Assembly: GCA_029237775.1 (NCBI GenBank)
Contig: JAQZBR010000006.1
Location: 62,001-126,000 of the forward strand
Length of the DNA stretch: 64,000 nt
Direction of reading: 5' to 3'
DNA from: Bacteroidota bacterium
GTDB taxonomy: Bacteria; Bacteroidota; Bacteroidia; 2-12-FULL-35-15
In this document: positions 1-64,000 of the stretch, piece by piece
Numbering within the stretch: position 1 is the first letter of the stretch
Layout: each line of letters opens with the position of its first letter
Notes under the pieces: model-generated
Told to the model about the DNA's origin: nothing
What the model saw: the letters and a program-made list of their open reading frames with translations, nothing else
The model's database searches: none
Position numbers and translations under genes: made by a program

Positions 1-274
1 TTACTTTTAACACTTCAACTGCATAGGAAAGAACGCTGAGCAGATTCATGTCGCTGTGCACCACCATGTTTGCGATGTTACGGTGAACAAATAATTCACC
101 GGGCTTTGCACCTGTTATGACTTCGGCTGGTACACGGCTGTCAGAACAACCGATCCATAGATAGTCAGGACTTTGCCCGTTGGCCAGATCATTGAAAAAA
201 TCAGGGTCATTATTTTTTTTCCGGATCGCCCAGCTCTTATTGTTTTCAAGAAGTTTGCTTATTGATTTTTCCAT
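1..274 (-). CDS. beta-carbonic anhydrase, 3' end cut by window edge
   Basis: Reversible hydration of CO2 to bicarbonate, cytoplasmic. Only the first 91 codons are present; the gene runs off the left edge. The product starts [15 protein letters not shown] and carries CSDSRVPAE, giving the first zinc ligand Cys43 and the Asp45-Arg47 dyad typical of beta-class enzymes; the later His and Cys ligands lie outside. [11 protein letters not shown] also fits the family. The ATG at 274 is the first in frame and lies 46 bases after the stop of a second, divergent beta-carbonic anhydrase, itself just downstream of a SulP transporter, so all three probably form one transcript serving inorganic carbon handling. 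The class is secure; nothing can be said of the missing C-terminus. Confidence 0.93.
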
Positions 275-320
275 TATGATTTTTTTAAGGACCCGGAATT
301 GCTCCGGATCCGTTTTGTTT

Positions 321-1004
321 TTAGTATTGCATCTGTGCCTTCACATCTGCCTGGCTTGAGATGAATGCATCTTCATAAAATTGCACTTCACCTGTTTCAA
401 GATTGTGCATCGCGCCAATGATAGCGATCTCACCTTTCTCGATCATTTGCTCGAGTATGTAGCTGCGGTCAACAATTGTTTTTACAGAGCGCTTTACATT
501 TATCGCTGATACATTTTCAACAAACTCGGAGTTCTTGGAAGTTCTGTTCTCTTTTGTTTTTGTTTCCTGGTAGATCGCAGGCTGAACTTTTGAAAGCAGC
601 TCCGTCAGATTTCCCATTTCAACATGGTCGCATGCGCCTTTGATCGCACCGCACTTGGAGTGTCCCATTACAACAATAAGTTTTGAACCTGCTACTTTAC
701 AAGCAAACTCAAGGCTTCCGATAATGTCGGTATTCACGATGTTGCCTGCAATACGGATTGAAAAGATATCTCCGAGTCCCTGGTCAAAGATCAGCTCTGC
801 CGATGTGCGGCTGTCGATGCAGCTCAGGATCACAGCGAACGGCCATTGCCCTTCGCGCGTTTCATTCACTTGCTCCAATAGATCTCTGTGCGCTTTTAAA
901 TTATTTACGAAGCGCTGATTTCCTTCTTTTAAAATTTGAAGTGCTTTTTCAGGTGTTGTTGATGCTTGCGTTTCTGCTGTGTGTGTTTTCATGTTTTTTC
1001 TCAT
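321..1004 (-). CDS. beta-carbonic anhydrase family protein
   Basis: 227 residues, complete. CIDSR (Cys62, Asp64, Arg66) and GHSKCGA (His115, Cys118) supply the three zinc ligands and the Asp-Arg dyad of beta-carbonic anhydrases, so it should be catalytically competent. It is clearly divergent from its neighbour: it has an N-terminal extension of about 20 residues rich in Thr, Glu and Ala, and an insertion around residues 125-165. Two ATGs (MRKNMK) lie close together; the first, at 1004, is used here. It starts 10 bases after the SulP stop, implying coupled expression. Location is probably cytoplasmic since no signal peptide is seen. Confidence 0.93.
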
Positions 1005-1014
1005 TTATGTTTTT

Positions 1015-2592
1015 TTAATGGCCTGCTACTCCCGTGAATGCCGGGATGCCTTTTAATTCAAGTTTTATATTTTTTAATCGTGCTGTGTCTTTGAAATTAT
1101 GGATCATCTCGATCACATCCATATCAATGTTATGTGACTGGCTTCCATCGATCACTACTTTGGTGTGTTCCGGAAGCTCCTCCAGTGTTTTTGCAATACT
1201 TCCTTTGTTAAGAAAACTCACATCTTCTGCCAGGCGAATGGTGATCTTGTGTCCTTCATTTGCTTCTTCCTTTTTATAGAAGTAAGCACGTTTGTAATTT
1301 GAACGAAGGATGAAGAAGATAGAAACCGCCATTCCCACTGCAATTCCTTTCAATAGATCGGAGAATTGAATAGCGATCACAGTTACCACAAATGGCAGGA
1401 ACTGTTCCCAGCCCAGCTTGTACATGGATGTGAACAAAGAGATCTTCGCGAGCTTATAACCAACTACCAGCAGGAGTGCTGCCAGACATGCAAGCGGGAT
1501 CTGATTTAATACCGGAGCAATTGCGATCACGCTAAGCAGCAATAGCAAACCATGAACGATCGCAGATAATTTTGTTTTTGCTCCTGAGTTTATGTTTGCA
1601 GAGCTTCTCACGATCACTGCCGTTAACGGCAATCCGCCAATGAGTCCTGAAATAAGGTTTCCCAGTCCCTGTGCTTTCAGCTCCTGATTTGTTGGTGTGC
1701 TTCTTTTGTACGGATCAAGCTTATCGGCAGCTTCAATGCAAAGCAATGTTTCAAGGCTCGCAATGATCGCGATGGTCAATGCAACAACATATACTTTATA
1801 GTTTCCTAATGCGGTGAAATCAGGGAGTGTGAATTGTCCGATGAAACCATTGAAGGATTCAGCTACGGGCAACCTCACCAGTTTATCATCAGTAAGATAG
1901 AGTGGGGAACCGTTTGCTTTGAAAAGGTTATTAATGATAATACCTAAGATCACCACGAGCAGAGCGCCCGGCACTATTCTGAAAAATGCAAATTTTTTCA
2001 GGAAAGGCCTTTCCCACATGATCAGGATGAATAGCGAGATCGCAGCAATGATCACTGCTCCGGGATGAATGAAATTGATGGCGTTGAAAATTTCCGAAAA
2101 TGTATTTTGTCCGTCACTTTGCAGGAAATCAAAATCGCCTTCATTGTCTTTATCATACCCGATAGCATGCGGAATTTGTTTCAGGATCAGGATGATCCCT
2201 ATTGCAGCAAGCATTCCTTTGATCACGCTTGAAGGAAAATAATACGCGATCACACCTGCTTTTAAAAAGCCCAGTGCGATCTGAATCAGGCCGGCAAGCA
2301 ATACAGCGAGGAGAAAAACCTCATAGCTTCCGAGCGACTGAATTGCATTGAGCACTATCACTGTGAGTCCTGCAGCAGGGCCGCTCACGCTTAAGGGTGA
2401 TCCGCTGGCGAAGGCAACAACTATTCCTCCAACCATTCCCGCTATGATCCCTGAAAAAAGCGGTGCGCCTGAAGCGAGCGCAATTCCAAGGCATAAAGGT
2501 AAAGCAACAAGAAAGACAACCAGCCCGGCAGGCAGGTCATTTTTCAGATATTTAAAGGTTAAACCTTTAGCAATCTTATTGTGAGTTTCCAT
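1015..2592 (-). CDS. SulP family anion transporter (probable bicarbonate or sulfate)
   Basis: 525 residues from the ATG at 2592 (METHNKIAKGLTF). A further in-frame extension upstream begins with TTG and was rejected. The N-terminal two thirds is hydrophobic, with the SulP opening 'LPAGLVVFLVALPLCLGIA' and about 10-12 membrane segments; the C-terminal 100 residues form a STAS-like cytoplasmic domain with the VVIDGSQS-type strand. Family members move sulfate, bicarbonate or other anions. The two beta-carbonic anhydrases immediately downstream make bicarbonate the best guess, as in known SulP/carbonic anhydrase pairings; this is inference. It lies about 120 bases downstream of a small acidic protein on the same strand. 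Confidence 0.9.
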   Translation of the reverse strand: METHNKIAKGLTFKYLKNDLPAGLVVFLVALPLCLGIALASGAPLFSGIIAGMVGGIVVAFASGSPLSVSGPAAGLTVIVLNAIQSLGSYEVFLLAVLLAGLIQIALGFLKAGVIAYYFPSSVIKGMLAAIGIILILKQIPHAIGYDKDNEGDFDFLQSDGQNTFSEIFNAINFIHPGAVIIAAISLFILIMWERPFLKKFAFFRIVPGALLVVILGIIINNLFKANGSPLYLTDDKLVRLPVAESFNGFIGQFTLPDFTALGNYKVYVVALTIAIIASLETLLCIEAADKLDPYKRSTPTNQELKAQGLGNLISGLIGGLPLTAVIVRSSANINSGAKTKLSAIVHGLLLLLSVIAIAPVLNQIPLACLAALLLVVGYKLAKISLFTSMYKLGWEQFLPFVVTVIAIQFSDLLKGIAVGMAVSIFFILRSNYKRAYFYKKEEANEGHKITIRLAEDVSFLNKGSIAKTLEELPEHTKVVIDGSQSHNIDMDVIEMIHNFKDTARLKNIKLELKGIPAFTGVAGH

Positions 2593-2711
2593 AAAAAAAT
2601 TTAATAACGATCGGGGCAGATCCAAAAAAGATCCTGCCGGAGACGTCCGGTAAATGAATAAATTAACAGATCAGAATGAAGGGGTCAAACCCTTACAGAG
2701 AATAAAAATGA

Positions 2712-3044
2712 TTAAGCCATTTCGGGAGGGCAGTAGATCTCCAGGCTATAATCTGATGAAGAAAAATTGTGATTTTGATTGTTTCCGATAACGGAAAGAT
2801 AAGATTCATTGATCATCTCCTGTTGAAGGAAGTCATCATCAAGGAAAACACTTTCTCCTTTTTTTGAGGACTCTTCTGATTCCTTGCTTTCCTCTTTTTC
2901 CTTCTCCCCTTCACAGGCTCCATCATCGATCCAGGCAATTGAGTTATCTCCAACCGACTTAATAATAAATTTCACTGTCTCAATGTTGTATAACAAGGAA
3001 ACAAAGAATATTAAAAGACAGCTTATGATATTTTTCAGGCGCAT
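2712..3044 (-). CDS. small acidic membrane-anchored protein, unknown function
   Basis: 110 residues, not recognised. Residues 1-25 form a signal-anchor-like hydrophobic stretch (IISCLLIFFVSLLYNIE). The middle (about residues 44-68) is a low-complexity run of Glu, Lys and Ser; the C-terminal 40 residues end in YCPPEMA. It lies between the ZIP transporter (94 bases upstream) and sulP (about 120 bases downstream), all on the minus strand. From context it may belong to the envelope or ion-transport function of this operon, but no function is claimed. The start ATG at 3044 is the only one that includes the hydrophobic segment. Confidence 0.65.
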   Translation of the reverse strand: MRLKNIISCLLIFFVSLLYNIETVKFIIKSVGDNSIAWIDDGACEGEKEKEESKESEESSKKGESVFLDDDFLQQEMINESYLSVIGNNQNHNFSSSDYSLEIYCPPEMA

Positions 3045-3137
3045 ATAGTTTTCAGTCTGCGAAATTAAGCATATAATTCCGACAATTGCTTCATCTTCTG
3101 AAGTGATTTAACTTTTTTTAAGAATGTGCCAGCTGGA

Positions 3138-3851
3138 TCAGCTTCCAAGGAATGCAACGGCTGCCCCCATGAGGATCACTACAAACTTGATAAAGTTAAA
3201 GCGATGGTTCTCCGTTGATTCGAAAAGGATTGTGGTGGAAATGTGAAGAAAAATCCCCACAACAACTGCCATGATGCGATCGAAATAAATCGAGAAGCCA
3301 CCGATCATGTTTGCCCCGATAGCATAGCTGGTAAAGCTCCCCAGCGGAGTGATGAGCGCGAATACCACCAGCCACATGATCGCCTGCGATTTGCTGATGT
3401 GCGATTGCAGCAACATGGTCATGAGCGCAATGGCAATAGGGATATTATGAAGGATGATCCCGGTTAGCAGCGACTGATGCGATTCTGTCCCGGAAGCAAG
3501 CGGCATACCTTCCAGAAAAGAGTGGATGGATAATCCGATCATCATCGCGTAGGGAAATGCGTGATGTGCGTGGTCGTGCTTATGAATGTGAATGTGTCCG
3601 TGCTCAATGCCTTCAGAGAAAAATTCAAGAAGGATCTGTGCGAAAAACCCGATCAGAATGAAGGCGCCAATGTTGGCCGTGTCGGAAGAATAGATCTCGG
3701 GGATAAGATGAAGCACACTTATGGCGAAAAGAAATGCACCGCTGAAAGAAAGAAGCAGCTTCAGGTTTTTGCTGCTGATGTTTATATAGAGTACACTTAG
3801 TCCGCTTACAATTACGCTCAGAAAAAGAAAAAGGTACATTGAATAATCCAT
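3138..3851 (-). CDS. ZIP family divalent metal transporter
   Basis: 237 residues, a usual length for prokaryotic ZIP proteins. About eight hydrophobic segments are visible. A histidine-rich loop after the third (HGHIHIHKHDHAHH, about residues 83-96) is the typical metal-binding loop. The next segment carries the signature HSFLEGMPLASG and the following one HNIPIAIAL, which hold the His/Glu metal ligands of ZIP transport helices IV and V. Probably imports zinc or another divalent ion across the inner membrane; zinc would fit with the zinc-dependent carbonic anhydrases downstream, though this is inference. Starts 19 bases after the methyltransferase stop. Confidence 0.88.
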   Translation of the reverse strand: MDYSMYLFLFLSVIVSGLSVLYINISSKNLKLLLSFSGAFLFAISVLHLIPEIYSSDTANIGAFILIGFFAQILLEFFSEGIEHGHIHIHKHDHAHHAFPYAMMIGLSIHSFLEGMPLASGTESHQSLLTGIILHNIPIAIALMTMLLQSHISKSQAIMWLVVFALITPLGSFTSYAIGANMIGGFSIYFDRIMAVVVGIFLHISTTILFESTENHRFNFIKFVVILMGAAVAFLGS

Positions 3852-3870
3852 AATAAGCTCAAGAATTTAT

Positions 3871-4611
3871 TTACTTTTTTGCTGCAATTATAAGTCTGTC
3901 TGACTTATCAATATCAAACGGGCTGAGATCATATCCGCCCCACAAATGTACTGTTTTCAAGCCGCAGAGATCAAAGTATTTTTGAAAATCAGAAAGTGTA
4001 AGTGCTTTTACCCGTTCTTCAAAATGAAACTTTTTTCCTTTATCGGTAAAATCGATCTGCTTTAAAATGTATCCGTCTTCCAGTTTTTTTCTGATCTGAA
4101 AATGTATGTCATCCCTTACCAACTCTTCAGACTCTTTGAGATTCACTTTAACTTTTTCAGCATTGAAGAAGTCGATGACAAAAACACCCTCCGGCTTTAA
4201 GCCTTTCGCAATAGCATCGATGGTGGCTGCTTCATCGCGGTCGTGCTCAAAATATCCGAAGCTTGTAAAAAGGTTAAGTATAAAATCAAAATAGTTGGTT
4301 CGGAAAAGCCTGCGCATATCATGCACATAAAAATGTAATTGTTCATTCTCAAATTCACTTGCAGATTTTATACTTTCCGGTGAAAGGTCAACACCTGTCA
4401 CATCGAAGCCATGCCTGTTAAGAAAAATAGAATGTCTTCCTTTTCCGCATGCAAGATCAAGAAAGCGGGCATGCGGAGGAGGAGCAAAAAAACTGATCAG
4501 CTTATCGATGAACAATTCAGCCTCATCATGGTTTCTGTTCTTATACAAAGTATGATAGTATGGGGAATCAAACCACGATGCAAACCATTCTTTATCTTGC
4601 TTTTCAGTCAT
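3871..4611 (-). CDS. class I SAM-dependent methyltransferase
   Basis: 246 residues. Residues about 45-72 contain the SAM-binding motif I, FLDLACGKGRHS, followed by the acidic end of strand beta-2 (VTGVDLS). Motif IV is around NLFTSFGYF and the conserved hydrophobic strand VFVIDFFNAE follows. These place it in the Methyltransf_25/11 group; the substrate cannot be told. It is the first gene of the minus-strand run that continues into the ZIP transporter. It is divergent from the SpoIIE-type phosphatase at 4689, with 77 bases between for both promoters. Confidence 0.85.
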   Translation of the reverse strand: MTEKQDKEWFASWFDSPYYHTLYKNRNHDEAELFIDKLISFFAPPPHARFLDLACGKGRHSIFLNRHGFDVTGVDLSPESIKSASEFENEQLHFYVHDMRRLFRTNYFDFILNLFTSFGYFEHDRDEAATIDAIAKGLKPEGVFVIDFFNAEKVKVNLKESEELVRDDIHFQIRKKLEDGYILKQIDFTDKGKKFHFEERVKALTLSDFQKYFDLCGLKTVHLWGGYDLSPFDIDKSDRLIIAAKK

Positions 4612-4688
4612 TCACATAAATTTGTGCAAAAATACAACTTGTATCTGATTTTGACTAAATTTGAACTCAAGGCGTTTCAACCTCTGAT

Positions 4689-6092
4689 ATGAAACAAACT
4701 ACTCTTATCGAAAAAAAACCTTCATGGCAGTCTGAGCTGAATGCTGCGGCATTTAAATATCATACGCTCATAGCCTGGGTTGCAGTCGGTTTGAACCCGA
4801 TCTGGGCCATAGGAGATTATTATACCATTCCGGAGCATTTTAACGATTTTCTTATTTTTCGTATAGCGGTTTCTGTATTGACTGTAGTTGTGCTTCTGAT
4901 GAAGGACAAGCTCAGGGAATCACCCGCGATCATAGCCCTCGTGCCATTTATCGGGATCTCCATTCAGAACGCTTATATGTACAGTGTAATGAATATTCCG
5001 GAGCTTCAGAAGCATACATTTGCTTACATCGCATTGTTCATCGGAGCAGGAATGTTCGTGCTTTGGAAGCCGATTTATTCTATCTCGATCGTAGTCATCT
5101 CCTTTATTGCGAACATCATTTTATTCAAGTTCAACAGCCATCTGCACACCAGTGATATTTTGATCAATGGAGGAATGCTCACTACTTCAGTGGCGTTGTT
5201 TACGATCCTTCTGATCAACACAAGAACCAATCTTACAAAGAAGGAGATCATCGCAAGGCTTGCACTCGCAGAATCATTCAAGCAGCTTGAAGAGAAGAAC
5301 GAGATCATTGAGGAAAAAAACAAGGACATCAGCGACAGCATAAACTATGCTCAACGAATCCAGCAAGCTGTGTTGCCGCCTTTGGAAAAGCTGGATCAGG
5401 TGCTCGACAATTATTTTATTCTCTACAAACCAAAGGATGTTGTGAGCGGGGATTTTTACTGGCATGCAACTGTGCGTACAACTCCGGTGGATGGGCCCTC
5501 ACATCCGATAGTCGTGCTTGCCGCTGTGGATTGCACCGGCCATGGGGTTCCTGGCGCACTGATGAGCATTATCGGCAGCACGATCTTAAACCAGACAGTC
5601 ACCAATGCAGCGATCAACACACCTGCCGATGCATTAAGCTTCCTTAATAAAGAAGTGACGAAGAGCCTGAATTCGATCAAGGATGGAATGGATATGGCGC
5701 TTGTTGCGATCAATAAAGAGAAGATGGAAATGCAATATTCGGGAGCAAATAATCCGATCTATATTGTCCGTAATAAAAAATTTATTGAGATCAAGGCAGA
5801 TAAGCAGGCAATTGGTGCTGATACTGAAGATGCACATGTGAAGATCTTCACAAATCATGTGATCCCGCTTGAAAAGAATGATTGCATCTATCTTTTTACC
5901 GATGGTTATGCCGATCAGTTTGGCGGGCCTTTAGGAAAAAAATTCAAATACAAAAAATTTCAGGAATTGCTTGTCGAGATCCAGGACAATACTGTTGACG
6001 AGCAAAAGCACATCTTAAACTATCATCATGAATTGTGGAAGGGCGATCTGGAGCAGGTTGATGATATTTTGGTGATTGGTGTCAGGGTTTAG
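4689..6092 (+). CDS. membrane SpoIIE/PP2C-family serine/threonine phosphatase (SiaA-like role likely)
   Basis: 467 residues. Residues 1-175 hold about six hydrophobic segments (membrane sensor), 175-215 a charged coiled coil (LEEKNEIIEEKNKDI), then the linker motif NYAQRIQQAVLPP common in Bacteroidota SpoIIE proteins, then a PP2C/SpoIIE domain to the end. Metal-binding acidic positions are seen in DVVSGDFYW, VDCTGHGVPGALMS and YLFTDGYADQFGG. It should dephosphorylate a Ser/Thr phosphoprotein in response to an unknown input. SiaB (kinase) and SiaC (phosphoprotein) are encoded 1.8 kb downstream on the same strand, separated by a repeat element and a lipoprotein gene; a SiaA-like role is therefore likely but inferred. 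Confidence 0.88.
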   Translation: MKQTTLIEKKPSWQSELNAAAFKYHTLIAWVAVGLNPIWAIGDYYTIPEHFNDFLIFRIAVSVLTVVVLLMKDKLRESPAIIALVPFIGISIQNAYMYSVMNIPELQKHTFAYIALFIGAGMFVLWKPIYSISIVVISFIANIILFKFNSHLHTSDILINGGMLTTSVALFTILLINTRTNLTKKEIIARLALAESFKQLEEKNEIIEEKNKDISDSINYAQRIQQAVLPPLEKLDQVLDNYFILYKPKDVVSGDFYWHATVRTTPVDGPSHPIVVLAAVDCTGHGVPGALMSIIGSTILNQTVTNAAINTPADALSFLNKEVTKSLNSIKDGMDMALVAINKEKMEMQYSGANNPIYIVRNKKFIEIKADKQAIGADTEDAHVKIFTNHVIPLEKNDCIYLFTDGYADQFGGPLGKKFKYKKFQELLVEIQDNTVDEQKHILNYHHELWKGDLEQVDDILVIGVRV

Positions 6093-6267
6093 TTTTTCTT
6101 TCTTTTGATCTTCAATCAGAGGTCGTGCTCCTCTTTCGGAGCGTCATTGCGGGGAAGTATGATGAAGCAATGTCGCATGTTCCGTACTTAATACGGGGAC
6201 ACGGGATCTCTGACAGTCATCTGGTGACAGCATTCAATGAGGCCTTTTTTACTTTTTGTCTTGATAC
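6093..6267 (+). other. non-coding stretch with degenerate interspersed-repeat sequence
   Basis: No gene seen. Positions about 6143-6177 read like a decayed copy of the CGTCATTGCGAGG...GAAGCAAT interspersed sequence common in many bacterial genomes. A perfect 9-bp inverted repeat (ACTTTTTGT / ACAAAAAGT, 6251-6274) marks the left boundary of the element that follows. Short reading frames here have no support. Confidence 0.4.
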
Positions 6268-6313
6268 AAAAAGTAACAAAAAGATCAAGGCCAGATGACT
6301 CCTCCGCTCCTCT

Positions 6314-6379
6314 CAGTATTTTCTTAGAATCTAAAGCGAGAGAACTAAAGCTCTCGCTAAGATTCTTACGAAAATACTG
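6314..6379. repeat. large imperfect hairpin
   Basis: Arms of about 29 bases (6314-6342 and 6351-6379) around an 8-base loop. The innermost GCGAGAG/CTCTCGC (6336-6342 / 6351-6357) pairs perfectly, and the outer CAGTATTTTC/GAAAATACTG also pairs. A transcript would form a long stem. Confidence 0.7.
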
Positions 6380-6431
6380 TTCACCCCGAAACGGCATCGC
6401 ATCTGGCCAAGGCCCACGCGCGGCTTCGTAG
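6344..6431. repeat. 88-bp direct repeat, copy 1
   Basis: Runs from ACTAAAGCTCTCGCTAAGAT to GCGCGGCTTCGTAG. It matches copy 2 (6445-6532) at the same length with about ten substitutions and no gaps. It shares its left part with the right arm of the hairpin. Confidence 0.85.
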
Positions 6432-6444
6432 TATATGATCGATT

Positions 6445-6532
6445 ACTAAAGCTCTCGCTAAGATTGTTACGGAAATGCTGTTCACTCCGCAACGGCATCG
6501 CATTTGGCCAAAGCTCACGCGCGGCTTCGTAG
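6445..6532. repeat. 88-bp direct repeat, copy 2
   Basis: Second copy of the 88-bp unit, starting 101 bases after copy 1. Differences are scattered substitutions, which fits an old duplication in non-coding DNA. Confidence 0.85.
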
Positions 6533-6600
6533 GGTGTTGTTTTTTTATCATTAATGATCCTCTGATTTCAGATGGGAGACGATGTTCTGTCGGTGACTTT

Positions 6601-6736
6601 TGATCCTGTTAAGCGATAGCGGTAATGAGCGCTATTCTCGTTAAACTTTCGAAGTGAATTGATTCACAGCGTGAAATTATCCGAGGTTGTTTGAGCGATG
6701 GCTAGTGGGTAGGAAACCAATCGCCTTACAGGATCA
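6601..6736. repeat. inner inverted repeat pair
   Basis: TGATCCTGTTAAGCGAT (6601-6617) is matched inverted by ATCGCCTTACAGGATCA (6720-6736) with two mismatches in 17. It encloses about 100 bases with no coding sign. Confidence 0.6.
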
Positions 6737-6748
6737 ATGAGTTTTTGT

Positions 6749-6770
6749 AACTTTTTTCGGCAAAAAAGTT
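6749..6770 (+). terminator. possible terminator or element-end hairpin
   Basis: AACTTTTTT...AAAAAAGTT forms a short A/T stem around CGGC. It may just be the right end of the repeat element; a terminator role is uncertain. Confidence 0.3.
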
Positions 6771-6813
6771 AAAGAATTATTTTGCCTTCAGAAAGTGGAA
6801 AGAATAAGTGAAT

Positions 6814-6843
6814 TTTGGTATAACCCAAATTTAATTAACTTTG
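6814..6843 (+). promoter_or_regulatory. Bacteroidota-type promoter for the lipoprotein gene at 6909
   Basis: TTTG (6814-6817) and TAACTTTG (6836-6843) with an 18-base spacer match the TTTG / TAnnTTTG pattern. The predicted transcript start near 6850 rules out translation from a start at 6795 and supports the ATG at 6909. Confidence 0.6.
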
Positions 6844-6908
6844 TTTCGATAAGATCGAACGATTCGGAACAAGCGCTGCGCAGGCAGCAACCAAACATAA
6901 ACTTTACC

Positions 6909-7724
6909 ATGATAAAACGTAAGTTATTAGCTTCGGCAGTAATTTTAGGCCTTTTTGCAGTAGTGTTGAATGCATGTAAAAAGGAAACTCCAGACACGGA
7001 AACGGATTCTGCAGTAGATAACAGTATCTGTGAGCAGGAATTCACTAAGTCTATGTCGACAGTGAACGGATATGCAATGAGAGAGAATGGTGTAAGAGGT
7101 GTGATGGGAGCTATGGCGATGGGTCCGACAATCACGGTAGATCCTGCTGACACGCTGAATGGCTTTCCTGTTACAATGACCATCGATTATGGAACGACCG
7201 GTCTTACTGACAGTCTTGACCAAAAGGTTAGAAAAGGGGTGATCACTTGTGTTTTCTCCAACTACTGGCACATTGTAGGCTCAAGTGTTAAAGTGAGCTT
7301 TTCAAATTATTCTGTGAATGGAGTGAGTTATGCCTGCGATAGCATGAAGATAGTTCATAGCTCCGCATCAGGCTTCACACAACAGATCTTTAAAGGAGTT
7401 TGTACCTCTGCCGACTGGACATTAAAATGGGAGGGAACAAGAACGGTAACTCAAACTGCGGGTACTGGCGACATGGATCCAAACAATGATGTTTTCAGCG
7501 TTACAGGAAGCTCGAATGGCGTGAACCGCAAAGGCAAAGCATATACAACGAATATTACGGTACCGGTGGTAAAGCGTGCTGCATGCAGTTGGATAGAGTC
7601 GGGGCGACTTGACATAACGCCTGAGGGAATGGCAGTAAGGACGCTGGATTATGGTGACGGGGCATGCGATAACAAGGCCACTTTAACGATCAATGGCAAT
7701 GTGTTCACATTTAATATGAATTAG
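6909..7724 (+). CDS. secreted lipoprotein, paralogue of the one at 37780-38604
   Basis: 271 residues from the ATG at 6909. Residues 1-22 are a lipoprotein signal peptide ending at a Cys (VVLNACKKE), so the product is probably anchored to the outer membrane. The body is a likely beta-rich domain of unknown function with MTIDYGTTG near residue 95 and a C-terminal VRTLDYGDGACDNKATLTING. The same framework (VVIDFGTTN...; VDYGSGACDANATAVLNG) occurs in the lipoprotein at 37780-38604, so the two are paralogues though only distantly alike. It lies between the repeat element and siaB on the same strand and has its own promoter. Function unknown. Confidence 0.8.
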   Translation: MIKRKLLASAVILGLFAVVLNACKKETPDTETDSAVDNSICEQEFTKSMSTVNGYAMRENGVRGVMGAMAMGPTITVDPADTLNGFPVTMTIDYGTTGLTDSLDQKVRKGVITCVFSNYWHIVGSSVKVSFSNYSVNGVSYACDSMKIVHSSASGFTQQIFKGVCTSADWTLKWEGTRTVTQTAGTGDMDPNNDVFSVTGSSNGVNRKGKAYTTNITVPVVKRAACSWIESGRLDITPEGMAVRTLDYGDGACDNKATLTINGNVFTFNMN

Positions 7725-7792
7725 GTCTCAGAGGCCTTCTGTTATTGGTTTTTAGCGCCCTGAATTATTGTTCAAGAAAAACGCAAAAACTG

Positions 7793-7822
7793 CTTGTTTA
7801 ATAAAACTTATTTATATATTTG
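7793..7822 (+). promoter_or_regulatory. Bacteroidota-type promoter for siaB-siaC
   Basis: CTTG (7793-7796) and TATATTTG (7815-7822), spacer 18. This predicts a leader of about 45 bases before the siaB ATG at 7873. Confidence 0.55.
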
Positions 7823-7872
7823 CTTAATTAATAATCAGAATAATAAGCTTAATCGAATAAATTAGCGTTTTT

Positions 7873-8418
7873 ATGATGTTAGATATTTACGATTTTTACG
7901 ATAAAATGGAGCGTAATAATATTATGCTCTCTTTTAAGGGTGATATTACTTCTGAATTATTGACTTCTATACTGCAGATCATGGAATCCAAACTTGACAA
8001 TTTGCAGGAAGAGCCCAAGATCAAAAAGAAAGTTTACAATGTACTGGTAGAATGCCTTCAGAATCTTTACCATCACATGGATGAAGTGGCACCGGAACAG
8101 AATGATAAGATCAGATCCGCAATTTTCATGATCGGTAAGCTTGACAATCAATACAACATTATTACAGGGAATTACATTAAGAATGAGAACGTTTCAGGTT
8201 TGAAGAAGCGTTTGGAAGATATCAATTTACTTACAAAGGAGGAATTAAAAGAATATTACAAAGCAGTGCTGAACAATGGTGAGATGTCGCTGAAAGGCGG
8301 TGGAGGCCTTGGGATGATAGACATTGCGCGCAAAACAGGAGAAAAACTCAATTTCAATTTTGCACCCGTTGACGACACATTTTCATTTTTTACATTAAAT
8401 ATTAAAATTTCACAATAA
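7873..8418 (+). CDS. siaB: SiaB family protein kinase (DUF6272)
   Basis: 181 residues. GHKL-type ATP-binding features are visible: an N-box-like helix VECLQNLYHH (about 59-68, Glu60 and Asn64) and a glycine-rich GGGGLGMIDIARK (142-154). This is the SiaB family, which phosphorylates the SiaC protein in partner-switching control; in Pseudomonas aeruginosa SiaB acts against the phosphatase SiaA. siaC follows 10 bases downstream in the same operon. No membrane segment or signal peptide, so cytoplasmic. Assignment rests on family recall and the SiaC neighbour. Confidence 0.85.
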   Translation: MMLDIYDFYDKMERNNIMLSFKGDITSELLTSILQIMESKLDNLQEEPKIKKKVYNVLVECLQNLYHHMDEVAPEQNDKIRSAIFMIGKLDNQYNIITGNYIKNENVSGLKKRLEDINLLTKEELKEYYKAVLNNGEMSLKGGGGLGMIDIARKTGEKLNFNFAPVDDTFSFFTLNIKISQ

Positions 8419-8428
8419 AATTAAGCAT

Positions 8429-8809
8429 ATGGAAACAATTTCAATTGAAGGAACACCAAAAACCCCAACTATCACTTTCGATACAGGAAAAGGTTTTTTA
8501 GAAATCAAAGGACGTTCAATCCCTGAGAACTCGATCGAGTTTTATAAGCCTCTTGTGGATTGGTTAGAGAAATATGCTGCAAAGCCTCAGGCTGCGACCA
8601 ATGTAAATATACAGTTGGAATATTTTAACACCAGCTCTTCAAAATGTATTCTTGATGTATTCAAGAAACTTGAAGCAATCAATAAAGGTGGAAGCCAGGT
8701 TGTAATTAACTGGTATTACGAAGAGGATGATGAGGATATGTTGGAAGCTGGTGAAGATTACCAGGCGATCATCAATGTGCCTTTCAAAATGGTTCAGGTA
8801 GAAGAGTAA
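8429..8809 (+). CDS. siaC: SiaC family regulatory phosphoprotein (DUF1987)
   Basis: 126 residues, the usual length. It contains the family motif EYFNTSSSKC; Thr68 falls at the same number as the phosphorylated Thr of P. aeruginosa SiaC. In that organism unphosphorylated SiaC activates the diguanylate cyclase SiaD. No GGDEF protein is encoded in this window, so the target here is unknown. It forms an operon with siaB and is followed by a strong terminator. Confidence 0.88.
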   Translation: METISIEGTPKTPTITFDTGKGFLEIKGRSIPENSIEFYKPLVDWLEKYAAKPQAATNVNIQLEYFNTSSSKCILDVFKKLEAINKGGSQVVINWYYEEDDEDMLEAGEDYQAIINVPFKMVQVEE

Positions 8810-8833
8810 TTCTTCTTTCCAAAATATTAAAAG

Positions 8834-8866
8834 GGAACGTTTGCTTAGGCAGACGTTCCTTTTTTG
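8834..8866 (+). terminator. rho-independent terminator after siaC
   Basis: GGAACGTTTGC / GCAGACGTTCC (8834-8844 / 8849-8859), 11 bp with one G-U pair, loop TTAG, followed by seven T. Confidence 0.9.
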
Positions 8867-8942
8867 TTTTTTTAATTAACGCCTGGCCGCAGATTAACAG
8901 ATTTGGAATGGACACTTAACCTTTAACCTTTACCCTTTTTGT

Positions 8943-9416
8943 CTACCTCACCTTTGATAACTTAAATAAATAATAGATCATTGTCGGGAACAACAAAACA
9001 AATGGTAAAACAATTAATAAGCTTGAATACCTTATAAATTTCAGTTGCGCAGTTTGTACCATGCAATAACTTAGTAAAGTAAAAAAGAACAGGATTATTA
9101 CCTTTAAAGTTCTGCACATTTTAGCGGTGAGTATGTACTGTTGTTCAATGTTCTTTTCCCTCATCCTGTTTTTATAAAGGCCCGGATACTTTGAAATCAA
9201 CGAGAGGCCGATATAAATAACAAGCGATATTCCGAATATGATCCAGATCATATATTTACTTCCGAATCCGTCCGCTTCCCCGTCAAAATTGAAATGGATA
9301 GGAACTATGGATGGGAGTGCAGGCATTGCCAAACATATTATGACTGCTGTACCGAGTAAGAATATGATCGAAACTATTTCCGCGATCTTATCTTTTGTGT
9401 CGAGTATCATTTTCAT
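8943..9416 (-). CDS. DUF1648-containing membrane protein
   Basis: 157 residues with four hydrophobic segments (about 14-33, 52-73, 103-121, 128-150). After the first comes LPSIVPIHFNFDGEADGFGSK, the signature of DUF1648, a domain also found at the N-terminus of SdpI immunity proteins. There is no SdpI-like second domain here. It starts 11 bases after the stop of the lipoprotein gene at 9428-10042, so the two are probably co-transcribed. Function unknown. Confidence 0.75.
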   Translation of the reverse strand: MKMILDTKDKIAEIVSIIFLLGTAVIICLAMPALPSIVPIHFNFDGEADGFGSKYMIWIIFGISLVIYIGLSLISKYPGLYKNRMREKNIEQQYILTAKMCRTLKVIILFFFTLLSYCMVQTAQLKFIRYSSLLIVLPFVLLFPTMIYYLFKLSKVR

Positions 9417-9427
9417 AATTCAGACCT

Positions 9428-10042
9428 TTAATAATTTATTAAAAATTCGGATACTGCTCCATTTGTGCAGACCGTTGAATTTGAAAATGAAGTGGTAATA
9501 TTGTTCTTCGTAACTGTCCAATTCAGATTTACAATTTTCGGAGGACATCCATTTACAGTTATTCTTCTAAGTGTATCAATAGAGAAACCCTTAAAATGGA
9601 ATTGAAGATGATACGTAGGCAAGCTGGAGTTCGGCCGTACTGCATCTATAAATATACTGTCGTTACTATCAAAAGGCGTAATATTCCTGACTTTTAAATC
9701 CAAATAGGAGATGGCGCTTTGGTCGGATTTTAACAAAAACACTTGCTTGTCCGTCCTCTTCTTAATATAGTCTGAGCTGGTTCCAACGCACTGCACCCAA
9801 TAATTATTATCAAGAAAGGAGGCATGGACGTGAAAATAGAATGAGCCATCCGGCCAGGTTGTTTGAGTTTCCACTTTCTCCGAACGGTTAGTACCTTTCT
9901 CACCTGTCCATAGTTCGACAGATTCGTTTCCGAGCGGAGCTTTCGAACATTCATCGTAGATCCTCCCATGTATTGTTGTGTTAGGTCTCTGACATGAAAG
10001 GCCTATTAACACTAGGAATATGTATAAAATAAATTTTTTCAT
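9428..10042 (-). CDS. lipoprotein of unknown function
   Basis: 204 residues. The signal peptide ends in a lipobox (LVLIGLSCQRP, Cys17). Residues about 22-100 (IHGRIYDECSKAPLGNESVELW ... DGSFYFHVHA) look like a carboxypeptidase-regulatory-like/transthyretin-type beta-sandwich, common in Bacteroidota surface proteins. The remainder is not recognised. It precedes the DUF1648 gene by 11 bases on the minus strand. Confidence 0.7.
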   Translation of the reverse strand: MKKFILYIFLVLIGLSCQRPNTTIHGRIYDECSKAPLGNESVELWTGEKGTNRSEKVETQTTWPDGSFYFHVHASFLDNNYWVQCVGTSSDYIKKRTDKQVFLLKSDQSAISYLDLKVRNITPFDSNDSIFIDAVRPNSSLPTYHLQFHFKGFSIDTLRRITVNGCPPKIVNLNWTVTKNNITTSFSNSTVCTNGAVSEFLINY

Positions 10043-10123
10043 TATGGATTTAAGATGACTCTGAAATTCTAAGTATTGGCCAACAACTAACTAATTTGAT
10101 AGTTTAACTGAAGCTGATTTTAG

Positions 10124-11107
10124 TTATTCTGAAAACCATTTTCGAAGTTGGCTCGCAATTTCTTCGCAATTACAATTAATGTCCGGACTTATTCCATCCC
10201 AATATTCTTTTTTATTATGGTCAGCATCAACAGCAGTAGTAATTATCAGGTATTCATCTTCAGCCATTTTAATTGGTTTATTCGCAGTGGAAAATCCTGA
10301 AGTCTTAGAGCCAAAAAGTTTTGCTGTTTTAATGCTTTTAGTGGCGATGGCAACCGCTTCCCCGGCACTGGAGGTTCTGGGGCCAATTAATACAGCAATT
10401 TTCAATTTCTTATTCTTTAATTTATAGAAGATAGGTGTGGGTAGATATTTGTTTGTTTGTGGAAATTCATTATACCAGATTTGTCCGTTCATCTTGCTCC
10501 AGCTTACTTCTTTTTCACTGATAAAATATCCTAAGGTTCCATTCGGAAAAAAGGGAGTGAGAGAAATGAGCATTGGCCACATATTTCCACCGGTATTGCC
10601 TCTAAGGTCAATTATCCAGCCCTTCAGTTCTCGTTGATCAATTGATTTTAGAGAGTCAAGAATAGCAGTAATATATTTTTCCGCTTTTATTTTAGATGAT
10701 TCCAGGCCGAACGGATCAATTGAAAGGCCTGAAATTTCCAGATAGCCCATTTCGGGCAGTTCTATGTTGAAATTGATTTCTTTACACGTTTTCGAGGAAA
10801 TTGAATCACTTCTTACAATGCGATTGCTCTGATATAAATTACGGTTTTTAGTTTTGTAAAATGTGTGCGGGTTGCCATTAAGGTCTAATGCAAGAATGAT
10901 AGCGGAATCTCTTCGGACCAGAGCTTTTTCTAAAACTTTTTTTTCAAAATCCTTCCAGTCTATTTTCTCTTTTTCAATTGAATTTTGCCGAAATGCCTCA
11001 ATTAAATTTTTATAGAATTGTTTTTCTTCAGACGATAGCCTCCTCTCGCTCTGCCCGGAAACGAGGGTTGTAACCAATAAGAATATTATTAAATATGTAG
11101 TTTTCAT
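10124..11107 (-). CDS. secreted S41 family peptidase
   Basis: 327 residues with an N-terminal signal peptide (about 1-19, ending VSGQS). The S41 core is seen at residues 160-300: LKGWIIDLRGNTGGN (conserved strand and oxyanion loop), IAVLIGPRTSSAGEAVA with the catalytic Ser at 246/247, and LFGSKTSGFSTAN. No PDZ domain is apparent, and the protein is shorter than Ctp/Tsp proteases, so it resembles the small S41 hydrolases of Bacteroidota. Substrate unknown. It sits alone between two genes of unknown function on the minus strand. Confidence 0.83.
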   Translation of the reverse strand: MKTTYLIIFLLVTTLVSGQSERRLSSEEKQFYKNLIEAFRQNSIEKEKIDWKDFEKKVLEKALVRRDSAIILALDLNGNPHTFYKTKNRNLYQSNRIVRSDSISSKTCKEINFNIELPEMGYLEISGLSIDPFGLESSKIKAEKYITAILDSLKSIDQRELKGWIIDLRGNTGGNMWPMLISLTPFFPNGTLGYFISEKEVSWSKMNGQIWYNEFPQTNKYLPTPIFYKLKNKKLKIAVLIGPRTSSAGEAVAIATKSIKTAKLFGSKTSGFSTANKPIKMAEDEYLIITTAVDADHNKKEYWDGISPDINCNCEEIASQLRKWFSE

Positions 11108-11167
11108 AGAAACAAATGTCTCTGATCTCGCGCGTCAGCTCTAAGGATTTCGTTGATTATTAAATCA

Positions 11168-11806
11168 TTATTTTACTTTTAGCTCATTGGAAAGCTTTTC
11201 AATGTCAAGCGGATAATTATTCAAAGTAAGCGAATTGCCAATGCCAATAAAAGTTGTTCTGATTTTGTCGAATGTTGTAAGCTTAGTTTGCTCTCCCTTC
11301 ATTACGGGAATGGTCCAGAAAACTAACTGATCAAAACAGAAGGTTATAAAATAATATTGTTTGTCAACTTTTTTGTTCCAGCTGGCTCCTAAGCTTTCCC
11401 AGAAGATAAATGTTTTACCATTGAGACTCATAAACTCATAATTGCTGTCAATATCCTTCGAGTAATGATATTGGATCTTTAAATAATTCATGTTGCCGAT
11501 CAGGTTTTCCCTTAGGAACTCTTCTTGTAAATGATCAAAGTCAGACTTCCGGTTAATCGGGGTAGTGTATTCTTTCAGGAGCTTGTGATCAACCGTAAGC
11601 ACATAGGGCTTGTTTGCAGGTTTAATGGTGTCGCCAACAACTTCATATGAGAATGAATGTTTTGTGCCGTTATAGACCACTACCGCTTTTTTCTTTCCTA
11701 AAATTAGATTGGAGTTGAATTCTTCCGGTTCATGGTATTTATTACCTTGTGAAAAGCAAATAGTAAAATGGGCACATAAAAATAAAAGCAGGGCTGACTT
11801 TTTCAT
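11168..11806 (-). CDS. secreted protein of unknown function
   Basis: 212 residues, not recognised. Residues 1-19 form a signal peptide (LLLFLCAHFTICFSQG). The mature part is of mixed charge without repeats or obvious motifs. A 60-base gap separates its stop from the S41 peptidase start on the same strand, so co-expression is possible. The terminator of the ABC transporter gene lies just upstream, so this gene should have its own promoter. Confidence 0.6.
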   Translation of the reverse strand: MKKSALLLFLCAHFTICFSQGNKYHEPEEFNSNLILGKKKAVVVYNGTKHSFSYEVVGDTIKPANKPYVLTVDHKLLKEYTTPINRKSDFDHLQEEFLRENLIGNMNYLKIQYHYSKDIDSNYEFMSLNGKTFIFWESLGASWNKKVDKQYYFITFCFDQLVFWTIPVMKGEQTKLTTFDKIRTTFIGIGNSLTLNNYPLDIEKLSNELKVK

Positions 11807-11866
11807 TTGGAAATTTTTCTGATGCCTTTATTATCCAATCCACAAGCATTAATCCGATCCTAAAAA

Positions 11867-11892
11867 AAAGAACGCCTTTCAGCGTTCCTTTT
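11867..11892 (-). terminator. rho-independent terminator after the TerB-ABC transporter gene
   Basis: GAACGC / GCGTTC (11870-11875 / 11882-11887) with A-rich sequence on one side and T-rich on the other, so it could stop transcripts from both strands; the minus-strand ABC gene ends 8 bases away. Confidence 0.75.
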
Positions 11893-11899
11893 TTAATTC

Positions 11900-14800
11900 T
11901 TATTTCCTCTTTCTCCCAATACTGCTGAATAAATTCTCAAGGCCATTGATGAATTTTTTCAAGACATCGAAGTAGAGTGTGATACCGAGTAATAACGACA
12001 TACCCCAGATCACACATAAGTTGAACCAGAACGTGTCATAATAATTATTAAACAGCTTCTTGCGTGGTGCAAAGAAATGCGCTCTTCCATTATTCGTTGT
12101 CGGATCCAGATACACAGGCTCGATCTTCTGAACATACTCGCCATCAAGATCCAGGATCCGGTACGGAGTGGTACGGTTGGTAACAAGATCATGCAGGCTC
12201 TCATTCTGATATTCATCCTTTTCTTTCAGATAATTAAAATGAGAAACACTGTCCTTCATGTACTTCCCTATCTCTTTATCCTTCAATTCTGTCGCGTTCT
12301 TGAAGTTCTTCTGATAGTTCAGCTTCAGATCATCCAGACATTTATGGATCGGTGCAGCAACAGCAGGACCGAAAGCCCCTATGTTCAGGTTGCCGAGTCC
12401 GGCACACTTTACTCTTGAATTTGTTTTTACAGCAAGCTCTTTTTCAAGCTCTTTTCTAACCATGGTAAGCGCTGCAACAACTTCCTGCTTTCTGTCGGGT
12501 TTGTTGTAATTCGTTTCGCAGAACTCAAGCTTCTTCACCATTTCCGGTAACCAGAAATCTTTCTTGTATGTAGCAATGCTGATCGCTTTATCATACTTGT
12601 AAAGATCCTTATCGAATTTGTTGTCCTTAAATTGTCTGATCGCCAAGGCTTCAAATGCCCAACGCGATGTCATTACCTCTCCGGAGAAAGGTACATAGCT
12701 CTGTGAAGTGATCGCAGGATTCAGCTTATCGAACTTCACGATAACACCACTCAATAATAATTGCGGAATGATCAGGAACGGAATCAGGATGTAAATGGTC
12801 ACAGCTGAATTGAAGCTCGCGGAAATATTCAATCCAAGCATGTTTGCGAAGCATGATGTGGTAAACAGAACCATCCAGTATGAAAGGTTCATTCCGTGGA
12901 TCTCCAGTACATAATTTCCAACTAGCACAAACATAAATGTCTGGATCGCGGAAAGCACAAACATGATAATGATCTTGCTCCACAGGTAACTTCCTTTACT
13001 CAAGTTCAGGAAAGACTCACGCTTCTGGATTTTTCTGTCGCGGATGATCTCCTCAGCACTCACAGTTAAGCCTATGAAGAGCGCAACAACAACTGCCATG
13101 AATAAATATGCAGGTAGGTTTTCATTCTCACGGAATTTATATCCGATCTTATTTGAAAGGTCTGTATTGTAAAACTTAATTAAATACGAGAGGATAAATG
13201 CAAGCACCGGAGCCTCCAGCAAGTTGATGGAAAGGTATTGCTTGTTGGTTAGCTTTGAAAGTACATCACGCGTGATGAAAACTTTGAACTGATTGAATTT
13301 GTTAGGACGCTTAAATGTGCTCTCAGGGATTTCAGTATACGTTCCGCTCTCCTCAACTTTTTTCTCAATTTTATCTTTATAAAAATTGTTCCACTCTGAA
13401 GGAGATGTTTTTCTGTTAAGCGTTAAGTTACCGTACTCATCCAATACCTTCGATTCGATAATATTGAATACCTGTTCCGGGTTAACGTTACCGCATTCGA
13501 TACATTCGCTTTCATTACTGTTAGCATGATTCACAACAGTTTTGAAATAGATCACCGAGTCGACCGGATTTCCGTAATAGATCGGATAACCGCCAACGTC
13601 CAGGATCATCAGCTTATCGAACATCTTGAAAATGTCGGATGATGGCTGATGGATCACCACGAACACAAGCTTGCCTTTCAAAGCAAGCTCTTTAAGCAAG
13701 TCCATGATGTTTTCCGAATCCCTTGATGATAATCCGGAAGTAGGCTCATCAACAAAAAGTACGGATGGTTCACGGATCAACTCAAGTGCAATGTTCAGAC
13801 GCTTACGCTGTCCACCGGAAATTGTCTTTTCGAGCGGACTACCAACTTTAAGATCGCGTGTTTCAATCAAACCGATATCCGTTAAAACTTTAACCACCAT
13901 GTCGGAGATCTCCGCATCGTTCTTATCACCAAAACATAATTTTGCGTTGTAGAATAAATTCTGGAATACAGTTAACTCTTCTATAAGCAAATCATCCTGC
14001 GACACGTGTCCGATAACCCCTTCGATCTTATGCTTCTCAGTATGGATGTTGATCCCGTTGATCTTTACAGATCCTCCACTTGGAACTTCATTACTGTTCA
14101 ACACATTCAGTAAGGTAGATTTACCCGCACCGGAACCTCCCATGATCCCGATGAGCTTTCCTGACTCTTCACTGAAGTTGATATCACGAAGACCTAATTT
14201 TCCGCCTTTGAATTTGTATTCCAGGTGCTGCACAACAAATGATACTTTCGCTTTCGAAGTATCGCTCATAAATGTGCTGAGGATATCGCTGTAATAAACA
14301 GGCTTCACCTTGGAGCTTCTTAATGATGATCCCGGAGTAAGGATGTATACTTTGCGCGGAATGAGGATCTGGCCGTTAAGGAGTAATTCAGCTTTGCCGA
14401 AATACACCAACGCATACATGTTAACGCTTGGGATCCACAGTACGCGTGCCTGTCCGGTTACTCCTTCTGCATAAAAATGTTTTGTCTCTCTGAACTCGTG
14501 CGTTGTCTTGTTGTTAATGACAAGCACATACTGAGAATCAGGAATAGTGTCTTCCGTTGCACGCACAAAGCTCATGCAGCGTTTGTACTCTTCGTCTTCT
14601 ATGTTAAATGTTTCAGCAACCGTTGTGATGAATTCTAATTCCTGTTCGGAGATCTCAGTGTTTGAATTAATGAACTCGATCAGGCGGATAAGCACGACCA
14701 CTTTCTGTACTTGTGTAAGCTCGCTGTTGATCTGTGTACAGATCTTCAGGATTTTAACAGAGTTAAGCGAAGTACGTTTTGCAGTACCATCTTTTTTCTT

Positions 14801-14983
14801 TGTTACCTGGTGATGCGCTTCAAGAAAATCATCGAAAATAGCGAGGTACTGATCAACCAGCTCCTGGTTCAATTGCTGCTTTAAGAATGATTGTACAATT
14901 AAACGGCCGTTGTCATTGATCCCGTCCACCCTTGCAATGATGGCAAACATTTGCATGAGGGCCTTCAATATACGTTCACTCAT
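11900..14983 (-). CDS. TerB-like domain/ABCG-type ABC transporter fusion
   Basis: 1027 residues. Residues 1-145 are helical and resemble a TerB/DjlA-type domain (FAIIARVDG near the start). Residues 150-245 are beta-rich and may be FHA-like, as found before the ATPase in some ABCG-like proteins. The ATPase follows: Walker A GGSGAGKST (282-290), signature ISGGQRKRLN (388-397), Walker B LFVDEPTSGL, H-loop VIHQPSS. The C-terminal half is an ABC-2 permease with about six segments interrupted by a large periplasmic loop (about residues 760-960). Domain order ATPase-then-permease is that of ABCG half-transporters, so it probably works as a dimer; substrate unknown. Two secreted-protein genes lie directly upstream. 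Confidence 0.85.
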   Translation of the reverse strand: MSERILKALMQMFAIIARVDGINDNGRLIVQSFLKQQLNQELVDQYLAIFDDFLEAHHQVTKKKDGTAKRTSLNSVKILKICTQINSELTQVQKVVVLIRLIEFINSNTEISEQELEFITTVAETFNIEDEEYKRCMSFVRATEDTIPDSQYVLVINNKTTHEFRETKHFYAEGVTGQARVLWIPSVNMYALVYFGKAELLLNGQILIPRKVYILTPGSSLRSSKVKPVYYSDILSTFMSDTSKAKVSFVVQHLEYKFKGGKLGLRDINFSEESGKLIGIMGGSGAGKSTLLNVLNSNEVPSGGSVKINGINIHTEKHKIEGVIGHVSQDDLLIEELTVFQNLFYNAKLCFGDKNDAEISDMVVKVLTDIGLIETRDLKVGSPLEKTISGGQRKRLNIALELIREPSVLFVDEPTSGLSSRDSENIMDLLKELALKGKLVFVVIHQPSSDIFKMFDKLMILDVGGYPIYYGNPVDSVIYFKTVVNHANSNESECIECGNVNPEQVFNIIESKVLDEYGNLTLNRKTSPSEWNNFYKDKIEKKVEESGTYTEIPESTFKRPNKFNQFKVFITRDVLSKLTNKQYLSINLLEAPVLAFILSYLIKFYNTDLSNKIGYKFRENENLPAYLFMAVVVALFIGLTVSAEEIIRDRKIQKRESFLNLSKGSYLWSKIIIMFVLSAIQTFMFVLVGNYVLEIHGMNLSYWMVLFTTSCFANMLGLNISASFNSAVTIYILIPFLIIPQLLLSGVIVKFDKLNPAITSQSYVPFSGEVMTSRWAFEALAIRQFKDNKFDKDLYKYDKAISIATYKKDFWLPEMVKKLEFCETNYNKPDRKQEVVAALTMVRKELEKELAVKTNSRVKCAGLGNLNIGAFGPAVAAPIHKCLDDLKLNYQKNFKNATELKDKEIGKYMKDSVSHFNYLKEKDEYQNESLHDLVTNRTTPYRILDLDGEYVQKIEPVYLDPTTNNGRAHFFAPRKKLFNNYYDTFWFNLCVIWGMSLLLGITLYFDVLKKFINGLENLFSSIGRKRK

Positions 14984-15070
14984 AATCGAATAAGTTTAAA
15001 ATATTATTGGAAAAAAAAAGACATTAATACCGCAGTAATTAATGCCTTTAAAATGTTCTGTGTGTGTATT

Positions 15071-15505
15071 CTATTTTTGTTGTTTGAAACCTATCAATAC
15101 TACAGCTCTACCGGAACCCTGTGCTCCACCGTCAAGCTTAGCTTCAATGATACATTCCAAAGTGCTCATGATCTTGAAATCCCAGTATGGTGCGTTTTTA
15201 AATTCGCTGTTGCTGAAAAGAAGATTATGCTCAGTGTCGTAAACTGAAAAGATCAGGTTGCCATCGGATAATCCGCTGCAGGCTGCAATACGGTATAATG
15301 TTCCACCGTATAGTGTTGTGTGGAATTCTGCAGTTTCATCAGCATTCATCAATAACGCACGGTATTGCTGTCCGTCAGAAATGAACTGGCTTTCAAGATG
15401 ACGTGCGCAGGCATTGGCAACTGTGTCAGCGATCTGAGCAGATGATGAAGTGGTAGCGAAAAAACCACAGATTACAACCGCCAGTTTTAAAAATCCTTTT
15501 TTCAT
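15071..15505 (-). CDS. secreted protein of unknown function, upstream of the ABC transporter gene
   Basis: 144 residues with a signal peptide (about 1-24, cleavage near SSAQ). The mature part looks beta-rich (LIFSVYDTEHNLLF, CIIEAKLDGG) and ends GRAVVLIGFKQQK; it may be a small beta-sandwich. Not recognised. It lies 88 bases upstream of the TerB-ABC gene and 52 bases downstream of the lipoprotein, all on the minus strand, suggesting a three-gene unit. Confidence 0.65.
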   Translation of the reverse strand: MKKGFLKLAVVICGFFATTSSSAQIADTVANACARHLESQFISDGQQYRALLMNADETAEFHTTLYGGTLYRIAACSGLSDGNLIFSVYDTEHNLLFSNSEFKNAPYWDFKIMSTLECIIEAKLDGGAQGSGRAVVLIGFKQQK

Positions 15506-15557
15506 ATTAAGTATATTCTATGTTTGAATTCGTTCTGTAATTTGATGCTTTTTATAA

Positions 15558-16454
15558 TTATCCTACAACCTGGCTTCTGATGTTTTTGATCTTCGCAGAG
15601 ATTGATTCGATCTGCTCAGGAGTGATCTTTACGTCAGTTTTGCTGTTGATAGTAGTTACTTTGTTTTCAGCATCAGTAACAGGCTTCTCATATTTGTACT
15701 GGAATTCAACTCCGTCAAATACAGTTGAAAGGTCATTTAAATTATCAATGAATTCAGTGTATTCAGGTTGAGAGTAAAATGGAGTAAGTAATTTAATAAG
15801 GCTTTGAAGAGAAGATTTCTGCTCAGCGATACGGTGCTTCACATCTTCGTTTGGTTTTGTCTTGTAAACATTTGTCGCGAAATACAAGCTTTCGATCCAT
15901 CCGCCAGCTAACACCAAACCGCTTACATCGCTGCGGTCGTTATTTTTCAGGTATGCATCGCTTGAGCGGTAAGCAACACCAACAAGCACTAACATAGAAT
16001 CTTTGTTACCAAGATTCTTCTGGAAACGCTCCAGGGTTTGTGTATCGAATGCGCCCGAAACACCAAGATCATCAGCAAGTTTTTTTGCTGAATTCAGGTA
16101 ACCGATCGCGTCCTGTGTCTGATCATAAATAGTTACGTAACCAAGGTCAGCACCGTAAATTCCAAGGTTAAGCGCCTTAGAAAAATTAGTTGAATACTGA
16201 GCTGATTTATTGGAAGGATTCAGAATGTCTTTAGCGTAAGTAGCACCGCTGTTCTTAATTAAAAAAGCAGTCTGGATAGGAGAAGGAATACTGAAAATTT
16301 CCCCGTTAACATTCAGGATCGTTGTTTGAGTACTGTCAACAGGTGGCAGATCATCACCGTCTTTCGGATTATCATTTCCGCATCCTGAAGCCAGCGCTGC
16401 AGAAACGGATAATAGTAGTAAAGCTCCCTTTAAATTAGTAGGTTTCAATCTCAT
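15558..16454 (-). CDS. helical lipoprotein of unknown function
   Basis: 298 residues from the ATG at 16454 (MRLKPTNLKG); an extension to 16502 is possible but would bury the signal peptide. The lipobox is SAALASGCGN. After a Pro/Asp linker the protein is largely alpha-helical with repeated Asp/Lys/Ser/Thr. The stretch VFDGVEFQYKYEKP precedes a short C-terminal helix. No known family is recognised. It is the first gene of the apparent unit with the 144-residue secreted protein and the ABC transporter, so it may act in the same envelope process. Confidence 0.7.
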   Translation of the reverse strand: MRLKPTNLKGALLLLSVSAALASGCGNDNPKDGDDLPPVDSTQTTILNVNGEIFSIPSPIQTAFLIKNSGATYAKDILNPSNKSAQYSTNFSKALNLGIYGADLGYVTIYDQTQDAIGYLNSAKKLADDLGVSGAFDTQTLERFQKNLGNKDSMLVLVGVAYRSSDAYLKNNDRSDVSGLVLAGGWIESLYFATNVYKTKPNEDVKHRIAEQKSSLQSLIKLLTPFYSQPEYTEFIDNLNDLSTVFDGVEFQYKYEKPVTDAENKVTTINSKTDVKITPEQIESISAKIKNIRSQVVG

Positions 16455-16715
16455 TTCAACGTATATTTTTATAGATGATTTTGTAAATGTCCCTTCATCC
16501 AATTACTGAATGAAAGCCCAAAAATAACACTTTATCTAATAAAACAAACAATTCGTCCGAACATTTTTAAAGAATTGCTCTTTTTGTATCGGTACAACTG
16601 AAAGTATTTGATTAAGAGTCCTTTACATGGGATTGTGATCGTCTCGTGATCACCCACTTCCCTCTTAATTTATTTTAATGATTCTGAATCCTATCTTTGC
16701 TAAAAATTATCACGC

Positions 16716-17936
16716 GTGGAGAAAGAGAAGGATTTTAAAATGATAGCAAAGACCATTTTCGGTCTTGAAGAAACACTTGCTACCGAGTTACTCAGACTTG
16801 GGGCAAAAAATATCGAAGTTCATAACAGGGCTGTCAGCTTTGAAGGCGATACCGGTTTTATGTATAAAGCCAACCTTTCACTTCGCACCGCATTGCGCAT
16901 TCTCGTGCCTTTCGAAACATTTACCGTAAAGGATGAAAAGTCTTTATACGATTCCATTCAGAAGATCGATTGGAGTAAGTTCATGGATGTTACCGACACC
17001 CTTGCTATTGATACCGTTCTCAACTCAGAGCTGTTCACACATTCCCAATACATTTCACAAAAAGCAAAGGATGCAATTGTTGATCAGTTCAGACTGAAAT
17101 TCAATGAGCGTCCTTCTGTTGACCTCGACAAACCGACCATCCGCATCAACATTCATATTTATAATGACACCTGCACCGTTGCGCTTGATAGTTCCGGTGA
17201 ATCGCTTCACAAGCGCGGTTATCGTGACAAGACCAACCTTGCGCCAATTAATGAGGTGCTTGCTGCCGGACTTGTACTGTTAAGTGGTTGGGATAAGCGG
17301 ACAAATTTTATCGACCCGATGTGCGGCTCAGGAACGATAGTAATAGAGGCTGCGCTTATAGCAAACAACATTCCGGCAGGCTACTTCCGTGAAGATTTCG
17401 GATTTCAACGCTGGCACAAATACATGCCTTATAATGAGGAGCTTTGGGATGTCATCTTCGATTCGGCAGTTAACCGGATCACAGATCATCAGCAAACGAT
17501 AATAGGCGGAGAGCTTTCGCCTAACGTTGCAAAAAAAGCAAAAGAGAATATCAAGCTTGCTAAGGTGGATGATGTGGTGAAGATCGTGAATGTGGATATG
17601 AAAGATTTTGAAGTTCCTCCGGGACGTGGCGTGGTCATTATTAATCCTCCATATGGCGAACGTATGGTAAAAGATAATATCGAAGAGCTGTATAAAATGA
17701 TGGGCGATACCTTCAAAGCAAAATTCAGTGGTTATGATTGCTGGATCCTCAGCTCGAACATTGATGCATTAAAGAATGTGGGATTGAGGCCCTCGAGAAA
17801 GATCACGCTTTATAACGGACAGCTTGAATGTAAGTTCATGAAGTATGAAATGTATCAGGGAACAAAAAAGATTCATAAGCTGGAAGGAAGAAGTCCGGAG
17901 TCGGGAGATCGAAGAAAACTTTCGGATAACGAATAA
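16716..17936 (+). CDS. THUMP-domain class I RNA methyltransferase (RlmL/YcbY N-terminal type)
   Basis: 406 residues. Residues 5-165 contain a ferredoxin-like plus THUMP region (KTIFGLEETLATELLRLGAKN opens it) and the rest is a Rossmann methyltransferase with DPMCGSGTIVIEAAL (motif I) and the catalytic NPPYGER (motif IV) typical of N2-guanine RNA methyltransferases. E. coli RlmL modifies G2445 of 23S rRNA with this half; the second RlmL half (RlmK) is absent. A GTG start at 16716 is chosen because a TATCTTTG box (16692-16699) lies 16 bases upstream; ATG at 16740 is the alternative. The last codons overlap a dispersed repeat. Confidence 0.87.
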   Translation: MEKEKDFKMIAKTIFGLEETLATELLRLGAKNIEVHNRAVSFEGDTGFMYKANLSLRTALRILVPFETFTVKDEKSLYDSIQKIDWSKFMDVTDTLAIDTVLNSELFTHSQYISQKAKDAIVDQFRLKFNERPSVDLDKPTIRINIHIYNDTCTVALDSSGESLHKRGYRDKTNLAPINEVLAAGLVLLSGWDKRTNFIDPMCGSGTIVIEAALIANNIPAGYFREDFGFQRWHKYMPYNEELWDVIFDSAVNRITDHQQTIIGGELSPNVAKKAKENIKLAKVDDVVKIVNVDMKDFEVPPGRGVVIINPPYGERMVKDNIEELYKMMGDTFKAKFSGYDCWILSSNIDALKNVGLRPSRKITLYNGQLECKFMKYEMYQGTKKIHKLEGRSPESGDRRKLSDNE

Positions 17937-17963
17937 AAAATTCGAATTTACGAATCTGTGTTT
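17923..17963 (-). repeat. dispersed ATTCGTAATTCGT-type repeat, overlapping the end of the methyltransferase gene
   Basis: Read on the minus strand: CACAGATTCGTAAATTCG followed by ATTCGTTATCCG. The last three sense codons and the stop of the methyltransferase gene (Asp-Asn-Glu-stop) are part of it. Confidence 0.7.
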
Positions 17964-18122
17964 GTTAGATGGGAGTTCGGAGTTTGTAGACGGGTAGCCA
18001 GAAGATTTCAGGATCTGCGCAAAGAGTTAAAATAAACTAATTAGTCATCATACGTATCTCGATACATTTTTTTCAGAGAAAGAAAAAGACACTCGAACTG
18101 ACAACATACAGGTAGCCAACCC

Positions 18123-18226
18123 AGATTCGTAAATTCGTATTAATTCGTTATCTGTACATACAGATTCGTAAATTAGTATAGATTCGTTATCCGTACCAGA
18201 TTCGTAATTCGTATAATTCGTAATAG
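18123..18226 (+). repeat. three tandem copies of the dispersed ATTCGTAATTCGT-type repeat
   Basis: Copies begin at about 18123, 18161 and 18197, each opening CAGATTCGTAA and most closing ATTCGTTATCYGTA. They fill the leader in front of pfkA (ATG 18234). The sequence from 17937 to here holds no gene. Confidence 0.75.
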
Positions 18227-18233
18227 TAGATTA

Positions 18234-19202
18234 ATGAAAAAAATAGCAGTACTTACATCAGGAGGAGATTCACCGGGAATGAATGCATGTTTGCGTGCGG
18301 TTGTACGTACCGCTATCTTTCACAAAATGGAAGTGATGGGCATTATGCATGGATACGATGGAATGATCAAGGACGAGTTCATTAAGATGGACGAAAGATC
18401 AGTCGCTAATATTATTCATCGCGGAGGAACAATTTTGAAAACTGCGAGGAGCAAAGCGTTCATGACGGAGGAGGGGCGTGCCAAGGCGCTGAATAATTTA
18501 AAAAAATATGGTATTGAAGGAGTAGTTGCTATTGGTGGAGATGGTACTTTTAAAGGGGCATTAGAATTCAGCAAGACTTCCGGAATTCCTTTTGTTGGTT
18601 GTCCGGGTACTATCGACAATGACCTCGCGGGGACAGATTATACCATCGGTTATGATACCGCGATAAATACGGTGGTTCAGGCAGTGGATAAAGTGCGTGA
18701 TACAGCTGAAAGTCACGACCGCTTATTTTTTGTGGAAGTTATGGGACGTGATTCGGGAATGATTGCAATACTTGCGGGTATCGGAGTTGGTGCGGAAAGT
18801 ATTCTTATTCCGGAAACAAAAACAGATGTCAGCGCACTTGTTGAACGATTAAAAAATAAACGCAAGACAAAAAATTCTAAGATCATTATTGTCGCTGAGG
18901 GTGATGAAGCAGGTGGAGCTTTTGTGATAGCTGAACAGGTTAAAAAGCAATTACCGGATTATGATACCCGTGTAACGGTACTTGGCCACTTACAAAGAGG
19001 AGGAAATCCTTCCGCAATGGACCGCGTTAATAGCAGCCGGATGGGATCTGCTGCCGTTGAGGCTTTGCGGGAGGGTACAAAGAACGCAATGGTAGGAATC
19101 ATTGATAAAAAAATAGTACTTACTCCATTCGAAAAGGCTGTAAAGAAAACACAGAAGATGGATCCGGATCTTCTGCGTATGCTGGATATACTTTCCATTT
19201 AG
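18234..19202 (+). CDS. pfkA: ATP-dependent 6-phosphofructokinase
   Basis: 322 residues, the normal bacterial length. It phosphorylates fructose 6-phosphate to the 1,6-bisphosphate in glycolysis. LTSGGDSPGMNA (8-19) and GGDG (101-104) bind ATP, and PGTIDNDL places the catalytic Asp at 128. Gly at 104 and Gly before TIDND mark an ATP enzyme rather than a pyrophosphate enzyme, where Asp and Lys are expected. The substrate motif VEVMGRDSG follows. The leader is filled with three tandem dispersed repeats. Two YdcF-like genes follow after 46 bases. Confidence 0.97.
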   Translation: MKKIAVLTSGGDSPGMNACLRAVVRTAIFHKMEVMGIMHGYDGMIKDEFIKMDERSVANIIHRGGTILKTARSKAFMTEEGRAKALNNLKKYGIEGVVAIGGDGTFKGALEFSKTSGIPFVGCPGTIDNDLAGTDYTIGYDTAINTVVQAVDKVRDTAESHDRLFFVEVMGRDSGMIAILAGIGVGAESILIPETKTDVSALVERLKNKRKTKNSKIIIVAEGDEAGGAFVIAEQVKKQLPDYDTRVTVLGHLQRGGNPSAMDRVNSSRMGSAAVEALREGTKNAMVGIIDKKIVLTPFEKAVKKTQKMDPDLLRMLDILSI

Positions 19203-19248
19203 TTTTCCAAAACAATCGGCTTGGCTCGTTGTTTTATAGTCATATAGT

Positions 19249-19923
19249 ATGACAAATCCGTTCCGAAATATCTTTTATGCCATGGCCGCGGTGATGCTTT
19301 TAAGCAGCTGCACATTCTTCCGGCCTGGTCCAACAAAGCTTTATGCCCGTGCTCAAAAAAATGCTCCCTATGATGTGATAATAGTTCCCGGGGTCCCGTT
19401 TGACGGACAGCAGTGGAGCATGGCCATGAAAGGCAGAGTTATCTGGGCAGCATATTTAGTAAAGCAGGGACTGGCAAAAAATATAATATTCTCAGGAGGA
19501 GCTGTCTATACCCCGTATGTAGAATCAAAAGTGATGGCTTTATATGCCCAGGCGCTGGGTGTGGAAAAAGAGAGGATCTTTATTGAAGATAAAGCTGAAC
19601 ACAGTACCGAAAATATTTATAACTCATACAGGATGGCCTTAAAGATGGGCTTTCAAAAAATTGCCGTTGCTTCCGATCCGTTCCAGTCAAATTTATTGAT
19701 GCGCTTTACAAAGCGGAGGTTCCAGCGGCCAATCGATCATATTCCGTATATCATTCCTATACTCGCAACAATCGATGATGATATTGAGCCAAAGATCAAT
19801 GCTGATTCAGCAAAAGTGGAGAATTTCCGCTCCATAGTTGAAACGCAAAGTAAATGGTATCGGTTTAGAGGGACAAGAGGAAAGAATATAAAATTTGAAG
19901 ATGAAGTTTTGCTTGCCAAATAA
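19249..19923 (+). CDS. YdcF/SanA family (DUF218) lipoprotein, copy 1
   Basis: 224 residues. Lipobox MLLSSCTFF, so probably a lipoprotein, which is unusual for this family of cytoplasmic or inner-membrane-anchored proteins. The DUF218 fold is shown by YDVIIVPGVPFDG, KNIIFSGGAVY, an acidic motif in AEHSTENIYNS and KIAVASDPFQS. SanA/ElyC relatives act in envelope barrier function; the biochemical reaction is not established. It overlaps copy 2 by 23 bases, and the two are recent-looking tandem paralogues. Confidence 0.85.
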   Translation: MTNPFRNIFYAMAAVMLLSSCTFFRPGPTKLYARAQKNAPYDVIIVPGVPFDGQQWSMAMKGRVIWAAYLVKQGLAKNIIFSGGAVYTPYVESKVMALYAQALGVEKERIFIEDKAEHSTENIYNSYRMALKMGFQKIAVASDPFQSNLLMRFTKRRFQRPIDHIPYIIPILATIDDDIEPKINADSAKVENFRSIVETQSKWYRFRGTRGKNIKFEDEVLLAK

Positions 19924-20572
19924 AACTGTTTTAAGCAGCATTGTGTTTTTTGCTGTTATTCTATCAGTCACTTCCTGCGCCTATTTCAGGCCAAAACCAA
20001 ATGTTTTATATGAGCGTGCGGTAAAGAATCAGCCTTATGATGCGATAATTGTTCCAGGAGTGCCCTTCAATGGTAATCGATGGGATACGATAATGAAAGG
20101 CCGGGTATTATGGGCGACCTATCTGTACAGAAAGGGTTATACAAAAAATATAATATTTTCAGGGGGCGCTGTTTATTCACCGTATTATGAAGCCAAGATC
20201 ATGGCGCTTTATGGTGAGGCATTGGGAATCCCAAAGGAAAATATTTTTGTGGATACGATTGCGGAACATAGCACTGAGAATGTTTATTATTCTTACAGAG
20301 TTGCAAAAAAACAGGGCTTTAAAAAGATCGCTGTCGCGACAGATCCCTACCAGTCGGCAAAACTGATGGGCTTTTCAAAAAGAAGATTCGATGTGGATAT
20401 AGACCATATTCCATTTGTGGAGGATTCGTTGCGCGTACTGAGTGATCTTAATCCGAAGATAGATCCTTCTTCCGCTAAAGTGAAGGATTTTAAATCTATC
20501 GTGGAAACACAAAGTAAATTCCACCGATTAATGGGGACGCTTGGCAGGAATATTAAATTCGAAAAGGACTAA
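19901..20572 (+). CDS. YdcF/SanA family (DUF218) lipoprotein, copy 2
   Basis: 223 residues from the ATG at 19901 (an upstream TTG at 19895 is less likely). It shares with copy 1 the lipobox region (VTSCAYFRPKPN), YDAIIVPGVPFNG, KNIIFSGGAVYSPY, AEHSTENVYYSYR, and the C-terminal KDFKSIVETQSKFHRLMGTLGRNIKFE. The start lies inside the end of copy 1, implying translational coupling. Its conservation through to the C-terminus argues that both copies are functional. Confidence 0.85.
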   Translation: MKFCLPNKTVLSSIVFFAVILSVTSCAYFRPKPNVLYERAVKNQPYDAIIVPGVPFNGNRWDTIMKGRVLWATYLYRKGYTKNIIFSGGAVYSPYYEAKIMALYGEALGIPKENIFVDTIAEHSTENVYYSYRVAKKQGFKKIAVATDPYQSAKLMGFSKRRFDVDIDHIPFVEDSLRVLSDLNPKIDPSSAKVKDFKSIVETQSKFHRLMGTLGRNIKFEKD

Positions 20573-20733
20573 ATTATAGTTCAAAAGAGTTAAGTCAAAA
20601 GTCAGAAGAGTCATCCCTGTCCCTAATTTCAAACATATTCACTGTAAAACTCTCTCCTTCTCTCACTCCTCTGTGTTAAATTTTGATTTTCAACAATCCA
20701 CACCCCAGCCTTTTTTTTATTTAGGTTTGTAAT

Positions 20734-23295
20734 ATGTCCCGCACCACACTGTTTGTTGATGTTGTATTGCCGCTGGCGGTTCCAAACCTGTATACCTATC
20801 GCGTTCCTCATGAGTGGAATGATTCGGTACTGGTTGGGCAACGTGTGATCGTACAATTTGGAAAGGGGAAATTATATTCTGCTCTAATAAGGCATATTCA
20901 CGAAATTCCTCCCAAACAATACGCAGCAAAATATATTGATTCGATTCTTGATGAAGCGCCTATTGTCAATGAGAAACAATTTCAGCTTTGGGAATGGATG
21001 AGCCAGTATTATATGTGCAATATTGGTGATGTTATGGTGGCAGCGCTTCCGGGCGGGCTCCGCCTTGCAAGTGAAACAAAAGTGGTGTTGAATGAAAGTT
21101 ATAAAGACAAAGTTGAAACATCTGAGCTTAATGATAAGGAACATTCGATCATTGAAGCATTGGAAGTGAGATCTGTTTTAACTCTTAACGACATTTCACA
21201 GATCATTGAGCAGAAAACCGTTTATCCGGTCATTAAAATTTTAATTGAAAAAGGGATAGTTCTGATTCAGGAAGAACTGAAAGAGAAATTCAAGCCGAAG
21301 TTCGAAAGCTTTGTGAAGATCACTGATGAGCTGGACAAAGAAGAAAATCTAAAATCTGTTTTTGATACATTGGAGAAAAAAGCTCCAAAGCAACTGGATG
21401 TTTTAATGGCTTTGATCAATCTTTCAAAAAGGTATTCCAAAGATAAAAAGGAAGTCAAAAAATCAGAGATCCTTAAAGTTGTCGAAGGTGCAGAAGCTGC
21501 CATCCGTTCAATGGTAAAGAAGAATATTCTTGAAGTGTATGAGCGCGAAGTAGGGCGATTGTCGGCATTTGAAAATGAAAATAAAGTTTCTGAGTTAAAT
21601 CCTCTGCAACAGGAAAAACTTGATTCTATTCGGGAACAGTTTGGGTGGAATGAAAGTGGTTCCAAATTTCAGATTTCAAATTCTGACGGATCAACAAAAG
21701 CTGACGGGACAAAAGATGTAGTTCTTCTTCATGGCGTAACATCTTCCGGTAAAACCGAATTGTATGTGAAGCTTATAGAAGATGCTATCTCCAAAGGGAA
21801 ACAGGTCTTATATCTTCTTCCCGAAATTGCTTTAACCACACAGATCATCAACCGCCTTAAAAAATATTTCGGAGAAGGCGTTGGAGTGTATCACAGCAAA
21901 TTCAATGAAAACGAACGGGTAGAGATCTGGAATAGTGTTTTGAACACAGAACATTCAAACAATAAACCACAAACTACAAATTATAAATTGGTCATCGGTG
22001 CGCGTTCAGCATTGTTCCTTCCTTTTAGCGATTTAGGACTGGTAATAGTGGATGAAGAGCACGATACATCCTTTAAGCAATATGATCCTGCTCCGCGTTA
22101 CAATGCACGTGATGCAGCCATTTATCTGTCACACATTCATAAAGCAAAAACTCTGTTGGGTTCTGCAACACCAAGCCTGGAAAGCTATTACAACGCACAG
22201 GATGGTAAATACGGTTTTGCTGAATTGACAAAACGTTTTGGCGGTGTTCAGATGCCTGAAATATTGGTCGCTGATGTCAAAGAAGCGATGAAGCGTAAAG
22301 AAATGAAGTCGCATTTTTCTCCTTTGCTTCTCGATACCATCACACTTGCGCTTGACAAAAAAGAACAGGTGATCCTGTTTCAGAACAGAAGAGGCTTTGC
22401 TCCGCAGCTGGAATGTGACATGTGTGCCTGGGTTCCTCAATGCACCAATTGTGATGTTAGTCTGACTTATCATAAAGTGAGCAATCAGCTGCGTTGTCAT
22501 TACTGCGGTTATTCAATAAAGCCGCCATCGAAGTGTAATGCTTGCGGTGATACAAACCTGAAGATGAAAGGTTTTGGAACGGAGAAGATAGAGGAGGAGC
22601 TTTCCATCTTTTATCCCAAAGCAAAGATAGCCAGGATGGATCTTGACACGACACGAAGTAAATTCGCACATCAGCACATCATTCAGGATTTTGAAGAAGG
22701 AAAGATTGATATACTTGTTGGAACACAAATGGTGACCAAAGGATTGGACTTTGATAATGTGAGTATGGTCGGGATTCTGAATTCCGACAGTATGCTCAAC
22801 TTCCCTGATTTCCGTTCTTTCGAAAGAAGCTTTCAGTTGATGTCACAGGTGTCAGGAAGGGCGGGCCGCAAGAGCAAACGTGGCAAGGTAATTATTCAAT
22901 CACAAAATCCGGATCACAGTATTATTCGTGAAGTGATCGCAAATGATTATTTGTCGATGTACACCAATCAGCTGCTCGACAGAAAGAATTTTAATTATCC
23001 GCCTTTTTATCGTCTTATAGAAATTACGTTGATCCATAAAGATCAGAATATGGTGAATGCTTCCGCGAAAGCACTTGCTGATGATATGAAGCATCATTTT
23101 GGAAACAGGGTTCTCGGGCCTGAATTTCCGATAGTGGCAAGGATCAGAAACCTGTATCATAAGAACATTCTTTTAAAAGTTGAAAGAGATGCATCGGTTG
23201 CGCAGGCGAAGAAAATTCTTTCAGAGCTTTTAGTAAATTTTAAAAACTCGGATTTCAAGTCTGTCCGTGTTCAGATTGATGTAGACCCGATGTAA
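20734..23295 (+). CDS. priA: primosomal replication restart helicase PriA
   Basis: 853 residues. Reloads the replicative helicase at stalled forks. The N-terminal fork-binding domain begins at VVLPLAVPNLYTYRVP; Walker A is HGVTSSGKTELY (about 333-344); the DEEH box is IVDEEHDTSFKQ; the zinc region has paired Cys in CDMCAWVPQCTNC, CHYCG and CNACG; and the helicase C-terminal GTQMVTKGLDF and SQVSGRAGR follow. The N-terminal region is longer than in E. coli by about 100 residues. A TAGGTTTG box (20722-20729) lies only 4 bases before the ATG, so the message might be leaderless. The ClC gene follows after one base. Confidence 0.97.
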   Translation: MSRTTLFVDVVLPLAVPNLYTYRVPHEWNDSVLVGQRVIVQFGKGKLYSALIRHIHEIPPKQYAAKYIDSILDEAPIVNEKQFQLWEWMSQYYMCNIGDVMVAALPGGLRLASETKVVLNESYKDKVETSELNDKEHSIIEALEVRSVLTLNDISQIIEQKTVYPVIKILIEKGIVLIQEELKEKFKPKFESFVKITDELDKEENLKSVFDTLEKKAPKQLDVLMALINLSKRYSKDKKEVKKSEILKVVEGAEAAIRSMVKKNILEVYEREVGRLSAFENENKVSELNPLQQEKLDSIREQFGWNESGSKFQISNSDGSTKADGTKDVVLLHGVTSSGKTELYVKLIEDAISKGKQVLYLLPEIALTTQIINRLKKYFGEGVGVYHSKFNENERVEIWNSVLNTEHSNNKPQTTNYKLVIGARSALFLPFSDLGLVIVDEEHDTSFKQYDPAPRYNARDAAIYLSHIHKAKTLLGSATPSLESYYNAQDGKYGFAELTKRFGGVQMPEILVADVKEAMKRKEMKSHFSPLLLDTITLALDKKEQVILFQNRRGFAPQLECDMCAWVPQCTNCDVSLTYHKVSNQLRCHYCGYSIKPPSKCNACGDTNLKMKGFGTEKIEEELSIFYPKAKIARMDLDTTRSKFAHQHIIQDFEEGKIDILVGTQMVTKGLDFDNVSMVGILNSDSMLNFPDFRSFERSFQLMSQVSGRAGRKSKRGKVIIQSQNPDHSIIREVIANDYLSMYTNQLLDRKNFNYPPFYRLIEITLIHKDQNMVNASAKALADDMKHHFGNRVLGPEFPIVARIRNLYHKNILLKVERDASVAQAKKILSELLVNFKNSDFKSVRVQIDVDPM

Positions 23296-23296
23296 T

Positions 23297-24565
23297 ATGA
23301 ATCAGATCAAAAGGATAATATATACTTCACTTATCACCGCTGCCATTGTCGTTGGATTCTTCGCGGCTTTACTTGCTAATTCTTTGAAGCAGCTAACTGA
23401 TTACTATGAAGAGAAATTTTTTGAGCATTCGGGATCCCATCCTTATCTGTTCTTCATTTTGCCGGTAATTGGTTTGTTCGCCATTTATTTCCTGAGACAT
23501 ACTCTTTTCAAAAACAAAGCAAACAAAGGGTTAACCGAAATATTCGATGCTGTAAATAATAAACAGGCTATTCTTCCTGCATACAAAGTTCCCTCTCACT
23601 ATTTTAACGGATTGCTGACTGTTGTATTTGGCGGTTCGACAGGAATTGAAGTTTCCACTGTTGTTGCATCTGCCGCTCTCGGTTCAATTGGGCACAAACG
23701 CTTTCGGATTCTTCGCGAATACAAGAATGAACTGATATGTGCTGGCGCTGCGGCCGGTATCACCGCTTTGTTTAACAGTCCCTTTGCCGGATTGCTTTTT
23801 TCATTTGAAGTGATCTCCAGGCGCTTTACCAGGCTATCAGTAATAATGCAATTGTGTTCTGTTGGTGTTGCATTTCTTTTTAATTTTCTTCTTCATGAAA
23901 AAGCGCTTTTGCTTATGGATGGTTTGTACTGGAAATATAATGCTCTTCCATATTTCATCATACTTGGTATTCTTGCGGGATTGAATTCAACGTATCTTAC
24001 AGCTACCGTAATTTTCATAAAGAAAAAATTTTCCGCCTTTAAAAATGAGAAGCTAAAAATTTTGACCGGTGCTTTAATTGTTGGCATCTTGCTCTTTATA
24101 TTTCCGCCACTCTTCGGTGAAGGTGCCCATACGATAAAGAATCTTCTGAATGGTGCGTCAACAATGTACGTAAAGGGAATTCTTGTTTCCTTTGTCCTGA
24201 TCCTTCTTTTAAAACCTGTCTGCGCCTCACTTACACTTGCAGCAGGAGGTGATGGAGGTATATTTGCTCCTAGTTTGTTTATGGGCGCTGTGCTCGGATA
24301 TGTATTGGCAATAGTTCTCAATCATTTTTTCAACGCTGATGTCATTCCGCTTAATTTTATGCTTGTAGGTATGGGATCAGTCTTAAGCTCAAGCATTCAC
24401 GCTCCTTTAACGGCAATCTTTTTGATTTGCGGGTTGACTGGAAATTATGCCTTGATAATTCCACTGGCTATAGCTTGTATAATATCCAAGCTGATTTCGA
24501 AGTCTATTTTGCCATATACAGTGTACACTTACAAAGTGGAAAAAGTAAAGAAGACCGGTGTTTAA
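23297..24565 (+). CDS. ClC family chloride channel/antiporter homologue with altered filter
   Basis: 422 residues, 10-12 membrane segments. The GxFxP filter is kept (GGIFAPSLFMGA). The gating glutamate motif, usually GREGP, is GIEVS here, with Glu118 retained but Arg, Gly and Pro replaced. The first filter motif GSGIP is replaced by NKGLTE (about residues 77-82), so the chloride-coordinating Ser is missing. There is no C-terminal CBS pair. It may be a chloride/proton antiporter or carry another anion. It starts one base after the priA stop, so it is translationally coupled. It converges on gldM. Confidence 0.85.
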   Translation: MNQIKRIIYTSLITAAIVVGFFAALLANSLKQLTDYYEEKFFEHSGSHPYLFFILPVIGLFAIYFLRHTLFKNKANKGLTEIFDAVNNKQAILPAYKVPSHYFNGLLTVVFGGSTGIEVSTVVASAALGSIGHKRFRILREYKNELICAGAAAGITALFNSPFAGLLFSFEVISRRFTRLSVIMQLCSVGVAFLFNFLLHEKALLLMDGLYWKYNALPYFIILGILAGLNSTYLTATVIFIKKKFSAFKNEKLKILTGALIVGILLFIFPPLFGEGAHTIKNLLNGASTMYVKGILVSFVLILLLKPVCASLTLAAGGDGGIFAPSLFMGAVLGYVLAIVLNHFFNADVIPLNFMLVGMGSVLSSSIHAPLTAIFLICGLTGNYALIIPLAIACIISKLISKSILPYTVYTYKVEKVKKTGV

Positions 24566-24584
24566 ACCGGCCCTGCCAATCGGC

Positions 24585-26147
24585 TTAGTTGATCTTAATG
24601 GTTAGTGGCGGAAGCTTAACTTCAATTCCGTCCGGCCCGACTGCTCTGATATCTTCAAAAAGGATCTTTTGATTTTTTCTCATCTGTTTGATCAGTTGAA
24701 TCATTTGTGGTGTCATCATGTTATTTGCTGAAGCATAATCAACGAAGCCTGTCGGAGTAAGCACCGACATTCTGAAGGATGTAACTTTAGGTATGATATT
24801 AAAATCAAAGTTTTCATAATACGCGCTCAGGCCTGCCTGCACGGATGCTTCACTCTTGCTCATCACTCCGCTTTCTCTTAACGATCCGTACTGTGCAGAT
24901 GGTTTTGGAATTCGCTTAACGCGAAGTGTAATTGTTCCCATGCTTCGTTTCTCCCCATCTTCCATATTGGCAAACACATTCACATCGACCTTATTACCAC
25001 CTGTAACCTTCACCTTATACTTTCCACTGCCGGCAGGTATTAGTGTTGCATTGGTAGCGGAGACGCTCAGCTTTTCATTTGGTATTCCGGGAACAGAAAC
25101 GGAAATCGGATTATCAAGCCCCTGATATACAACATTCATAGCGTCTGCAGAAACTGTGAGCGAAGGTTTAGCAACAATATATTGCGATTTAAAGGGAAAG
25201 ACCACTTCTTTACCTGTATTCGAAATAAGTTTTATGGTTCCATTGTAATCTACAATTCCTTCCTTATCGGCACGGGCCGTATACTTACCTAATCCGTTCT
25301 CGACATTTAGAGTAGTAGTCTCCCCGATTTTTATTTCAGGCTTTTTTGTTTTGCTGAAAGCTGCGATAAATACATCTGCTTTATATTCTTCACCGAGTAA
25401 AACATAATTGCTTTGCGGAACCACTTTCGCAGCAATTGTGTCAAATTTCATTACCTCTGTATCATTCTGTTTTAGCAGGTAATCAACCACAAGCGATTCG
25501 GAGCTTTTAACATCGTTCTTGAGCTTTGATAAAATAGTAAGGGAGGCGACAAGAGGCCGGTCATAAAAATTATAAAGTTCCCAGTTCTCATTTTCCTCAC
25601 TGTTAACAGGATCTTCCGTATTGATGTCCACTTTTACGGTCTTCCTGTCTTTCGGAAGAATAAACCCCGTAAGTAATTCCCTGTATTGGATCAGCTTGTT
25701 CTTTAATTCACGCGATGCCCCTTTTGAGCCATCTTCGGAATCACCGATCATAATATTGGTCGGCATATCATAACTGTCCTTGTTTTCAATATTCTGCATC
25801 TGGAGAGTATCTGCGATTGACGCCTCCACTTTTTCCGTTTTTGTGATCAGCTGTGTCTGCAGCTCGTCAATATATTTTACCAGCTTCTCGGATTCTTTTC
25901 TCGCTTCCTGTGCCTTTTTCCAGCTCGGTGTCACGAGTACCGGATCTACCGTTTTAGCAAGGTCAAATTCATTATAGAGATTTTCGTTTCTCTCTGAAAA
26001 GTTTAAGTTGGAATTTTCTAATCCTTTATTCACGATCACAAATGCATCAAGAATATCTTTCGAAACATTCAATGCAAGAAGCGCAGTTAGTACAAGGTAC
26101 ATCATGCCTATCATTTTTTGACGGGGAGTATCTTTAGCTGAAGCCAT
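24585..26147 (-). CDS. gldM: gliding motility/type IX secretion motor protein GldM
   Basis: 520 residues, the normal GldM length. It starts with the family's hallmark N-terminus (TPRQKMIGMMYLVLTALLALNVS), a single transmembrane helix that packs with GldL to form the proton-driven motor; the periplasmic domains D1-D4 follow. The C-terminal domain (about 455-520: VTSFRMSV... MMTPQMIQLI ... FEDIRAVGPDG) contacts the outer-membrane ring of GldK/GldN in known systems. Neither gldL, gldK nor gldN adjoins it here, which is unusual since these four usually form an operon. The gene upstream is a small secreted protein with its own terminator. Confidence 0.93.
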   Translation of the reverse strand: MASAKDTPRQKMIGMMYLVLTALLALNVSKDILDAFVIVNKGLENSNLNFSERNENLYNEFDLAKTVDPVLVTPSWKKAQEARKESEKLVKYIDELQTQLITKTEKVEASIADTLQMQNIENKDSYDMPTNIMIGDSEDGSKGASRELKNKLIQYRELLTGFILPKDRKTVKVDINTEDPVNSEENENWELYNFYDRPLVASLTILSKLKNDVKSSESLVVDYLLKQNDTEVMKFDTIAAKVVPQSNYVLLGEEYKADVFIAAFSKTKKPEIKIGETTTLNVENGLGKYTARADKEGIVDYNGTIKLISNTGKEVVFPFKSQYIVAKPSLTVSADAMNVVYQGLDNPISVSVPGIPNEKLSVSATNATLIPAGSGKYKVKVTGGNKVDVNVFANMEDGEKRSMGTITLRVKRIPKPSAQYGSLRESGVMSKSEASVQAGLSAYYENFDFNIIPKVTSFRMSVLTPTGFVDYASANNMMTPQMIQLIKQMRKNQKILFEDIRAVGPDGIEVKLPPLTIKIN

Positions 26148-26228
26148 AATTATGAGATTTTAAAGATGAATGAACAATTGTAGTTGGATCCGGAATCATA
26201 ATGTTCATCCCGATAAAAAGATACAGGC

Positions 26229-26260
26229 AAAAAAAAACACTCTTCTTTCTGAAGAGTGTT
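26229..26260 (-). terminator. rho-independent terminator after the secreted-protein gene at 26284
   Basis: AACACTCTTC / GAAGAGTGTT (26236-26245 / 26251-26260), a 10-bp perfect stem with an A run on the plus strand, i.e. a U tract for the minus-strand transcript. Confidence 0.9.
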
Positions 26261-26283
26261 TCACAAATTAATTAATCGGGGCC

Positions 26284-26784
26284 TTATCTTTTACCCCAGC
26301 TTTTAGCATACAGGCGCAAGGTGATTGCCTGTTCTGTACTTGCAAGCTCCATTATATAATTTCCTTCTGCATCCGTCAGCTCCGTTACACTGGTGCCGTT
26401 CTCTTCTTTGTAATCGCGGCCTTTATATTTTCCGGAAGAATGCATTGTGTTCAGCTCATCTAAAATTACAGGTAAATATGCAATCGCATTCGTCAGGCCA
26501 CTTGTCTCGGTTAGATTGTATGAGCAGATCATGGCTCTGTATGTTCCTGAAGCGTCCTGCAATTGCTGAATGAAATGATCGTTACTACCTAATGTAATGG
26601 AAGGATTGAAATATTTTTTATGCTTTAAAGTGTCTTCATATTCAAGTTTACCCTGAATGCCGGTAAACTCATTCTGCGCCTCTGCGATCAGGTTCTTTAG
26701 ATCTCTCCGGAAAGCACTGGTATCTTGTGATCTTGAGAATCCGGCTAATGAGATAAATAAAAGGAAGAGTATTGTTTTTTTCAT
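26284..26784 (-). CDS. secreted protein of unknown function
   Basis: 166 residues with a signal peptide (about 1-19, cleavage near GFSRSQ). The mature part seems alpha/beta, with a helical first half (FRRDLKNLIAEAQNEF) and a C-terminal part (GNYIMELASTEQAITLRLYAKSW). Not recognised. It stands as a single gene: a strong terminator lies 24 bases downstream and another 18 bases upstream. It is not GldL (no paired membrane helices), although it precedes gldM. Confidence 0.65.
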   Translation of the reverse strand: MKKTILFLLFISLAGFSRSQDTSAFRRDLKNLIAEAQNEFTGIQGKLEYEDTLKHKKYFNPSITLGSNDHFIQQLQDASGTYRAMICSYNLTETSGLTNAIAYLPVILDELNTMHSSGKYKGRDYKEENGTSVTELTDAEGNYIMELASTEQAITLRLYAKSWGKR

Positions 26785-26801
26785 AGTAATTGAATTAAAT
26801 T

Positions 26802-26824
26802 AAAAACACCCCGTGGCCGGGGTG
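26802..26824 (-). terminator. rho-independent terminator after the response regulator/small-ORF region
   Basis: CACCCCG / CGGGGTG (26807-26813 / 26818-26824), a G/C-rich stem followed on the minus strand by TTTTT. Confidence 0.9.
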
Positions 26825-26846
26825 CTTTCTGAAGAGTAGCAAAGTG

Positions 26847-26900
26847 TTACAGTGATGTTCCTGCAATACTGCCATACGTGTTTCTGATCTGTGTTTCCAT
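26847..26900 (-). CDS. possible 17-codon small gene
   Basis: METQIRNTYGSIAGTSL, ATG at 26900, stop at 26847. It ends 23 bases before a strong terminator and starts 146 bases after the response regulator stop. Nothing similar is recognised. It may be a real small peptide, part of a small RNA, or chance. Confidence 0.25.
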   Translation of the reverse strand: METQIRNTYGSIAGTSL

Positions 26901-26995
26901 CTTCTGAGTTTTAATGATTTGTTTGTGGGTTTACACTACAAAACTCTTAAAACCGTGATGGATACGCAATCCCTGCCACACGGTATATTCGTCTC

Positions 26996-27007
26996 CGTAC
27001 TGGTACG
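26996..27007. promoter_or_regulatory. palindrome CGTAC-TG-GTACG, possible regulator binding site
   Basis: A perfect inverted repeat with a 2-base spacer in a sequence continuing CCTACGTACCAGTACGG on the minus strand. NarL/FixJ-type regulators bind inverted half-sites with short spacers, and one such regulator is encoded 40 bases away. The assignment is inference. Confidence 0.3.
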
Positions 27008-27045
27008 TAGGTATTATTCCGGAAATTTGAAAGAAGATAATGGAA

Positions 27046-27690
27046 TCAGCCGATCAGCTTGTGTTCCATGGCAAATTTGATCAGGCCGACAACAGTTTTT
27101 GTATTGGCTTTTCTGAAGATGTTCTTCCGGTGCGTTTCAACTGTGCGTTCGCTTATAAAAAGAGCTTCACTAATCTGTGCATTGCTGTATTCTTTAGCAA
27201 TCAGCTGAATGATCTCTCTTTCCCTTTCGGTAAGATGGATCTTCTCGTCTTCCTTTTTCTGGCCGCGTTCACTCATCGCTTTCATCATCTCGGCAGAGAT
27301 CTCGTCACTGAAATACATTCCGCCTGAGGAGATTTTCACTAGAGCATTGATGAGTTCTTCTTTTCCTGTATTCTTTAAAATATAACCGGAAGCACCTGCA
27401 TCGAGGATCTCAGAGATAGTGCTTTTTTCACCGAACATGGAAAGGGCCAGGATCTTAACTTCAGGGTGTTTTTTTTTGGCAGCACGCGTGAACTCAATTC
27501 CATCCATTTCAGGCATATTGATGTCTGTTAAGATAATATCAGGCGTGCTCTTTCCAATGATTTCCAGCGCTTGTTTTGAACTTGTGGAGGTTCCTATAAT
27601 CTCAAACCCCGCCTCATTCATCAACAGCGCTTTTAGCCCGTCTATAAGCATCTGGTGATCATCTAGAATAAAGACTTTAATCTTTGCCAT
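27046..27690 (-). CDS. NarL/LuxR-family response regulator
   Basis: 214 residues. The receiver domain has acidic Asp10-Asp11, the phospho-acceptor Asp56 in LTDINMPEMDG, the Ser/Thr switch in ALSMFG, and Lys in GYILKN. The C-terminal LuxR-type helix-turn-helix (about 150-210) contains LTEREREIIQLIAKEYSNAQISEALFIS, split here by its typical ERTVETHRKNI recognition helix. It controls transcription after phosphorylation by the TPR histidine kinase encoded 32 bases upstream, its likely partner. Downstream lies a region with a palindrome, a tiny reading frame and a terminator that it might control. Confidence 0.95.
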   Translation of the reverse strand: MAKIKVFILDDHQMLIDGLKALLMNEAGFEIIGTSTSSKQALEIIGKSTPDIILTDINMPEMDGIEFTRAAKKKHPEVKILALSMFGEKSTISEILDAGASGYILKNTGKEELINALVKISSGGMYFSDEISAEMMKAMSERGQKKEDEKIHLTEREREIIQLIAKEYSNAQISEALFISERTVETHRKNIFRKANTKTVVGLIKFAMEHKLIG

Positions 27691-27722
27691 ACCGCTAAGA
27701 TATAATTTTTCCTGCTATGATT

Positions 27723-29684
27723 TTACGTGGCCAGGGACGGGATTAAATGGTTTTTGACAGGAATCTCAATATTGATGGTCGTGCCTTTTCCAGGTGAAGA
27801 ATCAAAATCAACGGTTCCATTTATAAATTCTACTCTTGAACGGATATTCTTTAATCCAATGCCTGCCGATTCCTTACCGGTGTCAAACCCCGACCCGTTA
27901 TCCTGAATGATCAGGCTGAGCTCATTTTCAAATCTGATCAGTTGGATGTTCACAACAGTGGCACCGGAATGTTTGATAATGTTATTTACCGCTTCCTGTA
28001 TGACCCTGAAAAGAATATTTTCGGTAATGCTTTCAAGCCTTTCATTCAGTCCGCTTACTTCCAGTTCTATTTTGAGTTTACCTGTGATGTTGATCCTGTT
28101 TAAGAACTCACGTACTGCAGTGCCAAGCCCTGATTTTAACAAAGCATTTGGCATCATGTTGTGCGAAACGGATCTTACTTCTTTCACTGAATCGTCAATT
28201 ATTTCCATGATATTTTTAACGATGGCCGATTGTTCCGGATCTTTCCGATCAATAAGCGATTGAAGGCTGCTGAGGTTTAACTTAGCTGCAGAGAGTTGTT
28301 GCCCGATCCCGTCATGAAGTTCCCTTGCAATTCGTGCCCTTTCATTTTCTTCTGCTTCAACAACTGCTTTTGTCCTGGCTTCCTGCTGCTGATTCCGCTC
28401 CATTTGAACAATGTTTTTTTGCTTGAGCCGATTTCTGCTGTACACCAGAAAACCGAGTACGATTAAAACAAGAATGGAAGCTAATAGAATATTTCTTTGC
28501 GTCTTTTGTTGTGATATCTCAAGGCCGCTTCGTTCAATCTCCAGATTCTTTTTGCTGATGGCAAGATCTTTTTTTTCTGATTCATATCGGGTTTGCTGCT
28601 CTGCTAACTGTTTTGCGCTCTCTTCTGAATAAATGCTGTCATTTAGCTCCGAATACTTTTCATAGTAGGCAAGCGCCTGAGGATAATCATGGAGTGATTT
28701 GTAGCTCGATGAAATGTCACGGTAAACCTTTCTTAATTTGGACCTTGACTTCAGCTCGTCTGCAAGAGTGAGAGCCTTCATGCTGTATGAAAGGGAAGTA
28801 GTGAAGTCTTTTTTTCTGTTGTATATTCCGGCAAGGTTATTATAAGTTGTGGTGAGGCCGTATTTGTCGTTTAATTCAATCCTCAACGGTAAAGCTTTGA
28901 GTTGATATTTTAATGCTTCATCCTCCTGGTGATGTTCGGAAAATATGATTCCGAGATTATTCAATGAAATAGCCAATCCATACCGGTCACCGCTTTTTTC
29001 TTTAGCTACAATCGAACGTTTGAAATAGTCGATAGATTTTTCGGGCTGTTTCAGCTCACTGTATGTCATTCCGATATTGGTGAGGGATACGCCAATACCA
29101 TATTCATCTTTGATCTCTTCACGGATTTTTAAAGAGTTCAAATGATATTTTAATGATTGCTCATACTTTTTCAGGTCAAAGTAGATCAACCCGATATTGC
29201 TCAGGGTGTTTGCCTGCCCTTTTAAATGATTGATCTCTTCAAATAATCTCAGCGAGGAGAGATAATCGGTCAGTGCTTTTTCATATTCTCCTTTGTTCCA
29301 TTCAACAAGGCCGATATTATTTAAAGTGTTTGCAATCTGTTTTTTGTTGTTGAATGCTTTACTTATCCTAAGGGATAGATCATAGTAAAACAATGCGGAA
29401 TCATATTCACCTGTTACATCATATACGATCCCAATGTTATTAAGCGCTTTGATTTCTCCTGACTTGAAATTTAATCTCCTGCTTAATGAAAGAGAATTCC
29501 TGCTGAACTTAAGTGATCTCTCCGCGTCATTTTCGCAATACCCGAAACCAAGATCATTCAGTGCGTTTATTTTGAAAGTGTCTTTCAGCTGTGGCAAGGC
29601 CTTTACAAGACTATCGTAATTTGTCTGTGTGAACAATAAAGACGGAAATAAAATAATTAAGAATATTAAGGATTGTCTCTTCAT
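27723..29684 (-). CDS. TPR-repeat sensor histidine kinase (HisKA_3 type)
   Basis: 653 residues. Signal peptide or N-terminal membrane segment (1-20), then about seven tetratricopeptide repeats of 40 residues (LNNIGLVEWNKGEYEKALTDY and similar, about 40-345), a coiled coil (355-395), a transmembrane helix (399-415), the dimerisation/phospho-acceptor box ERARIARELHDGIGQQ with His457, and a GHKL ATPase (NIIKHSGATV, DNGSGFD, GIGLKNIRSR). The sensing TPR part is predicted periplasmic. Typical partner of NarL/LuxR regulators; the regulator gene follows. The start overlaps the amidase stop as ATGA, so expression is coupled. Confidence 0.95.
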   Translation of the reverse strand: MKRQSLIFLIILFPSLLFTQTNYDSLVKALPQLKDTFKINALNDLGFGYCENDAERSLKFSRNSLSLSRRLNFKSGEIKALNNIGIVYDVTGEYDSALFYYDLSLRISKAFNNKKQIANTLNNIGLVEWNKGEYEKALTDYLSSLRLFEEINHLKGQANTLSNIGLIYFDLKKYEQSLKYHLNSLKIREEIKDEYGIGVSLTNIGMTYSELKQPEKSIDYFKRSIVAKEKSGDRYGLAISLNNLGIIFSEHHQEDEALKYQLKALPLRIELNDKYGLTTTYNNLAGIYNRKKDFTTSLSYSMKALTLADELKSRSKLRKVYRDISSSYKSLHDYPQALAYYEKYSELNDSIYSEESAKQLAEQQTRYESEKKDLAISKKNLEIERSGLEISQQKTQRNILLASILVLIVLGFLVYSRNRLKQKNIVQMERNQQQEARTKAVVEAEENERARIARELHDGIGQQLSAAKLNLSSLQSLIDRKDPEQSAIVKNIMEIIDDSVKEVRSVSHNMMPNALLKSGLGTAVREFLNRINITGKLKIELEVSGLNERLESITENILFRVIQEAVNNIIKHSGATVVNIQLIRFENELSLIIQDNGSGFDTGKESAGIGLKNIRSRVEFINGTVDFDSSPGKGTTINIEIPVKNHLIPSLAT

Positions 29685-30973
29685 TTCACTTGCATGTAAT
29701 TTAATATTCCTTGATAATAAGCCTCTGCGACCTGTTGGATACGTTCATTTTTTGTTTTGTCTGTTTCTTTATTCAGCAATTGCGATTCTTTTATATTATC
29801 CTGGTAGAGCGTTTCACCGTAAACGAGCGCGGAATGTATGTATCGTGTTAATTGCAGATTTCTGCAGTACACGCCTTCCTTTGAAGTTTTTAAGCAGGAT
29901 TCAGGAATGTATGTGGCATCATGTTCTCCTGCAACGGGCACATTTAACACTTTAGTGAATGCATCTAAGACAGATGAACTCAGCGACACCGAATTTTCAA
30001 GTTGATTGCTGATCAGCAAGCGCAAAAATTCGAATCTTTTTTCTTGACTCGACAGATCACCTTTCATAAAAGCTCCTCCCACGAATGCCATGTTCAGATC
30101 TTTCTTCGTAGGGTGTGTCCAGCCGAGGTTTGTTTCGTCAACATTAAAATGGATTATAATTGTAAAGGCAGGATGAAATTTATTGATCAGCTCTGCTCTT
30201 TTTGCAAGATCAAGATCGCGGAATAAAACCCTGAAAATATCATTGTCCTTCGCCTGTGCACTCAGAAAATATTTTTTTTGTGATGCTGAAATCTCGCCAA
30301 TCTTAAAGAGACTGTCGACTGCGTTCTTCATGTCATCTTTTTTCCATTGAGGAAATGTTTTACCAAATGCTGAAAACCCTTCCGGACGCGTCAGCATGAT
30401 TTGCGCGCCTTTGGCTTCAAGCTTTTGTTTAAGAAGCGTGGCTGTTGCATAGGTCAACATTCCTTCCGCGAGTTCTACTGAATCACTCAATCCATGTAAA
30501 GGATCTTTTTTGAACTTAAGATGTTTTTTCTCAAGGTCGCCCGTTGCAAGGTCATGTGCGATGTGTCCGGGATCGATAGCAATACTTAGTCCTGCAAGAG
30601 GTTTGTCTTCCGGTTTGTTTAAGATTGACATGTATTGTTTTTTGACAGCAATGTCCGGAATAGGAAAAGTATAAGAACGGGTTTTATAGATCTTGAAAAT
30701 TTCAGCGGGCGAATTATTCAAATCAGATTTGAAATCTCCAAGTCGGCTCCATTCAATGGCAAATTCAGGATTATTGATTTTCTTATCGTTTGCTGTCGCG
30801 AAGATCTTTATACCATACTTATCAATGCTGTAATAAGAACTTAATGCTTTTTGCTTGTCGAGATATTTTTCTGCTTTCTCGGTGTAGTATTGGATATTTG
30901 TTTCGGTTGCAGAAACCTGGGAGAATGCCGGGAATGTGGCAACAACAAACAGAAATAAGAATGCATTTTTCAT
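29681..30973 (-). CDS. secreted N-acetylmuramoyl-L-alanine amidase (Amidase_3-like)
   Basis: 430 residues from the ATG at 30973 (MKNAFLFLFVVATFPAFS, a signal peptide); an extension upstream reading MASLISLNL lacks a signal and was rejected. The C-terminal two thirds carries the zinc amidase pattern: IAIDPGHIAHD (first His), ELAEGMLTYATATLLKQKL (Glu ligand), IMLTRPEG, and FTIIIHFNVDE (second His). It should cut the lactyl-alanine amide bond in peptidoglycan stem attachment in the periplasm. It leads the operon with a TPR histidine kinase and LuxR regulator. On the minus strand TAAATTTG at 31007-31014 may be its -7 box. Confidence 0.85.
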   Translation of the reverse strand: MKNAFLFLFVVATFPAFSQVSATETNIQYYTEKAEKYLDKQKALSSYYSIDKYGIKIFATANDKKINNPEFAIEWSRLGDFKSDLNNSPAEIFKIYKTRSYTFPIPDIAVKKQYMSILNKPEDKPLAGLSIAIDPGHIAHDLATGDLEKKHLKFKKDPLHGLSDSVELAEGMLTYATATLLKQKLEAKGAQIMLTRPEGFSAFGKTFPQWKKDDMKNAVDSLFKIGEISASQKKYFLSAQAKDNDIFRVLFRDLDLAKRAELINKFHPAFTIIIHFNVDETNLGWTHPTKKDLNMAFVGGAFMKGDLSSQEKRFEFLRLLISNQLENSVSLSSSVLDAFTKVLNVPVAGEHDATYIPESCLKTSKEGVYCRNLQLTRYIHSALVYGETLYQDNIKESQLLNKETDKTKNERIQQVAEAYYQGILNYMQVK

Positions 30974-31054
30974 GAATGATGTTTGTGAGCTGGTAAGGAT
31001 CTGAATCAAATTTAATGAAATTAGGGATGCCATTTAATTTGCTAATTTTGTTTT

Positions 31055-31459
31055 ATGAACATCAAAGGAATACAGTTCGAGCCCGAATTCACTTTTAAAA
31101 CCAGCAGGAGCGGGGGAGCAGGCGGACAAAATGTGAACAAGGTTTCTACGAAAGTGGAGCTTGATTTCGATGTCATAAAATCACAGCTTCTTTCCGAAGA
31201 ACAAAAAGCGGTAATTCTTGAAAAGCTGAGTCATAAAATTACGAAGGATGGAATATTGCAGGTTGTTTCCCAAACGGAACGAAATCAGCTCGGCAATAAA
31301 GAAATTGTAATAAAGAAGTTTTATGAATGGATGAACAATTGTTTTATTGTAAAGAAAAAAAGAAGGCCTACCAAACCTTCAAGGTCATCTAAGGAAAAGC
31401 GGCTGACTTCCAAGAAACGTGATGCAGATATTAAAAAGCTGAGGAAAAAAGACTGGTAA
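31055..31459 (+). CDS. arfB: peptidyl-tRNA hydrolase ArfB (stalled-ribosome rescue)
   Basis: 134 residues. GGQ at 23-25 within RSGGAGGQNVNKVST is the catalytic motif of class I release factors; the basic C-terminal tail (KKKRRPTKPSRSSKEKRLTSKK) enters the empty mRNA channel in known ArfB. It hydrolyses peptidyl-tRNA on stalled ribosomes. It is divergent from the amidase gene with 81 bases between. A TAATTTTG box (31043-31050) ends 4 bases before the ATG, so a very short or absent leader is possible. A dispersed repeat lies right after the stop. Confidence 0.95.
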   Translation: MNIKGIQFEPEFTFKTSRSGGAGGQNVNKVSTKVELDFDVIKSQLLSEEQKAVILEKLSHKITKDGILQVVSQTERNQLGNKEIVIKKFYEWMNNCFIVKKKRRPTKPSRSSKEKRLTSKKRDADIKKLRKKDW

Positions 31460-31463
31460 ACAT

Positions 31464-31500
31464 CGAATTGCGTATTCATACGAATTACGAATCTGTGTGT
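31464..31500 (-). repeat. dispersed ATTCGTAATTCGT-type repeat
   Basis: Read on the minus strand: CACAGATTCGTAATTCGTAT then GAATACGCAATTCG. It starts 4 bases after the arfB stop. Confidence 0.65.
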
Positions 31501-31568
31501 GGAAATAGGGGCTGAGTATACATTATTAAATCTCTACTACCTACAACCTACTACCTACAATCTCCACA

Positions 31569-32258
31569 CTACCCAACTTTTTTCACAAATTCATTCCATA
31601 GCACTTCATTCGGAGGAGGAGCGACTATTACGACAGGTTCTTTTTTTACCGGATGAATGAATTCTATCTTTCTTGCATGTAAATGAATGGATGCATCTTT
31701 ATTGCTGCGGTTAAACCCATATTTAAGATCACCTTTGATCGGACAACCCATTGATGAGAGCTGCACTCTGATCTGATGATGCCTTCCGGTATGAGGAGTA
31801 ATTTCCAGTAAATAATAATTGTCAGAGCTGCAGATAAGTTTATAATCAAGCTCACACCTCAAAGCTCCGCCTTGTTCCTTATCGAAAGCTTTTGACATAT
31901 TTTTGGCCTCATTCTTTTTAAGGTAATGGATCAGCTTTCCGGTTTCTTTTTCCGGTTTGTTTTTCACAACCGCCCAATATGTTTTTTGAATTTCTTTACC
32001 CTGGAACATTTGGTTAAGTCTTGCTAGCGCTTTGCTGGTACGGGCAAATAAAACAATTCCACTTACGGGCCGATCGATTCGGTGCACCGTTCCTATAAAT
32101 ACTTCCCCGGGTTTGTCATATTTTTCTTTAACGTAAGCCTTAACAAAATCACTCAGGGGAGCATCACCCGTTTTGTCGCCCTGCACAATATCAGACGGCC
32201 GTTTGTTCACAGCAATGATATGATTATCCTCGTATAGAACCTCGATTCTTTTATTCAT
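31569..32258 (-). CDS. RluA-type RNA pseudouridine synthase
   Basis: 229 residues from the ATG at 32258 (MNKRIEVLYEDNHIIAVNK); the longer reading to 32270 starts with TTG. The catalytic motif is HRIDRPVSGIVLFAR, with Asp in the usual HRxDxxxSG position, then the conserved GKEIQKTYWAVV and HTGRHHQIRVQLSSMGCPI. No S4 domain is present, as in RluA and TruC. It isomerises uridine in rRNA or tRNA; the exact site cannot be told. A dispersed repeat lies in front of the start, and panB follows upstream on the same strand. Confidence 0.92.
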   Translation of the reverse strand: MNKRIEVLYEDNHIIAVNKRPSDIVQGDKTGDAPLSDFVKAYVKEKYDKPGEVFIGTVHRIDRPVSGIVLFARTSKALARLNQMFQGKEIQKTYWAVVKNKPEKETGKLIHYLKKNEAKNMSKAFDKEQGGALRCELDYKLICSSDNYYLLEITPHTGRHHQIRVQLSSMGCPIKGDLKYGFNRSNKDASIHLHARKIEFIHPVKKEPVVIVAPPPNEVLWNEFVKKVG

Positions 32259-32270
32259 TTTTCCTTTCAA

Positions 32271-32339
32271 CGAATAACGAATGTGACGAATTCAAATTAG
32301 ATATATTCGTAATTCGAAAAAATTCGCTATTCGTAGATT
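32271..32339. repeat. dispersed ATTCGTAATTCGT-type repeat, longer and diverged copy
   Basis: Contains ATTCGTAATTCG and two ATTCG(C/T)TATTCGT-like parts in both orientations, between the panB stop and the pseudouridine synthase start. It fills nearly the whole 81-base gap. Confidence 0.55.
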
Positions 32340-33155
32340 TTAATATTGTTCATTCGAATTCGGAAAGTCTTTTGATTTTACATCTTGTATATACTTTCCG
32401 ACTGCTTCCGTTATATCATCGTACAAGTTCAGGTAACGTCTTAAGAAACGCGGACTGAATTCATGTGTCAGGCCAACCATGTCATGGAACACAAGCACCT
32501 GCCCGTCAACACCGCCACCTGCCCCAATTCCGATCACCGGAATAGTGAGCTCTTTAGCAACCTGCTCAGCAAGCTTGGCCGGGATCTTTTCGAGCACGAT
32601 TGCAAAACATCCGGCTTTTTCAAGAGCATGCGCATCTTCAATTAATTTTTTCGCTTCAAGTTCTTCTTTTGCCCTTACAGTGTAAGTCCCGAATTTATAA
32701 ATGCTCTGAGGTGTAAGTCCCAGATGTCCCATGACCGGAATTCCGGCAGTAAGGATCCGCTGAATAGATTCGGTGACTTCCATTCCGCCTTCAAGCTTCA
32801 CAGCATGTCCGCCACTTTCCTTCATGATCTTTATCGATGAGTTGAGCGCTTCTTTGGAATTTCCCTGGTACGTCCCGAAAGGCAGATCTACAACAATCAG
32901 GGCACGATCCACTGCTCTAACCACTGATGATGCATGATAGATCATCTGATCAAGAGTTATCGGAAGTGTTGTCTCGTGTCCCGCCATAACGTTGGATGCG
33001 GAGTCACCGACCAGTATCACATCAACACCTGCATGATCCACGATTTTCGCCATTGTATAATCGTATGCCGTTAACATCGATATTTTTTCCCCTTTGCGCT
33101 TCATTTCGAGAAGCACATTGGTGGTTACTTTTTTAATCTCTTTGTGTACCGACAT
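32340..33155 (-). CDS. panB: 3-methyl-2-oxobutanoate hydroxymethyltransferase
   Basis: 271 residues, normal length. First step of pantothenate (vitamin B5, coenzyme A) synthesis: transfers a one-carbon unit from methylene-tetrahydrofolate to ketoisovalerate. The family pattern is clear: [34 protein letters not shown] (metal and substrate binding), [30 protein letters not shown], and IPVIGIGAG. No panC neighbour is seen. It ends at the dispersed repeat and lies upstream of the RluA-type gene. Confidence 0.97.
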
Positions 33156-33358
33156 AATAAATTTGTGAGTTATTGAATTGTTGATTTGGAGAATTAAAAA
33201 ACTAAACTAAGGGATATGATTGAACTATTTATAAATCTCTATTCCTTCTTTATTTCTGCCATTAAGCACTTCTCCCATTGTTTTAGCAAATCTACAAATA
33301 CTTTTCAGATAGAGTAGTTCTGCCGTTTATCAGCCAAACCCTGCCACCTGCACAATTC

Positions 33359-33391
33359 TTTGGCAAAAAATCAAATTTATTGATACATTTG
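33359..33391 (+). promoter_or_regulatory. Bacteroidota-type promoter for the DUF4249 gene
   Basis: TTTG (33359-33362) and TACATTTG (33384-33391) with a 21-base spacer, an excellent match. A start codon at 33391 would overlap the -7 box, so the GTG at 33415 is preferred. Confidence 0.75.
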
Positions 33392-33414
33392 TGATTATTC
33401 AAAAAACAGTACCC

Positions 33415-34500
33415 GTGAAAAAGAAATTTGGTATTTTATCTGCTATTGTTGCTGTCTTGTTTTCAGCCTGCAGTACGGATCTTGACGTGACAGGTGATTG
33501 GAAAGAGACCATGGTTGTTTATGGTTTGCTTGATCAGTCGCAGACAAAACAGTATATTAAGATCAATAAAGCTTTTCTTGGAAAAGGAAATGCTTTTGAA
33601 TATGCTCAGATCAAAGATTCTGTGCAGTTTGCGAATACTTTGAGCGTAACACTGGTGCGTACCCATCCAAACGGTACAACAAAATCCTTTCAGTTGAACC
33701 CGGATAATTCAATTCCTAAAAACCCAGGTACTTTTTATTCAGGTTCACAAGGCAGCGCTATTTATTCGGTGAATACATATGAAAATGGTCAGAATCAATT
33801 TTTAGATGAAACATCTTCACAATCGGGTAATTATACTTATAAACTAATTGTTCACAACGAAGAAACAGGTAATGAGGTAACTGCAAATACACAGCTTGTG
33901 GGAGACTTCGGAAATCTTATTTCTCCTGCTGCGAGTGCTTCAGTCGCTTCATTGGTATCTACCGGGAACAATAATTACAGATATGCAATTACATTTAATA
34001 CTGCGCCCAAAGCCAGGGTTTATCAGGTAGTTTTAAGGCTTAATTACATCGATTCTCTGATTTCCGGGGGATGGAAGAATGACAGTATCGATTGGAATTT
34101 AGGGGAAAAGACAACCAATACTCTTGATGGTGGAGAACAGCTGGATTTTGGATTTAAAGGGATGGATTATATGGCATTTCTGGGAAGCACGATAGGAACT
34201 TATTCCGACCTCGATCACCGTTCTGCAGGTAAATTAAAGATCATTGTTATTTCCGCGGCAGATGATCTTAATACTTTTATTAATGTAAATAAGCCTTCAA
34301 CGGGAATTATTCAGGAAAAACCGGAATTTACCAACATTACAAATGGTCTGGGAATATTTTCAGCAAGGATGACCAAGATACCTTTCGATCATATCCTTGC
34401 TGCAAACACTTTAACCGAATTATCGGGAGGTGACTTTACTGCTTGCCTGAAATTTTATGGTCCGGGTGGCACATGGCTTGGCTCGACAAAATGCAATTGA
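33415..34500 (+). CDS. DUF4249 family lipoprotein
   Basis: 361 residues from the GTG at 33415 (MKKKFGILSAIVAVLFSACS, lipobox with Cys20). The start is fixed by the promoter at 33359-33391. DUF4249 features follow: WKETMVVYGLLDQSQTKQYIKINKAFLG at the beginning and a beta-rich body, so this is a cell-envelope lipoprotein. Such proteins often accompany a TonB-dependent receptor gene; none is adjacent here. Function unknown. A strong bidirectional terminator follows the stop. Confidence 0.85.
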   Translation: MKKKFGILSAIVAVLFSACSTDLDVTGDWKETMVVYGLLDQSQTKQYIKINKAFLGKGNAFEYAQIKDSVQFANTLSVTLVRTHPNGTTKSFQLNPDNSIPKNPGTFYSGSQGSAIYSVNTYENGQNQFLDETSSQSGNYTYKLIVHNEETGNEVTANTQLVGDFGNLISPAASASVASLVSTGNNNYRYAITFNTAPKARVYQVVLRLNYIDSLISGGWKNDSIDWNLGEKTTNTLDGGEQLDFGFKGMDYMAFLGSTIGTYSDLDHRSAGKLKIIVISAADDLNTFINVNKPSTGIIQEKPEFTNITNGLGIFSARMTKIPFDHILAANTLTELSGGDFTACLKFYGPGGTWLGSTKCN

Positions 34501-34520
34501 ACTGACTCTTTGTCACAAAA

Positions 34521-34553
34521 AAGCGCTGCAAACCAAATGCAGCGCTTTTTTTG
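34521..34553. terminator. strong rho-independent terminator after the DUF4249 gene
   Basis: AAGCGCTGCA / TGCAGCGCTT (34521-34530 / 34538-34547), perfect 10-bp stem, then TTTTTTG; the left flank is A-rich, so it could work both ways. Confidence 0.93.
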
Positions 34554-34644
34554 TGTCATATTTTCGGCAAAAGGCCAATGGCATAATGATTGAAAATCAC
34601 TACCGGGTTAAAAAAAAGTAAATAACAATTAAATCAATATAAAT

Positions 34645-36558
34645 ATGAGTAAGATAATAGGAATAGATTTAGGAACTACAAACTCCTGCGTTTCTGTAAT
34701 GGAAGGTAACGAGCCTGTAGTTATACCGAACAGCGAAGGAAAAAGAACAACACCTTCGATCGTGGCATTTGTTGAAAACGGAGAACGCAAGGTTGGTGAT
34801 CCTGCAAAACGTCAGGCGATCACAAACCCAATGAAAACCGTTTATTCAATTAAACGTTTTATGGGCCATACTTTTGACGAAGTAACAAATGAGATACCTC
34901 GTGTTCCATATAAAGTAGTAAAAGGCGATAACAACACTCCGCGTGTTCTGATCGATGACAGAAAATATACGGCTCAGGAGATCTCTGCAATCATTTTGCA
35001 AAAAATGAAAAAAACTGCAGAGGATTATCTTGGACATGAGGTATCAGAAGCAGTTATTACTGTTCCTGCATACTTTAATGATGCTCAGCGTCAGGCAACA
35101 AAAGAAGCCGGAGAGATCGCTGGGTTAAAAGTAAAACGTATCATAAATGAGCCTACAGCAGCAGCTTTGGCTTATGGTCTTGATAAAAAGCACGATATGA
35201 AGATCGTGGTTTTCGATTGCGGTGGTGGTACTCATGACGTTTCAGTCCTTGAATTAGGTGATGGTGTGTTTGAAGTTAAATCTACTGATGGTGATACTCA
35301 CTTAGGTGGTGATGATTTTGATCATAAGATCATTGAGTGGTTGGTTGCTGAATTTAAAGCAGAAAACGGTGGGCTTGACCTTTCCAAGGATCCAATGGCA
35401 TTACAGCGTTTAAAAGAAGCTGCAGAAAAAGCAAAGATCGAATTATCAAGCACTGCTTCTTCTGAGATCAACCTTCCTTATATCATGCCTGTTGATGGTA
35501 TCCCGAAACACTTGGTGCGTACATTAACGAAAGCAAAATTTGAGCAATTGGTTGATGATTTAATTAAGCGTACTATCGAGCCCTGCAAATCTGCATTGAA
35601 AAATGCTGGTTTAACGGTTAATGACATTAATGAAATTATCCTTGTCGGAGGTTCTACACGTATTCCTGCAATTGTGGATGCGGTGCAAAAATTCTTTGGA
35701 AAAGCTCCTTCAAAAGGTGTTAATCCGGATGAAGTTGTTGCTATCGGAGCAGCTATCCAGGGTGGTGTATTAACAGGAGAAGTGAAGGATGTATTGTTAC
35801 TTGATGTAACACCTCTTTCTCTTGGTATCGAAACAATGGGTGGCGTAATGACGAAACTTATTGAAGCGAATACAACCATTCCAACAAAAAAATCGGAGAC
35901 ATTCTCTACTGCAAGCGATAATCAGCCTTCGGTTCAGATCCACGTATTACAAGGTGAGCGCCCCATGGCGAAAGATAACCGTACTATCGGTCAGTTCAAC
36001 CTGGATGGCATTCCACCGGCACCACGAGGAGTTCCTCAGATCGAAGTGACTTTTGATATAGATGCTAATGGTATCATCCACGTATCTTCTAAAGATAAAG
36101 CGACCGGAAAATCTCAGCAGATCAGAATTGAAGCCGGTTCCGGTTTATCAAAAGAAGATATCGAGAAAATGAAACGTGAAGCAGAGCTTAACGCTGATGC
36201 TGACAAGAAAGCAAAAGAAGAAGTTGAGAAAGTGAATGCTGCGGATTCTATGATCTTCCAGACTGAAAAGCAATTAAAAGAATACGGTGATAAGATCCCT
36301 GCTGAAAAAAAATCTGCGATCGAAAGCGCATTCAATGATCTGAAAACAGCTCATGGTGCACGTGATATTGCAGGAATTGATTCAGCAATGGAAAAGATCA
36401 ACGCTGCATGGCAGGCTGCTTCCCAGGATATGTACAATGCGCAGCAAGGTGCTCCTGATGCGAATGCTCAAGGTGGAAATGCAGGTGATGCAAAAGCTTC
36501 AGGCGATTCAGAAGTAACTGATGTTGATTTTGAAGAAGTGAAGGACGATAAGAAATAG
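34645..36558 (+). CDS. dnaK: chaperone DnaK (Hsp70)
   Basis: 637 residues, normal length. ATP-dependent folding chaperone working with DnaJ and GrpE, which are encoded 14 kb away at 48881-50728 rather than beside it. [12 protein letters not shown] (phosphate 1), [30 protein letters not shown], the phosphate 2 loop [11 protein letters not shown], and [11 protein letters not shown] give the ATPase; the substrate domain starts near residue 385 ([14 protein letters not shown]) and ends in an acidic tail ([13 protein letters not shown]). The Cys and His variants in [11 protein letters not shown] seem usual for this phylum. No CIRCE operator is visible upstream. Confidence 0.98.
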
Positions 36559-36579
36559 TTTTTGTTTGTTTGTAATGAA

Positions 36580-36615
36580 CAGGCGCCTCTCCCCGCGAGA
36601 GGCGCCTGTTTTTTT
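36580..36615 (+). terminator. rho-independent terminator after dnaK
   Basis: CAGGCGCCTCT / AGAGGCGCCTG (36580-36590 / 36598-36608), 11-bp perfect G/C-rich stem, then seven T. Confidence 0.95.
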
Positions 36616-36640
36616 GTATCTTTGTTTACTATAAAACAGC

Positions 36641-37717
36641 ATGAAAAACATTTTCTTACCCCTTCTGATTTCCTTTGCTTTCACTTCAGCCGCGCAGATC
36701 CCTCCGGGATATTACAACTCTGCAGCAGGTCTTACGGGCCCCGCTCTGGAATCGGCATTGCATAACATAATCGATAACCATAACTCTGTAAGTTACGCGA
36801 GCTTGTGGACTCATTTTCAAAACACGGATCAGAAATCTAATGGTAAAGTATGGGACATGTACAGTGATGTGCCTTCCGGGACTCCACCTTATGAATTTAC
36901 TTTTGGAAATGACCAATGCGGAAATTATGCCGGAGAAGCCGATTGTTACAACCGCGAACATTCATGGCCACAAAGCTGGTTCAATTCTGCCACCACTCCT
37001 TCATCTGATTTGTTTCATCTCTATCCAACCGATGGTTATGTGAATAACAGAAGAAGTAACTATCCGTATGGGACTGTAGGAACTGCAACCTGGACTTCCC
37101 TGAATGGAGGAAAGCTTGGCGCTTGTATAGATCCCGGATACACTTCAATTGTTTTTGAACCGATTGATGAATACAAAGGAGATCTGGCGAGAAGTTATTT
37201 TTATATGGCAACACGATATCTTAATGAGGATGCCTCATGGGCTAATTCCGGAGCTACCAATAAAGCTGTATTGCTTCCATGGCAGGCTTCCGTTCTGTTA
37301 ACATGGAGTCATCTCGATCCTGTCAGCCCGAAAGAAACAGCACGTAACAATGCAGTTTACGGAATCCAGAATAACAGAAATCCTTATATCGATCATCCTG
37401 AATGGGCGGATAGCATCTGGACAATTATTGTTGCAGGTATTGAGGAAAACACGATTTCAAAATTGTCTGTTAATATTTATCCGAATCCCGCACAAGAGCG
37501 TTTTTTTATTGCGAATGAGGGTGCAGAGAATTTGAAAGTTGAGATTACTGTTACGGATGCACTGGGCCGGATAATTGAAAGTCACGAGGACCTAAACTTA
37601 ACTTCTGCATCACAGGAGTCATTTTCAGTTAACTGTGAGAAATGGAATAAAGGTGTTTATTATGTTGTTATAAAAGACCGGGACGGGATAAAAGCTCTCC
37701 GGTTTTTGAAGATGTAA
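36641..37717 (+). CDS. secreted endonuclease I family nuclease with T9SS sorting domain
   Basis: 358 residues. Signal peptide (about 1-19, FAFTSAAQ). Residues 30-260 are an endonuclease I domain (non-specific DNase) with the catalytic-site motif YNREHSWPQSWF and HLYPTDGYVNNRRSNYPYG, and two Cys likely bonded. Residues 275-358 are a type A T9SS C-terminal domain (IYPNPAQERFFI, TDALGRII, KGVYYVVIKDRDG), so it is exported across the outer membrane by the GldM-dependent system. A -7-like box TATCTTTG (36617-36624) overlaps the end of the dnaK terminator 16 bases before the ATG. It may feed on extracellular DNA. Confidence 0.93.
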   Translation: MKNIFLPLLISFAFTSAAQIPPGYYNSAAGLTGPALESALHNIIDNHNSVSYASLWTHFQNTDQKSNGKVWDMYSDVPSGTPPYEFTFGNDQCGNYAGEADCYNREHSWPQSWFNSATTPSSDLFHLYPTDGYVNNRRSNYPYGTVGTATWTSLNGGKLGACIDPGYTSIVFEPIDEYKGDLARSYFYMATRYLNEDASWANSGATNKAVLLPWQASVLLTWSHLDPVSPKETARNNAVYGIQNNRNPYIDHPEWADSIWTIIVAGIEENTISKLSVNIYPNPAQERFFIANEGAENLKVEITVTDALGRIIESHEDLNLTSASQESFSVNCEKWNKGVYYVVIKDRDGIKALRFLKM

Positions 37718-37730
37718 AGACTAAAAATAA

Positions 37731-37762
37731 AAATCCCCGCAGAGAATAATCTGCGGGGATTT
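37731..37762. terminator. bidirectional terminator between convergent genes
   Basis: AAATCCCCGCAGA / TCTGCGGGGATTT (37731-37743 / 37750-37762), perfect 13-bp stem, with A-rich and T-rich flanks serving the endonuclease (plus) and lipoprotein (minus) genes. Confidence 0.95.
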
Positions 37763-37779
37763 TTATTTAAAAATGAATT

Positions 37780-38604
37780 TTAGTACATCGAAATGTTATA
37801 TGTTGTTCCGTTGAGCACCGCAGTCGCATTTGCATCACAAGCGCCTGAACCATAATCAACAGTAATAGGATAAGTTGGGTAGTCAGCAAGGGTCAAGGTC
37901 AACCCTCCGCTTACGATCCATGGGCAACCGATATTTACACGTAGAGCTGTATTGATCAGGATGCTGTAGCCATCTCCGTTTTCAGCAAAGCCATGTGCAT
38001 GGCCTGTGATCAGGTACACATCATCAAAGATGTAGGCATTTGTGCTTTCACCGGAGAAGAATTCTCTGTTCTGATTGGTATTCCAGGTGGAAGTCCTGGC
38101 TCCGTCAGGACTGGTGATTGTTGCATTATTTACAACAACATTATAGACAAGATGGCCATTCGAAACATGCCCTCTGTTTGTAATAACCTGAGTTCCCTGT
38201 ACATGATAATCATTATGGTAATAATCAGTAAGGGTGATCGTGATTACAGTGTTGGAATCCAGGTAAGGGCCCGAGAATACCGCTGTGATTTTACCTCTTC
38301 TGCGGTTATAGTCAGATCCTATACAATTGGTTGTTCCAAAATCAATTACAACGGTTTTAGGCCATGTAACAAGATCAAATGGGGTAATAGATGCTGTTGC
38401 GCAATTTGATGATGGAGCTCTCAAAGCATTGGAGCTGTCAGTCACTGTGCTGATCTCCTTCCAGATCCCGGCAAAAGCATTGTTTGCATTTGCATTATCA
38501 GTTGATGCGGAATAATCTTTAGGTTTCTTATCTTCTTTTTTGCAACCGGTGTAAATGAATACACTGGCTAAAAAAAGTGCAGCCAATAATTTTGTGATTT
38601 TCAT
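37780..38604 (-). CDS. secreted lipoprotein, paralogue of the one at 6909-7724
   Basis: 274 residues. Lipobox SVFIYTGCKKEDKKP. The body shares a frame with the lipoprotein at 6909: VVIDFGTTNCIGSDYNRRRGKITAVFSG near residue 90 and, at the end, ITVDYGSGACDANATAVLNGTTYNISMY. The N-terminal part has an Asn/Asp/Ala-rich linker. Function unknown; predicted outer-membrane or periplasmic. It lies 30 bases after folA on the same strand, so it could be read as the last gene of that run, though its function seems unrelated. Confidence 0.78.
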   Translation of the reverse strand: MKITKLLAALFLASVFIYTGCKKEDKKPKDYSASTDNANANNAFAGIWKEISTVTDSSNALRAPSSNCATASITPFDLVTWPKTVVIDFGTTNCIGSDYNRRRGKITAVFSGPYLDSNTVITITLTDYYHNDYHVQGTQVITNRGHVSNGHLVYNVVVNNATITSPDGARTSTWNTNQNREFFSGESTNAYIFDDVYLITGHAHGFAENGDGYSILINTALRVNIGCPWIVSGGLTLTLADYPTYPITVDYGSGACDANATAVLNGTTYNISMY

Positions 38605-38634
38605 GGGAGTAGGTTAAGTGGTTTAATATCAAAT

Positions 38635-39135
38635 TTATGACAATTTTTCCAATGTGACGTATTCATGCTCATATTGGTTTTTCTCATCAACCGGGCCCTG
38701 TATTCTGGCGATTTCTCGCCATTGTTTCATATCAAGCTCAGGAAAAAAGACATCTCCATCAAATGAATGATGGATCTCGGTTAAGTAAATTCTGTCCGTA
38801 ACGGGAAGGCATTGCTTGAAGATCTCAGCACCCCCAATAATGAATATTTCATCATCACCAGTAGATTTTGCTTTGCTTAAAGCATCTTCGAGGGAGTTAA
38901 CTACGATCGCACCGGGAGCATGATAATCTTTTTGTCTTGTAATTACAATGTTTGTACGGTTAGGAAGCGGGCGAAATTTTTCAGGAATGGATTCATAATT
39001 TTTTCGTCCCGTGATGATGCAATGTCCGCTGGTTTTTTCTTTGAAAAACTTCATGTCGGCAGGCAAATGCCAGATGAGCTTATTGTCTTTTCCGATCACG
39101 TTGTTTTTTCCCGTAGCGACTATTAATGAAATCAT
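38635..39135 (-). CDS. folA: dihydrofolate reductase
   Basis: 166 residues. Regenerates tetrahydrofolate, needed after each thymidylate synthase cycle. The N-terminus MISLIVATGKNNVIGKDNKLIWHLPADMKFFKE is diagnostic, with the acidic active-site residue Asp27 region, then GRKNYESIP, IGGAEIFKQ and the C-terminal FDGDVFFPE. Follows thyA by 141 bases on the same strand, the classic pair. Confidence 0.97.
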   Translation of the reverse strand: MISLIVATGKNNVIGKDNKLIWHLPADMKFFKEKTSGHCIITGRKNYESIPEKFRPLPNRTNIVITRQKDYHAPGAIVVNSLEDALSKAKSTGDDEIFIIGGAEIFKQCLPVTDRIYLTEIHHSFDGDVFFPELDMKQWREIARIQGPVDEKNQYEHEYVTLEKLS

Positions 39136-39276
39136 TATTGGTTAATAAGTTATATAGTTAAATGTTATTTAGGCAGCCCCGAAACCAATCTCTCATTAAC
39201 TGGATGCGATAAAATAAGTTACACATTGAATTTAATTGAAGCCAGTCTAATTCACCAATCCCCAATTAACTAATGA

Positions 39277-40071
39277 CTAAACCGCTACGGCAGCTTTTAT
39301 ATGTGGATGCGGATCATAACCTTCCAATGTGAAATCCTCGAATTTAAAATCAAAGATGTTTTTCACCTCAGGATTTAATTTCAATACCGGCAGCTTCCTG
39401 AAATCACGTGACAACTGCAGCTTTGCCTGTTCAATATGATTGGAATACAAATGGGCATCTCCAAGTGTATGAATAAATTCACCGGGTTCCAGATCACAAA
39501 CCTGAGCCACCATCATTGTGAGAATAGCATAAGAAGCGATATTGAAAGGTACACCAAGAAATATATCTGCGGAACGCTGATATAACTGACAGCTCAACTT
39601 TCCCTCAGCAACGTAAAACTGAAAAAACGCGTGGCATGGCGGCAGTTTCATTTTATCAATTTCACCAACATTCCATGCACTGACGATCATTCTTCGGCTG
39701 TCCGGAGTGTTCTTGATCTGATTGATCACCTGAGTTATCTGATCGATATGCCTGCCATCGGCTGCAGGCCAACTGCGCCATTGCGACCCGTAAACAGGAC
39801 CGAGATTCCCATTTTCATCTGCCCATTCATCCCAAATGCTTACGCCATTATCTTTCAGGTATTTGATATTAGTATCGCCTTTCAGGAACCAAAGCAGCTC
39901 ATGAAGAATAGATTTCATATGAACCTTTTTTGTGGTCATCATTGGAAAGCCTTCCTGAAGGTCAAATCGCATCTGATACCCAAAAACACTAACCGTTCCG
40001 GTTCCTGTTCTGTCGGTTTTCGTTGCCCCTTTTTCCAGGACATGCTTCATAAGGTCGTGATACTGTTTCAT
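39277..40071 (-). CDS. thyA: thymidylate synthase
   Basis: 264 residues from the ATG at 40071 ([15 protein letters not shown]), the same length as E. coli ThyA with the catalytic Cys at the same number (146, in [12 protein letters not shown]). Makes dTMP from dUMP using methylene-tetrahydrofolate. Reading can be extended in frame to 40206 but that stretch is basic, aromatic and unlike ThyA, so it was rejected. [35 protein letters not shown] and DAHLYSNH confirm the family. It lies between a nucleoside transporter and folA. Confidence 0.97.
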
Positions 40072-40267
40072 TCGAATATTGAGATGGTTATAAAATGATT
40101 TTTGGGTCAAATCTTTCGGAACTCCAGTTCTGGCCTTGCGGGACATTGATCTGGAAATTCGTTTTTTGATCCGATATCTGTACCCGTAAAGATAAAGTGA
40201 TTTCATCGGCAGGCGGAAAAACCGGCCTGCATAATATTCACAACATATTAACTAAAAGGAAGGGTAA

Positions 40268-41521
40268 TTAATGATTTACCGCTGCGACTTCTTCGGGTTT
40301 GTGTTTATGCTTAAAGAAGATGGCAAAAGCAATAGTTATTATCAATGCATAAATTGCAAAGGATAGCCAGATGGAATGCCAGTCTTTTGCTCCATCATGC
40401 GTAAAATAAGTATCGAGGATGAATCCGCTCACTTTCGCTCCGAGCACAGCACCAAACCCGTTGGTCATCATCATAAACAGCCCTTGCGCGCTCGAACGGA
40501 TCTTTGAATCTGTAGAGGTTTCAATGAATAATGAGCCTGAAATATTAAAGAAATCGAAGGCCATTCCATAAACGATACAGGAAAAAATGATCATCCATAA
40601 TCCACCAGCCGGATCGCCATACGCAAATAAGCCGAAACGCAGCACCCATGCGATCATAGAAAAAAGCATTACCTGTTTTATTCCAAAACGTTTCAGAAAG
40701 AAGGGAATCGCGAGAATGAATAAGGTTTCAGAGATCTGGGAGATCGACATAATTATAGTTGAGTACTTCACCACAAACGAATCCGCATAGGCCGGAACTT
40801 TTGCAAAATCAGACAAGAATGTATCCCCGTACATATTAGTGAGCTGCAAGGCAGCGCCAAGGAACATGGAGAAGATAAAAAACAGGGCTATTTTATAGGT
40901 TCCGAAAAGCTTAAATGCATCCAACCCGAATTTCTGCCAGATGGTCGAGTTCTCTGAAATGAGTTTCTGTGGGGGGCATTTAGGCAGTGTAAATGAATAT
41001 AATCCCAGTGCGATAGCCGCGAATGCTGATATATAAAACATATTCGCTGATGCTTTGCTTCCTGATAGGTTAGTGGTCCACATTGCCACGATGAATCCGA
41101 TCGTACCCCATACACGGATAGGCGGGAACACTTTAATGACATCGTAGTTATTTCCTTTAAGGATAGTATAGGCAATTGAATTGGAAAGGGAAATGGTTGG
41201 CATATAGCAAAGCATTGCTGCAAAGATCACCCAGAAAAAGGCATCAGGGCTTTCTACCTGAGGGATGCAGCAAAGAATAATGCCACCTAAAATATGAAGG
41301 ATGCCATATAGTTTCTCGGCATCTATCCACTTATCCGCAATTATTCCGGTAAGCGCAGGCATCAAAATAGAAGAGTAGCCCAGTGTGGCAAAAATATCTC
41401 CGAACTGCGCGCCACTCCATTGTTTGGTGCCGAACCAGTAATTTCCTACTGTTATTAACCAGGCACCCCAGGTAAAAAATTGAAGGAAGCTCATTAAGGT
41501 GAGGCGGCTCTTTATGTTCAT
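40268..41521 (-). CDS. nucleoside:H+ symporter (MFS, NHS family, NupG-like)
   Basis: 417 residues with 12 hydrophobic segments. The N-terminal SFLQFFTWGAWLITVGNYWF and the following GIIADKWIDAEK fit the nucleoside:H+ symporter family (NupG/XapB). It should take up nucleosides through the inner membrane, in keeping with thyA and folA just downstream. The neighbour upstream (DUF151) ends at a terminator. A specific substrate is inferred from family only. Confidence 0.87.
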   Translation of the reverse strand: MNIKSRLTLMSFLQFFTWGAWLITVGNYWFGTKQWSGAQFGDIFATLGYSSILMPALTGIIADKWIDAEKLYGILHILGGIILCCIPQVESPDAFFWVIFAAMLCYMPTISLSNSIAYTILKGNNYDVIKVFPPIRVWGTIGFIVAMWTTNLSGSKASANMFYISAFAAIALGLYSFTLPKCPPQKLISENSTIWQKFGLDAFKLFGTYKIALFFIFSMFLGAALQLTNMYGDTFLSDFAKVPAYADSFVVKYSTIIMSISQISETLFILAIPFFLKRFGIKQVMLFSMIAWVLRFGLFAYGDPAGGLWMIIFSCIVYGMAFDFFNISGSLFIETSTDSKIRSSAQGLFMMMTNGFGAVLGAKVSGFILDTYFTHDGAKDWHSIWLSFAIYALIITIAFAIFFKHKHKPEEVAAVNH

Positions 41522-41540
41522 AGGGGTCGTCTGATAAAAA

Positions 41541-41565
41541 AAAATCCAGAAATATTATTTCTGGA
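41541..41565 (-). terminator. rho-independent terminator after the bifunctional nuclease gene
   Basis: TCCAGAAAT / ATTTCTGGA (41545-41553 / 41557-41565) with an A run on the plus strand as the U tract for the minus-strand transcript. Confidence 0.88.
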
Positions 41566-41591
41566 AAATTACTTAAATTTTTATTAATCAG

Positions 41592-42185
41592 TTAAGATTT
41601 CTTGCGATTGTTGATCTCGTCTCTTATTCTCGAAGCTTTTTCATAATCTTCTTCTCCAAGCGCTGTTTCCAGCATCTGCTTCAATTCTTCGGTAGACTTT
41701 TTCAGGTAATCATTTACATCTGCTTCAACCAGATCATCCATGTCACCGCTTTCTGCAGCAGCATTGATGGCTTCATCATCAAGGATGATACCTGCCTGAG
41801 ATAAAATAAATTCAAACGTGTTTATAGGACAATTAAAACGTACTGCAACGGCTATGGCGTCAGAAGTACGGGCATCAATCTCCACATCTTTTTCGCCATT
41901 GTTACAAATGATCTTTGCAAAAAAGATCCCCTCCACAAGGTTGTAAATGAGCACCTCATTCACATTTATATCAAAACCTTCCGCAAAACTCTTAAAAAGA
42001 TCATGGGTTAACGGACGGCTCGGGGTCATTTTTTCAAGTTCGATCGCAATTGCCTGGGCTTCAAACCCGCCAATGATGATCGGCAGTCTTCTTTTCCCTT
42101 TTGATTCTCCTAAAACCAATGCATACGCTCCGGTTTGTGTCTGGCTATATGATAATCCTACAATCTCGAGTTTGACTTTTTTCAC
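41592..42185 (-). CDS. bifunctional nuclease family protein (DUF151) with UVR motif
   Basis: 197 residues. The start codon is GTG at 42185 (MKKVKLEIVGLSYSQTQTGAYALVLGE), a typical opening. Residues 1-135 are the DUF151/bifunctional nuclease domain (RLPIIIGGFEAQAIAIELE, RPLTHDLF, ARTSDAIAVAVRF), and 155-195 a UvrB/UvrC-like helical motif (EELKQMLETALGEEDYEKASRIRDEI). It belongs to the common Bacteroidota run etf genes > DUF151 > nucleoside transporter > thyA > folA. Its cellular job is not settled. Confidence 0.9.
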   Translation of the reverse strand: MKKVKLEIVGLSYSQTQTGAYALVLGESKGKRRLPIIIGGFEAQAIAIELEKMTPSRPLTHDLFKSFAEGFDINVNEVLIYNLVEGIFFAKIICNNGEKDVEIDARTSDAIAVAVRFNCPINTFEFILSQAGIILDDEAINAAAESGDMDDLVEADVNDYLKKSTEELKQMLETALGEEDYEKASRIRDEINNRKKS

Positions 42186-42300
42186 TTGTAATGTTTTTTG
42201 ATCCCTGGGGTATCCGCTAAAAAAAGATGCCTGAACCTATCTAACTAAATTACGAAATATTATAATAAAAGCTTACCGTTACCGGGAAGCTGAAAAAGTA

Positions 42301-43272
42301 CTAATTATGATTTGCCTTAAAGTTCTTAACGGCAGCAACCAACTTCGGAACGATCTCAAATGCATCGCCAACAATTCCGTAATCTGCCGATTTAAAGAAT
42401 GGAGCTTCTTTATCTGAGTTGATCACCACAATGGTCTTGCTTCCGTTAACTCCGGCAAGGTGTTGGATCGCTCCGGAAATCCCGATAGCAATATATAAAT
42501 TCGGTCGAATTGCAACTCCAGTCTGGCCAACATGCTCATGATGCGGTCTCCAGTGCATGTCCGCCACAGGGCGTGAACATGCTGTCGCTGCTCCAAGTTC
42601 TTTTGCAAGTTCTTCAACCATAGCCCAGTTTTCTGAACCTTTCATTCCACGACCTGCAGAAACAACCAGTTCCGCATCTGTCAGATTAAGTTCAGAAGTT
42701 ACTTTTTTAACTTCTTTCACTTTTACAGGTGAATTTACGTTGTCTAGATTCACTGCGAAGTCAGTTACTTCAGCTGTTCCTTCGCCTAAAGTTACAGGGA
42801 AAGAGTTAGGCAATAATGAGATTATCTTTTTCGTTGAATGGATAGCATACATCGCTGTGGCTTTCCCGGAGAATACATTCTTTTTTACTTTGAATGAATC
42901 ACCCGAAATTTCAGGATCTCCCACTGCGCCCGCTACAATTCCTGCTTTTAATCTTGCAGCTAAGCGTGGTGCAATTTCTTTTCCGGTAAAGTCGCTTGAA
43001 AAAATAATGACCGAAGCATTTTCAGCTGTTGCAGCCTGCTCAATGGCAGCTGTAAGGTATTGTCCGTTCATGTCGGACAATTTATCATTCTTAAGCTTCA
43101 GAACTTTTTTAGCTCCTGCTTTTCCAAGATCACTGAAGTCTGCATCCCCGATAATTGCAGCAGTTACGGTGGTGTTCATTTTTTCCGCAATTCGGCTTGC
43201 GTAGTTCACTGCTTCAAGAGAAGCTTTCTTTATTTTGCCTTTTGCTATTTCGGTATATACTAGAACTGACAT
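42301..43272 (-). CDS. etfA: electron transfer flavoprotein subunit alpha
   Basis: 323 residues. Pairs with EtfB to carry electrons from acyl-CoA and other flavin dehydrogenases to the quinone pool. The C-terminal FAD domain is clear: VVSAGRGMKGSENW, GQTGVAIRPNLYIAIGISGAIQHLAG and INSDKEAPFFKSADYGIVGD. etfB lies 35 bases upstream and forms the operon. Confidence 0.97.
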   Translation of the reverse strand: MSVLVYTEIAKGKIKKASLEAVNYASRIAEKMNTTVTAAIIGDADFSDLGKAGAKKVLKLKNDKLSDMNGQYLTAAIEQAATAENASVIIFSSDFTGKEIAPRLAARLKAGIVAGAVGDPEISGDSFKVKKNVFSGKATAMYAIHSTKKIISLLPNSFPVTLGEGTAEVTDFAVNLDNVNSPVKVKEVKKVTSELNLTDAELVVSAGRGMKGSENWAMVEELAKELGAATACSRPVADMHWRPHHEHVGQTGVAIRPNLYIAIGISGAIQHLAGVNGSKTIVVINSDKEAPFFKSADYGIVGDAFEIVPKLVAAVKNFKANHN

Positions 43273-43307
43273 ATTGTTAATTTTAGAATTGTTTTAGAAT
43301 TTTAGAA

Positions 43308-44048
43308 TTAGATCACTTTAGCTTCGTTGTGCAACAAGTCGATCAACTGCTCAGGATGTGCAGCATCAATGAATTTGCACTCTGTTCTTCCTTTTGCTAG
43401 CTCGTAATTGGCGATGCTTGTAAGTTTATCAGCAGCTGCCGCAGGAACCACAGTTAATGGTTTCGTACGTGCTGCCATGATTCCGCGCATGTTAGGAATT
43501 CTTGCTTCGGCCATCCCTTTGTTTGCCGAAAGCACAAGTGGAAGCGGACATTCTACAACTTCAGTCCCTCCGTCAATATCATGTTCTACTGTTGCAGTTG
43601 TTCCAGCTATATCAAGCTTTGTCGCCATAGAAACGAATGGCATATTCAGCAATTCAGCCAACATTGCGCCAACCATTGCACCGTTGTAATTGATTGTTTC
43701 TTTTCCTGTCATTACAAGATCGAATCCTTTATCTTTTGCGTAAGCTGCAATCTGTTCTGCTACAGCAAAAGCATCATTCGGCTCTGCATCTATACGGACT
43801 GCATCATCAGCACCGATCGCTAATCCCTTACGGATCGTTGCTTCACTGTCAGGAGCACCAACGTGAACGATAGTCACATTTCCACCGAGCGTTTCTTTCA
43901 ACTCCAGGGCACGAACAAGCGCGTACCACTCGTCATACGGATTGATTACGAACTGTACACCTGCAGTATTGAATGTCGAATTGTCTGACGAGAAAGTGAT
44001 CTTTGTTGTAGTGTCAGGAACGTTACTGATACAAACTAATATTTTCAT
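43308..44048 (-). CDS. etfB: electron transfer flavoprotein subunit beta
   Basis: 246 residues. MKILVCISNVPDTTTKITF opens it and the signature VMTGKETINYNGAMVGAMLAELL and VLSANKGMAEARIPNMRGIMAAR (AMP-binding and partner-contact region) follow. It is the first gene of the operon with etfA. The 197-base gap before the divergent DUF4290 gene should hold its promoter. Confidence 0.97.
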   Translation of the reverse strand: MKILVCISNVPDTTTKITFSSDNSTFNTAGVQFVINPYDEWYALVRALELKETLGGNVTIVHVGAPDSEATIRKGLAIGADDAVRIDAEPNDAFAVAEQIAAYAKDKGFDLVMTGKETINYNGAMVGAMLAELLNMPFVSMATKLDIAGTTATVEHDIDGGTEVVECPLPLVLSANKGMAEARIPNMRGIMAARTKPLTVVPAAAADKLTSIANYELAKGRTECKFIDAAHPEQLIDLLHNEAKVI

Positions 44049-44170
44049 ATTGAAATCTGAATTTTATAATTTTTAAAACGAAGAGCAAATTTAACAATAT
44101 CTGCGGTATAAAAAAATGAATTTTAAGGGTGTTTTTAAGACGATAACCAACCCCGATTCCTGCGATTAAA

Positions 44171-44202
44171 TTTGGTTCATTGCCATAAAACCGCTACTTT
44201 TG
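44171..44202 (+). promoter_or_regulatory. Bacteroidota-type promoter for the DUF4290 gene
   Basis: TTTG (44171-44174) and TACTTTTG (44195-44202), spacer 20; near-consensus. Leader of about 37-40 bases. Confidence 0.75.
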
Positions 44203-44245
44203 AAACTTATTAGTGGAGTACTTACCGCCAACCAAAATATTATAG

Positions 44246-44926
44246 ATGGATTATAATACCGATCTGCCACAACTCATTATCCCCGAATACGGCAGAAACA
44301 TTCAAAAAATGCTTGACTTTGCTATCACTGTCGCTGACCGTGAAGAAAGAAATAAAGTTGCACGCGCCATTATCGATGTAATGGGCCAGTTGAATCCGCA
44401 TTTAAGGGATGTAACTGATTTTAAACATAAGCTTTGGGATCACTTGTTCATCATTTCAGATTTTAAACTGGATGTTGATTCACCCTACCCGAAACCAACC
44501 CGCGAAACATTCCAGACCAAACCTGAATTATTGAAATATCCTCACAAGGACATTCGTTACAAACATTACGGAAAAACGGTGGAGCAGATAATAGCGAAAG
44601 CACGGGAATTTCCGGACGGTGAAGAGAAAAATGAATTGGTAAGTCAGATCGCAAATTTGATGAAGCGTTCTTACTTAAACTGGAACCGCGACAGTGTGAA
44701 TGATGAGGTGATCATTAAGCAGCTTGAAGAGCTTTCAAAAGGTGAGCTAAAAGCAGATGCTTCCGTTCTTAAGAGCACTCAGACGTTTATACCTAGAAAC
44801 AGCAATAAGGAAAATCAGCATAAAGATAAAAAGAAGCATAGTGGCGGTGGCGGGAAACGCGATGGCGGAGGCCATAAGCATCATAAGAACAATAACCAGG
44901 GCGGATTTAAACGTAAGTCGTTTTAA
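44246..44926 (+). CDS. DUF4290 domain protein with basic tail
   Basis: 226 residues. The N-terminal 170 residues are the helical DUF4290 domain (LPEYGRN-like LIIPEYGRNIQKM, RDVTDFKHKLWDHLFIISDF, YGKTVEQII), conserved across Bacteroidota. The C-terminal 40 residues are low complexity, rich in Lys, His, Gly and Asn (HKDKKKHSGGGGKRDGGGHKHHKNN), which suggests contact with nucleic acid or ribosomes, though no function is known. murA follows after 185 bases, with a terminator between. Confidence 0.88.
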   Translation: MDYNTDLPQLIIPEYGRNIQKMLDFAITVADREERNKVARAIIDVMGQLNPHLRDVTDFKHKLWDHLFIISDFKLDVDSPYPKPTRETFQTKPELLKYPHKDIRYKHYGKTVEQIIAKAREFPDGEEKNELVSQIANLMKRSYLNWNRDSVNDEVIIKQLEELSKGELKADASVLKSTQTFIPRNSNKENQHKDKKKHSGGGGKRDGGGHKHHKNNNQGGFKRKSF

Positions 44927-44946
44927 ATTTAACTCCTAAAGTTAAC

Positions 44947-44980
44947 TACCCTTCCGAAAAAACGGAGGGGTATTTTTTTT
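44947..44980 (+). terminator. rho-independent terminator after the DUF4290 gene
   Basis: TACCCTTCCG / CGGAGGGGTA (44947-44956 / 44963-44972) with one T-G pair, then eight T. Confidence 0.93.
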
Positions 44981-45111
44981 GTTCTGCTATTAACAATTCA
45001 CAGTTCGTAAATACCATCCACGCTTTTCAAAATCACTCTCTTTTTCCTCGTACTTCGTATTAGGCAGTTCTGCCTCATTAACCATTAACATATAACTAAT
45101 AACCCAAATAA

Positions 45112-46416
45112 ATGAGTGTATTCGAGATCATTGGCGGTAAAAAGCTGAAAGGCGAGATCATCCCGCAAGGTGCTAAAAATGAGGCATTGCAAATCCTCTG
45201 CGCTGTTTTGCTTACTCCTGAAAAAGTGGTAATTCAAAACATCCCGGATATCGTGGATGTGAATAAGCTGATCGACCTTTTAAGGGATCTCGGTGTTAAG
45301 ATCGAAAAAACGGGACATGAAGAATATTCATTTCAGGCAGATGATGTGAATGTAGATTATCTGAACTCAGAAGAATTTAAAAAGAAAGGTGGAAGTTTAC
45401 GAGGATCAATAATGATTGTTGGACCATTGTTGTCACGTTTTGGAAAAGGATACATTCCTCGCCCGGGTGGTGACAAGATCGGCCGCAGAAGATTGGATAC
45501 TCACTTCATAGGTTTTCAAAACCTGGGTGCAAAATTTATTTACGATGAAGGAAATGATTTCTATAAAGTAGAAGCAAACAATCTGAAAGGTTGTTATATG
45601 CTTTTAGATGAGGCATCGGTAACAGGAACAGCGAATATTATTATGGCTGCTGTACTGGCCGAAGGACGTACAACAATTTTCAATGCTGCATGTGAGCCTT
45701 ATATCCAGCAGCTTTGCAAGATGCTGAACAGCATGGGTGCGAAGATCACAGGAATAGGCTCAAACCTTCTTTACATCGATGGTGTCGAAAAAATGAAAGG
45801 TTGTACACACCGCATGTTGCCGGATATGATCGAGATCGGAAGCTTTATTGGAATGGCAGCAATGACTCAGTCGGAGATCACGATAAAAAATGTAGCTTAT
45901 CCCGAATTAGGAATTATTCCGAATACCTTTCAGCGGCTGGGAATTAAGATGGAACGCAGAGGTGATGATATCTTTATTCCGGAGCAGGATCATTATGAAA
46001 TTGATACGTTTATAGACGGTTCCATTCTTACGATCGCTGATGCTATCTGGCCGGGATTAACCCCCGATCTTTTGAGTATTATACTTGTTGTTGCAACTCA
46101 AGCGAAGGGTACGGTTTTGATCCACCAGAAAATGTTCGAGAGCCGTTTATTCTTCGTGGATAAATTAATTGATATGGGCGCGCAGATCATACTTTGTGAT
46201 CCACACAGAGCCACAGTTATAGGCTTGAATCATCAGCACCGGTTAAAAGGAATTTCTATGACCTCACCGGATATCCGTGCCGGGGTTTCCTTGCTAATCG
46301 CGGCTTTGTCTGCTAATGGGAAAAGTACCATCCATAATATCGAACAGATCGACCGCGGGTATCAGAACATTGACGCACGTTTACAGAAACTTGGCGCACA
46401 AATTGTTAGGAAGTAG
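45112..46416 (+). CDS. murA: UDP-N-acetylglucosamine 1-carboxyvinyltransferase
   Basis: 434 residues. First committed step of peptidoglycan synthesis: adds enolpyruvate to UDP-GlcNAc. Family landmarks are GAKNEAL near residue 20, RGSIMIVGPLLSRFGKGY, and DVRAG-type SPDIRAGVSLLIAALSA near the end. In the active-site loop the usual PGGC is PGGD: Asp121 (bases 45472-45474) stands where E. coli has Cys115, the residue alkylated by fosfomycin. Asp at this point is known to keep activity but give fosfomycin resistance in other bacteria. A strong hairpin terminator follows. Confidence 0.97.
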   Translation: MSVFEIIGGKKLKGEIIPQGAKNEALQILCAVLLTPEKVVIQNIPDIVDVNKLIDLLRDLGVKIEKTGHEEYSFQADDVNVDYLNSEEFKKKGGSLRGSIMIVGPLLSRFGKGYIPRPGGDKIGRRRLDTHFIGFQNLGAKFIYDEGNDFYKVEANNLKGCYMLLDEASVTGTANIIMAAVLAEGRTTIFNAACEPYIQQLCKMLNSMGAKITGIGSNLLYIDGVEKMKGCTHRMLPDMIEIGSFIGMAAMTQSEITIKNVAYPELGIIPNTFQRLGIKMERRGDDIFIPEQDHYEIDTFIDGSILTIADAIWPGLTPDLLSIILVVATQAKGTVLIHQKMFESRLFFVDKLIDMGAQIILCDPHRATVIGLNHQHRLKGISMTSPDIRAGVSLLIAALSANGKSTIHNIEQIDRGYQNIDARLQKLGAQIVRK

Positions 46417-46451
46417 CATTCTTCAACAAAAAAATGTAATTTTAAACCTTT

Positions 46452-46490
46452 AAAAATCATTTTCACGCAATTAAATGAAAATGATTTTTT
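46452..46490 (+). terminator. rho-independent terminator after murA
   Basis: AAAAATCATTTTCA / TGAAAATGATTTTT (46452-46465 / 46476-46489), a perfect 14-bp A/T-rich stem, followed by T. Confidence 0.8.
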
Positions 46491-46515
46491 GGCTTATGCC
46501 CAAATCTGAAAAACT

Positions 46516-47082
46516 ATGAAAAAAGTAAACATCCTTTTGATCCTGGCAGCGACTTCTGTTCTTGCTTACGGATTTATCACTAAAACTAATACCCAAGCAG
46601 TTCAGTCAGGAGCTGTCGAAGGACTTAACGTTGGAAACATTGCTCCTGAATTAAAATACATGAGCCCTCAGGGAAAAGAGATTGCATTATCTTCCCTTAA
46701 AGGCAAAGTGGTTCTGATCGATTTTTGGGCATCGTGGTGCGGCCCTTGCAGAAGAGAAATGCCAACGGTTGTAGCTGCTTACAATAAATTCAAAGATCAA
46801 AAATTCAATAAAAAAGCAAAAGGCTTTACTGTATATAGTTTATCCCTTGATATGAACAAAGATGCTTGGGTGAACGCTATTGCAAAAGATGGCTTAGTTT
46901 GGGAAAATCATGTAAGTGATCTTGGTGGATGGCAATCGCAAGGTTCTGCAAAATATGGTGTAAACAGCATTCCTGCAGCTTTCCTCATAGATGAGAACGG
47001 TATTATTGTAGCAAAAGGTGAAAGCCTTCGAGGGCCTGGTTTGGAAAATCAGTTGAATGAATTGATCAAGAAGGCAAACTAA
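46516..47082 (+). CDS. periplasmic TlpA-like thioredoxin-fold protein
   Basis: 188 residues. N-terminal signal or membrane anchor (about 4-21). The thioredoxin fold runs from 35 to 188: GKVVLIDFWASWCGPCRREMPTV with the redox pair Cys75-Cys78, and the cis-Pro in GVNSIPAAFLIDENG. TlpA/ResA-type proteins reduce disulfides or metal sites in the periplasm. It lies between murA and the OmpA protein gene, each with its own terminator, so it is likely expressed alone. Confidence 0.92.
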   Translation: MKKVNILLILAATSVLAYGFITKTNTQAVQSGAVEGLNVGNIAPELKYMSPQGKEIALSSLKGKVVLIDFWASWCGPCRREMPTVVAAYNKFKDQKFNKKAKGFTVYSLSLDMNKDAWVNAIAKDGLVWENHVSDLGGWQSQGSAKYGVNSIPAAFLIDENGIIVAKGESLRGPGLENQLNELIKKAN

Positions 47083-47100
47083 AATTTAATATCAATAATG

Positions 47101-47134
47101 AAAGACAGAATTCCAAGGGGTTCTGTCTTTTTGT
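47101..47134 (+). terminator. rho-independent terminator after the TlpA-like gene
   Basis: AAAGACAGAA / TTCTGTCTTT (47101-47110 / 47121-47130), inner TTCC/GGGG, then TTGTTTT. It overlaps the -33 region of the next promoter. Confidence 0.85.
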
Positions 47135-47163
47135 TTTACATACATTCAAATTTGTTAGCTTTG
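47130..47163 (+). promoter_or_regulatory. Bacteroidota-type promoter for the OmpA-family gene
   Basis: TTTG (47130-47133) and TAGCTTTG (47156-47163), spacer 22. It leaves a leader of about 11 bases before the ATG at 47181. Confidence 0.6.
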
Positions 47164-47180
47164 ATCATTAATAAATAGCT

Positions 47181-48734
47181 ATGAAAAATCTGGTAATTTG
47201 TTCTCTTCTTTTTATATCCTTTCTGGCCAAAGCTCAGAAGATTCCAGCCATTCACATGGGCTGTTATGCAAATGGAGATACTCTCACGGTAGAGGGAGTG
47301 AAAAGGACCAGCGGTGTAAATCTTTTCGGTGAAGGCTCGGAGAGTTATCGTCTGAAACAATGGACGATGGCCGTTAGTGTTAATAATAATAAAAAGACTT
47401 ATGTTTTCAAGCATAACCCGAAAGCATTGAATGTTGTATCCGCGCAAATGAAGGATGCCATGCTCGATAAGTTTAAGATCGTGAACAGAGTTGTCATAAG
47501 AGACGTGATCGCGGAAAATAAAGGCGTTGAGGTGCAACTGGATTCGGTAGTTTTTTATCTGGATAACAAGGCTTTTAAAAAGTGTGATGAGAAAACAGCT
47601 CTGGCGAAGGATGATCTGATGCTTAAGTTCTCTTGTTTTAAAAATGGTGATGTCGCTTCGATCAAGGATCTTCTTCATTATCCCACATTCTCTATTATTA
47701 ACTTCAATCCGAAGGTGAACGTTAAAATTCTTTCTTACAGCTTTATGGTGCCCGCCATGGATGTTCGCAGAAATCCTAAATCCATTACTGTGATCGAGAA
47801 TTCCGGAATAGAATTAAATGCTGAGAGTTTTGAAATGGCAAAGAAGCTCGCTCCGGGTGAACAGTTTGTTCTGGATAATATTAAGCTGGAATTCAGTAAT
47901 CCAAAAACCAAAACGAAAGAGATCATCACGGCTAAACCAATAAAAATAACAATTGGTAAAAAGAGCAGTGAGAATTGTGGCGAAGCAGGATCTGATACTT
48001 TATTCGTTCTTGAATATTCCGGGAAATTGTTGATGGGGAAAGACAGGAACCAGCCGGTAGTCGGACAAAAGGTAATGCTTAAAGATGCTCGTGACACTGT
48101 TATTCAGGTAACTGTGACTAATAGCTATGGTGATTTTACCTTCCGCAACCTGAAAGCCGATGATTCTTATAAAATAAGCATCATGGCATCTGATAATCCA
48201 AAGTTAAAAGATGCCACGCTCTATCTTGCAAAAGTGGACGGAACAATAGTTAAAAGCTTCGAAAAGAAAGGTAATTTCTTCGTTTATTCTGTATTGCCCG
48301 CTGAGCTTTTTGAGCTTGCAAAAGTCGATGAAGAGGATACAGAATTGCGGATCTCCAATTTTGGCAAATCGAGCCAAACGGAATTAACCGTAATTCAGGA
48401 TATTTATTATGCGCCAAATTCCTATGAGATCAATGACTTGTCTATTGGCCAGCTCGACAAGATCATAAGCGCAATGAAACAAAACCCCGGCTTACGGCTT
48501 TCGATATCGAGTCATACAGACGCAAATGGGGATGACGGTTATAATATGGGTCTCTCTGAAAGGCGGGCTAAGAAAGTAATGGAGTACCTGGTTGGAAAGG
48601 GAATCGGGCAGGAACGTATTAAATCGAAGGGATTTGGCGAGATGCTTATTAAAAACCGTTGTAAGAACGGGATCGATTGTTCTGAGCTTGAACATGAGCT
48701 GAACCGCAGGACCGAATTCAAGTTTACAAAATAG
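47181..48734 (+). CDS. OmpA-family protein with two GldM C-terminal-type domains
   Basis: 517 residues. Signal peptide 1-19 (SFLAKAQ). Two successive units, about residues 57-128 and 180-258, follow the pattern of the GldM C-terminal domain: hydrophobic strand (KQWTMAVSV; ILSYSFMV), a stretch of about 25 residues, a helix with Met/Leu-Lys (AQMKDAMLDKF; ESFEMAKKLAPG), an Asp/Asn-Ile strand (IRDVIAE; LDNIKLEF) and a closing Leu/Ile-rich strand. A CnaB/SdrD-like sandwich (about 275-360) and an OmpA peptidoglycan-binding domain (about 405-517; SSHTDANGDDGYNMGLSERRAKKVMEYL) complete it. It could link peptidoglycan to a GldM-like partner; this is inference. Confidence 0.85.
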   Translation: MKNLVICSLLFISFLAKAQKIPAIHMGCYANGDTLTVEGVKRTSGVNLFGEGSESYRLKQWTMAVSVNNNKKTYVFKHNPKALNVVSAQMKDAMLDKFKIVNRVVIRDVIAENKGVEVQLDSVVFYLDNKAFKKCDEKTALAKDDLMLKFSCFKNGDVASIKDLLHYPTFSIINFNPKVNVKILSYSFMVPAMDVRRNPKSITVIENSGIELNAESFEMAKKLAPGEQFVLDNIKLEFSNPKTKTKEIITAKPIKITIGKKSSENCGEAGSDTLFVLEYSGKLLMGKDRNQPVVGQKVMLKDARDTVIQVTVTNSYGDFTFRNLKADDSYKISIMASDNPKLKDATLYLAKVDGTIVKSFEKKGNFFVYSVLPAELFELAKVDEEDTELRISNFGKSSQTELTVIQDIYYAPNSYEINDLSIGQLDKIISAMKQNPGLRLSISSHTDANGDDGYNMGLSERRAKKVMEYLVGKGIGQERIKSKGFGEMLIKNRCKNGIDCSELEHELNRRTEFKFTK

Positions 48735-48755
48735 TCGGATCCGAAATTATTTAAG

Positions 48756-48787
48756 AAAGCAGTGTTCTCCGGAATACTGCTTTTTAT
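48756..48787 (+). terminator. rho-independent terminator after the OmpA-family gene
   Basis: AAAGCAGTGTTC / GGAATACTGCTTT (48756-48767 / 48771-48783) with one G-U pair, then TTTATTT. Confidence 0.85.
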
Positions 48788-48880
48788 TTGGCTTTTAGCG
48801 GAGGTTTAAGAAAATATGTCAAATTGTCTTATTATCTTTGTTGGCAGGCATTTTGACTATCTGACGGGCTGAAAAAAAGG

Positions 48881-49471
48881 ATGAAAAACATAAAAAATAT
48901 ATTTAAGAAAATGAGCACACAGGAGAACGAAACAGTGAACGAAAACAATGAACAGAATGAGCAAAATGCTTCGACTCAGGAAGTTCAGGATGATGCAAGT
49001 CAGGCAAAGGATCCGAAGGATTCGAAAATTGCTGAGCTTGAAGCAAAGGTGTCAGAGTTAAATGATAAATATCTTCGTTTGTATTCAGAGTTTGATAATT
49101 TCAGAAAACGCACGGTAAAAGAAAAATCAGAGTTGATTCAATCGGGTGGTGAGGATGTTTTTAAGAGCATACTCCCGGTAATAGATGATTTTGAAAGGGC
49201 TATCAAATCAAATTCAGAGACTTCTGATGTTAAGGCAGTAAATGATGGTGTAAACCTTATTTATAATAAATTAAAATCGACACTTACTCAAAAAGGCCTG
49301 GAAGAAATGAAATCTTTAGGCGAAACCTTTAACGCAGATATTCATGAAGCCATCACCAATATACCGGCACCATCAGAAGATATGAAAGGGAAAGTTGTGG
49401 ATGAGCTTGAAAAAGGATATTCCTTGAATGGAAAGATCATCCGTTTTGCAAAAGTTGTAATTGGCCAGTAA
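48881..49471 (+). CDS. grpE: nucleotide exchange factor GrpE
   Basis: 196 residues. Exchanges ADP for ATP on DnaK. A Gln/Asn/Glu-rich N-terminal segment (about 1-45), a long helix (DSKIAELEAKVSELNDKYLRLYSEFDNFRKRTVKEKSE), and a beta-rich C-terminal head (GETFNADIHEAITNIPAP, VVDELEKGYSLNGKIIRFAKVVIG) give a standard GrpE. The ATG at 48881 has a purine-rich AAAAAAAGG just before it; the alternative at 48911 (MSTQENE) is possible. A TATCTTTG box lies at 48833-48840. dnaJ follows after 105 bases. Confidence 0.95.
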   Translation: MKNIKNIFKKMSTQENETVNENNEQNEQNASTQEVQDDASQAKDPKDSKIAELEAKVSELNDKYLRLYSEFDNFRKRTVKEKSELIQSGGEDVFKSILPVIDDFERAIKSNSETSDVKAVNDGVNLIYNKLKSTLTQKGLEEMKSLGETFNADIHEAITNIPAPSEDMKGKVVDELEKGYSLNGKIIRFAKVVIGQ

Positions 49472-49576
49472 TCTAATTGTAAGCAGAATATATATTGATC
49501 TGGAGAAAAAAATTCCATTAGGCGAACTGATCACAATTCACCAATTCTCCATTTCAACAAATCAATAATTGTCAAG

Positions 49577-50728
49577 ATGAGTAAGAGAGATTTTTATGAG
49601 ATTCTGGAAGTGCCCAGGAATGCTAGCGCAGATGAGATAAAAAAAGCTTATCGTAAGATGGCCATTAAATATCATCCGGATAAAAATCCCGGAGATAAGG
49701 CGTCTGAAGAAAAATTCAAGGAAGCTGCTGAAGCTTATGAAATATTAAGCAATCCTGAAAAAAAGCAACGATATGATCAGTACGGTCATGCCGGAGTTGG
49801 TGGTAATCAGGGATTCGGTGGCGGTGGCGGATTTGGCGGAATGAACATGGAAGATATCTTCAGTCAGTTCGGTGATGTGTTTGGAGGGCATTTCGGTGGA
49901 GGCTTCGGAGGAGGCGGTGGAAGAGGAAGAAGGGTAAACCGCGGATCAAACTTACGTGTAAAAGTAAAATTGGATCTCGAAGATATTGCTCATGGTGTTG
50001 AGAAGAAGATCAAAGTAAATAAGTTTGTTGCATGTAAGCCGTGCAGCGGTTCCGGTGCACAAAACGGATCTGCAAAAAATACCTGCTCTACTTGTCGCGG
50101 AACCGGACAAGTTACACGTATGACACAAACCATTCTTGGAGCAATGCAAACTTCAAGCACTTGTCCCTCATGCGGAGGTGAAGGACAAACAATCACAGAT
50201 AAATGTAAATCATGTCACGGAGAAGGAATTGTTCGTGAAGAAGAAGTGATCACTATAAATATTCCTGCAGGTGTTGCGGAAGGTATGCAGCTTTCGGTTG
50301 CAGGCCGAGGTAATATGGGAGCCCGCGGAGGTGTTCCGGGTGACCTGATCGTGGTAATAGAGGAAACAGAACATGAGTTGCTTAAACGCGATGGAATGCA
50401 CCTGTTCTATGATCATTACATCAGCATTGCAGACGCAGCCCTTGGCGTTCAGATCGAAGTGCCGACAATAGACGGGAAAGCAAAAGTAAAGATAGAGCCG
50501 GGAACACAAAGCGGAAAAGTTTTACGTTTAAAAGGGAAAGGTCTGCCGGATGTCAACAGTTATTCACGCGGTGACATTCTCGTGAACATCAATGTATGGA
50601 CACCACAAAATCTCACTAAGGAAGAGAAGAAAATCCTTGAAGAGCTTCGTGATGCTGAAAATTTCAAACCTCATCCGAGCCGGAAAGACAAAGGTTTCTT
50701 CGAGCGCATGAAAGAATATTTTGAATAA
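49577..50728 (+). CDS. dnaJ: chaperone DnaJ (Hsp40)
   Basis: 383 residues, full type I DnaJ. J domain 1-70 with the catalytic HPD at 33-35, which triggers DnaK ATP hydrolysis; Gly/Phe-rich linker (GGGGFGGMN..., about 75-118); four zinc motifs ([32 protein letters not shown], about 153-215); then the substrate-binding C-terminal domains. It forms a probable operon with grpE; dnaK is elsewhere at 34645. A small secreted protein gene follows 7 bases later. Confidence 0.98.
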
Positions 50729-50735
50729 TTTTTGA

Positions 50736-51173
50736 ATGATCAAAGCTCAGTTGATAGCTCTTGGATTAATATTTTCTGTAAACGTATTGTTTGCGCAGGA
50801 TACAGTAAGGGTTAGAAAGCCGGGTGTAAATGACGATCGATTTTGTACCTTGTTGATCTGTTCGAAAAAGCAATGTTATCCAGATACTATTCCTTTTTCC
50901 TTTTTCGCTGATGATAAAAAAGCGGAACTTCGAATAGATGATCGTTGCGAAGCAAAAAAGAGATCGGATATATTTGTCGCTTCTTTTGAAATAAGTTCTG
51001 ATATTAATAAAATTCATCGCTCTTCAGTTGCTCACAGTTCGTTCTTTACAGGCCCGCAACTAAAGATCCTCAGAGATCTCAAGCCGGGCGAAACGTTTAA
51101 TGTTTCCAATGTTATAGTTCATGCTCCTGATGGATTCAGGAAAGTGGAGGACTTAAAAATCTACATCAAATAA
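50736..51173 (+). CDS. small secreted protein with a GldM C-terminal-type domain
   Basis: 145 residues. Signal peptide 1-20 (FSVNVLFAQ). Four Cys (37, 42, 47, 71) in the first half could pair. Residues 79-144 fit the GldM C-terminal domain closely: VASFEISS ... FTGPQLKILRDLKPGETFNVSNVIVHAPDGF ... LKIYI against VTSFRMSV ... MTPQMIQLIKQMRKNQKILFEDIRAVGPDGI ... LTIKI. The role is unknown; a periplasmic partner of a GldM-like protein is possible. Starts 7 bases after dnaJ, and the ABC transporter gene starts 9 bases after it, so it is likely co-transcribed with both. Confidence 0.8.
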   Translation: MIKAQLIALGLIFSVNVLFAQDTVRVRKPGVNDDRFCTLLICSKKQCYPDTIPFSFFADDKKAELRIDDRCEAKKRSDIFVASFEISSDINKIHRSSVAHSSFFTGPQLKILRDLKPGETFNVSNVIVHAPDGFRKVEDLKIYIK

Positions 51174-51182
51174 ATTTCAGAT

Positions 51183-52133
51183 ATGCAGCATATCTTATCC
51201 GCTCAGCACATTGTTAAACGTTATGCAACTCATACAGCTTTAGACGATGTTTCACTGGATATTCCTGCTCAAAGTATTTTCGGATTGCTTGGTCCGAACG
51301 GAGCCGGAAAAACTTCTCTCATCAGAATTATCAATCAGATAACCGGTCCCGATTCTGGATCAGTGCTGTTCGAAGGCCAGCCTTTATCCCCGAAGCATGT
51401 AGAGCAAATAGGATATCTTCCGGAAGAACGCGGCTTGTATAAAAAGATGGAAGTCGGTGAGCAGGCGTTGTATCTCGCTCAACTGAAGGGGATGCCCAAA
51501 GCCGAGGCGAAAAAGAAGCTGAAGGAATGGTTTCAGAAGTTTGAGATTGATGCGTGGTGGCATAAGAAAGTGGAGGAGCTCTCTAAAGGAATGCAGCAGA
51601 AAATTCAGTTCATCGTAACTGTTCTTCATGAACCAAAATTGTTGATCCTTGATGAACCATTCAGCGGCTTCGACCCAATAAATGCTAATCTCATCAAGAA
51701 TGAAATATTGAAATTAAAAGAGCAGGGCTCAACTATTTTATTCTCCACTCATAATATGGGTTCTGTAGAAGAGCTGTGTGATTACATCGCGCTGATCAAT
51801 AAATCAAAAAAGATTTTAGATGGTCCTGTAAAACAAATCCGTAAAGAACACCGCTCGAATACCTTTGAAATTGAGTTTACCGGGAACATGATGGCCTTTA
51901 CTAATTCATTGTGGACATTTGGTAAATTAGGTGAACATAAAATGGATGGTGAGAATGGTAAGGCGCAGGTTGTGCTTACTCCGGGCACATCCCCTAATCA
52001 ATTGATAGAGTCTATACTTCCGGTTGCACAGATCCATTCATTCAGAGAGATAATTCCAAGCATGAATGATATTTTTATTTCTAAAGTCAATGAAGGAAAC
52101 CCGCTTGGAACTCAAAGTAATTTTACCGAATAG
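51183..52133 (+). CDS. ABC transporter ATP-binding protein (NatA-like, DUF4162)
   Basis: 316 residues. Walker A GPNGAGKT (37-44), signature LSKGMQQK, Walker B KLLILDEPFSGFD, and H-loop STHNM. A C-terminal DUF4162-type extension (about 220-310) is typical of ATPases that pair with NatB/CcmB-like permeases. The permease gene follows after 58 bases, so the two form an ABC-2 exporter. Substrate unknown. The gap contains a dispersed repeat. Confidence 0.93.
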   Translation: MQHILSAQHIVKRYATHTALDDVSLDIPAQSIFGLLGPNGAGKTSLIRIINQITGPDSGSVLFEGQPLSPKHVEQIGYLPEERGLYKKMEVGEQALYLAQLKGMPKAEAKKKLKEWFQKFEIDAWWHKKVEELSKGMQQKIQFIVTVLHEPKLLILDEPFSGFDPINANLIKNEILKLKEQGSTILFSTHNMGSVEELCDYIALINKSKKILDGPVKQIRKEHRSNTFEIEFTGNMMAFTNSLWTFGKLGEHKMDGENGKAQVVLTPGTSPNQLIESILPVAQIHSFREIIPSMNDIFISKVNEGNPLGTQSNFTE

Positions 52134-52150
52134 GTAATTCGGGTAGCAAA

Positions 52151-52188
52151 CACAGTTTCGTAAATTCGTACAATTCTTATTCGTAGAT
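52151..52188 (+). repeat. dispersed ATTCGTAATTCGT-type repeat
   Basis: ACACAGTTTCGTAAATTCGTA then CAATTCTTATTCGTAGAT, between the ATPase stop and the permease ATG at 52192. Confidence 0.6.
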
Positions 52189-52191
52189 AAA

Positions 52192-53529
52192 ATGCATAAA
52201 ATTCTCCTCATCATCAAGCGTGAATACCTTTCGAGAGTAAAGAAAAAGTCTTTTATTATCATGACAATCCTCGGTCCAATTTTAATGGCTGGGATTATGG
52301 TTGTTCCTATCTGGCTTGCCATGCAGAAAAGCGATAAGCAAAAGGTGGAAGTTATCGATGAGAGTTATCTTTTTAAGGATCTTATTCCTGAGAAGGATAT
52401 GATCCACTTTGATTACCCTCCGATCACACTTGATCAGGCCATAAAAGGATTTTATGATACGGATTACGATGCGATCCTCTGGATCCCTCACAACATGATC
52501 GAAGGAGGAAAGGCGATCAAGATCTTTTATAAAAAGCAGCTTGGGATTGGTTCAGAGGAGTATATCGGAACCACTTTGGGAAAAATGCTGCATGATGTGA
52601 TCCTTGCGAAGAATAAGGTTGATCTGAATCTGATCAAATCTGCGGAACAATATTCGAAATTCAATGTGATCACTGAAAAGCTGGAAACGACCGGTAAGAG
52701 TGAGAAAACCAATACAGGCCTTTTCATGGGGATCGGGCTGGGTGCCGGAATTCTGATCTATGTATTTATTTTTCTTTATGGTGTTCAGGTAATGCGCGGG
52801 GTAATGGAAGAGAAGACTAATCGTATCGTTGAGGTGATCCTTTCATCAGTAAAGCCTTTCGAGTTGATGATGGGGAAGATCATCGGTGTTGCTCTTGTTG
52901 GTCTTACGCAATTTCTTTTATGGGTGATCCTGACCACAACATTATACAGCGTTGCAGGAATAACTTTATTGAAAGATTTGGATATGAAGCAGGTGCAGAA
53001 GAAGGAAGAAGTTTACACTATCGGTGCGGACCTCAAATACACTGATATGAAGAAGATTGAGAAGCCCAATATTGTTACGGAAGTGATGAATGATTTTAAA
53101 TCCGTGAATATGGTTGAGATCTTTTTCACTTTCCTTTTCTATTTCCTTTTTGGATATTTAATGTACAGCGCCTTGTTCGCGGCAGTTGGTGCGGCAGTGG
53201 ATAATGAAGCCGATACACAGCAATTCATGATGCCAATTACAATTCCACTGATCCTCTCTTTTGTGGTGGCACAAGCTATTATTCAGAATCCCGAAAGCCA
53301 GATGGCGTTCTGGTTCTCAATAATTCCGCTCACTTCTCCTATTGTTATGATGGTGAGAATGCCCTTCGGTGTTCCCGATTGGCAGCTTGCACTTTCTATG
53401 GCATTGCTGCTCTTGGGTTTTGTGATTACAACATGGCTTGCCGGAAGAATTTATCGTACCGGAATCCTTATGTACGGTAAAAAAGTGAGCTGGAAAGAAC
53501 TTGGAAAGTGGTTGTTCTATAAAGGATAA
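52192..53529 (+). CDS. ABC-2 type transporter permease (NatB-like)
   Basis: 445 residues. N-terminal transmembrane segment (about 21-40, TILGPILMAGIMVVPIWL), a large extracytoplasmic domain to about residue 180, then five to six more membrane segments with the family signature MRGVMEEKTNRIVEVILSSVKPFELMMGKIIGVALVG. Works with the ATPase encoded just upstream to export an unknown substrate. The start lies immediately after the repeat. Confidence 0.92.
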   Translation: MHKILLIIKREYLSRVKKKSFIIMTILGPILMAGIMVVPIWLAMQKSDKQKVEVIDESYLFKDLIPEKDMIHFDYPPITLDQAIKGFYDTDYDAILWIPHNMIEGGKAIKIFYKKQLGIGSEEYIGTTLGKMLHDVILAKNKVDLNLIKSAEQYSKFNVITEKLETTGKSEKTNTGLFMGIGLGAGILIYVFIFLYGVQVMRGVMEEKTNRIVEVILSSVKPFELMMGKIIGVALVGLTQFLLWVILTTTLYSVAGITLLKDLDMKQVQKKEEVYTIGADLKYTDMKKIEKPNIVTEVMNDFKSVNMVEIFFTFLFYFLFGYLMYSALFAAVGAAVDNEADTQQFMMPITIPLILSFVVAQAIIQNPESQMAFWFSIIPLTSPIVMMVRMPFGVPDWQLALSMALLLLGFVITTWLAGRIYRTGILMYGKKVSWKELGKWLFYKG

Positions 53530-53598
53530 TTATTGTTCCGGTTGTATTCTCTAAGCTATATCCATAAATTAGCGTAGAATAATTTTAAGTATCGATTC

Positions 53599-54522
53599 AT
53601 GAAGATTGCGGTTATAGACCTTGGTACGAATACGTTTAATATCCTCATAGTCGAGATCACTCAGGATAAATCATTCGAAATAATATTCCAGGCTAAGCTG
53701 CCTGTGAAGCTTGGTGAGGGCGGGATCAATGAAAATCTGATTCAGCCTGAACCTTTTCAGCGTGGTATAAAGGCGCTCCGCCAACATCAGAAAACAATCG
53801 AGCAATACAATGTAGATAAGGTGTATGCTTTCGCGACTTCAGCGGTTCGTGATGCCAGGAACGGGAAAGAATTTGTGGAGAAGCTAAAGCTTGAAACCGG
53901 GTTCGAGGTAAATGTTATTGATGGTGACCAGGAAGCGGAATATATTTATTATGGTGTGTGCGAAGCTGTAGCTATGACTGATCAAACATCGCTGATTGTC
54001 GATATTGGTGGCGGCAGTGTAGAATTCATTATCGGTAACAAGAAAGATATATTCTGGAAGCAGAGCTTTCAGCTCGGAGCTGCGCGTTTGCTGGAAAAAT
54101 TCAAGCCTTCTGATCCAATATCCGATCAGCAGATCAATGACATCAATTTACATTTAAGAAGAGAGCTCGCGCCACTGTTTGAAGCGGTCGAGAAATATCC
54201 AGTCACTGAGCTTATCGGTTCTTCCGGTTCTTTCGATTCCCTTGCTGAAATGATTTCCTATCGTTTTTATGAGCCTTCTATTCTTGAAGGAAAAACAGAA
54301 TACGTTTTTAATATAAAAGATTATGAGGCTATTTATAAAAGTATTTTAAAATCAACAAAGGAAGAGCGTCTTCAAATGAAAGGGCTGGTTGAAATGCGTG
54401 TGGACATGATCGTAGTTTCAAGTATTATTGTGCATTTTGTACTTACCGAATTCAAATTAAATAAAATGCGTTTGTCCACTTATGCACTTAAGGAAGGCGT
54501 GCTTCACACCTTACTCCGTTAA
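53599..54522 (+). CDS. Ppx/GppA family phosphatase (exopolyphosphatase)
   Basis: 307 residues. Actin/Hsp70-type ATPase fold: phosphate 1 motif VIDLGTNTFNILI, conserved ATSAVRDARNG, phosphate 2 motif IVDIGGGSVEFII, and IGSSGSFDSLAEM. The length is that of the short Ppx/GppA form without the HD domain. Likely cleaves polyphosphate or pppGpp; which is not decided by sequence. A sigma-54-type regulator follows 24 bases later. Confidence 0.93.
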   Translation: MKIAVIDLGTNTFNILIVEITQDKSFEIIFQAKLPVKLGEGGINENLIQPEPFQRGIKALRQHQKTIEQYNVDKVYAFATSAVRDARNGKEFVEKLKLETGFEVNVIDGDQEAEYIYYGVCEAVAMTDQTSLIVDIGGGSVEFIIGNKKDIFWKQSFQLGAARLLEKFKPSDPISDQQINDINLHLRRELAPLFEAVEKYPVTELIGSSGSFDSLAEMISYRFYEPSILEGKTEYVFNIKDYEAIYKSILKSTKEERLQMKGLVEMRVDMIVVSSIIVHFVLTEFKLNKMRLSTYALKEGVLHTLLR

Positions 54523-54546
54523 AAATTATAATTAGATAAATATACT

Positions 54547-55713
54547 ATGGCAAAGATCCTGATTATAGATGATGAGAAAAGTATCCGTAAAACTTTACGT
54601 GAAATTCTTGAATATGAGAAATACCAGGTAGATGAAGCGGCTGATGGTGCTGAAGGGTTAGGAAAGATCCAGAAGGAAAAATTTGATATCATTCTTTGCG
54701 ATATCAAGATGCCGAAGATGGATGGAATAGAAGTGCTTGAAAAGATCATGGCCTTGTCGGTGGATACACCGGTGGTGATGGTATCGGGACACGGTAATAT
54801 TGAAACTGCAGTGGAAGCGGTAAAAAAAGGTGCTTTCGATTTTATTGCGAAGCCACTGGATCTTAATCGCCTGTTGGTTACGATCCGTAATGCAATGGAT
54901 AAATCAACGCTGGTTACCGAAACAAAAGTGCTAAAGAAGAAAGTGAACAAGACTTTCGATATGATTGGTGAATCAAAAGCGATAGGACAAATTAAAGAAA
55001 TGATCGAACGCGTGGCCCCAACGGATGCGCGTGTGCTGATCACAGGAGGTAATGGTAGCGGTAAAGAGCTTGTTGCGCGTTGGCTTCACGAAAAAAGCAA
55101 TCGTTCAGCTGCCCCCTTGATTGAAGTTAATTGCGCAGCAATACCAAGTGAGCTGATCGAAAGTGAATTGTTCGGGCATGAGAAAGGCGCGTTCACTTCG
55201 GCAATCAGTCAACGTAAAGGAAAGTTTGAGCAAGCTGAAGGCGGAACACTTTTTATGGATGAAATAGGTGACATGAGCCTTTCCGCGCAGGCAAAGGTAC
55301 TTCGCGCTTTACAGGAAAATAAGATAACACGGGTAGGAGGAGAGAAGGAAATTAAAGTGAATGTTCGAGTAGTTGCGGCAACGAATAAGGATCTGCAAAA
55401 AGAGATAGCGGCAGGAAATTTTAGGGAGGATCTTTATCATCGCCTGAGTGTAATTCTTATCCATGTACCATCCCTGAATGAGCGCAAAGAAGACATTCCA
55501 TTGCTTGCGGAGCATTTTCTGAAAATGATCTGTGAAGACCACGGAATGCCGCAGAAAGCGTTTAGTAAGGAAGCAATCAAAGAGCTGCAGAAAATTAACT
55601 GGACAGGTAATATTCGTGAATTCAGAAATGTTGTTGAGAGGCTGATCATCCTTTGCGACAAAACAATTACAGACAAGGATGTAATTGCTTATGCAAGGCC
55701 GTTAAAAGGTTAA
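54547..55713 (+). CDS. NtrC-type response regulator without DNA-binding domain
   Basis: 388 residues. Receiver domain 1-115 with phospho-acceptor Asp52 (CDIKMPKMDG), then an AAA+ sigma-54 activation domain 138-370: Walker A GGNGSGKE (167-174, instead of GESGTGKE), GAFTSA (214-219, instead of GAFTGA), Walker B GTLFMDE (233-239), arginine finger region and sensor II (GNIREFRNVVER). The C-terminal Fis-type helix-turn-helix is missing: the protein ends 18 residues after the AAA+ region. It should either act without binding DNA itself, as a few known regulators do, or regulate something other than sigma-54. It is placed after ppx. Confidence 0.92.
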   Translation: MAKILIIDDEKSIRKTLREILEYEKYQVDEAADGAEGLGKIQKEKFDIILCDIKMPKMDGIEVLEKIMALSVDTPVVMVSGHGNIETAVEAVKKGAFDFIAKPLDLNRLLVTIRNAMDKSTLVTETKVLKKKVNKTFDMIGESKAIGQIKEMIERVAPTDARVLITGGNGSGKELVARWLHEKSNRSAAPLIEVNCAAIPSELIESELFGHEKGAFTSAISQRKGKFEQAEGGTLFMDEIGDMSLSAQAKVLRALQENKITRVGGEKEIKVNVRVVAATNKDLQKEIAAGNFREDLYHRLSVILIHVPSLNERKEDIPLLAEHFLKMICEDHGMPQKAFSKEAIKELQKINWTGNIREFRNVVERLIILCDKTITDKDVIAYARPLKG

Positions 55714-55716
55714 TGA

Positions 55717-57102
55717 CTAATGTTTGATCAGTTTGCTGATCGATCTTCCCTTGGCTGTTACTGTATGAAGAAAATATACCCCTTTGGGTTGAGCGCTTAA
55801 ATTTATTTCAGTGCCGGTTTCATTTGACAAAACCTGGCTCGAGATACACTCTCCCACTGTTGAATAAACAGAGGTTTGAACTTCATCCAATGATTTATCT
55901 AAATCTAGATTAAAAATTCCTGCCGAAGGGTTGGGATAAATAACAATTGGCTCTACGTTGGAAAGTTGCTCAACTGTGGTTTGTAGACAAGGAAGAGGTA
56001 ATTCAATTGGTAAATTACTGTTGCTATAAGTTCCGTTACCAAGACCGCCAAAATAATTCCCTCCCCAAGTCCAGACGCTTCCGTCTTTTTGCTGTGCGAG
56101 AGAATGATAACCGCCTGCAGAAATTGCTGAAAGGTCGGTAAGTGATGGAATTTGTACCGGAGTTAAATGGTCGGTGTTGCTTCCAAGTCCGAGTTGCCCA
56201 TGTAAATTCTGACCCCAAACCCAAAGCGTTCCATCTCTCTTTAAGGCTAATGAATGAACCGCCCCTGCAGAAATGGCGATGATATCAGTTAAGCCTAATA
56301 GCTGAGTCGGAGCAGAATTATGTACTTGAGAACCATTGCCAAGCTGACCATACTGATTTCTGCCCCATGACCAAACCGTTCCGTCATCTTTTAATGCAAG
56401 CGAATGATGAGCTCCGGCCGCAATCGCTATTATATTTGATAAGCCGCTGGTTTGCACTGGCAGGTTAGTATCAACAGTAGTTCCGTTTCCAAGTTGTCCG
56501 AAAGAATTGTCTCCCCAAGCCCAAACTGTGCCATCGATTTTTATTGCAAGTGAATGATCAAATCCTCCATCCACCGCAATAACGTCAGTTAAATTAGGTA
56601 CTTGTATAGGTATGTCTGAATTCGTGGAACTTCCGTTTCCGAGTTCTCCCTCCGCATTGTTCCCCCAGCCCCACACCGTATTATTATGATCAATCGCAAG
56701 TGAGTGGTAGTAGCCAGCTCCGACACCGATAATTCCTGAAAGAGAATTTACCTGTAAAGGAGTGTTTCTTGATGAACTGGGGCCTACACCTAATTGACCA
56801 TACCCATTATAACCCCAGATCCAAACAGTACTGTCGTTTTTCAGCAAAAGACAATGGTAGTATCCTGTCGCGATTGTTTTAATATCAGCGACTGCATTCA
56901 AGATTACTGGTATCGACTGATGTGAGTTGTCTCCGTTTCCTAATTGCCCATACTTGTTACATCCAAACACAAGAAGTGTGTTTTTATCGCACATTACGGA
57001 TGAAGAATTGCCTCCACCAACAACATTCTGACAATACGATTGTAAAGGAAAAAAAAGAAACAGAGCTAAAAGGAAATTGAGTAAAGAAGTAAGGCTTTTC
57101 AT
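55717..57102 (-). CDS. secreted seven-bladed RCC1-repeat protein with T9SS sorting domain
   Basis: 461 residues from the ATG at 57102 (MKSLTSLLNFLLAL, signal peptide to about 26). Seven RCC1 repeats of about 50 residues (WGYNGYGQLGVG, WGNNAEGELGNG, WGDNSFGQLGNG, WGRNQYGQLGNG, WGQNLHGQLGLG, WGGNYFGGLGNG, plus VFGCNKYGQLGNG), enough for a closed propeller. Residues about 380-461 are a type A T9SS domain (IYPNPSAGIFNLDL, YSTVGECIS, KGVYFLHTVTAKG), so the product is exported to the surface. The convergent regulator gene ends 3 bases away. A 26-bp palindrome overlaps the leader at 57108-57133. Role unknown. Confidence 0.93.
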   Translation of the reverse strand: MKSLTSLLNFLLALFLFFPLQSYCQNVVGGGNSSSVMCDKNTLLVFGCNKYGQLGNGDNSHQSIPVILNAVADIKTIATGYYHCLLLKNDSTVWIWGYNGYGQLGVGPSSSRNTPLQVNSLSGIIGVGAGYYHSLAIDHNNTVWGWGNNAEGELGNGSSTNSDIPIQVPNLTDVIAVDGGFDHSLAIKIDGTVWAWGDNSFGQLGNGTTVDTNLPVQTSGLSNIIAIAAGAHHSLALKDDGTVWSWGRNQYGQLGNGSQVHNSAPTQLLGLTDIIAISAGAVHSLALKRDGTLWVWGQNLHGQLGLGSNTDHLTPVQIPSLTDLSAISAGGYHSLAQQKDGSVWTWGGNYFGGLGNGTYSNSNLPIELPLPCLQTTVEQLSNVEPIVIYPNPSAGIFNLDLDKSLDEVQTSVYSTVGECISSQVLSNETGTEINLSAQPKGVYFLHTVTAKGRSISKLIKH

Positions 57103-57107
57103 TGACA

Positions 57108-57133
57108 AACTTTTACAATTAAATGTAAAAGTT
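57108..57133. repeat. 10-bp-arm palindrome upstream of the RCC1 gene
   Basis: AACTTTTACA / TGTAAAAGTT (57108-57117 / 57124-57133) around ATTAAA. It ends 5 bases upstream of the ATG at 57102 (minus strand), so it could be an operator or a leader hairpin. Confidence 0.55.
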
Positions 57134-57165
57134 ATGCCAAAGCGCGAAAGCTTATCGAAGGATTA

Positions 57166-57990
57166 CTAATGTTTGAAATCGATCTGGTAAATATCCGGCC
57201 AGAATTTCCCTGTAACATAAACGCGGTTTGAATCCGCGTCAAATGCAATACCGTTTAGTACTTCTGCTTTTCGGTATTTTCTTTTAGCCTCATCTGCAAG
57301 ATTCGAAAGGTCAAGTAAGCCCGTAACCTTTCCGGAAGCGGTGTCAATTTTTACAATGTAGTTCTTGGTCCACACGTTTGCATATACAGCCCCATTGATA
57401 AACTCGAGTTCGTTGATATTGTCCTCTGCGTAACCACCATTACTGACGTTTATTTTTTTAACAGGCTTCAAAGTAACCGGATCAAGGTAGGTCAGAATAT
57501 TTGTCCCGTCACTCATGATCAGGCTTTTTCCATCGGTGGTTAATCCCCAGCCTTCAGCGTTATCAAAGTTAAAACGTCTGAGCAGTTTAAAGGTTTTAAG
57601 ATCATATTCAAATCCCAAATGATCTTTGTAAGTCAACTGATAAAGCTTGTCGTTAAGAATAACAATTCCTTCACCGAAATATTTTTTATCGAGCTCACCT
57701 TTCTTGTTAATTTTTCCTGTTTTTGGATCCACTATACCAAAAATAGATTCTGCCTCTGGAAATTCCTCAGGTGAGCCTGTACTCTCATAAAGCTGGCCTT
57801 TGTGATATAAAAAGCCCTCAGTGAACGAAATGGTGTCATGGGGCATTTTTTTAACTACGGTATAATCAAGTGAGGGAACAAATTCTTCTTTTGGTACTGT
57901 AGTAGTTGTTTCTTCGGGCTTAGTGACCTCTCCGGAACATGAAGCCATTAGAAGAACCCCGATTAGGAATAAATAGAAAAAAGTTTTCAT
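57166..57990 (-). CDS. glutaminyl-peptide cyclotransferase, lipoprotein
   Basis: 274 residues. Lipobox VLLMASCSGE. The beta-propeller-type glutamine cyclotransferase pattern is clear: PHDTISFTEGFLYHKGQLYESTG, FGEGIVILNDKLYQLTYKD, AEGWGLTTDGKSLIMSDGT, INELEFINGAVYANVW, and LNGIAFDADSNRVYVTGKFWP. It forms N-terminal pyroglutamate on secreted proteins, which often follows signal peptide cleavage in Bacteroidota. It starts 4 bases after the tyrosine phosphatase stop, so it is read as the last gene of the polysaccharide run. Confidence 0.92.
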   Translation of the reverse strand: MKTFFYLFLIGVLLMASCSGEVTKPEETTTTVPKEEFVPSLDYTVVKKMPHDTISFTEGFLYHKGQLYESTGSPEEFPEAESIFGIVDPKTGKINKKGELDKKYFGEGIVILNDKLYQLTYKDHLGFEYDLKTFKLLRRFNFDNAEGWGLTTDGKSLIMSDGTNILTYLDPVTLKPVKKINVSNGGYAEDNINELEFINGAVYANVWTKNYIVKIDTASGKVTGLLDLSNLADEAKRKYRKAEVLNGIAFDADSNRVYVTGKFWPDIYQIDFKH

Positions 57991-57994
57991 GCGT

Positions 57995-58741
57995 TTATAA
58001 AGTCTTATTTAATAATGTATCGCTTTCAATAAGTTTTAAAAGGTACGGTTCGTATACTACATCTTCCATCAGCTTTAGGTGACCGACATGATGACAATCA
58101 GTCCCAAGGAAAGAGATCATATTTTTATCGATCATCTGCTCCGCTATTTTTTTTGTACCCAATGAATAATATCCTGTAAGGGAATTAATATTCATTTGCA
58201 GCAAAACACCTTTATCAATAAATGATTGATATTTGTCAAATTCCTGATGCCAGAAGTTATAACGCTCCGGATGTGCTAGTACAGGTTTGTAACCGAGGGT
58301 TTGCATCTTAAAGATCACATGATATAAATTATCCGGAGGATTCAGGTATGAAACTTCAAAAAGAAGATAATTGTTTCCAAAGGTCAGAAGCTTTTCCTTA
58401 TCAAGCTTTCGTTCGAAGTCAAAGTCAACATAATATTCTGCTGCAGCTCCCATTTCAACAGGAGTGTTGTTTTCCTGTAAAGCTTTTTTAACCGGTTCGA
58501 GTCCGCCAAGGATTGTTTCAGGCGTATTGCGGTAAGCATCTCCCATTATGTGCGGAGTTGTGATGATCTTTTTGTAACCGAAGGCACTGAGTTTTGAGAT
58601 CATATTGATGCTGTCATCAAGACTTTTTGATCCATCATCAATATTTGGTACAAGATGCGAATGAATGTCGCATCCCAGAACACCAAGATCTACCGGTGAT
58701 TTTAAGCGTTTGTTCCTTTTAAATAAACTGAAAATTCCCAT
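57995..58741 (-). CDS. PHP-domain tyrosine-protein phosphatase (CpsB/YwqE type)
   Basis: 248 residues. DIHSHLVPNIDDGSKSLDDS gives the first PHP metal ligands and TTPHIMG, LLFEVSY, LAHPERY and TDCHH the others. The CpsB/YwqE group dephosphorylates the tyrosine kinase that regulates polysaccharide chain length, in keeping with the nucleotide-sugar genes upstream. The cognate kinase is not in the window and may lie beyond the right edge. Lies 62 bases downstream of the epimerase gene. Confidence 0.92.
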   Translation of the reverse strand: MGIFSLFKRNKRLKSPVDLGVLGCDIHSHLVPNIDDGSKSLDDSINMISKLSAFGYKKIITTPHIMGDAYRNTPETILGGLEPVKKALQENNTPVEMGAAAEYYVDFDFERKLDKEKLLTFGNNYLLFEVSYLNPPDNLYHVIFKMQTLGYKPVLAHPERYNFWHQEFDKYQSFIDKGVLLQMNINSLTGYYSLGTKKIAEQMIDKNMISFLGTDCHHVGHLKLMEDVVYEPYLLKLIESDTLLNKTL

Positions 58742-58803
58742 AACCTGTCACTAAGGTAAGTAAAAATAAAATCGGATGCTCATGGAAATACTGTGAATAA
58801 AGC

Positions 58804-59793
58804 TTAACGGCCAGGGGATCTAAACCATTCAACCGTGAGTTTTAAACCATCTTTTATTTTATATTCAGGATCATATCCAAGAATATTTTTGGCTTTTGAT
58901 ATATCAGCGAGTGAATCCCGGATGTCGCCCGGACGGTCAGCGCGGTAAGCAGGTTCAACGGAGCTCGAAGTAAGCTCCTTCAAAATGTTTATCAGCTGAT
59001 TTAAAGTTACGCGTTCTCCAACTGCAATATTAAAAACAGATCCGGAAGTATTAAGATCCTGTTGAAACATCGCCTTAACATTTGCCTGAACTGCATTGGC
59101 CACAAAAGTGAAATCGCGTGTTTGCTCTCCATCACCATTGATAGCAGGTGATGTATTGTTCAGTAGAGCGTTAATGAATAAAGGAATTGCCGCAGCATAT
59201 TCCCCTTCAGGATTCTGACGAGGACCAAAAATATTAAAATAGCGAAGGCCTATGATCTCCATTTGGTAGGTCTTAGCGAAGATCTCCCCGTATAATTCAT
59301 TCGTCATTTTAGATACAGCATAAGGAGAAAGCTGTTTTCCAATCTGATCTTCCACTTTAGGCAAAACTTTACTGTCGCCATAAACAGAGGACGAGCTTGC
59401 ATATACAACACGTTTTACACCTGCATCACGCGCAGCCAGGAGCACGTTCAGAAAGCCTGTCGCATTAACATTATGCGTTGCGATAGGGTTTTTGATGGAA
59501 CGGGGAACTGAGCCAAGTGCAGCCTGGTGGAACACATAATCAATTCCTTTACAAGCTTTATTGCAATCTTCAGGATCGCATATGTCGCCTTTTATAAATT
59601 CGAAATTTGAGAGATTGTAATACGGCTGGATATTTTTTTCAAATCCTGTCGCGAGGTTGTCAAGTACTACAACTTTCTTTGCCTTGTATTTGATAAGGTA
59701 TTCCACAATATTAGACCCGATAAATCCGGCACCGCCTGTTACGAGAAAAGAAGTGTTGCTAATATCAATATTGTGAAATGGCTTGGAGTACAT
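58804..59793 (-). CDS. UDP-GlcNAc 4-epimerase-like SDR enzyme (WbpP-like)
   Basis: 329 residues. NAD-binding GGAGFIGS (20-27), catalytic Tyr158 and Lys162 (SPYAVSKMTNELY), SSSSVYGD, and the WbpP-type motif HQAALGSVPRSIKNP, with FNIFGPRQNPEGEYAA later. WbpP and TviC interconvert UDP-GlcNAc and UDP-GalNAc or their uronic acids. The upstream dehydrogenase supplies the UDP-hexosaminuronic acid, so this may act on either form; the exact substrate is inferred. Confidence 0.9.
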   Translation of the reverse strand: MYSKPFHNIDISNTSFLVTGGAGFIGSNIVEYLIKYKAKKVVVLDNLATGFEKNIQPYYNLSNFEFIKGDICDPEDCNKACKGIDYVFHQAALGSVPRSIKNPIATHNVNATGFLNVLLAARDAGVKRVVYASSSSVYGDSKVLPKVEDQIGKQLSPYAVSKMTNELYGEIFAKTYQMEIIGLRYFNIFGPRQNPEGEYAAAIPLFINALLNNTSPAINGDGEQTRDFTFVANAVQANVKAMFQQDLNTSGSVFNIAVGERVTLNQLINILKELTSSSVEPAYRADRPGDIRDSLADISKAKNILGYDPEYKIKDGLKLTVEWFRSPGR

Positions 59794-59816
59794 GCTGATG
59801 TTATTATTCGGTAAAA

Positions 59817-60872
59817 TTATCTTTTATTGTACTGTCCATCGTAGTATTTCATGTATTCACCTGAAGTGACATGTCGCAGCCATTCTTCATTGGACAAATA
59901 CCAATCAACGGTGCGTTCGAGGCCTTCTTCAAATTGAAGGGAAGGCGTCCATCCTAATTCTTCCTGTAATTTTGTTGAGTCGATCGCGTAACGAAGATCA
60001 TGCCCTGCTCTGTCCTTTACAAATGTGATCAGCTTTGCAGATTCTCCTGCCGGTCGGCCGAGCTTCTTATCCATGATTTTACATAACAAGTTGATAACAT
60101 CAATGTTTTTCCATTCGTTATGCCCGCCAACATTATATGTATCACCTGATTTTGCTTTATGGAAGATCACATCAATTGCTTTTGCGTGATCTTCAACAAA
60201 TAACCAGTCGCGGACATTTTCACCCTTACCATAAACAGGAACAGGCTTATTATGTTTGATATTATTGATTGCAAGCGGAATCAGTTTCTCAGGAAAATGG
60301 TGACTGCCGTAGTTATTGGAGCAATTAGAGATTACAACATTCAAACCGTAAGTATCATGGTATGCCCTTACAAAATGATCCGATGAAGCTTTGGAAGCCG
60401 AGTAGGGACTGTGTGGGTCGTATTTCGTTTCTTCAGTAAACATTCCCGAATCACCGAGAGCACCGTAGACTTCATCTGTTGAAACATGGTAAAAACGTTT
60501 AGTGCTATCGTCTTTCCATTCTGCCCTCGCAGCGTTCAACAGGTTCACTGTTCCGATCACATTCGTCATCACAAATTCCAGAGGCTCCGAAATGCTTCTG
60601 TCGACATGGCTTTCCGCTGCAAGATGGATTACAGCGTCAAACTTATAATTTTTGAAAAGTGTATTTAGAAATTGAGCATCTACGATATCTCCTTTGACAA
60701 AACGATAGTTAGGTGCATTCTTAATATCCTTTAAATTTTCAAGATTACCGGCATAAGTAAGCTTATCTAAATTGAAGATATCATATTCAGGATATTTATT
60801 TACAAAGAGGCGCACGACATGAGAGCCAATAAATCCGGCCCCTCCGGTAATAAGTATCTTTTTATTTCTCAT
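59817..60872 (-). CDS. rfbB: dTDP-glucose 4,6-dehydratase
   Basis: 351 residues. NAD-binding GGAGFIGS (10-17), STDEVYGALG with Thr132, Asp133 and Glu134 catalytic, and Tyr157/Lys161 (SPYSASKASSDH). YAGNLENL and NNYGSHHFPEKLIPLAI are hallmark RmlB segments. It makes dTDP-4-keto-6-deoxyglucose, precursor of rhamnose and other deoxysugars. rfbA, rfbC and rfbD are not in the window and may lie outside. It is preceded by a dispersed repeat in a 135-base gap. Confidence 0.96.
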   Translation of the reverse strand: MRNKKILITGGAGFIGSHVVRLFVNKYPEYDIFNLDKLTYAGNLENLKDIKNAPNYRFVKGDIVDAQFLNTLFKNYKFDAVIHLAAESHVDRSISEPLEFVMTNVIGTVNLLNAARAEWKDDSTKRFYHVSTDEVYGALGDSGMFTEETKYDPHSPYSASKASSDHFVRAYHDTYGLNVVISNCSNNYGSHHFPEKLIPLAINNIKHNKPVPVYGKGENVRDWLFVEDHAKAIDVIFHKAKSGDTYNVGGHNEWKNIDVINLLCKIMDKKLGRPAGESAKLITFVKDRAGHDLRYAIDSTKLQEELGWTPSLQFEEGLERTVDWYLSNEEWLRHVTSGEYMKYYDGQYNKR

Positions 60873-60972
60873 GCTTTAATTTTCTATTTGTTTTGTTTAT
60901 TCTTCTAGAGCCCTGCGCTACACGTTCACTACACTTTCTTGAAAAAGGAAAGGACTCGAACTGACGACACAC

Positions 60973-61007
60973 ACAGATTCGTAATTCGTAGTAATTCGTT
61001 ATCCGTA
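60973..61007 (+). repeat. dispersed ATTCGTAATTCGT-type repeat, best copy
   Basis: CAGATTCGTAATTCGTAGTAATTCGTTATCCGTA, ending against the TAG stop of the dehydrogenase gene. Its left flank (ACTCGAACTGACGACACA) also resembles the flank near 18092 (ACTCGAACTGACAACATA). Confidence 0.75.
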
Positions 61008-62297
61008 CTATAAGCTCCAGTAAGTTAGATTTTTGATCTTCCCTTTTAGGATCCCTTTGATATCAACAAGAATTCCACCTTCAGAAAGAAGAGACTTGTA
61101 GTAGTTCTCATCATGTCCAAGATATTCTTTATGGTTCACGGCAACAACCACCGCATCATAACCTTTACCAATTGATTTCGCCAGACCGAAACCATATTCA
61201 TGCTCAAGCTCGTGAGATTCTGCATGCGGATCCACAACATCCACCTGAACGCCAAATGATTTGAATTCTTTAATTACATCTGCGACTTTAGAATTACGGA
61301 TATCACTTACATTCTCCTTAAAAGTTGCGCCCATTACAAGCACTCTCGATTCCGTGAGGTTTTTCTTCGCAGCAATGATCTTCTTTACTGTTTGCTTGGC
61401 AACATAGAAACCCATAGAGTCATTAACATAACGGCCTGAGTTGATAACGCGGGCATGGTATCCGAGTTCTTCTGCTTTGTAGGTAAGGTAGTATGGATCA
61501 ACTCCGATGCAATGTCCGCCAACCAGGCCCGGAGAGAATTTCAGGAAGTTCCATTTTGTTCCTGCCGCTTCAAGTACATCATACGTATTGATTCCAATGC
61601 GGCTGAAGATGATGGATAATTCATTCATCAATGCGATATTCACATCACGCTGTGTGTTCTCAATAATTTTCGCTGCTTCCGCAACTTTGATCGAAGCCGC
61701 TTTGTGAACTCCCGGCTCAACAATGATCTTATATGTTTCCGCAATAACTTCAAGCGACTCCTCATCACATCCTGATACAACTTTTAGGATCTTAGTGATG
61801 GTATGTTCTTTATCGCCTGGATTGATACGTTCAGGAGAATAACCGACTTTAAAATCCGATTTGAATTTTAATCCCGAAACTTCCTCAAGCACAGGGATGC
61901 AATCATCCTCCGTACAGCCCGGATAAACGGTTGATTCATAAACAACGTAATCGCCTTTCTTCAACGCTTTTCCAACGGAGCGTGATGCTCCAAGAAGTGG
62001 CTTCAGGTCAGGAAGATTATGCTCATCGATTGGTGTCGGCACCGCGATAATAAAGAAGTTAGCTTGCTTTAGGACATCAATGGAAGCAGTGAATTCAATA
62101 TCACAACCTTCGAAATCTTTCGCTTCAAGTTCCTGAGAAGGATCAATGTTGTTCTGCATCATTTTAACGCGTTCTTCATTGATATCGAAACCGATCACTT
62201 TTACTTTCCTGGCGAATGCCAAAGCAATTGGTAATCCTACATATCCGAGTCCTATGACTGCGATCTTCGCTTCTTTGTTTTTGATCTTGTTTATCAT
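61008..62297 (-). CDS. UDP-N-acetylhexosamine 6-dehydrogenase (TviB/WbpO/WbpA type)
   Basis: 429 residues. NAD-binding VIGLGYVGLPIALAFA (14-29), VPTPIDEHNLPDL, VYESTVYPGCTED, and the catalytic Cys263 in GLVGGHCIGVDPYYL. The sequence around VYPGCTEDDCIPVLEEVSGL fits UDP-GlcNAc/UDP-GalNAc dehydrogenases rather than UDP-glucose ones. It should make the UDP-N-acetyl-uronic acid used by the WbpB-like and WbpD-like enzymes encoded upstream. Its ATG shares one base with the stop of the four-helix-bundle gene. Confidence 0.92.
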   Translation of the reverse strand: MINKIKNKEAKIAVIGLGYVGLPIALAFARKVKVIGFDINEERVKMMQNNIDPSQELEAKDFEGCDIEFTASIDVLKQANFFIIAVPTPIDEHNLPDLKPLLGASRSVGKALKKGDYVVYESTVYPGCTEDDCIPVLEEVSGLKFKSDFKVGYSPERINPGDKEHTITKILKVVSGCDEESLEVIAETYKIIVEPGVHKAASIKVAEAAKIIENTQRDVNIALMNELSIIFSRIGINTYDVLEAAGTKWNFLKFSPGLVGGHCIGVDPYYLTYKAEELGYHARVINSGRYVNDSMGFYVAKQTVKKIIAAKKNLTESRVLVMGATFKENVSDIRNSKVADVIKEFKSFGVQVDVVDPHAESHELEHEYGFGLAKSIGKGYDAVVVAVNHKEYLGHDENYYKSLLSEGGILVDIKGILKGKIKNLTYWSL

Positions 62298-62725
62298 TAA
62301 TTCGTTATTTGTTGTTTGTTGTTGGTTTCTGTTCTGTGTTTGAATTTCTCACCCCGAACAGCAGATTTATTTAAATATGTTACAAAACTTCCGCATTTAG
62401 TTATTATTATTTTCGAAAGATCATAGCTTTCTTTAAATTCAATTTCATTAATATAATTTCTATCAAGAGCCCTATACAACTGTGATTGTGTTTCAGAACA
62501 TGACCCTATTGCATATGACAGGAAATTAACGAATTCTCTGTTGCCGCCTCTCCCGAATCCTTCCGCAATGTTATCCATAACTGAACCCGAAGAATCCCGA
62601 ATTTGATTTCTAATTCCGAAATCCTTATTGAATTTGTCTTTTTCAGTTAAAGCAAATATTTTTTTATCGAGTTCTCGAGCCAGTTTCCAAATTTCAAGAT
62701 CCTCAAATTGCTTTATTGTTGCCAT
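62297..62725 (-). CDS. four-helix-bundle protein (23S rRNA intervening-sequence family)
   Basis: 142 residues. The family pattern is clear: FEDLEIWKLARELDKKIF, IRNQIRDSSGSVMDNIAEGFGRGGNREFVNFLSYAIGSCSE and the third and fourth helices after it. Such proteins occur inside 23S rRNA intervening sequences, as the Avd accessory protein of diversity-generating retroelements, and free in Bacteroidota genomes, often inside polysaccharide clusters; what the free ones do is not known. The last 15 residues (RTETNNKQQITN) are low complexity. It is sandwiched between the WbpB-like gene and the dehydrogenase, with a TAATG overlap. Confidence 0.9.
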   Translation of the reverse strand: MATIKQFEDLEIWKLARELDKKIFALTEKDKFNKDFGIRNQIRDSSGSVMDNIAEGFGRGGNREFVNFLSYAIGSCSETQSQLYRALDRNYINEIEFKESYDLSKIIITKCGSFVTYLNKSAVRGEKFKHRTETNNKQQITN

Positions 62726-62768
62726 ATTATTTTACACAAAGAACAGTATAACCACAAACCACAAATAA

Positions 62769-63794
62769 TTAGCTTTTGCGATCGGCTTTTCTCAATGCGT
62801 AGATTCTTTCGATCATATCCACCACTTTCAATCCTTCCATCGCATTGGTTGTGATCGTTGTTCTGCCTTTTAAAGTGTCAATTACATTCGCGATGATCTG
62901 CGGATGATTGTTTGCCGAACCTTTGTATGCACCGTAATCATTTGCTTCGTTGGTCGGAGCGAGTGAAGGCAAGGTGTAATCTTTGATGTTGCAGTGCTCC
63001 ACCTGATCCATGTATTGTCCGCCAACTTTTACACTTCCTTTGCTTCCAATGATGGTAATGCTGCTTTCCAGGTTTGAGTTCCACACGGCAGTGGAATAAT
63101 TGATGCTTCCCATTCCACCATCAACAAAGTTGAAATTGACAAATCCGCTGTCTTCGAACTCAGTTAATTCTGCATGGTTAAAGTCGTTGAACTTTGCCTG
63201 AATATCTTTGATGTCGCCAAAGATCCAGTACATAAGATCGATCCAGTGAGAGAACTGCGTGTAAAGTGTTCCACCGTCAAGTTCCTGTGTACCTTTCCAG
63301 CCGCCTTTTTTGTAGTAACGTTCATCACGGTTCCAATAGCAATTCAGCTGAACCATATAAACATCTCCTATGATCTTTTCTTCCACAATTTTTTTCAGCC
63401 ACACTGATGGAGGGGAGTACCTGTTCTGCATTACACAGAAAACAGTCTTGTGATTCTGCAGTGCCTTAAAAAGCATTGCTTCACAATCTATTTTGCTTAA
63501 TGCCATTGGCTTTTCACAAACAATATTTTTTCCTGCTTCAAGAGCGATCAAGGAATGTTTCGCATGCAGGCCATTTGGTGTACATACGTTTACAACTTCT
63601 ATTTCCGGATGATTTGCAAGCATTTCCTCCGGACTGTAAAAAAATGGTTCTTTTATATCTGTTATACCAAGTTGTTCTTTTGGCGAAATATCACAAACAG
63701 CAATCAGTTCTGCTTCCGGATTTCTCCTCACCATTTCTGCGTGGCGTTTCCCGATATGACCTTGTCCGATTACCGCGAATTTTATTTTACTCAT
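62769..63794 (-). CDS. WbpB/WlbA-like UDP-N-acetyl-glucosaminuronate dehydrogenase (Gfo/Idh/MocA)
   Basis: 341 residues. NAD-binding GQGHIGKRH (10-18), conserved VCEKPMALS (Lys for catalysis), and the WbpB/WlbA-type C-terminal part (CYWNRDERYYKKGGWKGTQELDGGTLYTQFSHWIDLM). It oxidises C3 of UDP-GlcNAcA to the 3-keto sugar, ahead of an aminotransferase (WbpE) and acetyltransferase (WbpD). A WbpD-like gene lies just upstream; no wbpE is in the window. Confidence 0.92.
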   Translation of the reverse strand: MSKIKFAVIGQGHIGKRHAEMVRRNPEAELIAVCDISPKEQLGITDIKEPFFYSPEEMLANHPEIEVVNVCTPNGLHAKHSLIALEAGKNIVCEKPMALSKIDCEAMLFKALQNHKTVFCVMQNRYSPPSVWLKKIVEEKIIGDVYMVQLNCYWNRDERYYKKGGWKGTQELDGGTLYTQFSHWIDLMYWIFGDIKDIQAKFNDFNHAELTEFEDSGFVNFNFVDGGMGSINYSTAVWNSNLESSITIIGSKGSVKVGGQYMDQVEHCNIKDYTLPSLAPTNEANDYGAYKGSANNHPQIIANVIDTLKGRTTITTNAMEGLKVVDMIERIYALRKADRKS

Positions 63795-63846
63795 ATTAAT
63801 GTTGAATGTTATAAGTTAATCGTTGATGGTCTGTGAGTGAATTAAC

Positions 63847-64000
63847 TTATTTAACCACTTTATTTACTTGTCCACCTTCAAGTTTGTACTTATGCTTACT
63901 CTCTTCACATTCAGCATTTCCATCCTTATCAAATTTTAAACGATGACCGTATTCGCTGATCCAACCCATTTGTTTTGCAGGATTTCCCACCCATAATGAA
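63847..64000 (-). CDS. WbpD-like N-acetyltransferase, 3' end only
   Basis: About 51 codons at the right edge, stop TAA at 63847. The visible part (GNPAKQMGWISEYGHRLKFD, NAECEES) matches the C-terminal part of left-handed beta-helix UDP-2-acetamido-3-amino-2,3-dideoxyglucuronate N-acetyltransferases (WbpD), including the GNPA turn. It is followed 52 bases later by the WbpB-like gene, which acts in the same pathway. The rest of the gene and of the cluster lies beyond the window. Confidence 0.8.
   Translation of the reverse strand, partial: SLWVGNPAKQMGWISEYGHRLKFDKDGNAECEESKHKYKLEGGQVNKVVK

Follow-up and report, generated by a model that had tools for sequence, protein, structure and literature searches.

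A predicted micro-peptide gene with a conserved C-terminal tail behind a palindrome-promoter module in a LuxR-type two-component locus of Bacteroidota

The locus and its elements

The window, i.e., the whole 64,000-nucleotide stretch of Bacteroidota DNA analyzed here, carries on its minus strand a two-component system with an amidase gene in its operon. Behind the response regulator (RR) gene, a palindrome, an AAWWTACC box, a -33 element, a -7 element, a short reading frame, and a terminator follow one another in this order. The genes and elements are, from upstream to downstream:

29681-31033, minus strand: N-acetylmuramoyl-L-alanine amidase (Amidase_3), first gene of a conserved amidase-(kinase)-RR cluster
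27723-29684, minus strand: histidine kinase with TPR repeats (HisKA_3 and HATPase_c), with a 4-nt overlap with the upstream amidase gene
27046-27690, minus strand: LuxR/NarL-type RR (Response_reg and GerE), the presumed activator, with orthologs in 12 of 36 genus genomes
26994-27009, minus strand: dyad-symmetric putative operator TACGTACCAGTACGGA, the presumed RR site, with the perfect core CGTACCAGTACG at 27007-26996
26982-26989, minus strand: AATATACC, the conserved box AAWWTACC, at a constant distance from the palindrome
26967-26972, minus strand: GGATTG, -33 promoter element, exactly 20 nt before the -7 element
26939-26946, minus strand: GAGTTTTG, -7 promoter element of the TANNTTTG type, with a predicted transcript start at about 26935
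26847-26900, minus strand: candidate micro-peptide gene METQIRNTYGSIAGTSL, 17 aa, unannotated
26834-26840, minus strand: GCTACTC, preceding the terminator and common to this genome (G000), G018, G009, and a peptide-less locus in G010
26802-26829, minus strand: intrinsic terminator stem-loop of 12 pairs, closing a predicted transcript of about 140 nt
26284-26784, minus strand: 166-aa secreted protein with no assigned family, its ATG 17 nt past the terminator stem-loop

Three of these parts had been picked out by the first-pass annotation, and all of them hold on the minus strand: the perfect CGTAC-TG-GTACG palindrome (27007-26996), the 17-codon frame (26900-26847), and the G/C-rich terminator 23 bases past its stop, a distance that applies to the GC core, with the stem beginning at 17 nt. 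The promoter boxes between palindrome and frame are an addition. In the neighboring kinase, the TPR region is preceded by a signal-peptide-like start and followed by a membrane helix. 3' of the terminator, the 166-aa gene is followed by a gene for a GldM protein (24585-26147, minus strand). This GldM represents a second lineage (gldM2), with 64-78% identical copies in 5 of 13 other genomes searched (G009, G018, G010, G019, and G035), each of which also has another GldM at just 38-40% identity.

Judged from one sequence, the frame and the palindrome are unremarkable. An ATG frame of 11-25 aa turns up in about 51% of shuffled copies of the interval (P about 0.5), and the window contains 92 perfect 5+2+5 palindromes. 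The specific 12-mer CGTACCAGTACG has its sole match in the window at this place (0.03 expected at ≤1 mismatch), and two exact copies exist in the 4.08-Mb genome. The parts are considered real rather than fortuitous because they are conserved in relatives, the comparison proposed in the first-pass annotation: frame and palindrome are both kept beside the same regulator.

A promoter module that accompanies the response regulator

Copies of the interval were found in related genomes with a 321-nt DNA query and do not always adjoin the RR gene. Among the 36 genus genomes, the module lies behind the RR in 11 of the 12 orthologs, 10-140 nt past the RR stop, and about 1.4 kb further on in the twelfth (G026). 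Within the module, the spacing of palindrome, AAWWTACC box, and -7 box is constant; a -7 box of the (T/G)ANNTTTG type occupies an identical offset in 11 of 15 module copies, and most copies have GGATTG exactly 20 nt ahead of it, the A+T-rich copies of G005, G014, and G034 being those in which GGATTG was not found. Fixed internal spacing combined with a variable distance to the RR gene is as expected of a promoter with an operator. In G056, a member of another family, CGTGC..GCACG comes after the RR, both half-sites having changed in step so that the dyad is preserved. The locus shows one of the marks of a target of a LuxR/NarL-type RR, namely, a dyad-symmetric putative operator near a promoter, conserved along with the regulator. 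A separate inverted repeat, GTCATCCCGTGC...GCACGGGATGAC, sits between RR and module in G018 (L009, about 1568-1660) and resembles a mobile repeat element.

Primary-sigma promoters of Bacteroidota are built as -33 TTTG/-7 TAnnTTTG (PMC7366714). The module shares with them a TANNTTTG-type -7 box, GAGTTTTG in the window agreeing with five of the six specified bases of TAnnTTTG, and a TTG-containing -33 box; it differs in that the -7 box of the window begins with G, the -33 box reads GGATTG, and a rigidly placed upstream palindrome and AAWWTACC box are added. The promoter was not picked up by a sigma-70 scan, which covers another promoter type. TATACC, directly behind the palindrome, was considered as a -10 box and dropped, the constant GGATTG-20 nt-TANNTTTG pair appearing further downstream. 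A transcript start between 26900 and 27045, as called for in the first-pass annotation, is now predicted at about 26935, from a rigidly spaced promoter inside that interval.

A sequence-only model built from 14 modules was run on the 36 genus genomes. All matches of at least 24.5 bits fall in the 12 RR-bearing genomes and none in the other 24. Modules remote from the RR gene are present in 9 of the 12 RR-bearing genomes and in 0 of the 24 others (raw counts, kinship ignored), a co-occurrence that is partly circular, as RR-adjacent modules made up part of the training set and some of the counted copies belonged to it. The other genes behind the module specify T9SS-sorted, secreted, or outer-membrane-like proteins, including, in the window's genome, a secreted protein of 605 aa and one that bears a T9SS sorting tail; likely orthologs of these two, recognized by their opening sequence, also carry the module in G416 or G417. 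In G028, a separate module precedes the homolog of the 166-aa protein, which fits co-expression of the 166-aa gene with the peptide through readthrough in the window. Outside the genus, in G102 and G061 of family f27 (L119 and L120), a palindrome module stands ahead of a lipoprotein-like gene.

A peptide family defined by its C-terminal tail

The DNA query recovered the peptide in three further genus members as MKTQNTYGSIAGTSL (G018), MKSQNTYGSIAGTSL (G009), and MINEINYYGSIAGTSL (G028). Because these copies were found by DNA similarity and not by a peptide pattern, they allow a fair codon comparison with the window. Over the last nine codons of the four genus members, all variable positions are third positions, and not one amino acid changes. 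With six genomes, two of which (G416 and G417) were pattern found and hence bias the comparison, third positions account for 9 of the 10 variable columns and the pooled pN/pS is 0.07. The frame thus bears the coding selection that distinguishes a small protein. Its presence in only 4 of the 36 congeneric genomes indicates that most RR-bearing relatives manage without the peptide.

A strict peptide pattern applied to 84,980 species, a collection in which a few matches are possible by chance, returned five: G018, G009, and G028 together with MESNGTYGTIAGTSL and METTSTYGTIAGTSL at loci L033 and L035. The module precedes each of the five at the proper distance, and neither L033 nor L035 took part in building the module model. 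In the genomes of these two loci (G416 and G417), RR orthologs of 64-65% identity are encoded elsewhere, unlinked to the peptide. The promoter model alone, run on 295 genomes of the class, located a module in G076 (family f42) that is followed by MKNNFSFGSISGTSL. A widened pattern revealed a second copy in the window's genome, MESNMGYGSISGTSL (G000:C9:38024-37977, minus strand; locus L124/L125), with no palindrome module in front and convergent to a multicopper-oxidase-like gene. The pattern matches, the promoter-found MKNNFSFGSISGTSL, and the second copy MESNMGYGSISGTSL define a family of the form M-x(5-7)-[YF]G[ST]I[AS]GTSL-stop, 15-17 residues long and represented in six other genomes besides the two copies here. 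At L033 and L035, the peptide is flanked on one side by a Reg_prop/LytS-type kinase and on the other by MpPF26-like membrane proteins, and an ABC exporter is encoded nearby.

The 15-17 residues are mostly polar and have no hydrophobic stretch, and neither a membrane-spanning helix nor an N-terminal export signal is present in the peptide sequences. The strict pattern had no match in viral contigs, and the interval has no similarity to phage records; a viral match to a looser pattern (L127) lies out of frame within a phage gene and is coincidental. No paper containing the peptide string or describing the peptide was found in the open-access literature.

Probable activation by the response regulator and a possible role of the peptide

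We consider it probable, from comparative sequence analysis, that the locus holds an RR-activated gene for a micro-peptide. Upon activation of the kinase/RR pair, the phosphorylated RR would bind as a dimer to the palindrome, whose center lies about 67 bp before the predicted start, and would activate a promoter of the Bacteroidota housekeeping type. An mRNA of about 140 nt would be made, terminating at the stem-loop, and the 166-aa gene that follows may be expressed by partial readthrough. The first-pass annotation had suspected a regulated short transcript, peptide or small RNA, under the adjacent two-component system, and this view gains support, with control by the RR suggested by adjacency and co-occurrence.

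The palindrome might instead be the site of another regulator, with the neighboring RR there by coincidence. In favor of this, the module comes after a different sensor kinase at L033 and L035, and copies were met in families f27 and f42, outside the RR search. Adjacency in 11 of the 12 RR orthologs, joint occurrence with the RR across the 36 genomes, and the RR orthologs of G416 and G417 speak against it and make it unlikely.

Translation of the mRNA would yield a soluble peptide whose head varies and whose C-terminal tail, presumably the functional part, is conserved. Gly, Ser, and Thr abound in the tail, which is probably extended. It may dock on a protein of the same envelope/secretion pathway, so that the peptide would act as a feedback regulator in trans, a role that we advance tentatively. 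Its T-S-L-COOH end resembles a PDZ-type ligand, which is a lead only. Such feedback would follow the logic of the enterobacterial two-component-regulated small proteins MgrB, SafA, and MgtS, which are larger and membrane spanning. The likeness extends to a tiny unannotated product and a promoter apparently under RR control; in contrast, the peptide described here has 15-17 residues, no membrane helix, a conserved C-terminal tail, and no recognizable sequence relation to them.

The transcript itself could be the active molecule, as a small or dual-function RNA that works by base pairing and for which the peptide is secondary. It is indeed short and strongly terminated, and in G010 the corresponding place has a module followed by a short, terminated transcript that contains GCTACTC but codes for no peptide, which keeps the dual-function idea alive. 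However, in the genus members the conserved part of the frame varies at third codon positions only, and an internal hairpin around the stop is lost in G018, so that a purely RNA-based role is disfavored. Moreover, the peptide is retained in G416 and G417, where the 5' leader is almost absent and a shared terminator is lacking, and Rfam gave no matches at the gathering threshold. This explanation therefore appears quite unlikely. The G010 locus (L076, about 3800-4010; G010:C5:96300-96510, minus strand) reads SpoIIE-type gene, module, hairpin-rich terminated transcript, and gldM2, and its peptide-less transcript (AUGAGGCUACUCCCUCAU) is a possible small RNA where G018 and G009 have the peptide.

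A comparably improbable role is that of a leader or arrest peptide, in which ribosomes on YGSIAGTSL would control the terminator and so the downstream 166-aa gene in cis. TnaC and ErmCL are such leader peptides of attenuated operons, and the short frame, the conserved last residues, and the terminator that follows several of the copies are common features. Here, conserved residues reach the stop codon, the terminator comes 17 nt on and the gene another 17 nt on, and the module itself would drive the 166-aa homolog of G028. Contrary to those operons, no constant downstream gene without a promoter of its own was found across the peptide copies: almost every copy has a different gene behind it (166-aa protein, gldM2, FGE-like, MpPF26, or GtrA-like), and most of these genes have their own promoters. 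The MpPF26 genes have their own TATCTTAG box, and loci that lack the peptide retain a separate TATCTTTTT promoter for gldM2. A narrower version, the peptide as a gldM2 leader, was rejected, since this promoter box is kept in G035 and G019 without the peptide. The variable downstream genes, the independent gldM2 promoter, and the second copy in the window's genome, which faces a convergent gene, are the reasons for preferring a role in trans.

Peptides are also exported as signals, and the TPR-bearing kinase, or a regulator, might read this one as an autoinducer. In RRNPP systems, whose signals include Phr, PapR, and NprX, the signal peptide is bound by a TPR fold; the window shares with them a short peptide, C-terminal conservation, and a nearby TPR-bearing protein. 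Nevertheless, the peptide has no export signal, and the TPR protein is an envelope kinase that is not kept together with it; in the peptide-bearing G028, G416, and G417, amidase and RR have no kinase gene between them, which disfavors a dedicated signal for the neighboring kinase and renders the proposal very unlikely. The chance meeting of a random short frame and a random palindrome, which the single-sequence statistics would permit, is contradicted by all comparative results, already refuted by conservation, and practically negligible.

Returning to the RR-activated peptide gene, a broader proposal can be put forward as a possibility: this undescribed family may consist of trans-acting ligands, intracellular or exported, that belong to a LuxR-type two-component regulon for envelope and T9SS proteins in Bacteroidota. 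Genes this short escape standard annotation. Two independent conserved signatures, the promoter module and the C-terminal tail, make this one traceable and testable. They also supply a candidate operator and a candidate regulon, linked to T9SS-sorted and envelope proteins, for a TPR-kinase/LuxR-type system that carries an amidase in its operon.
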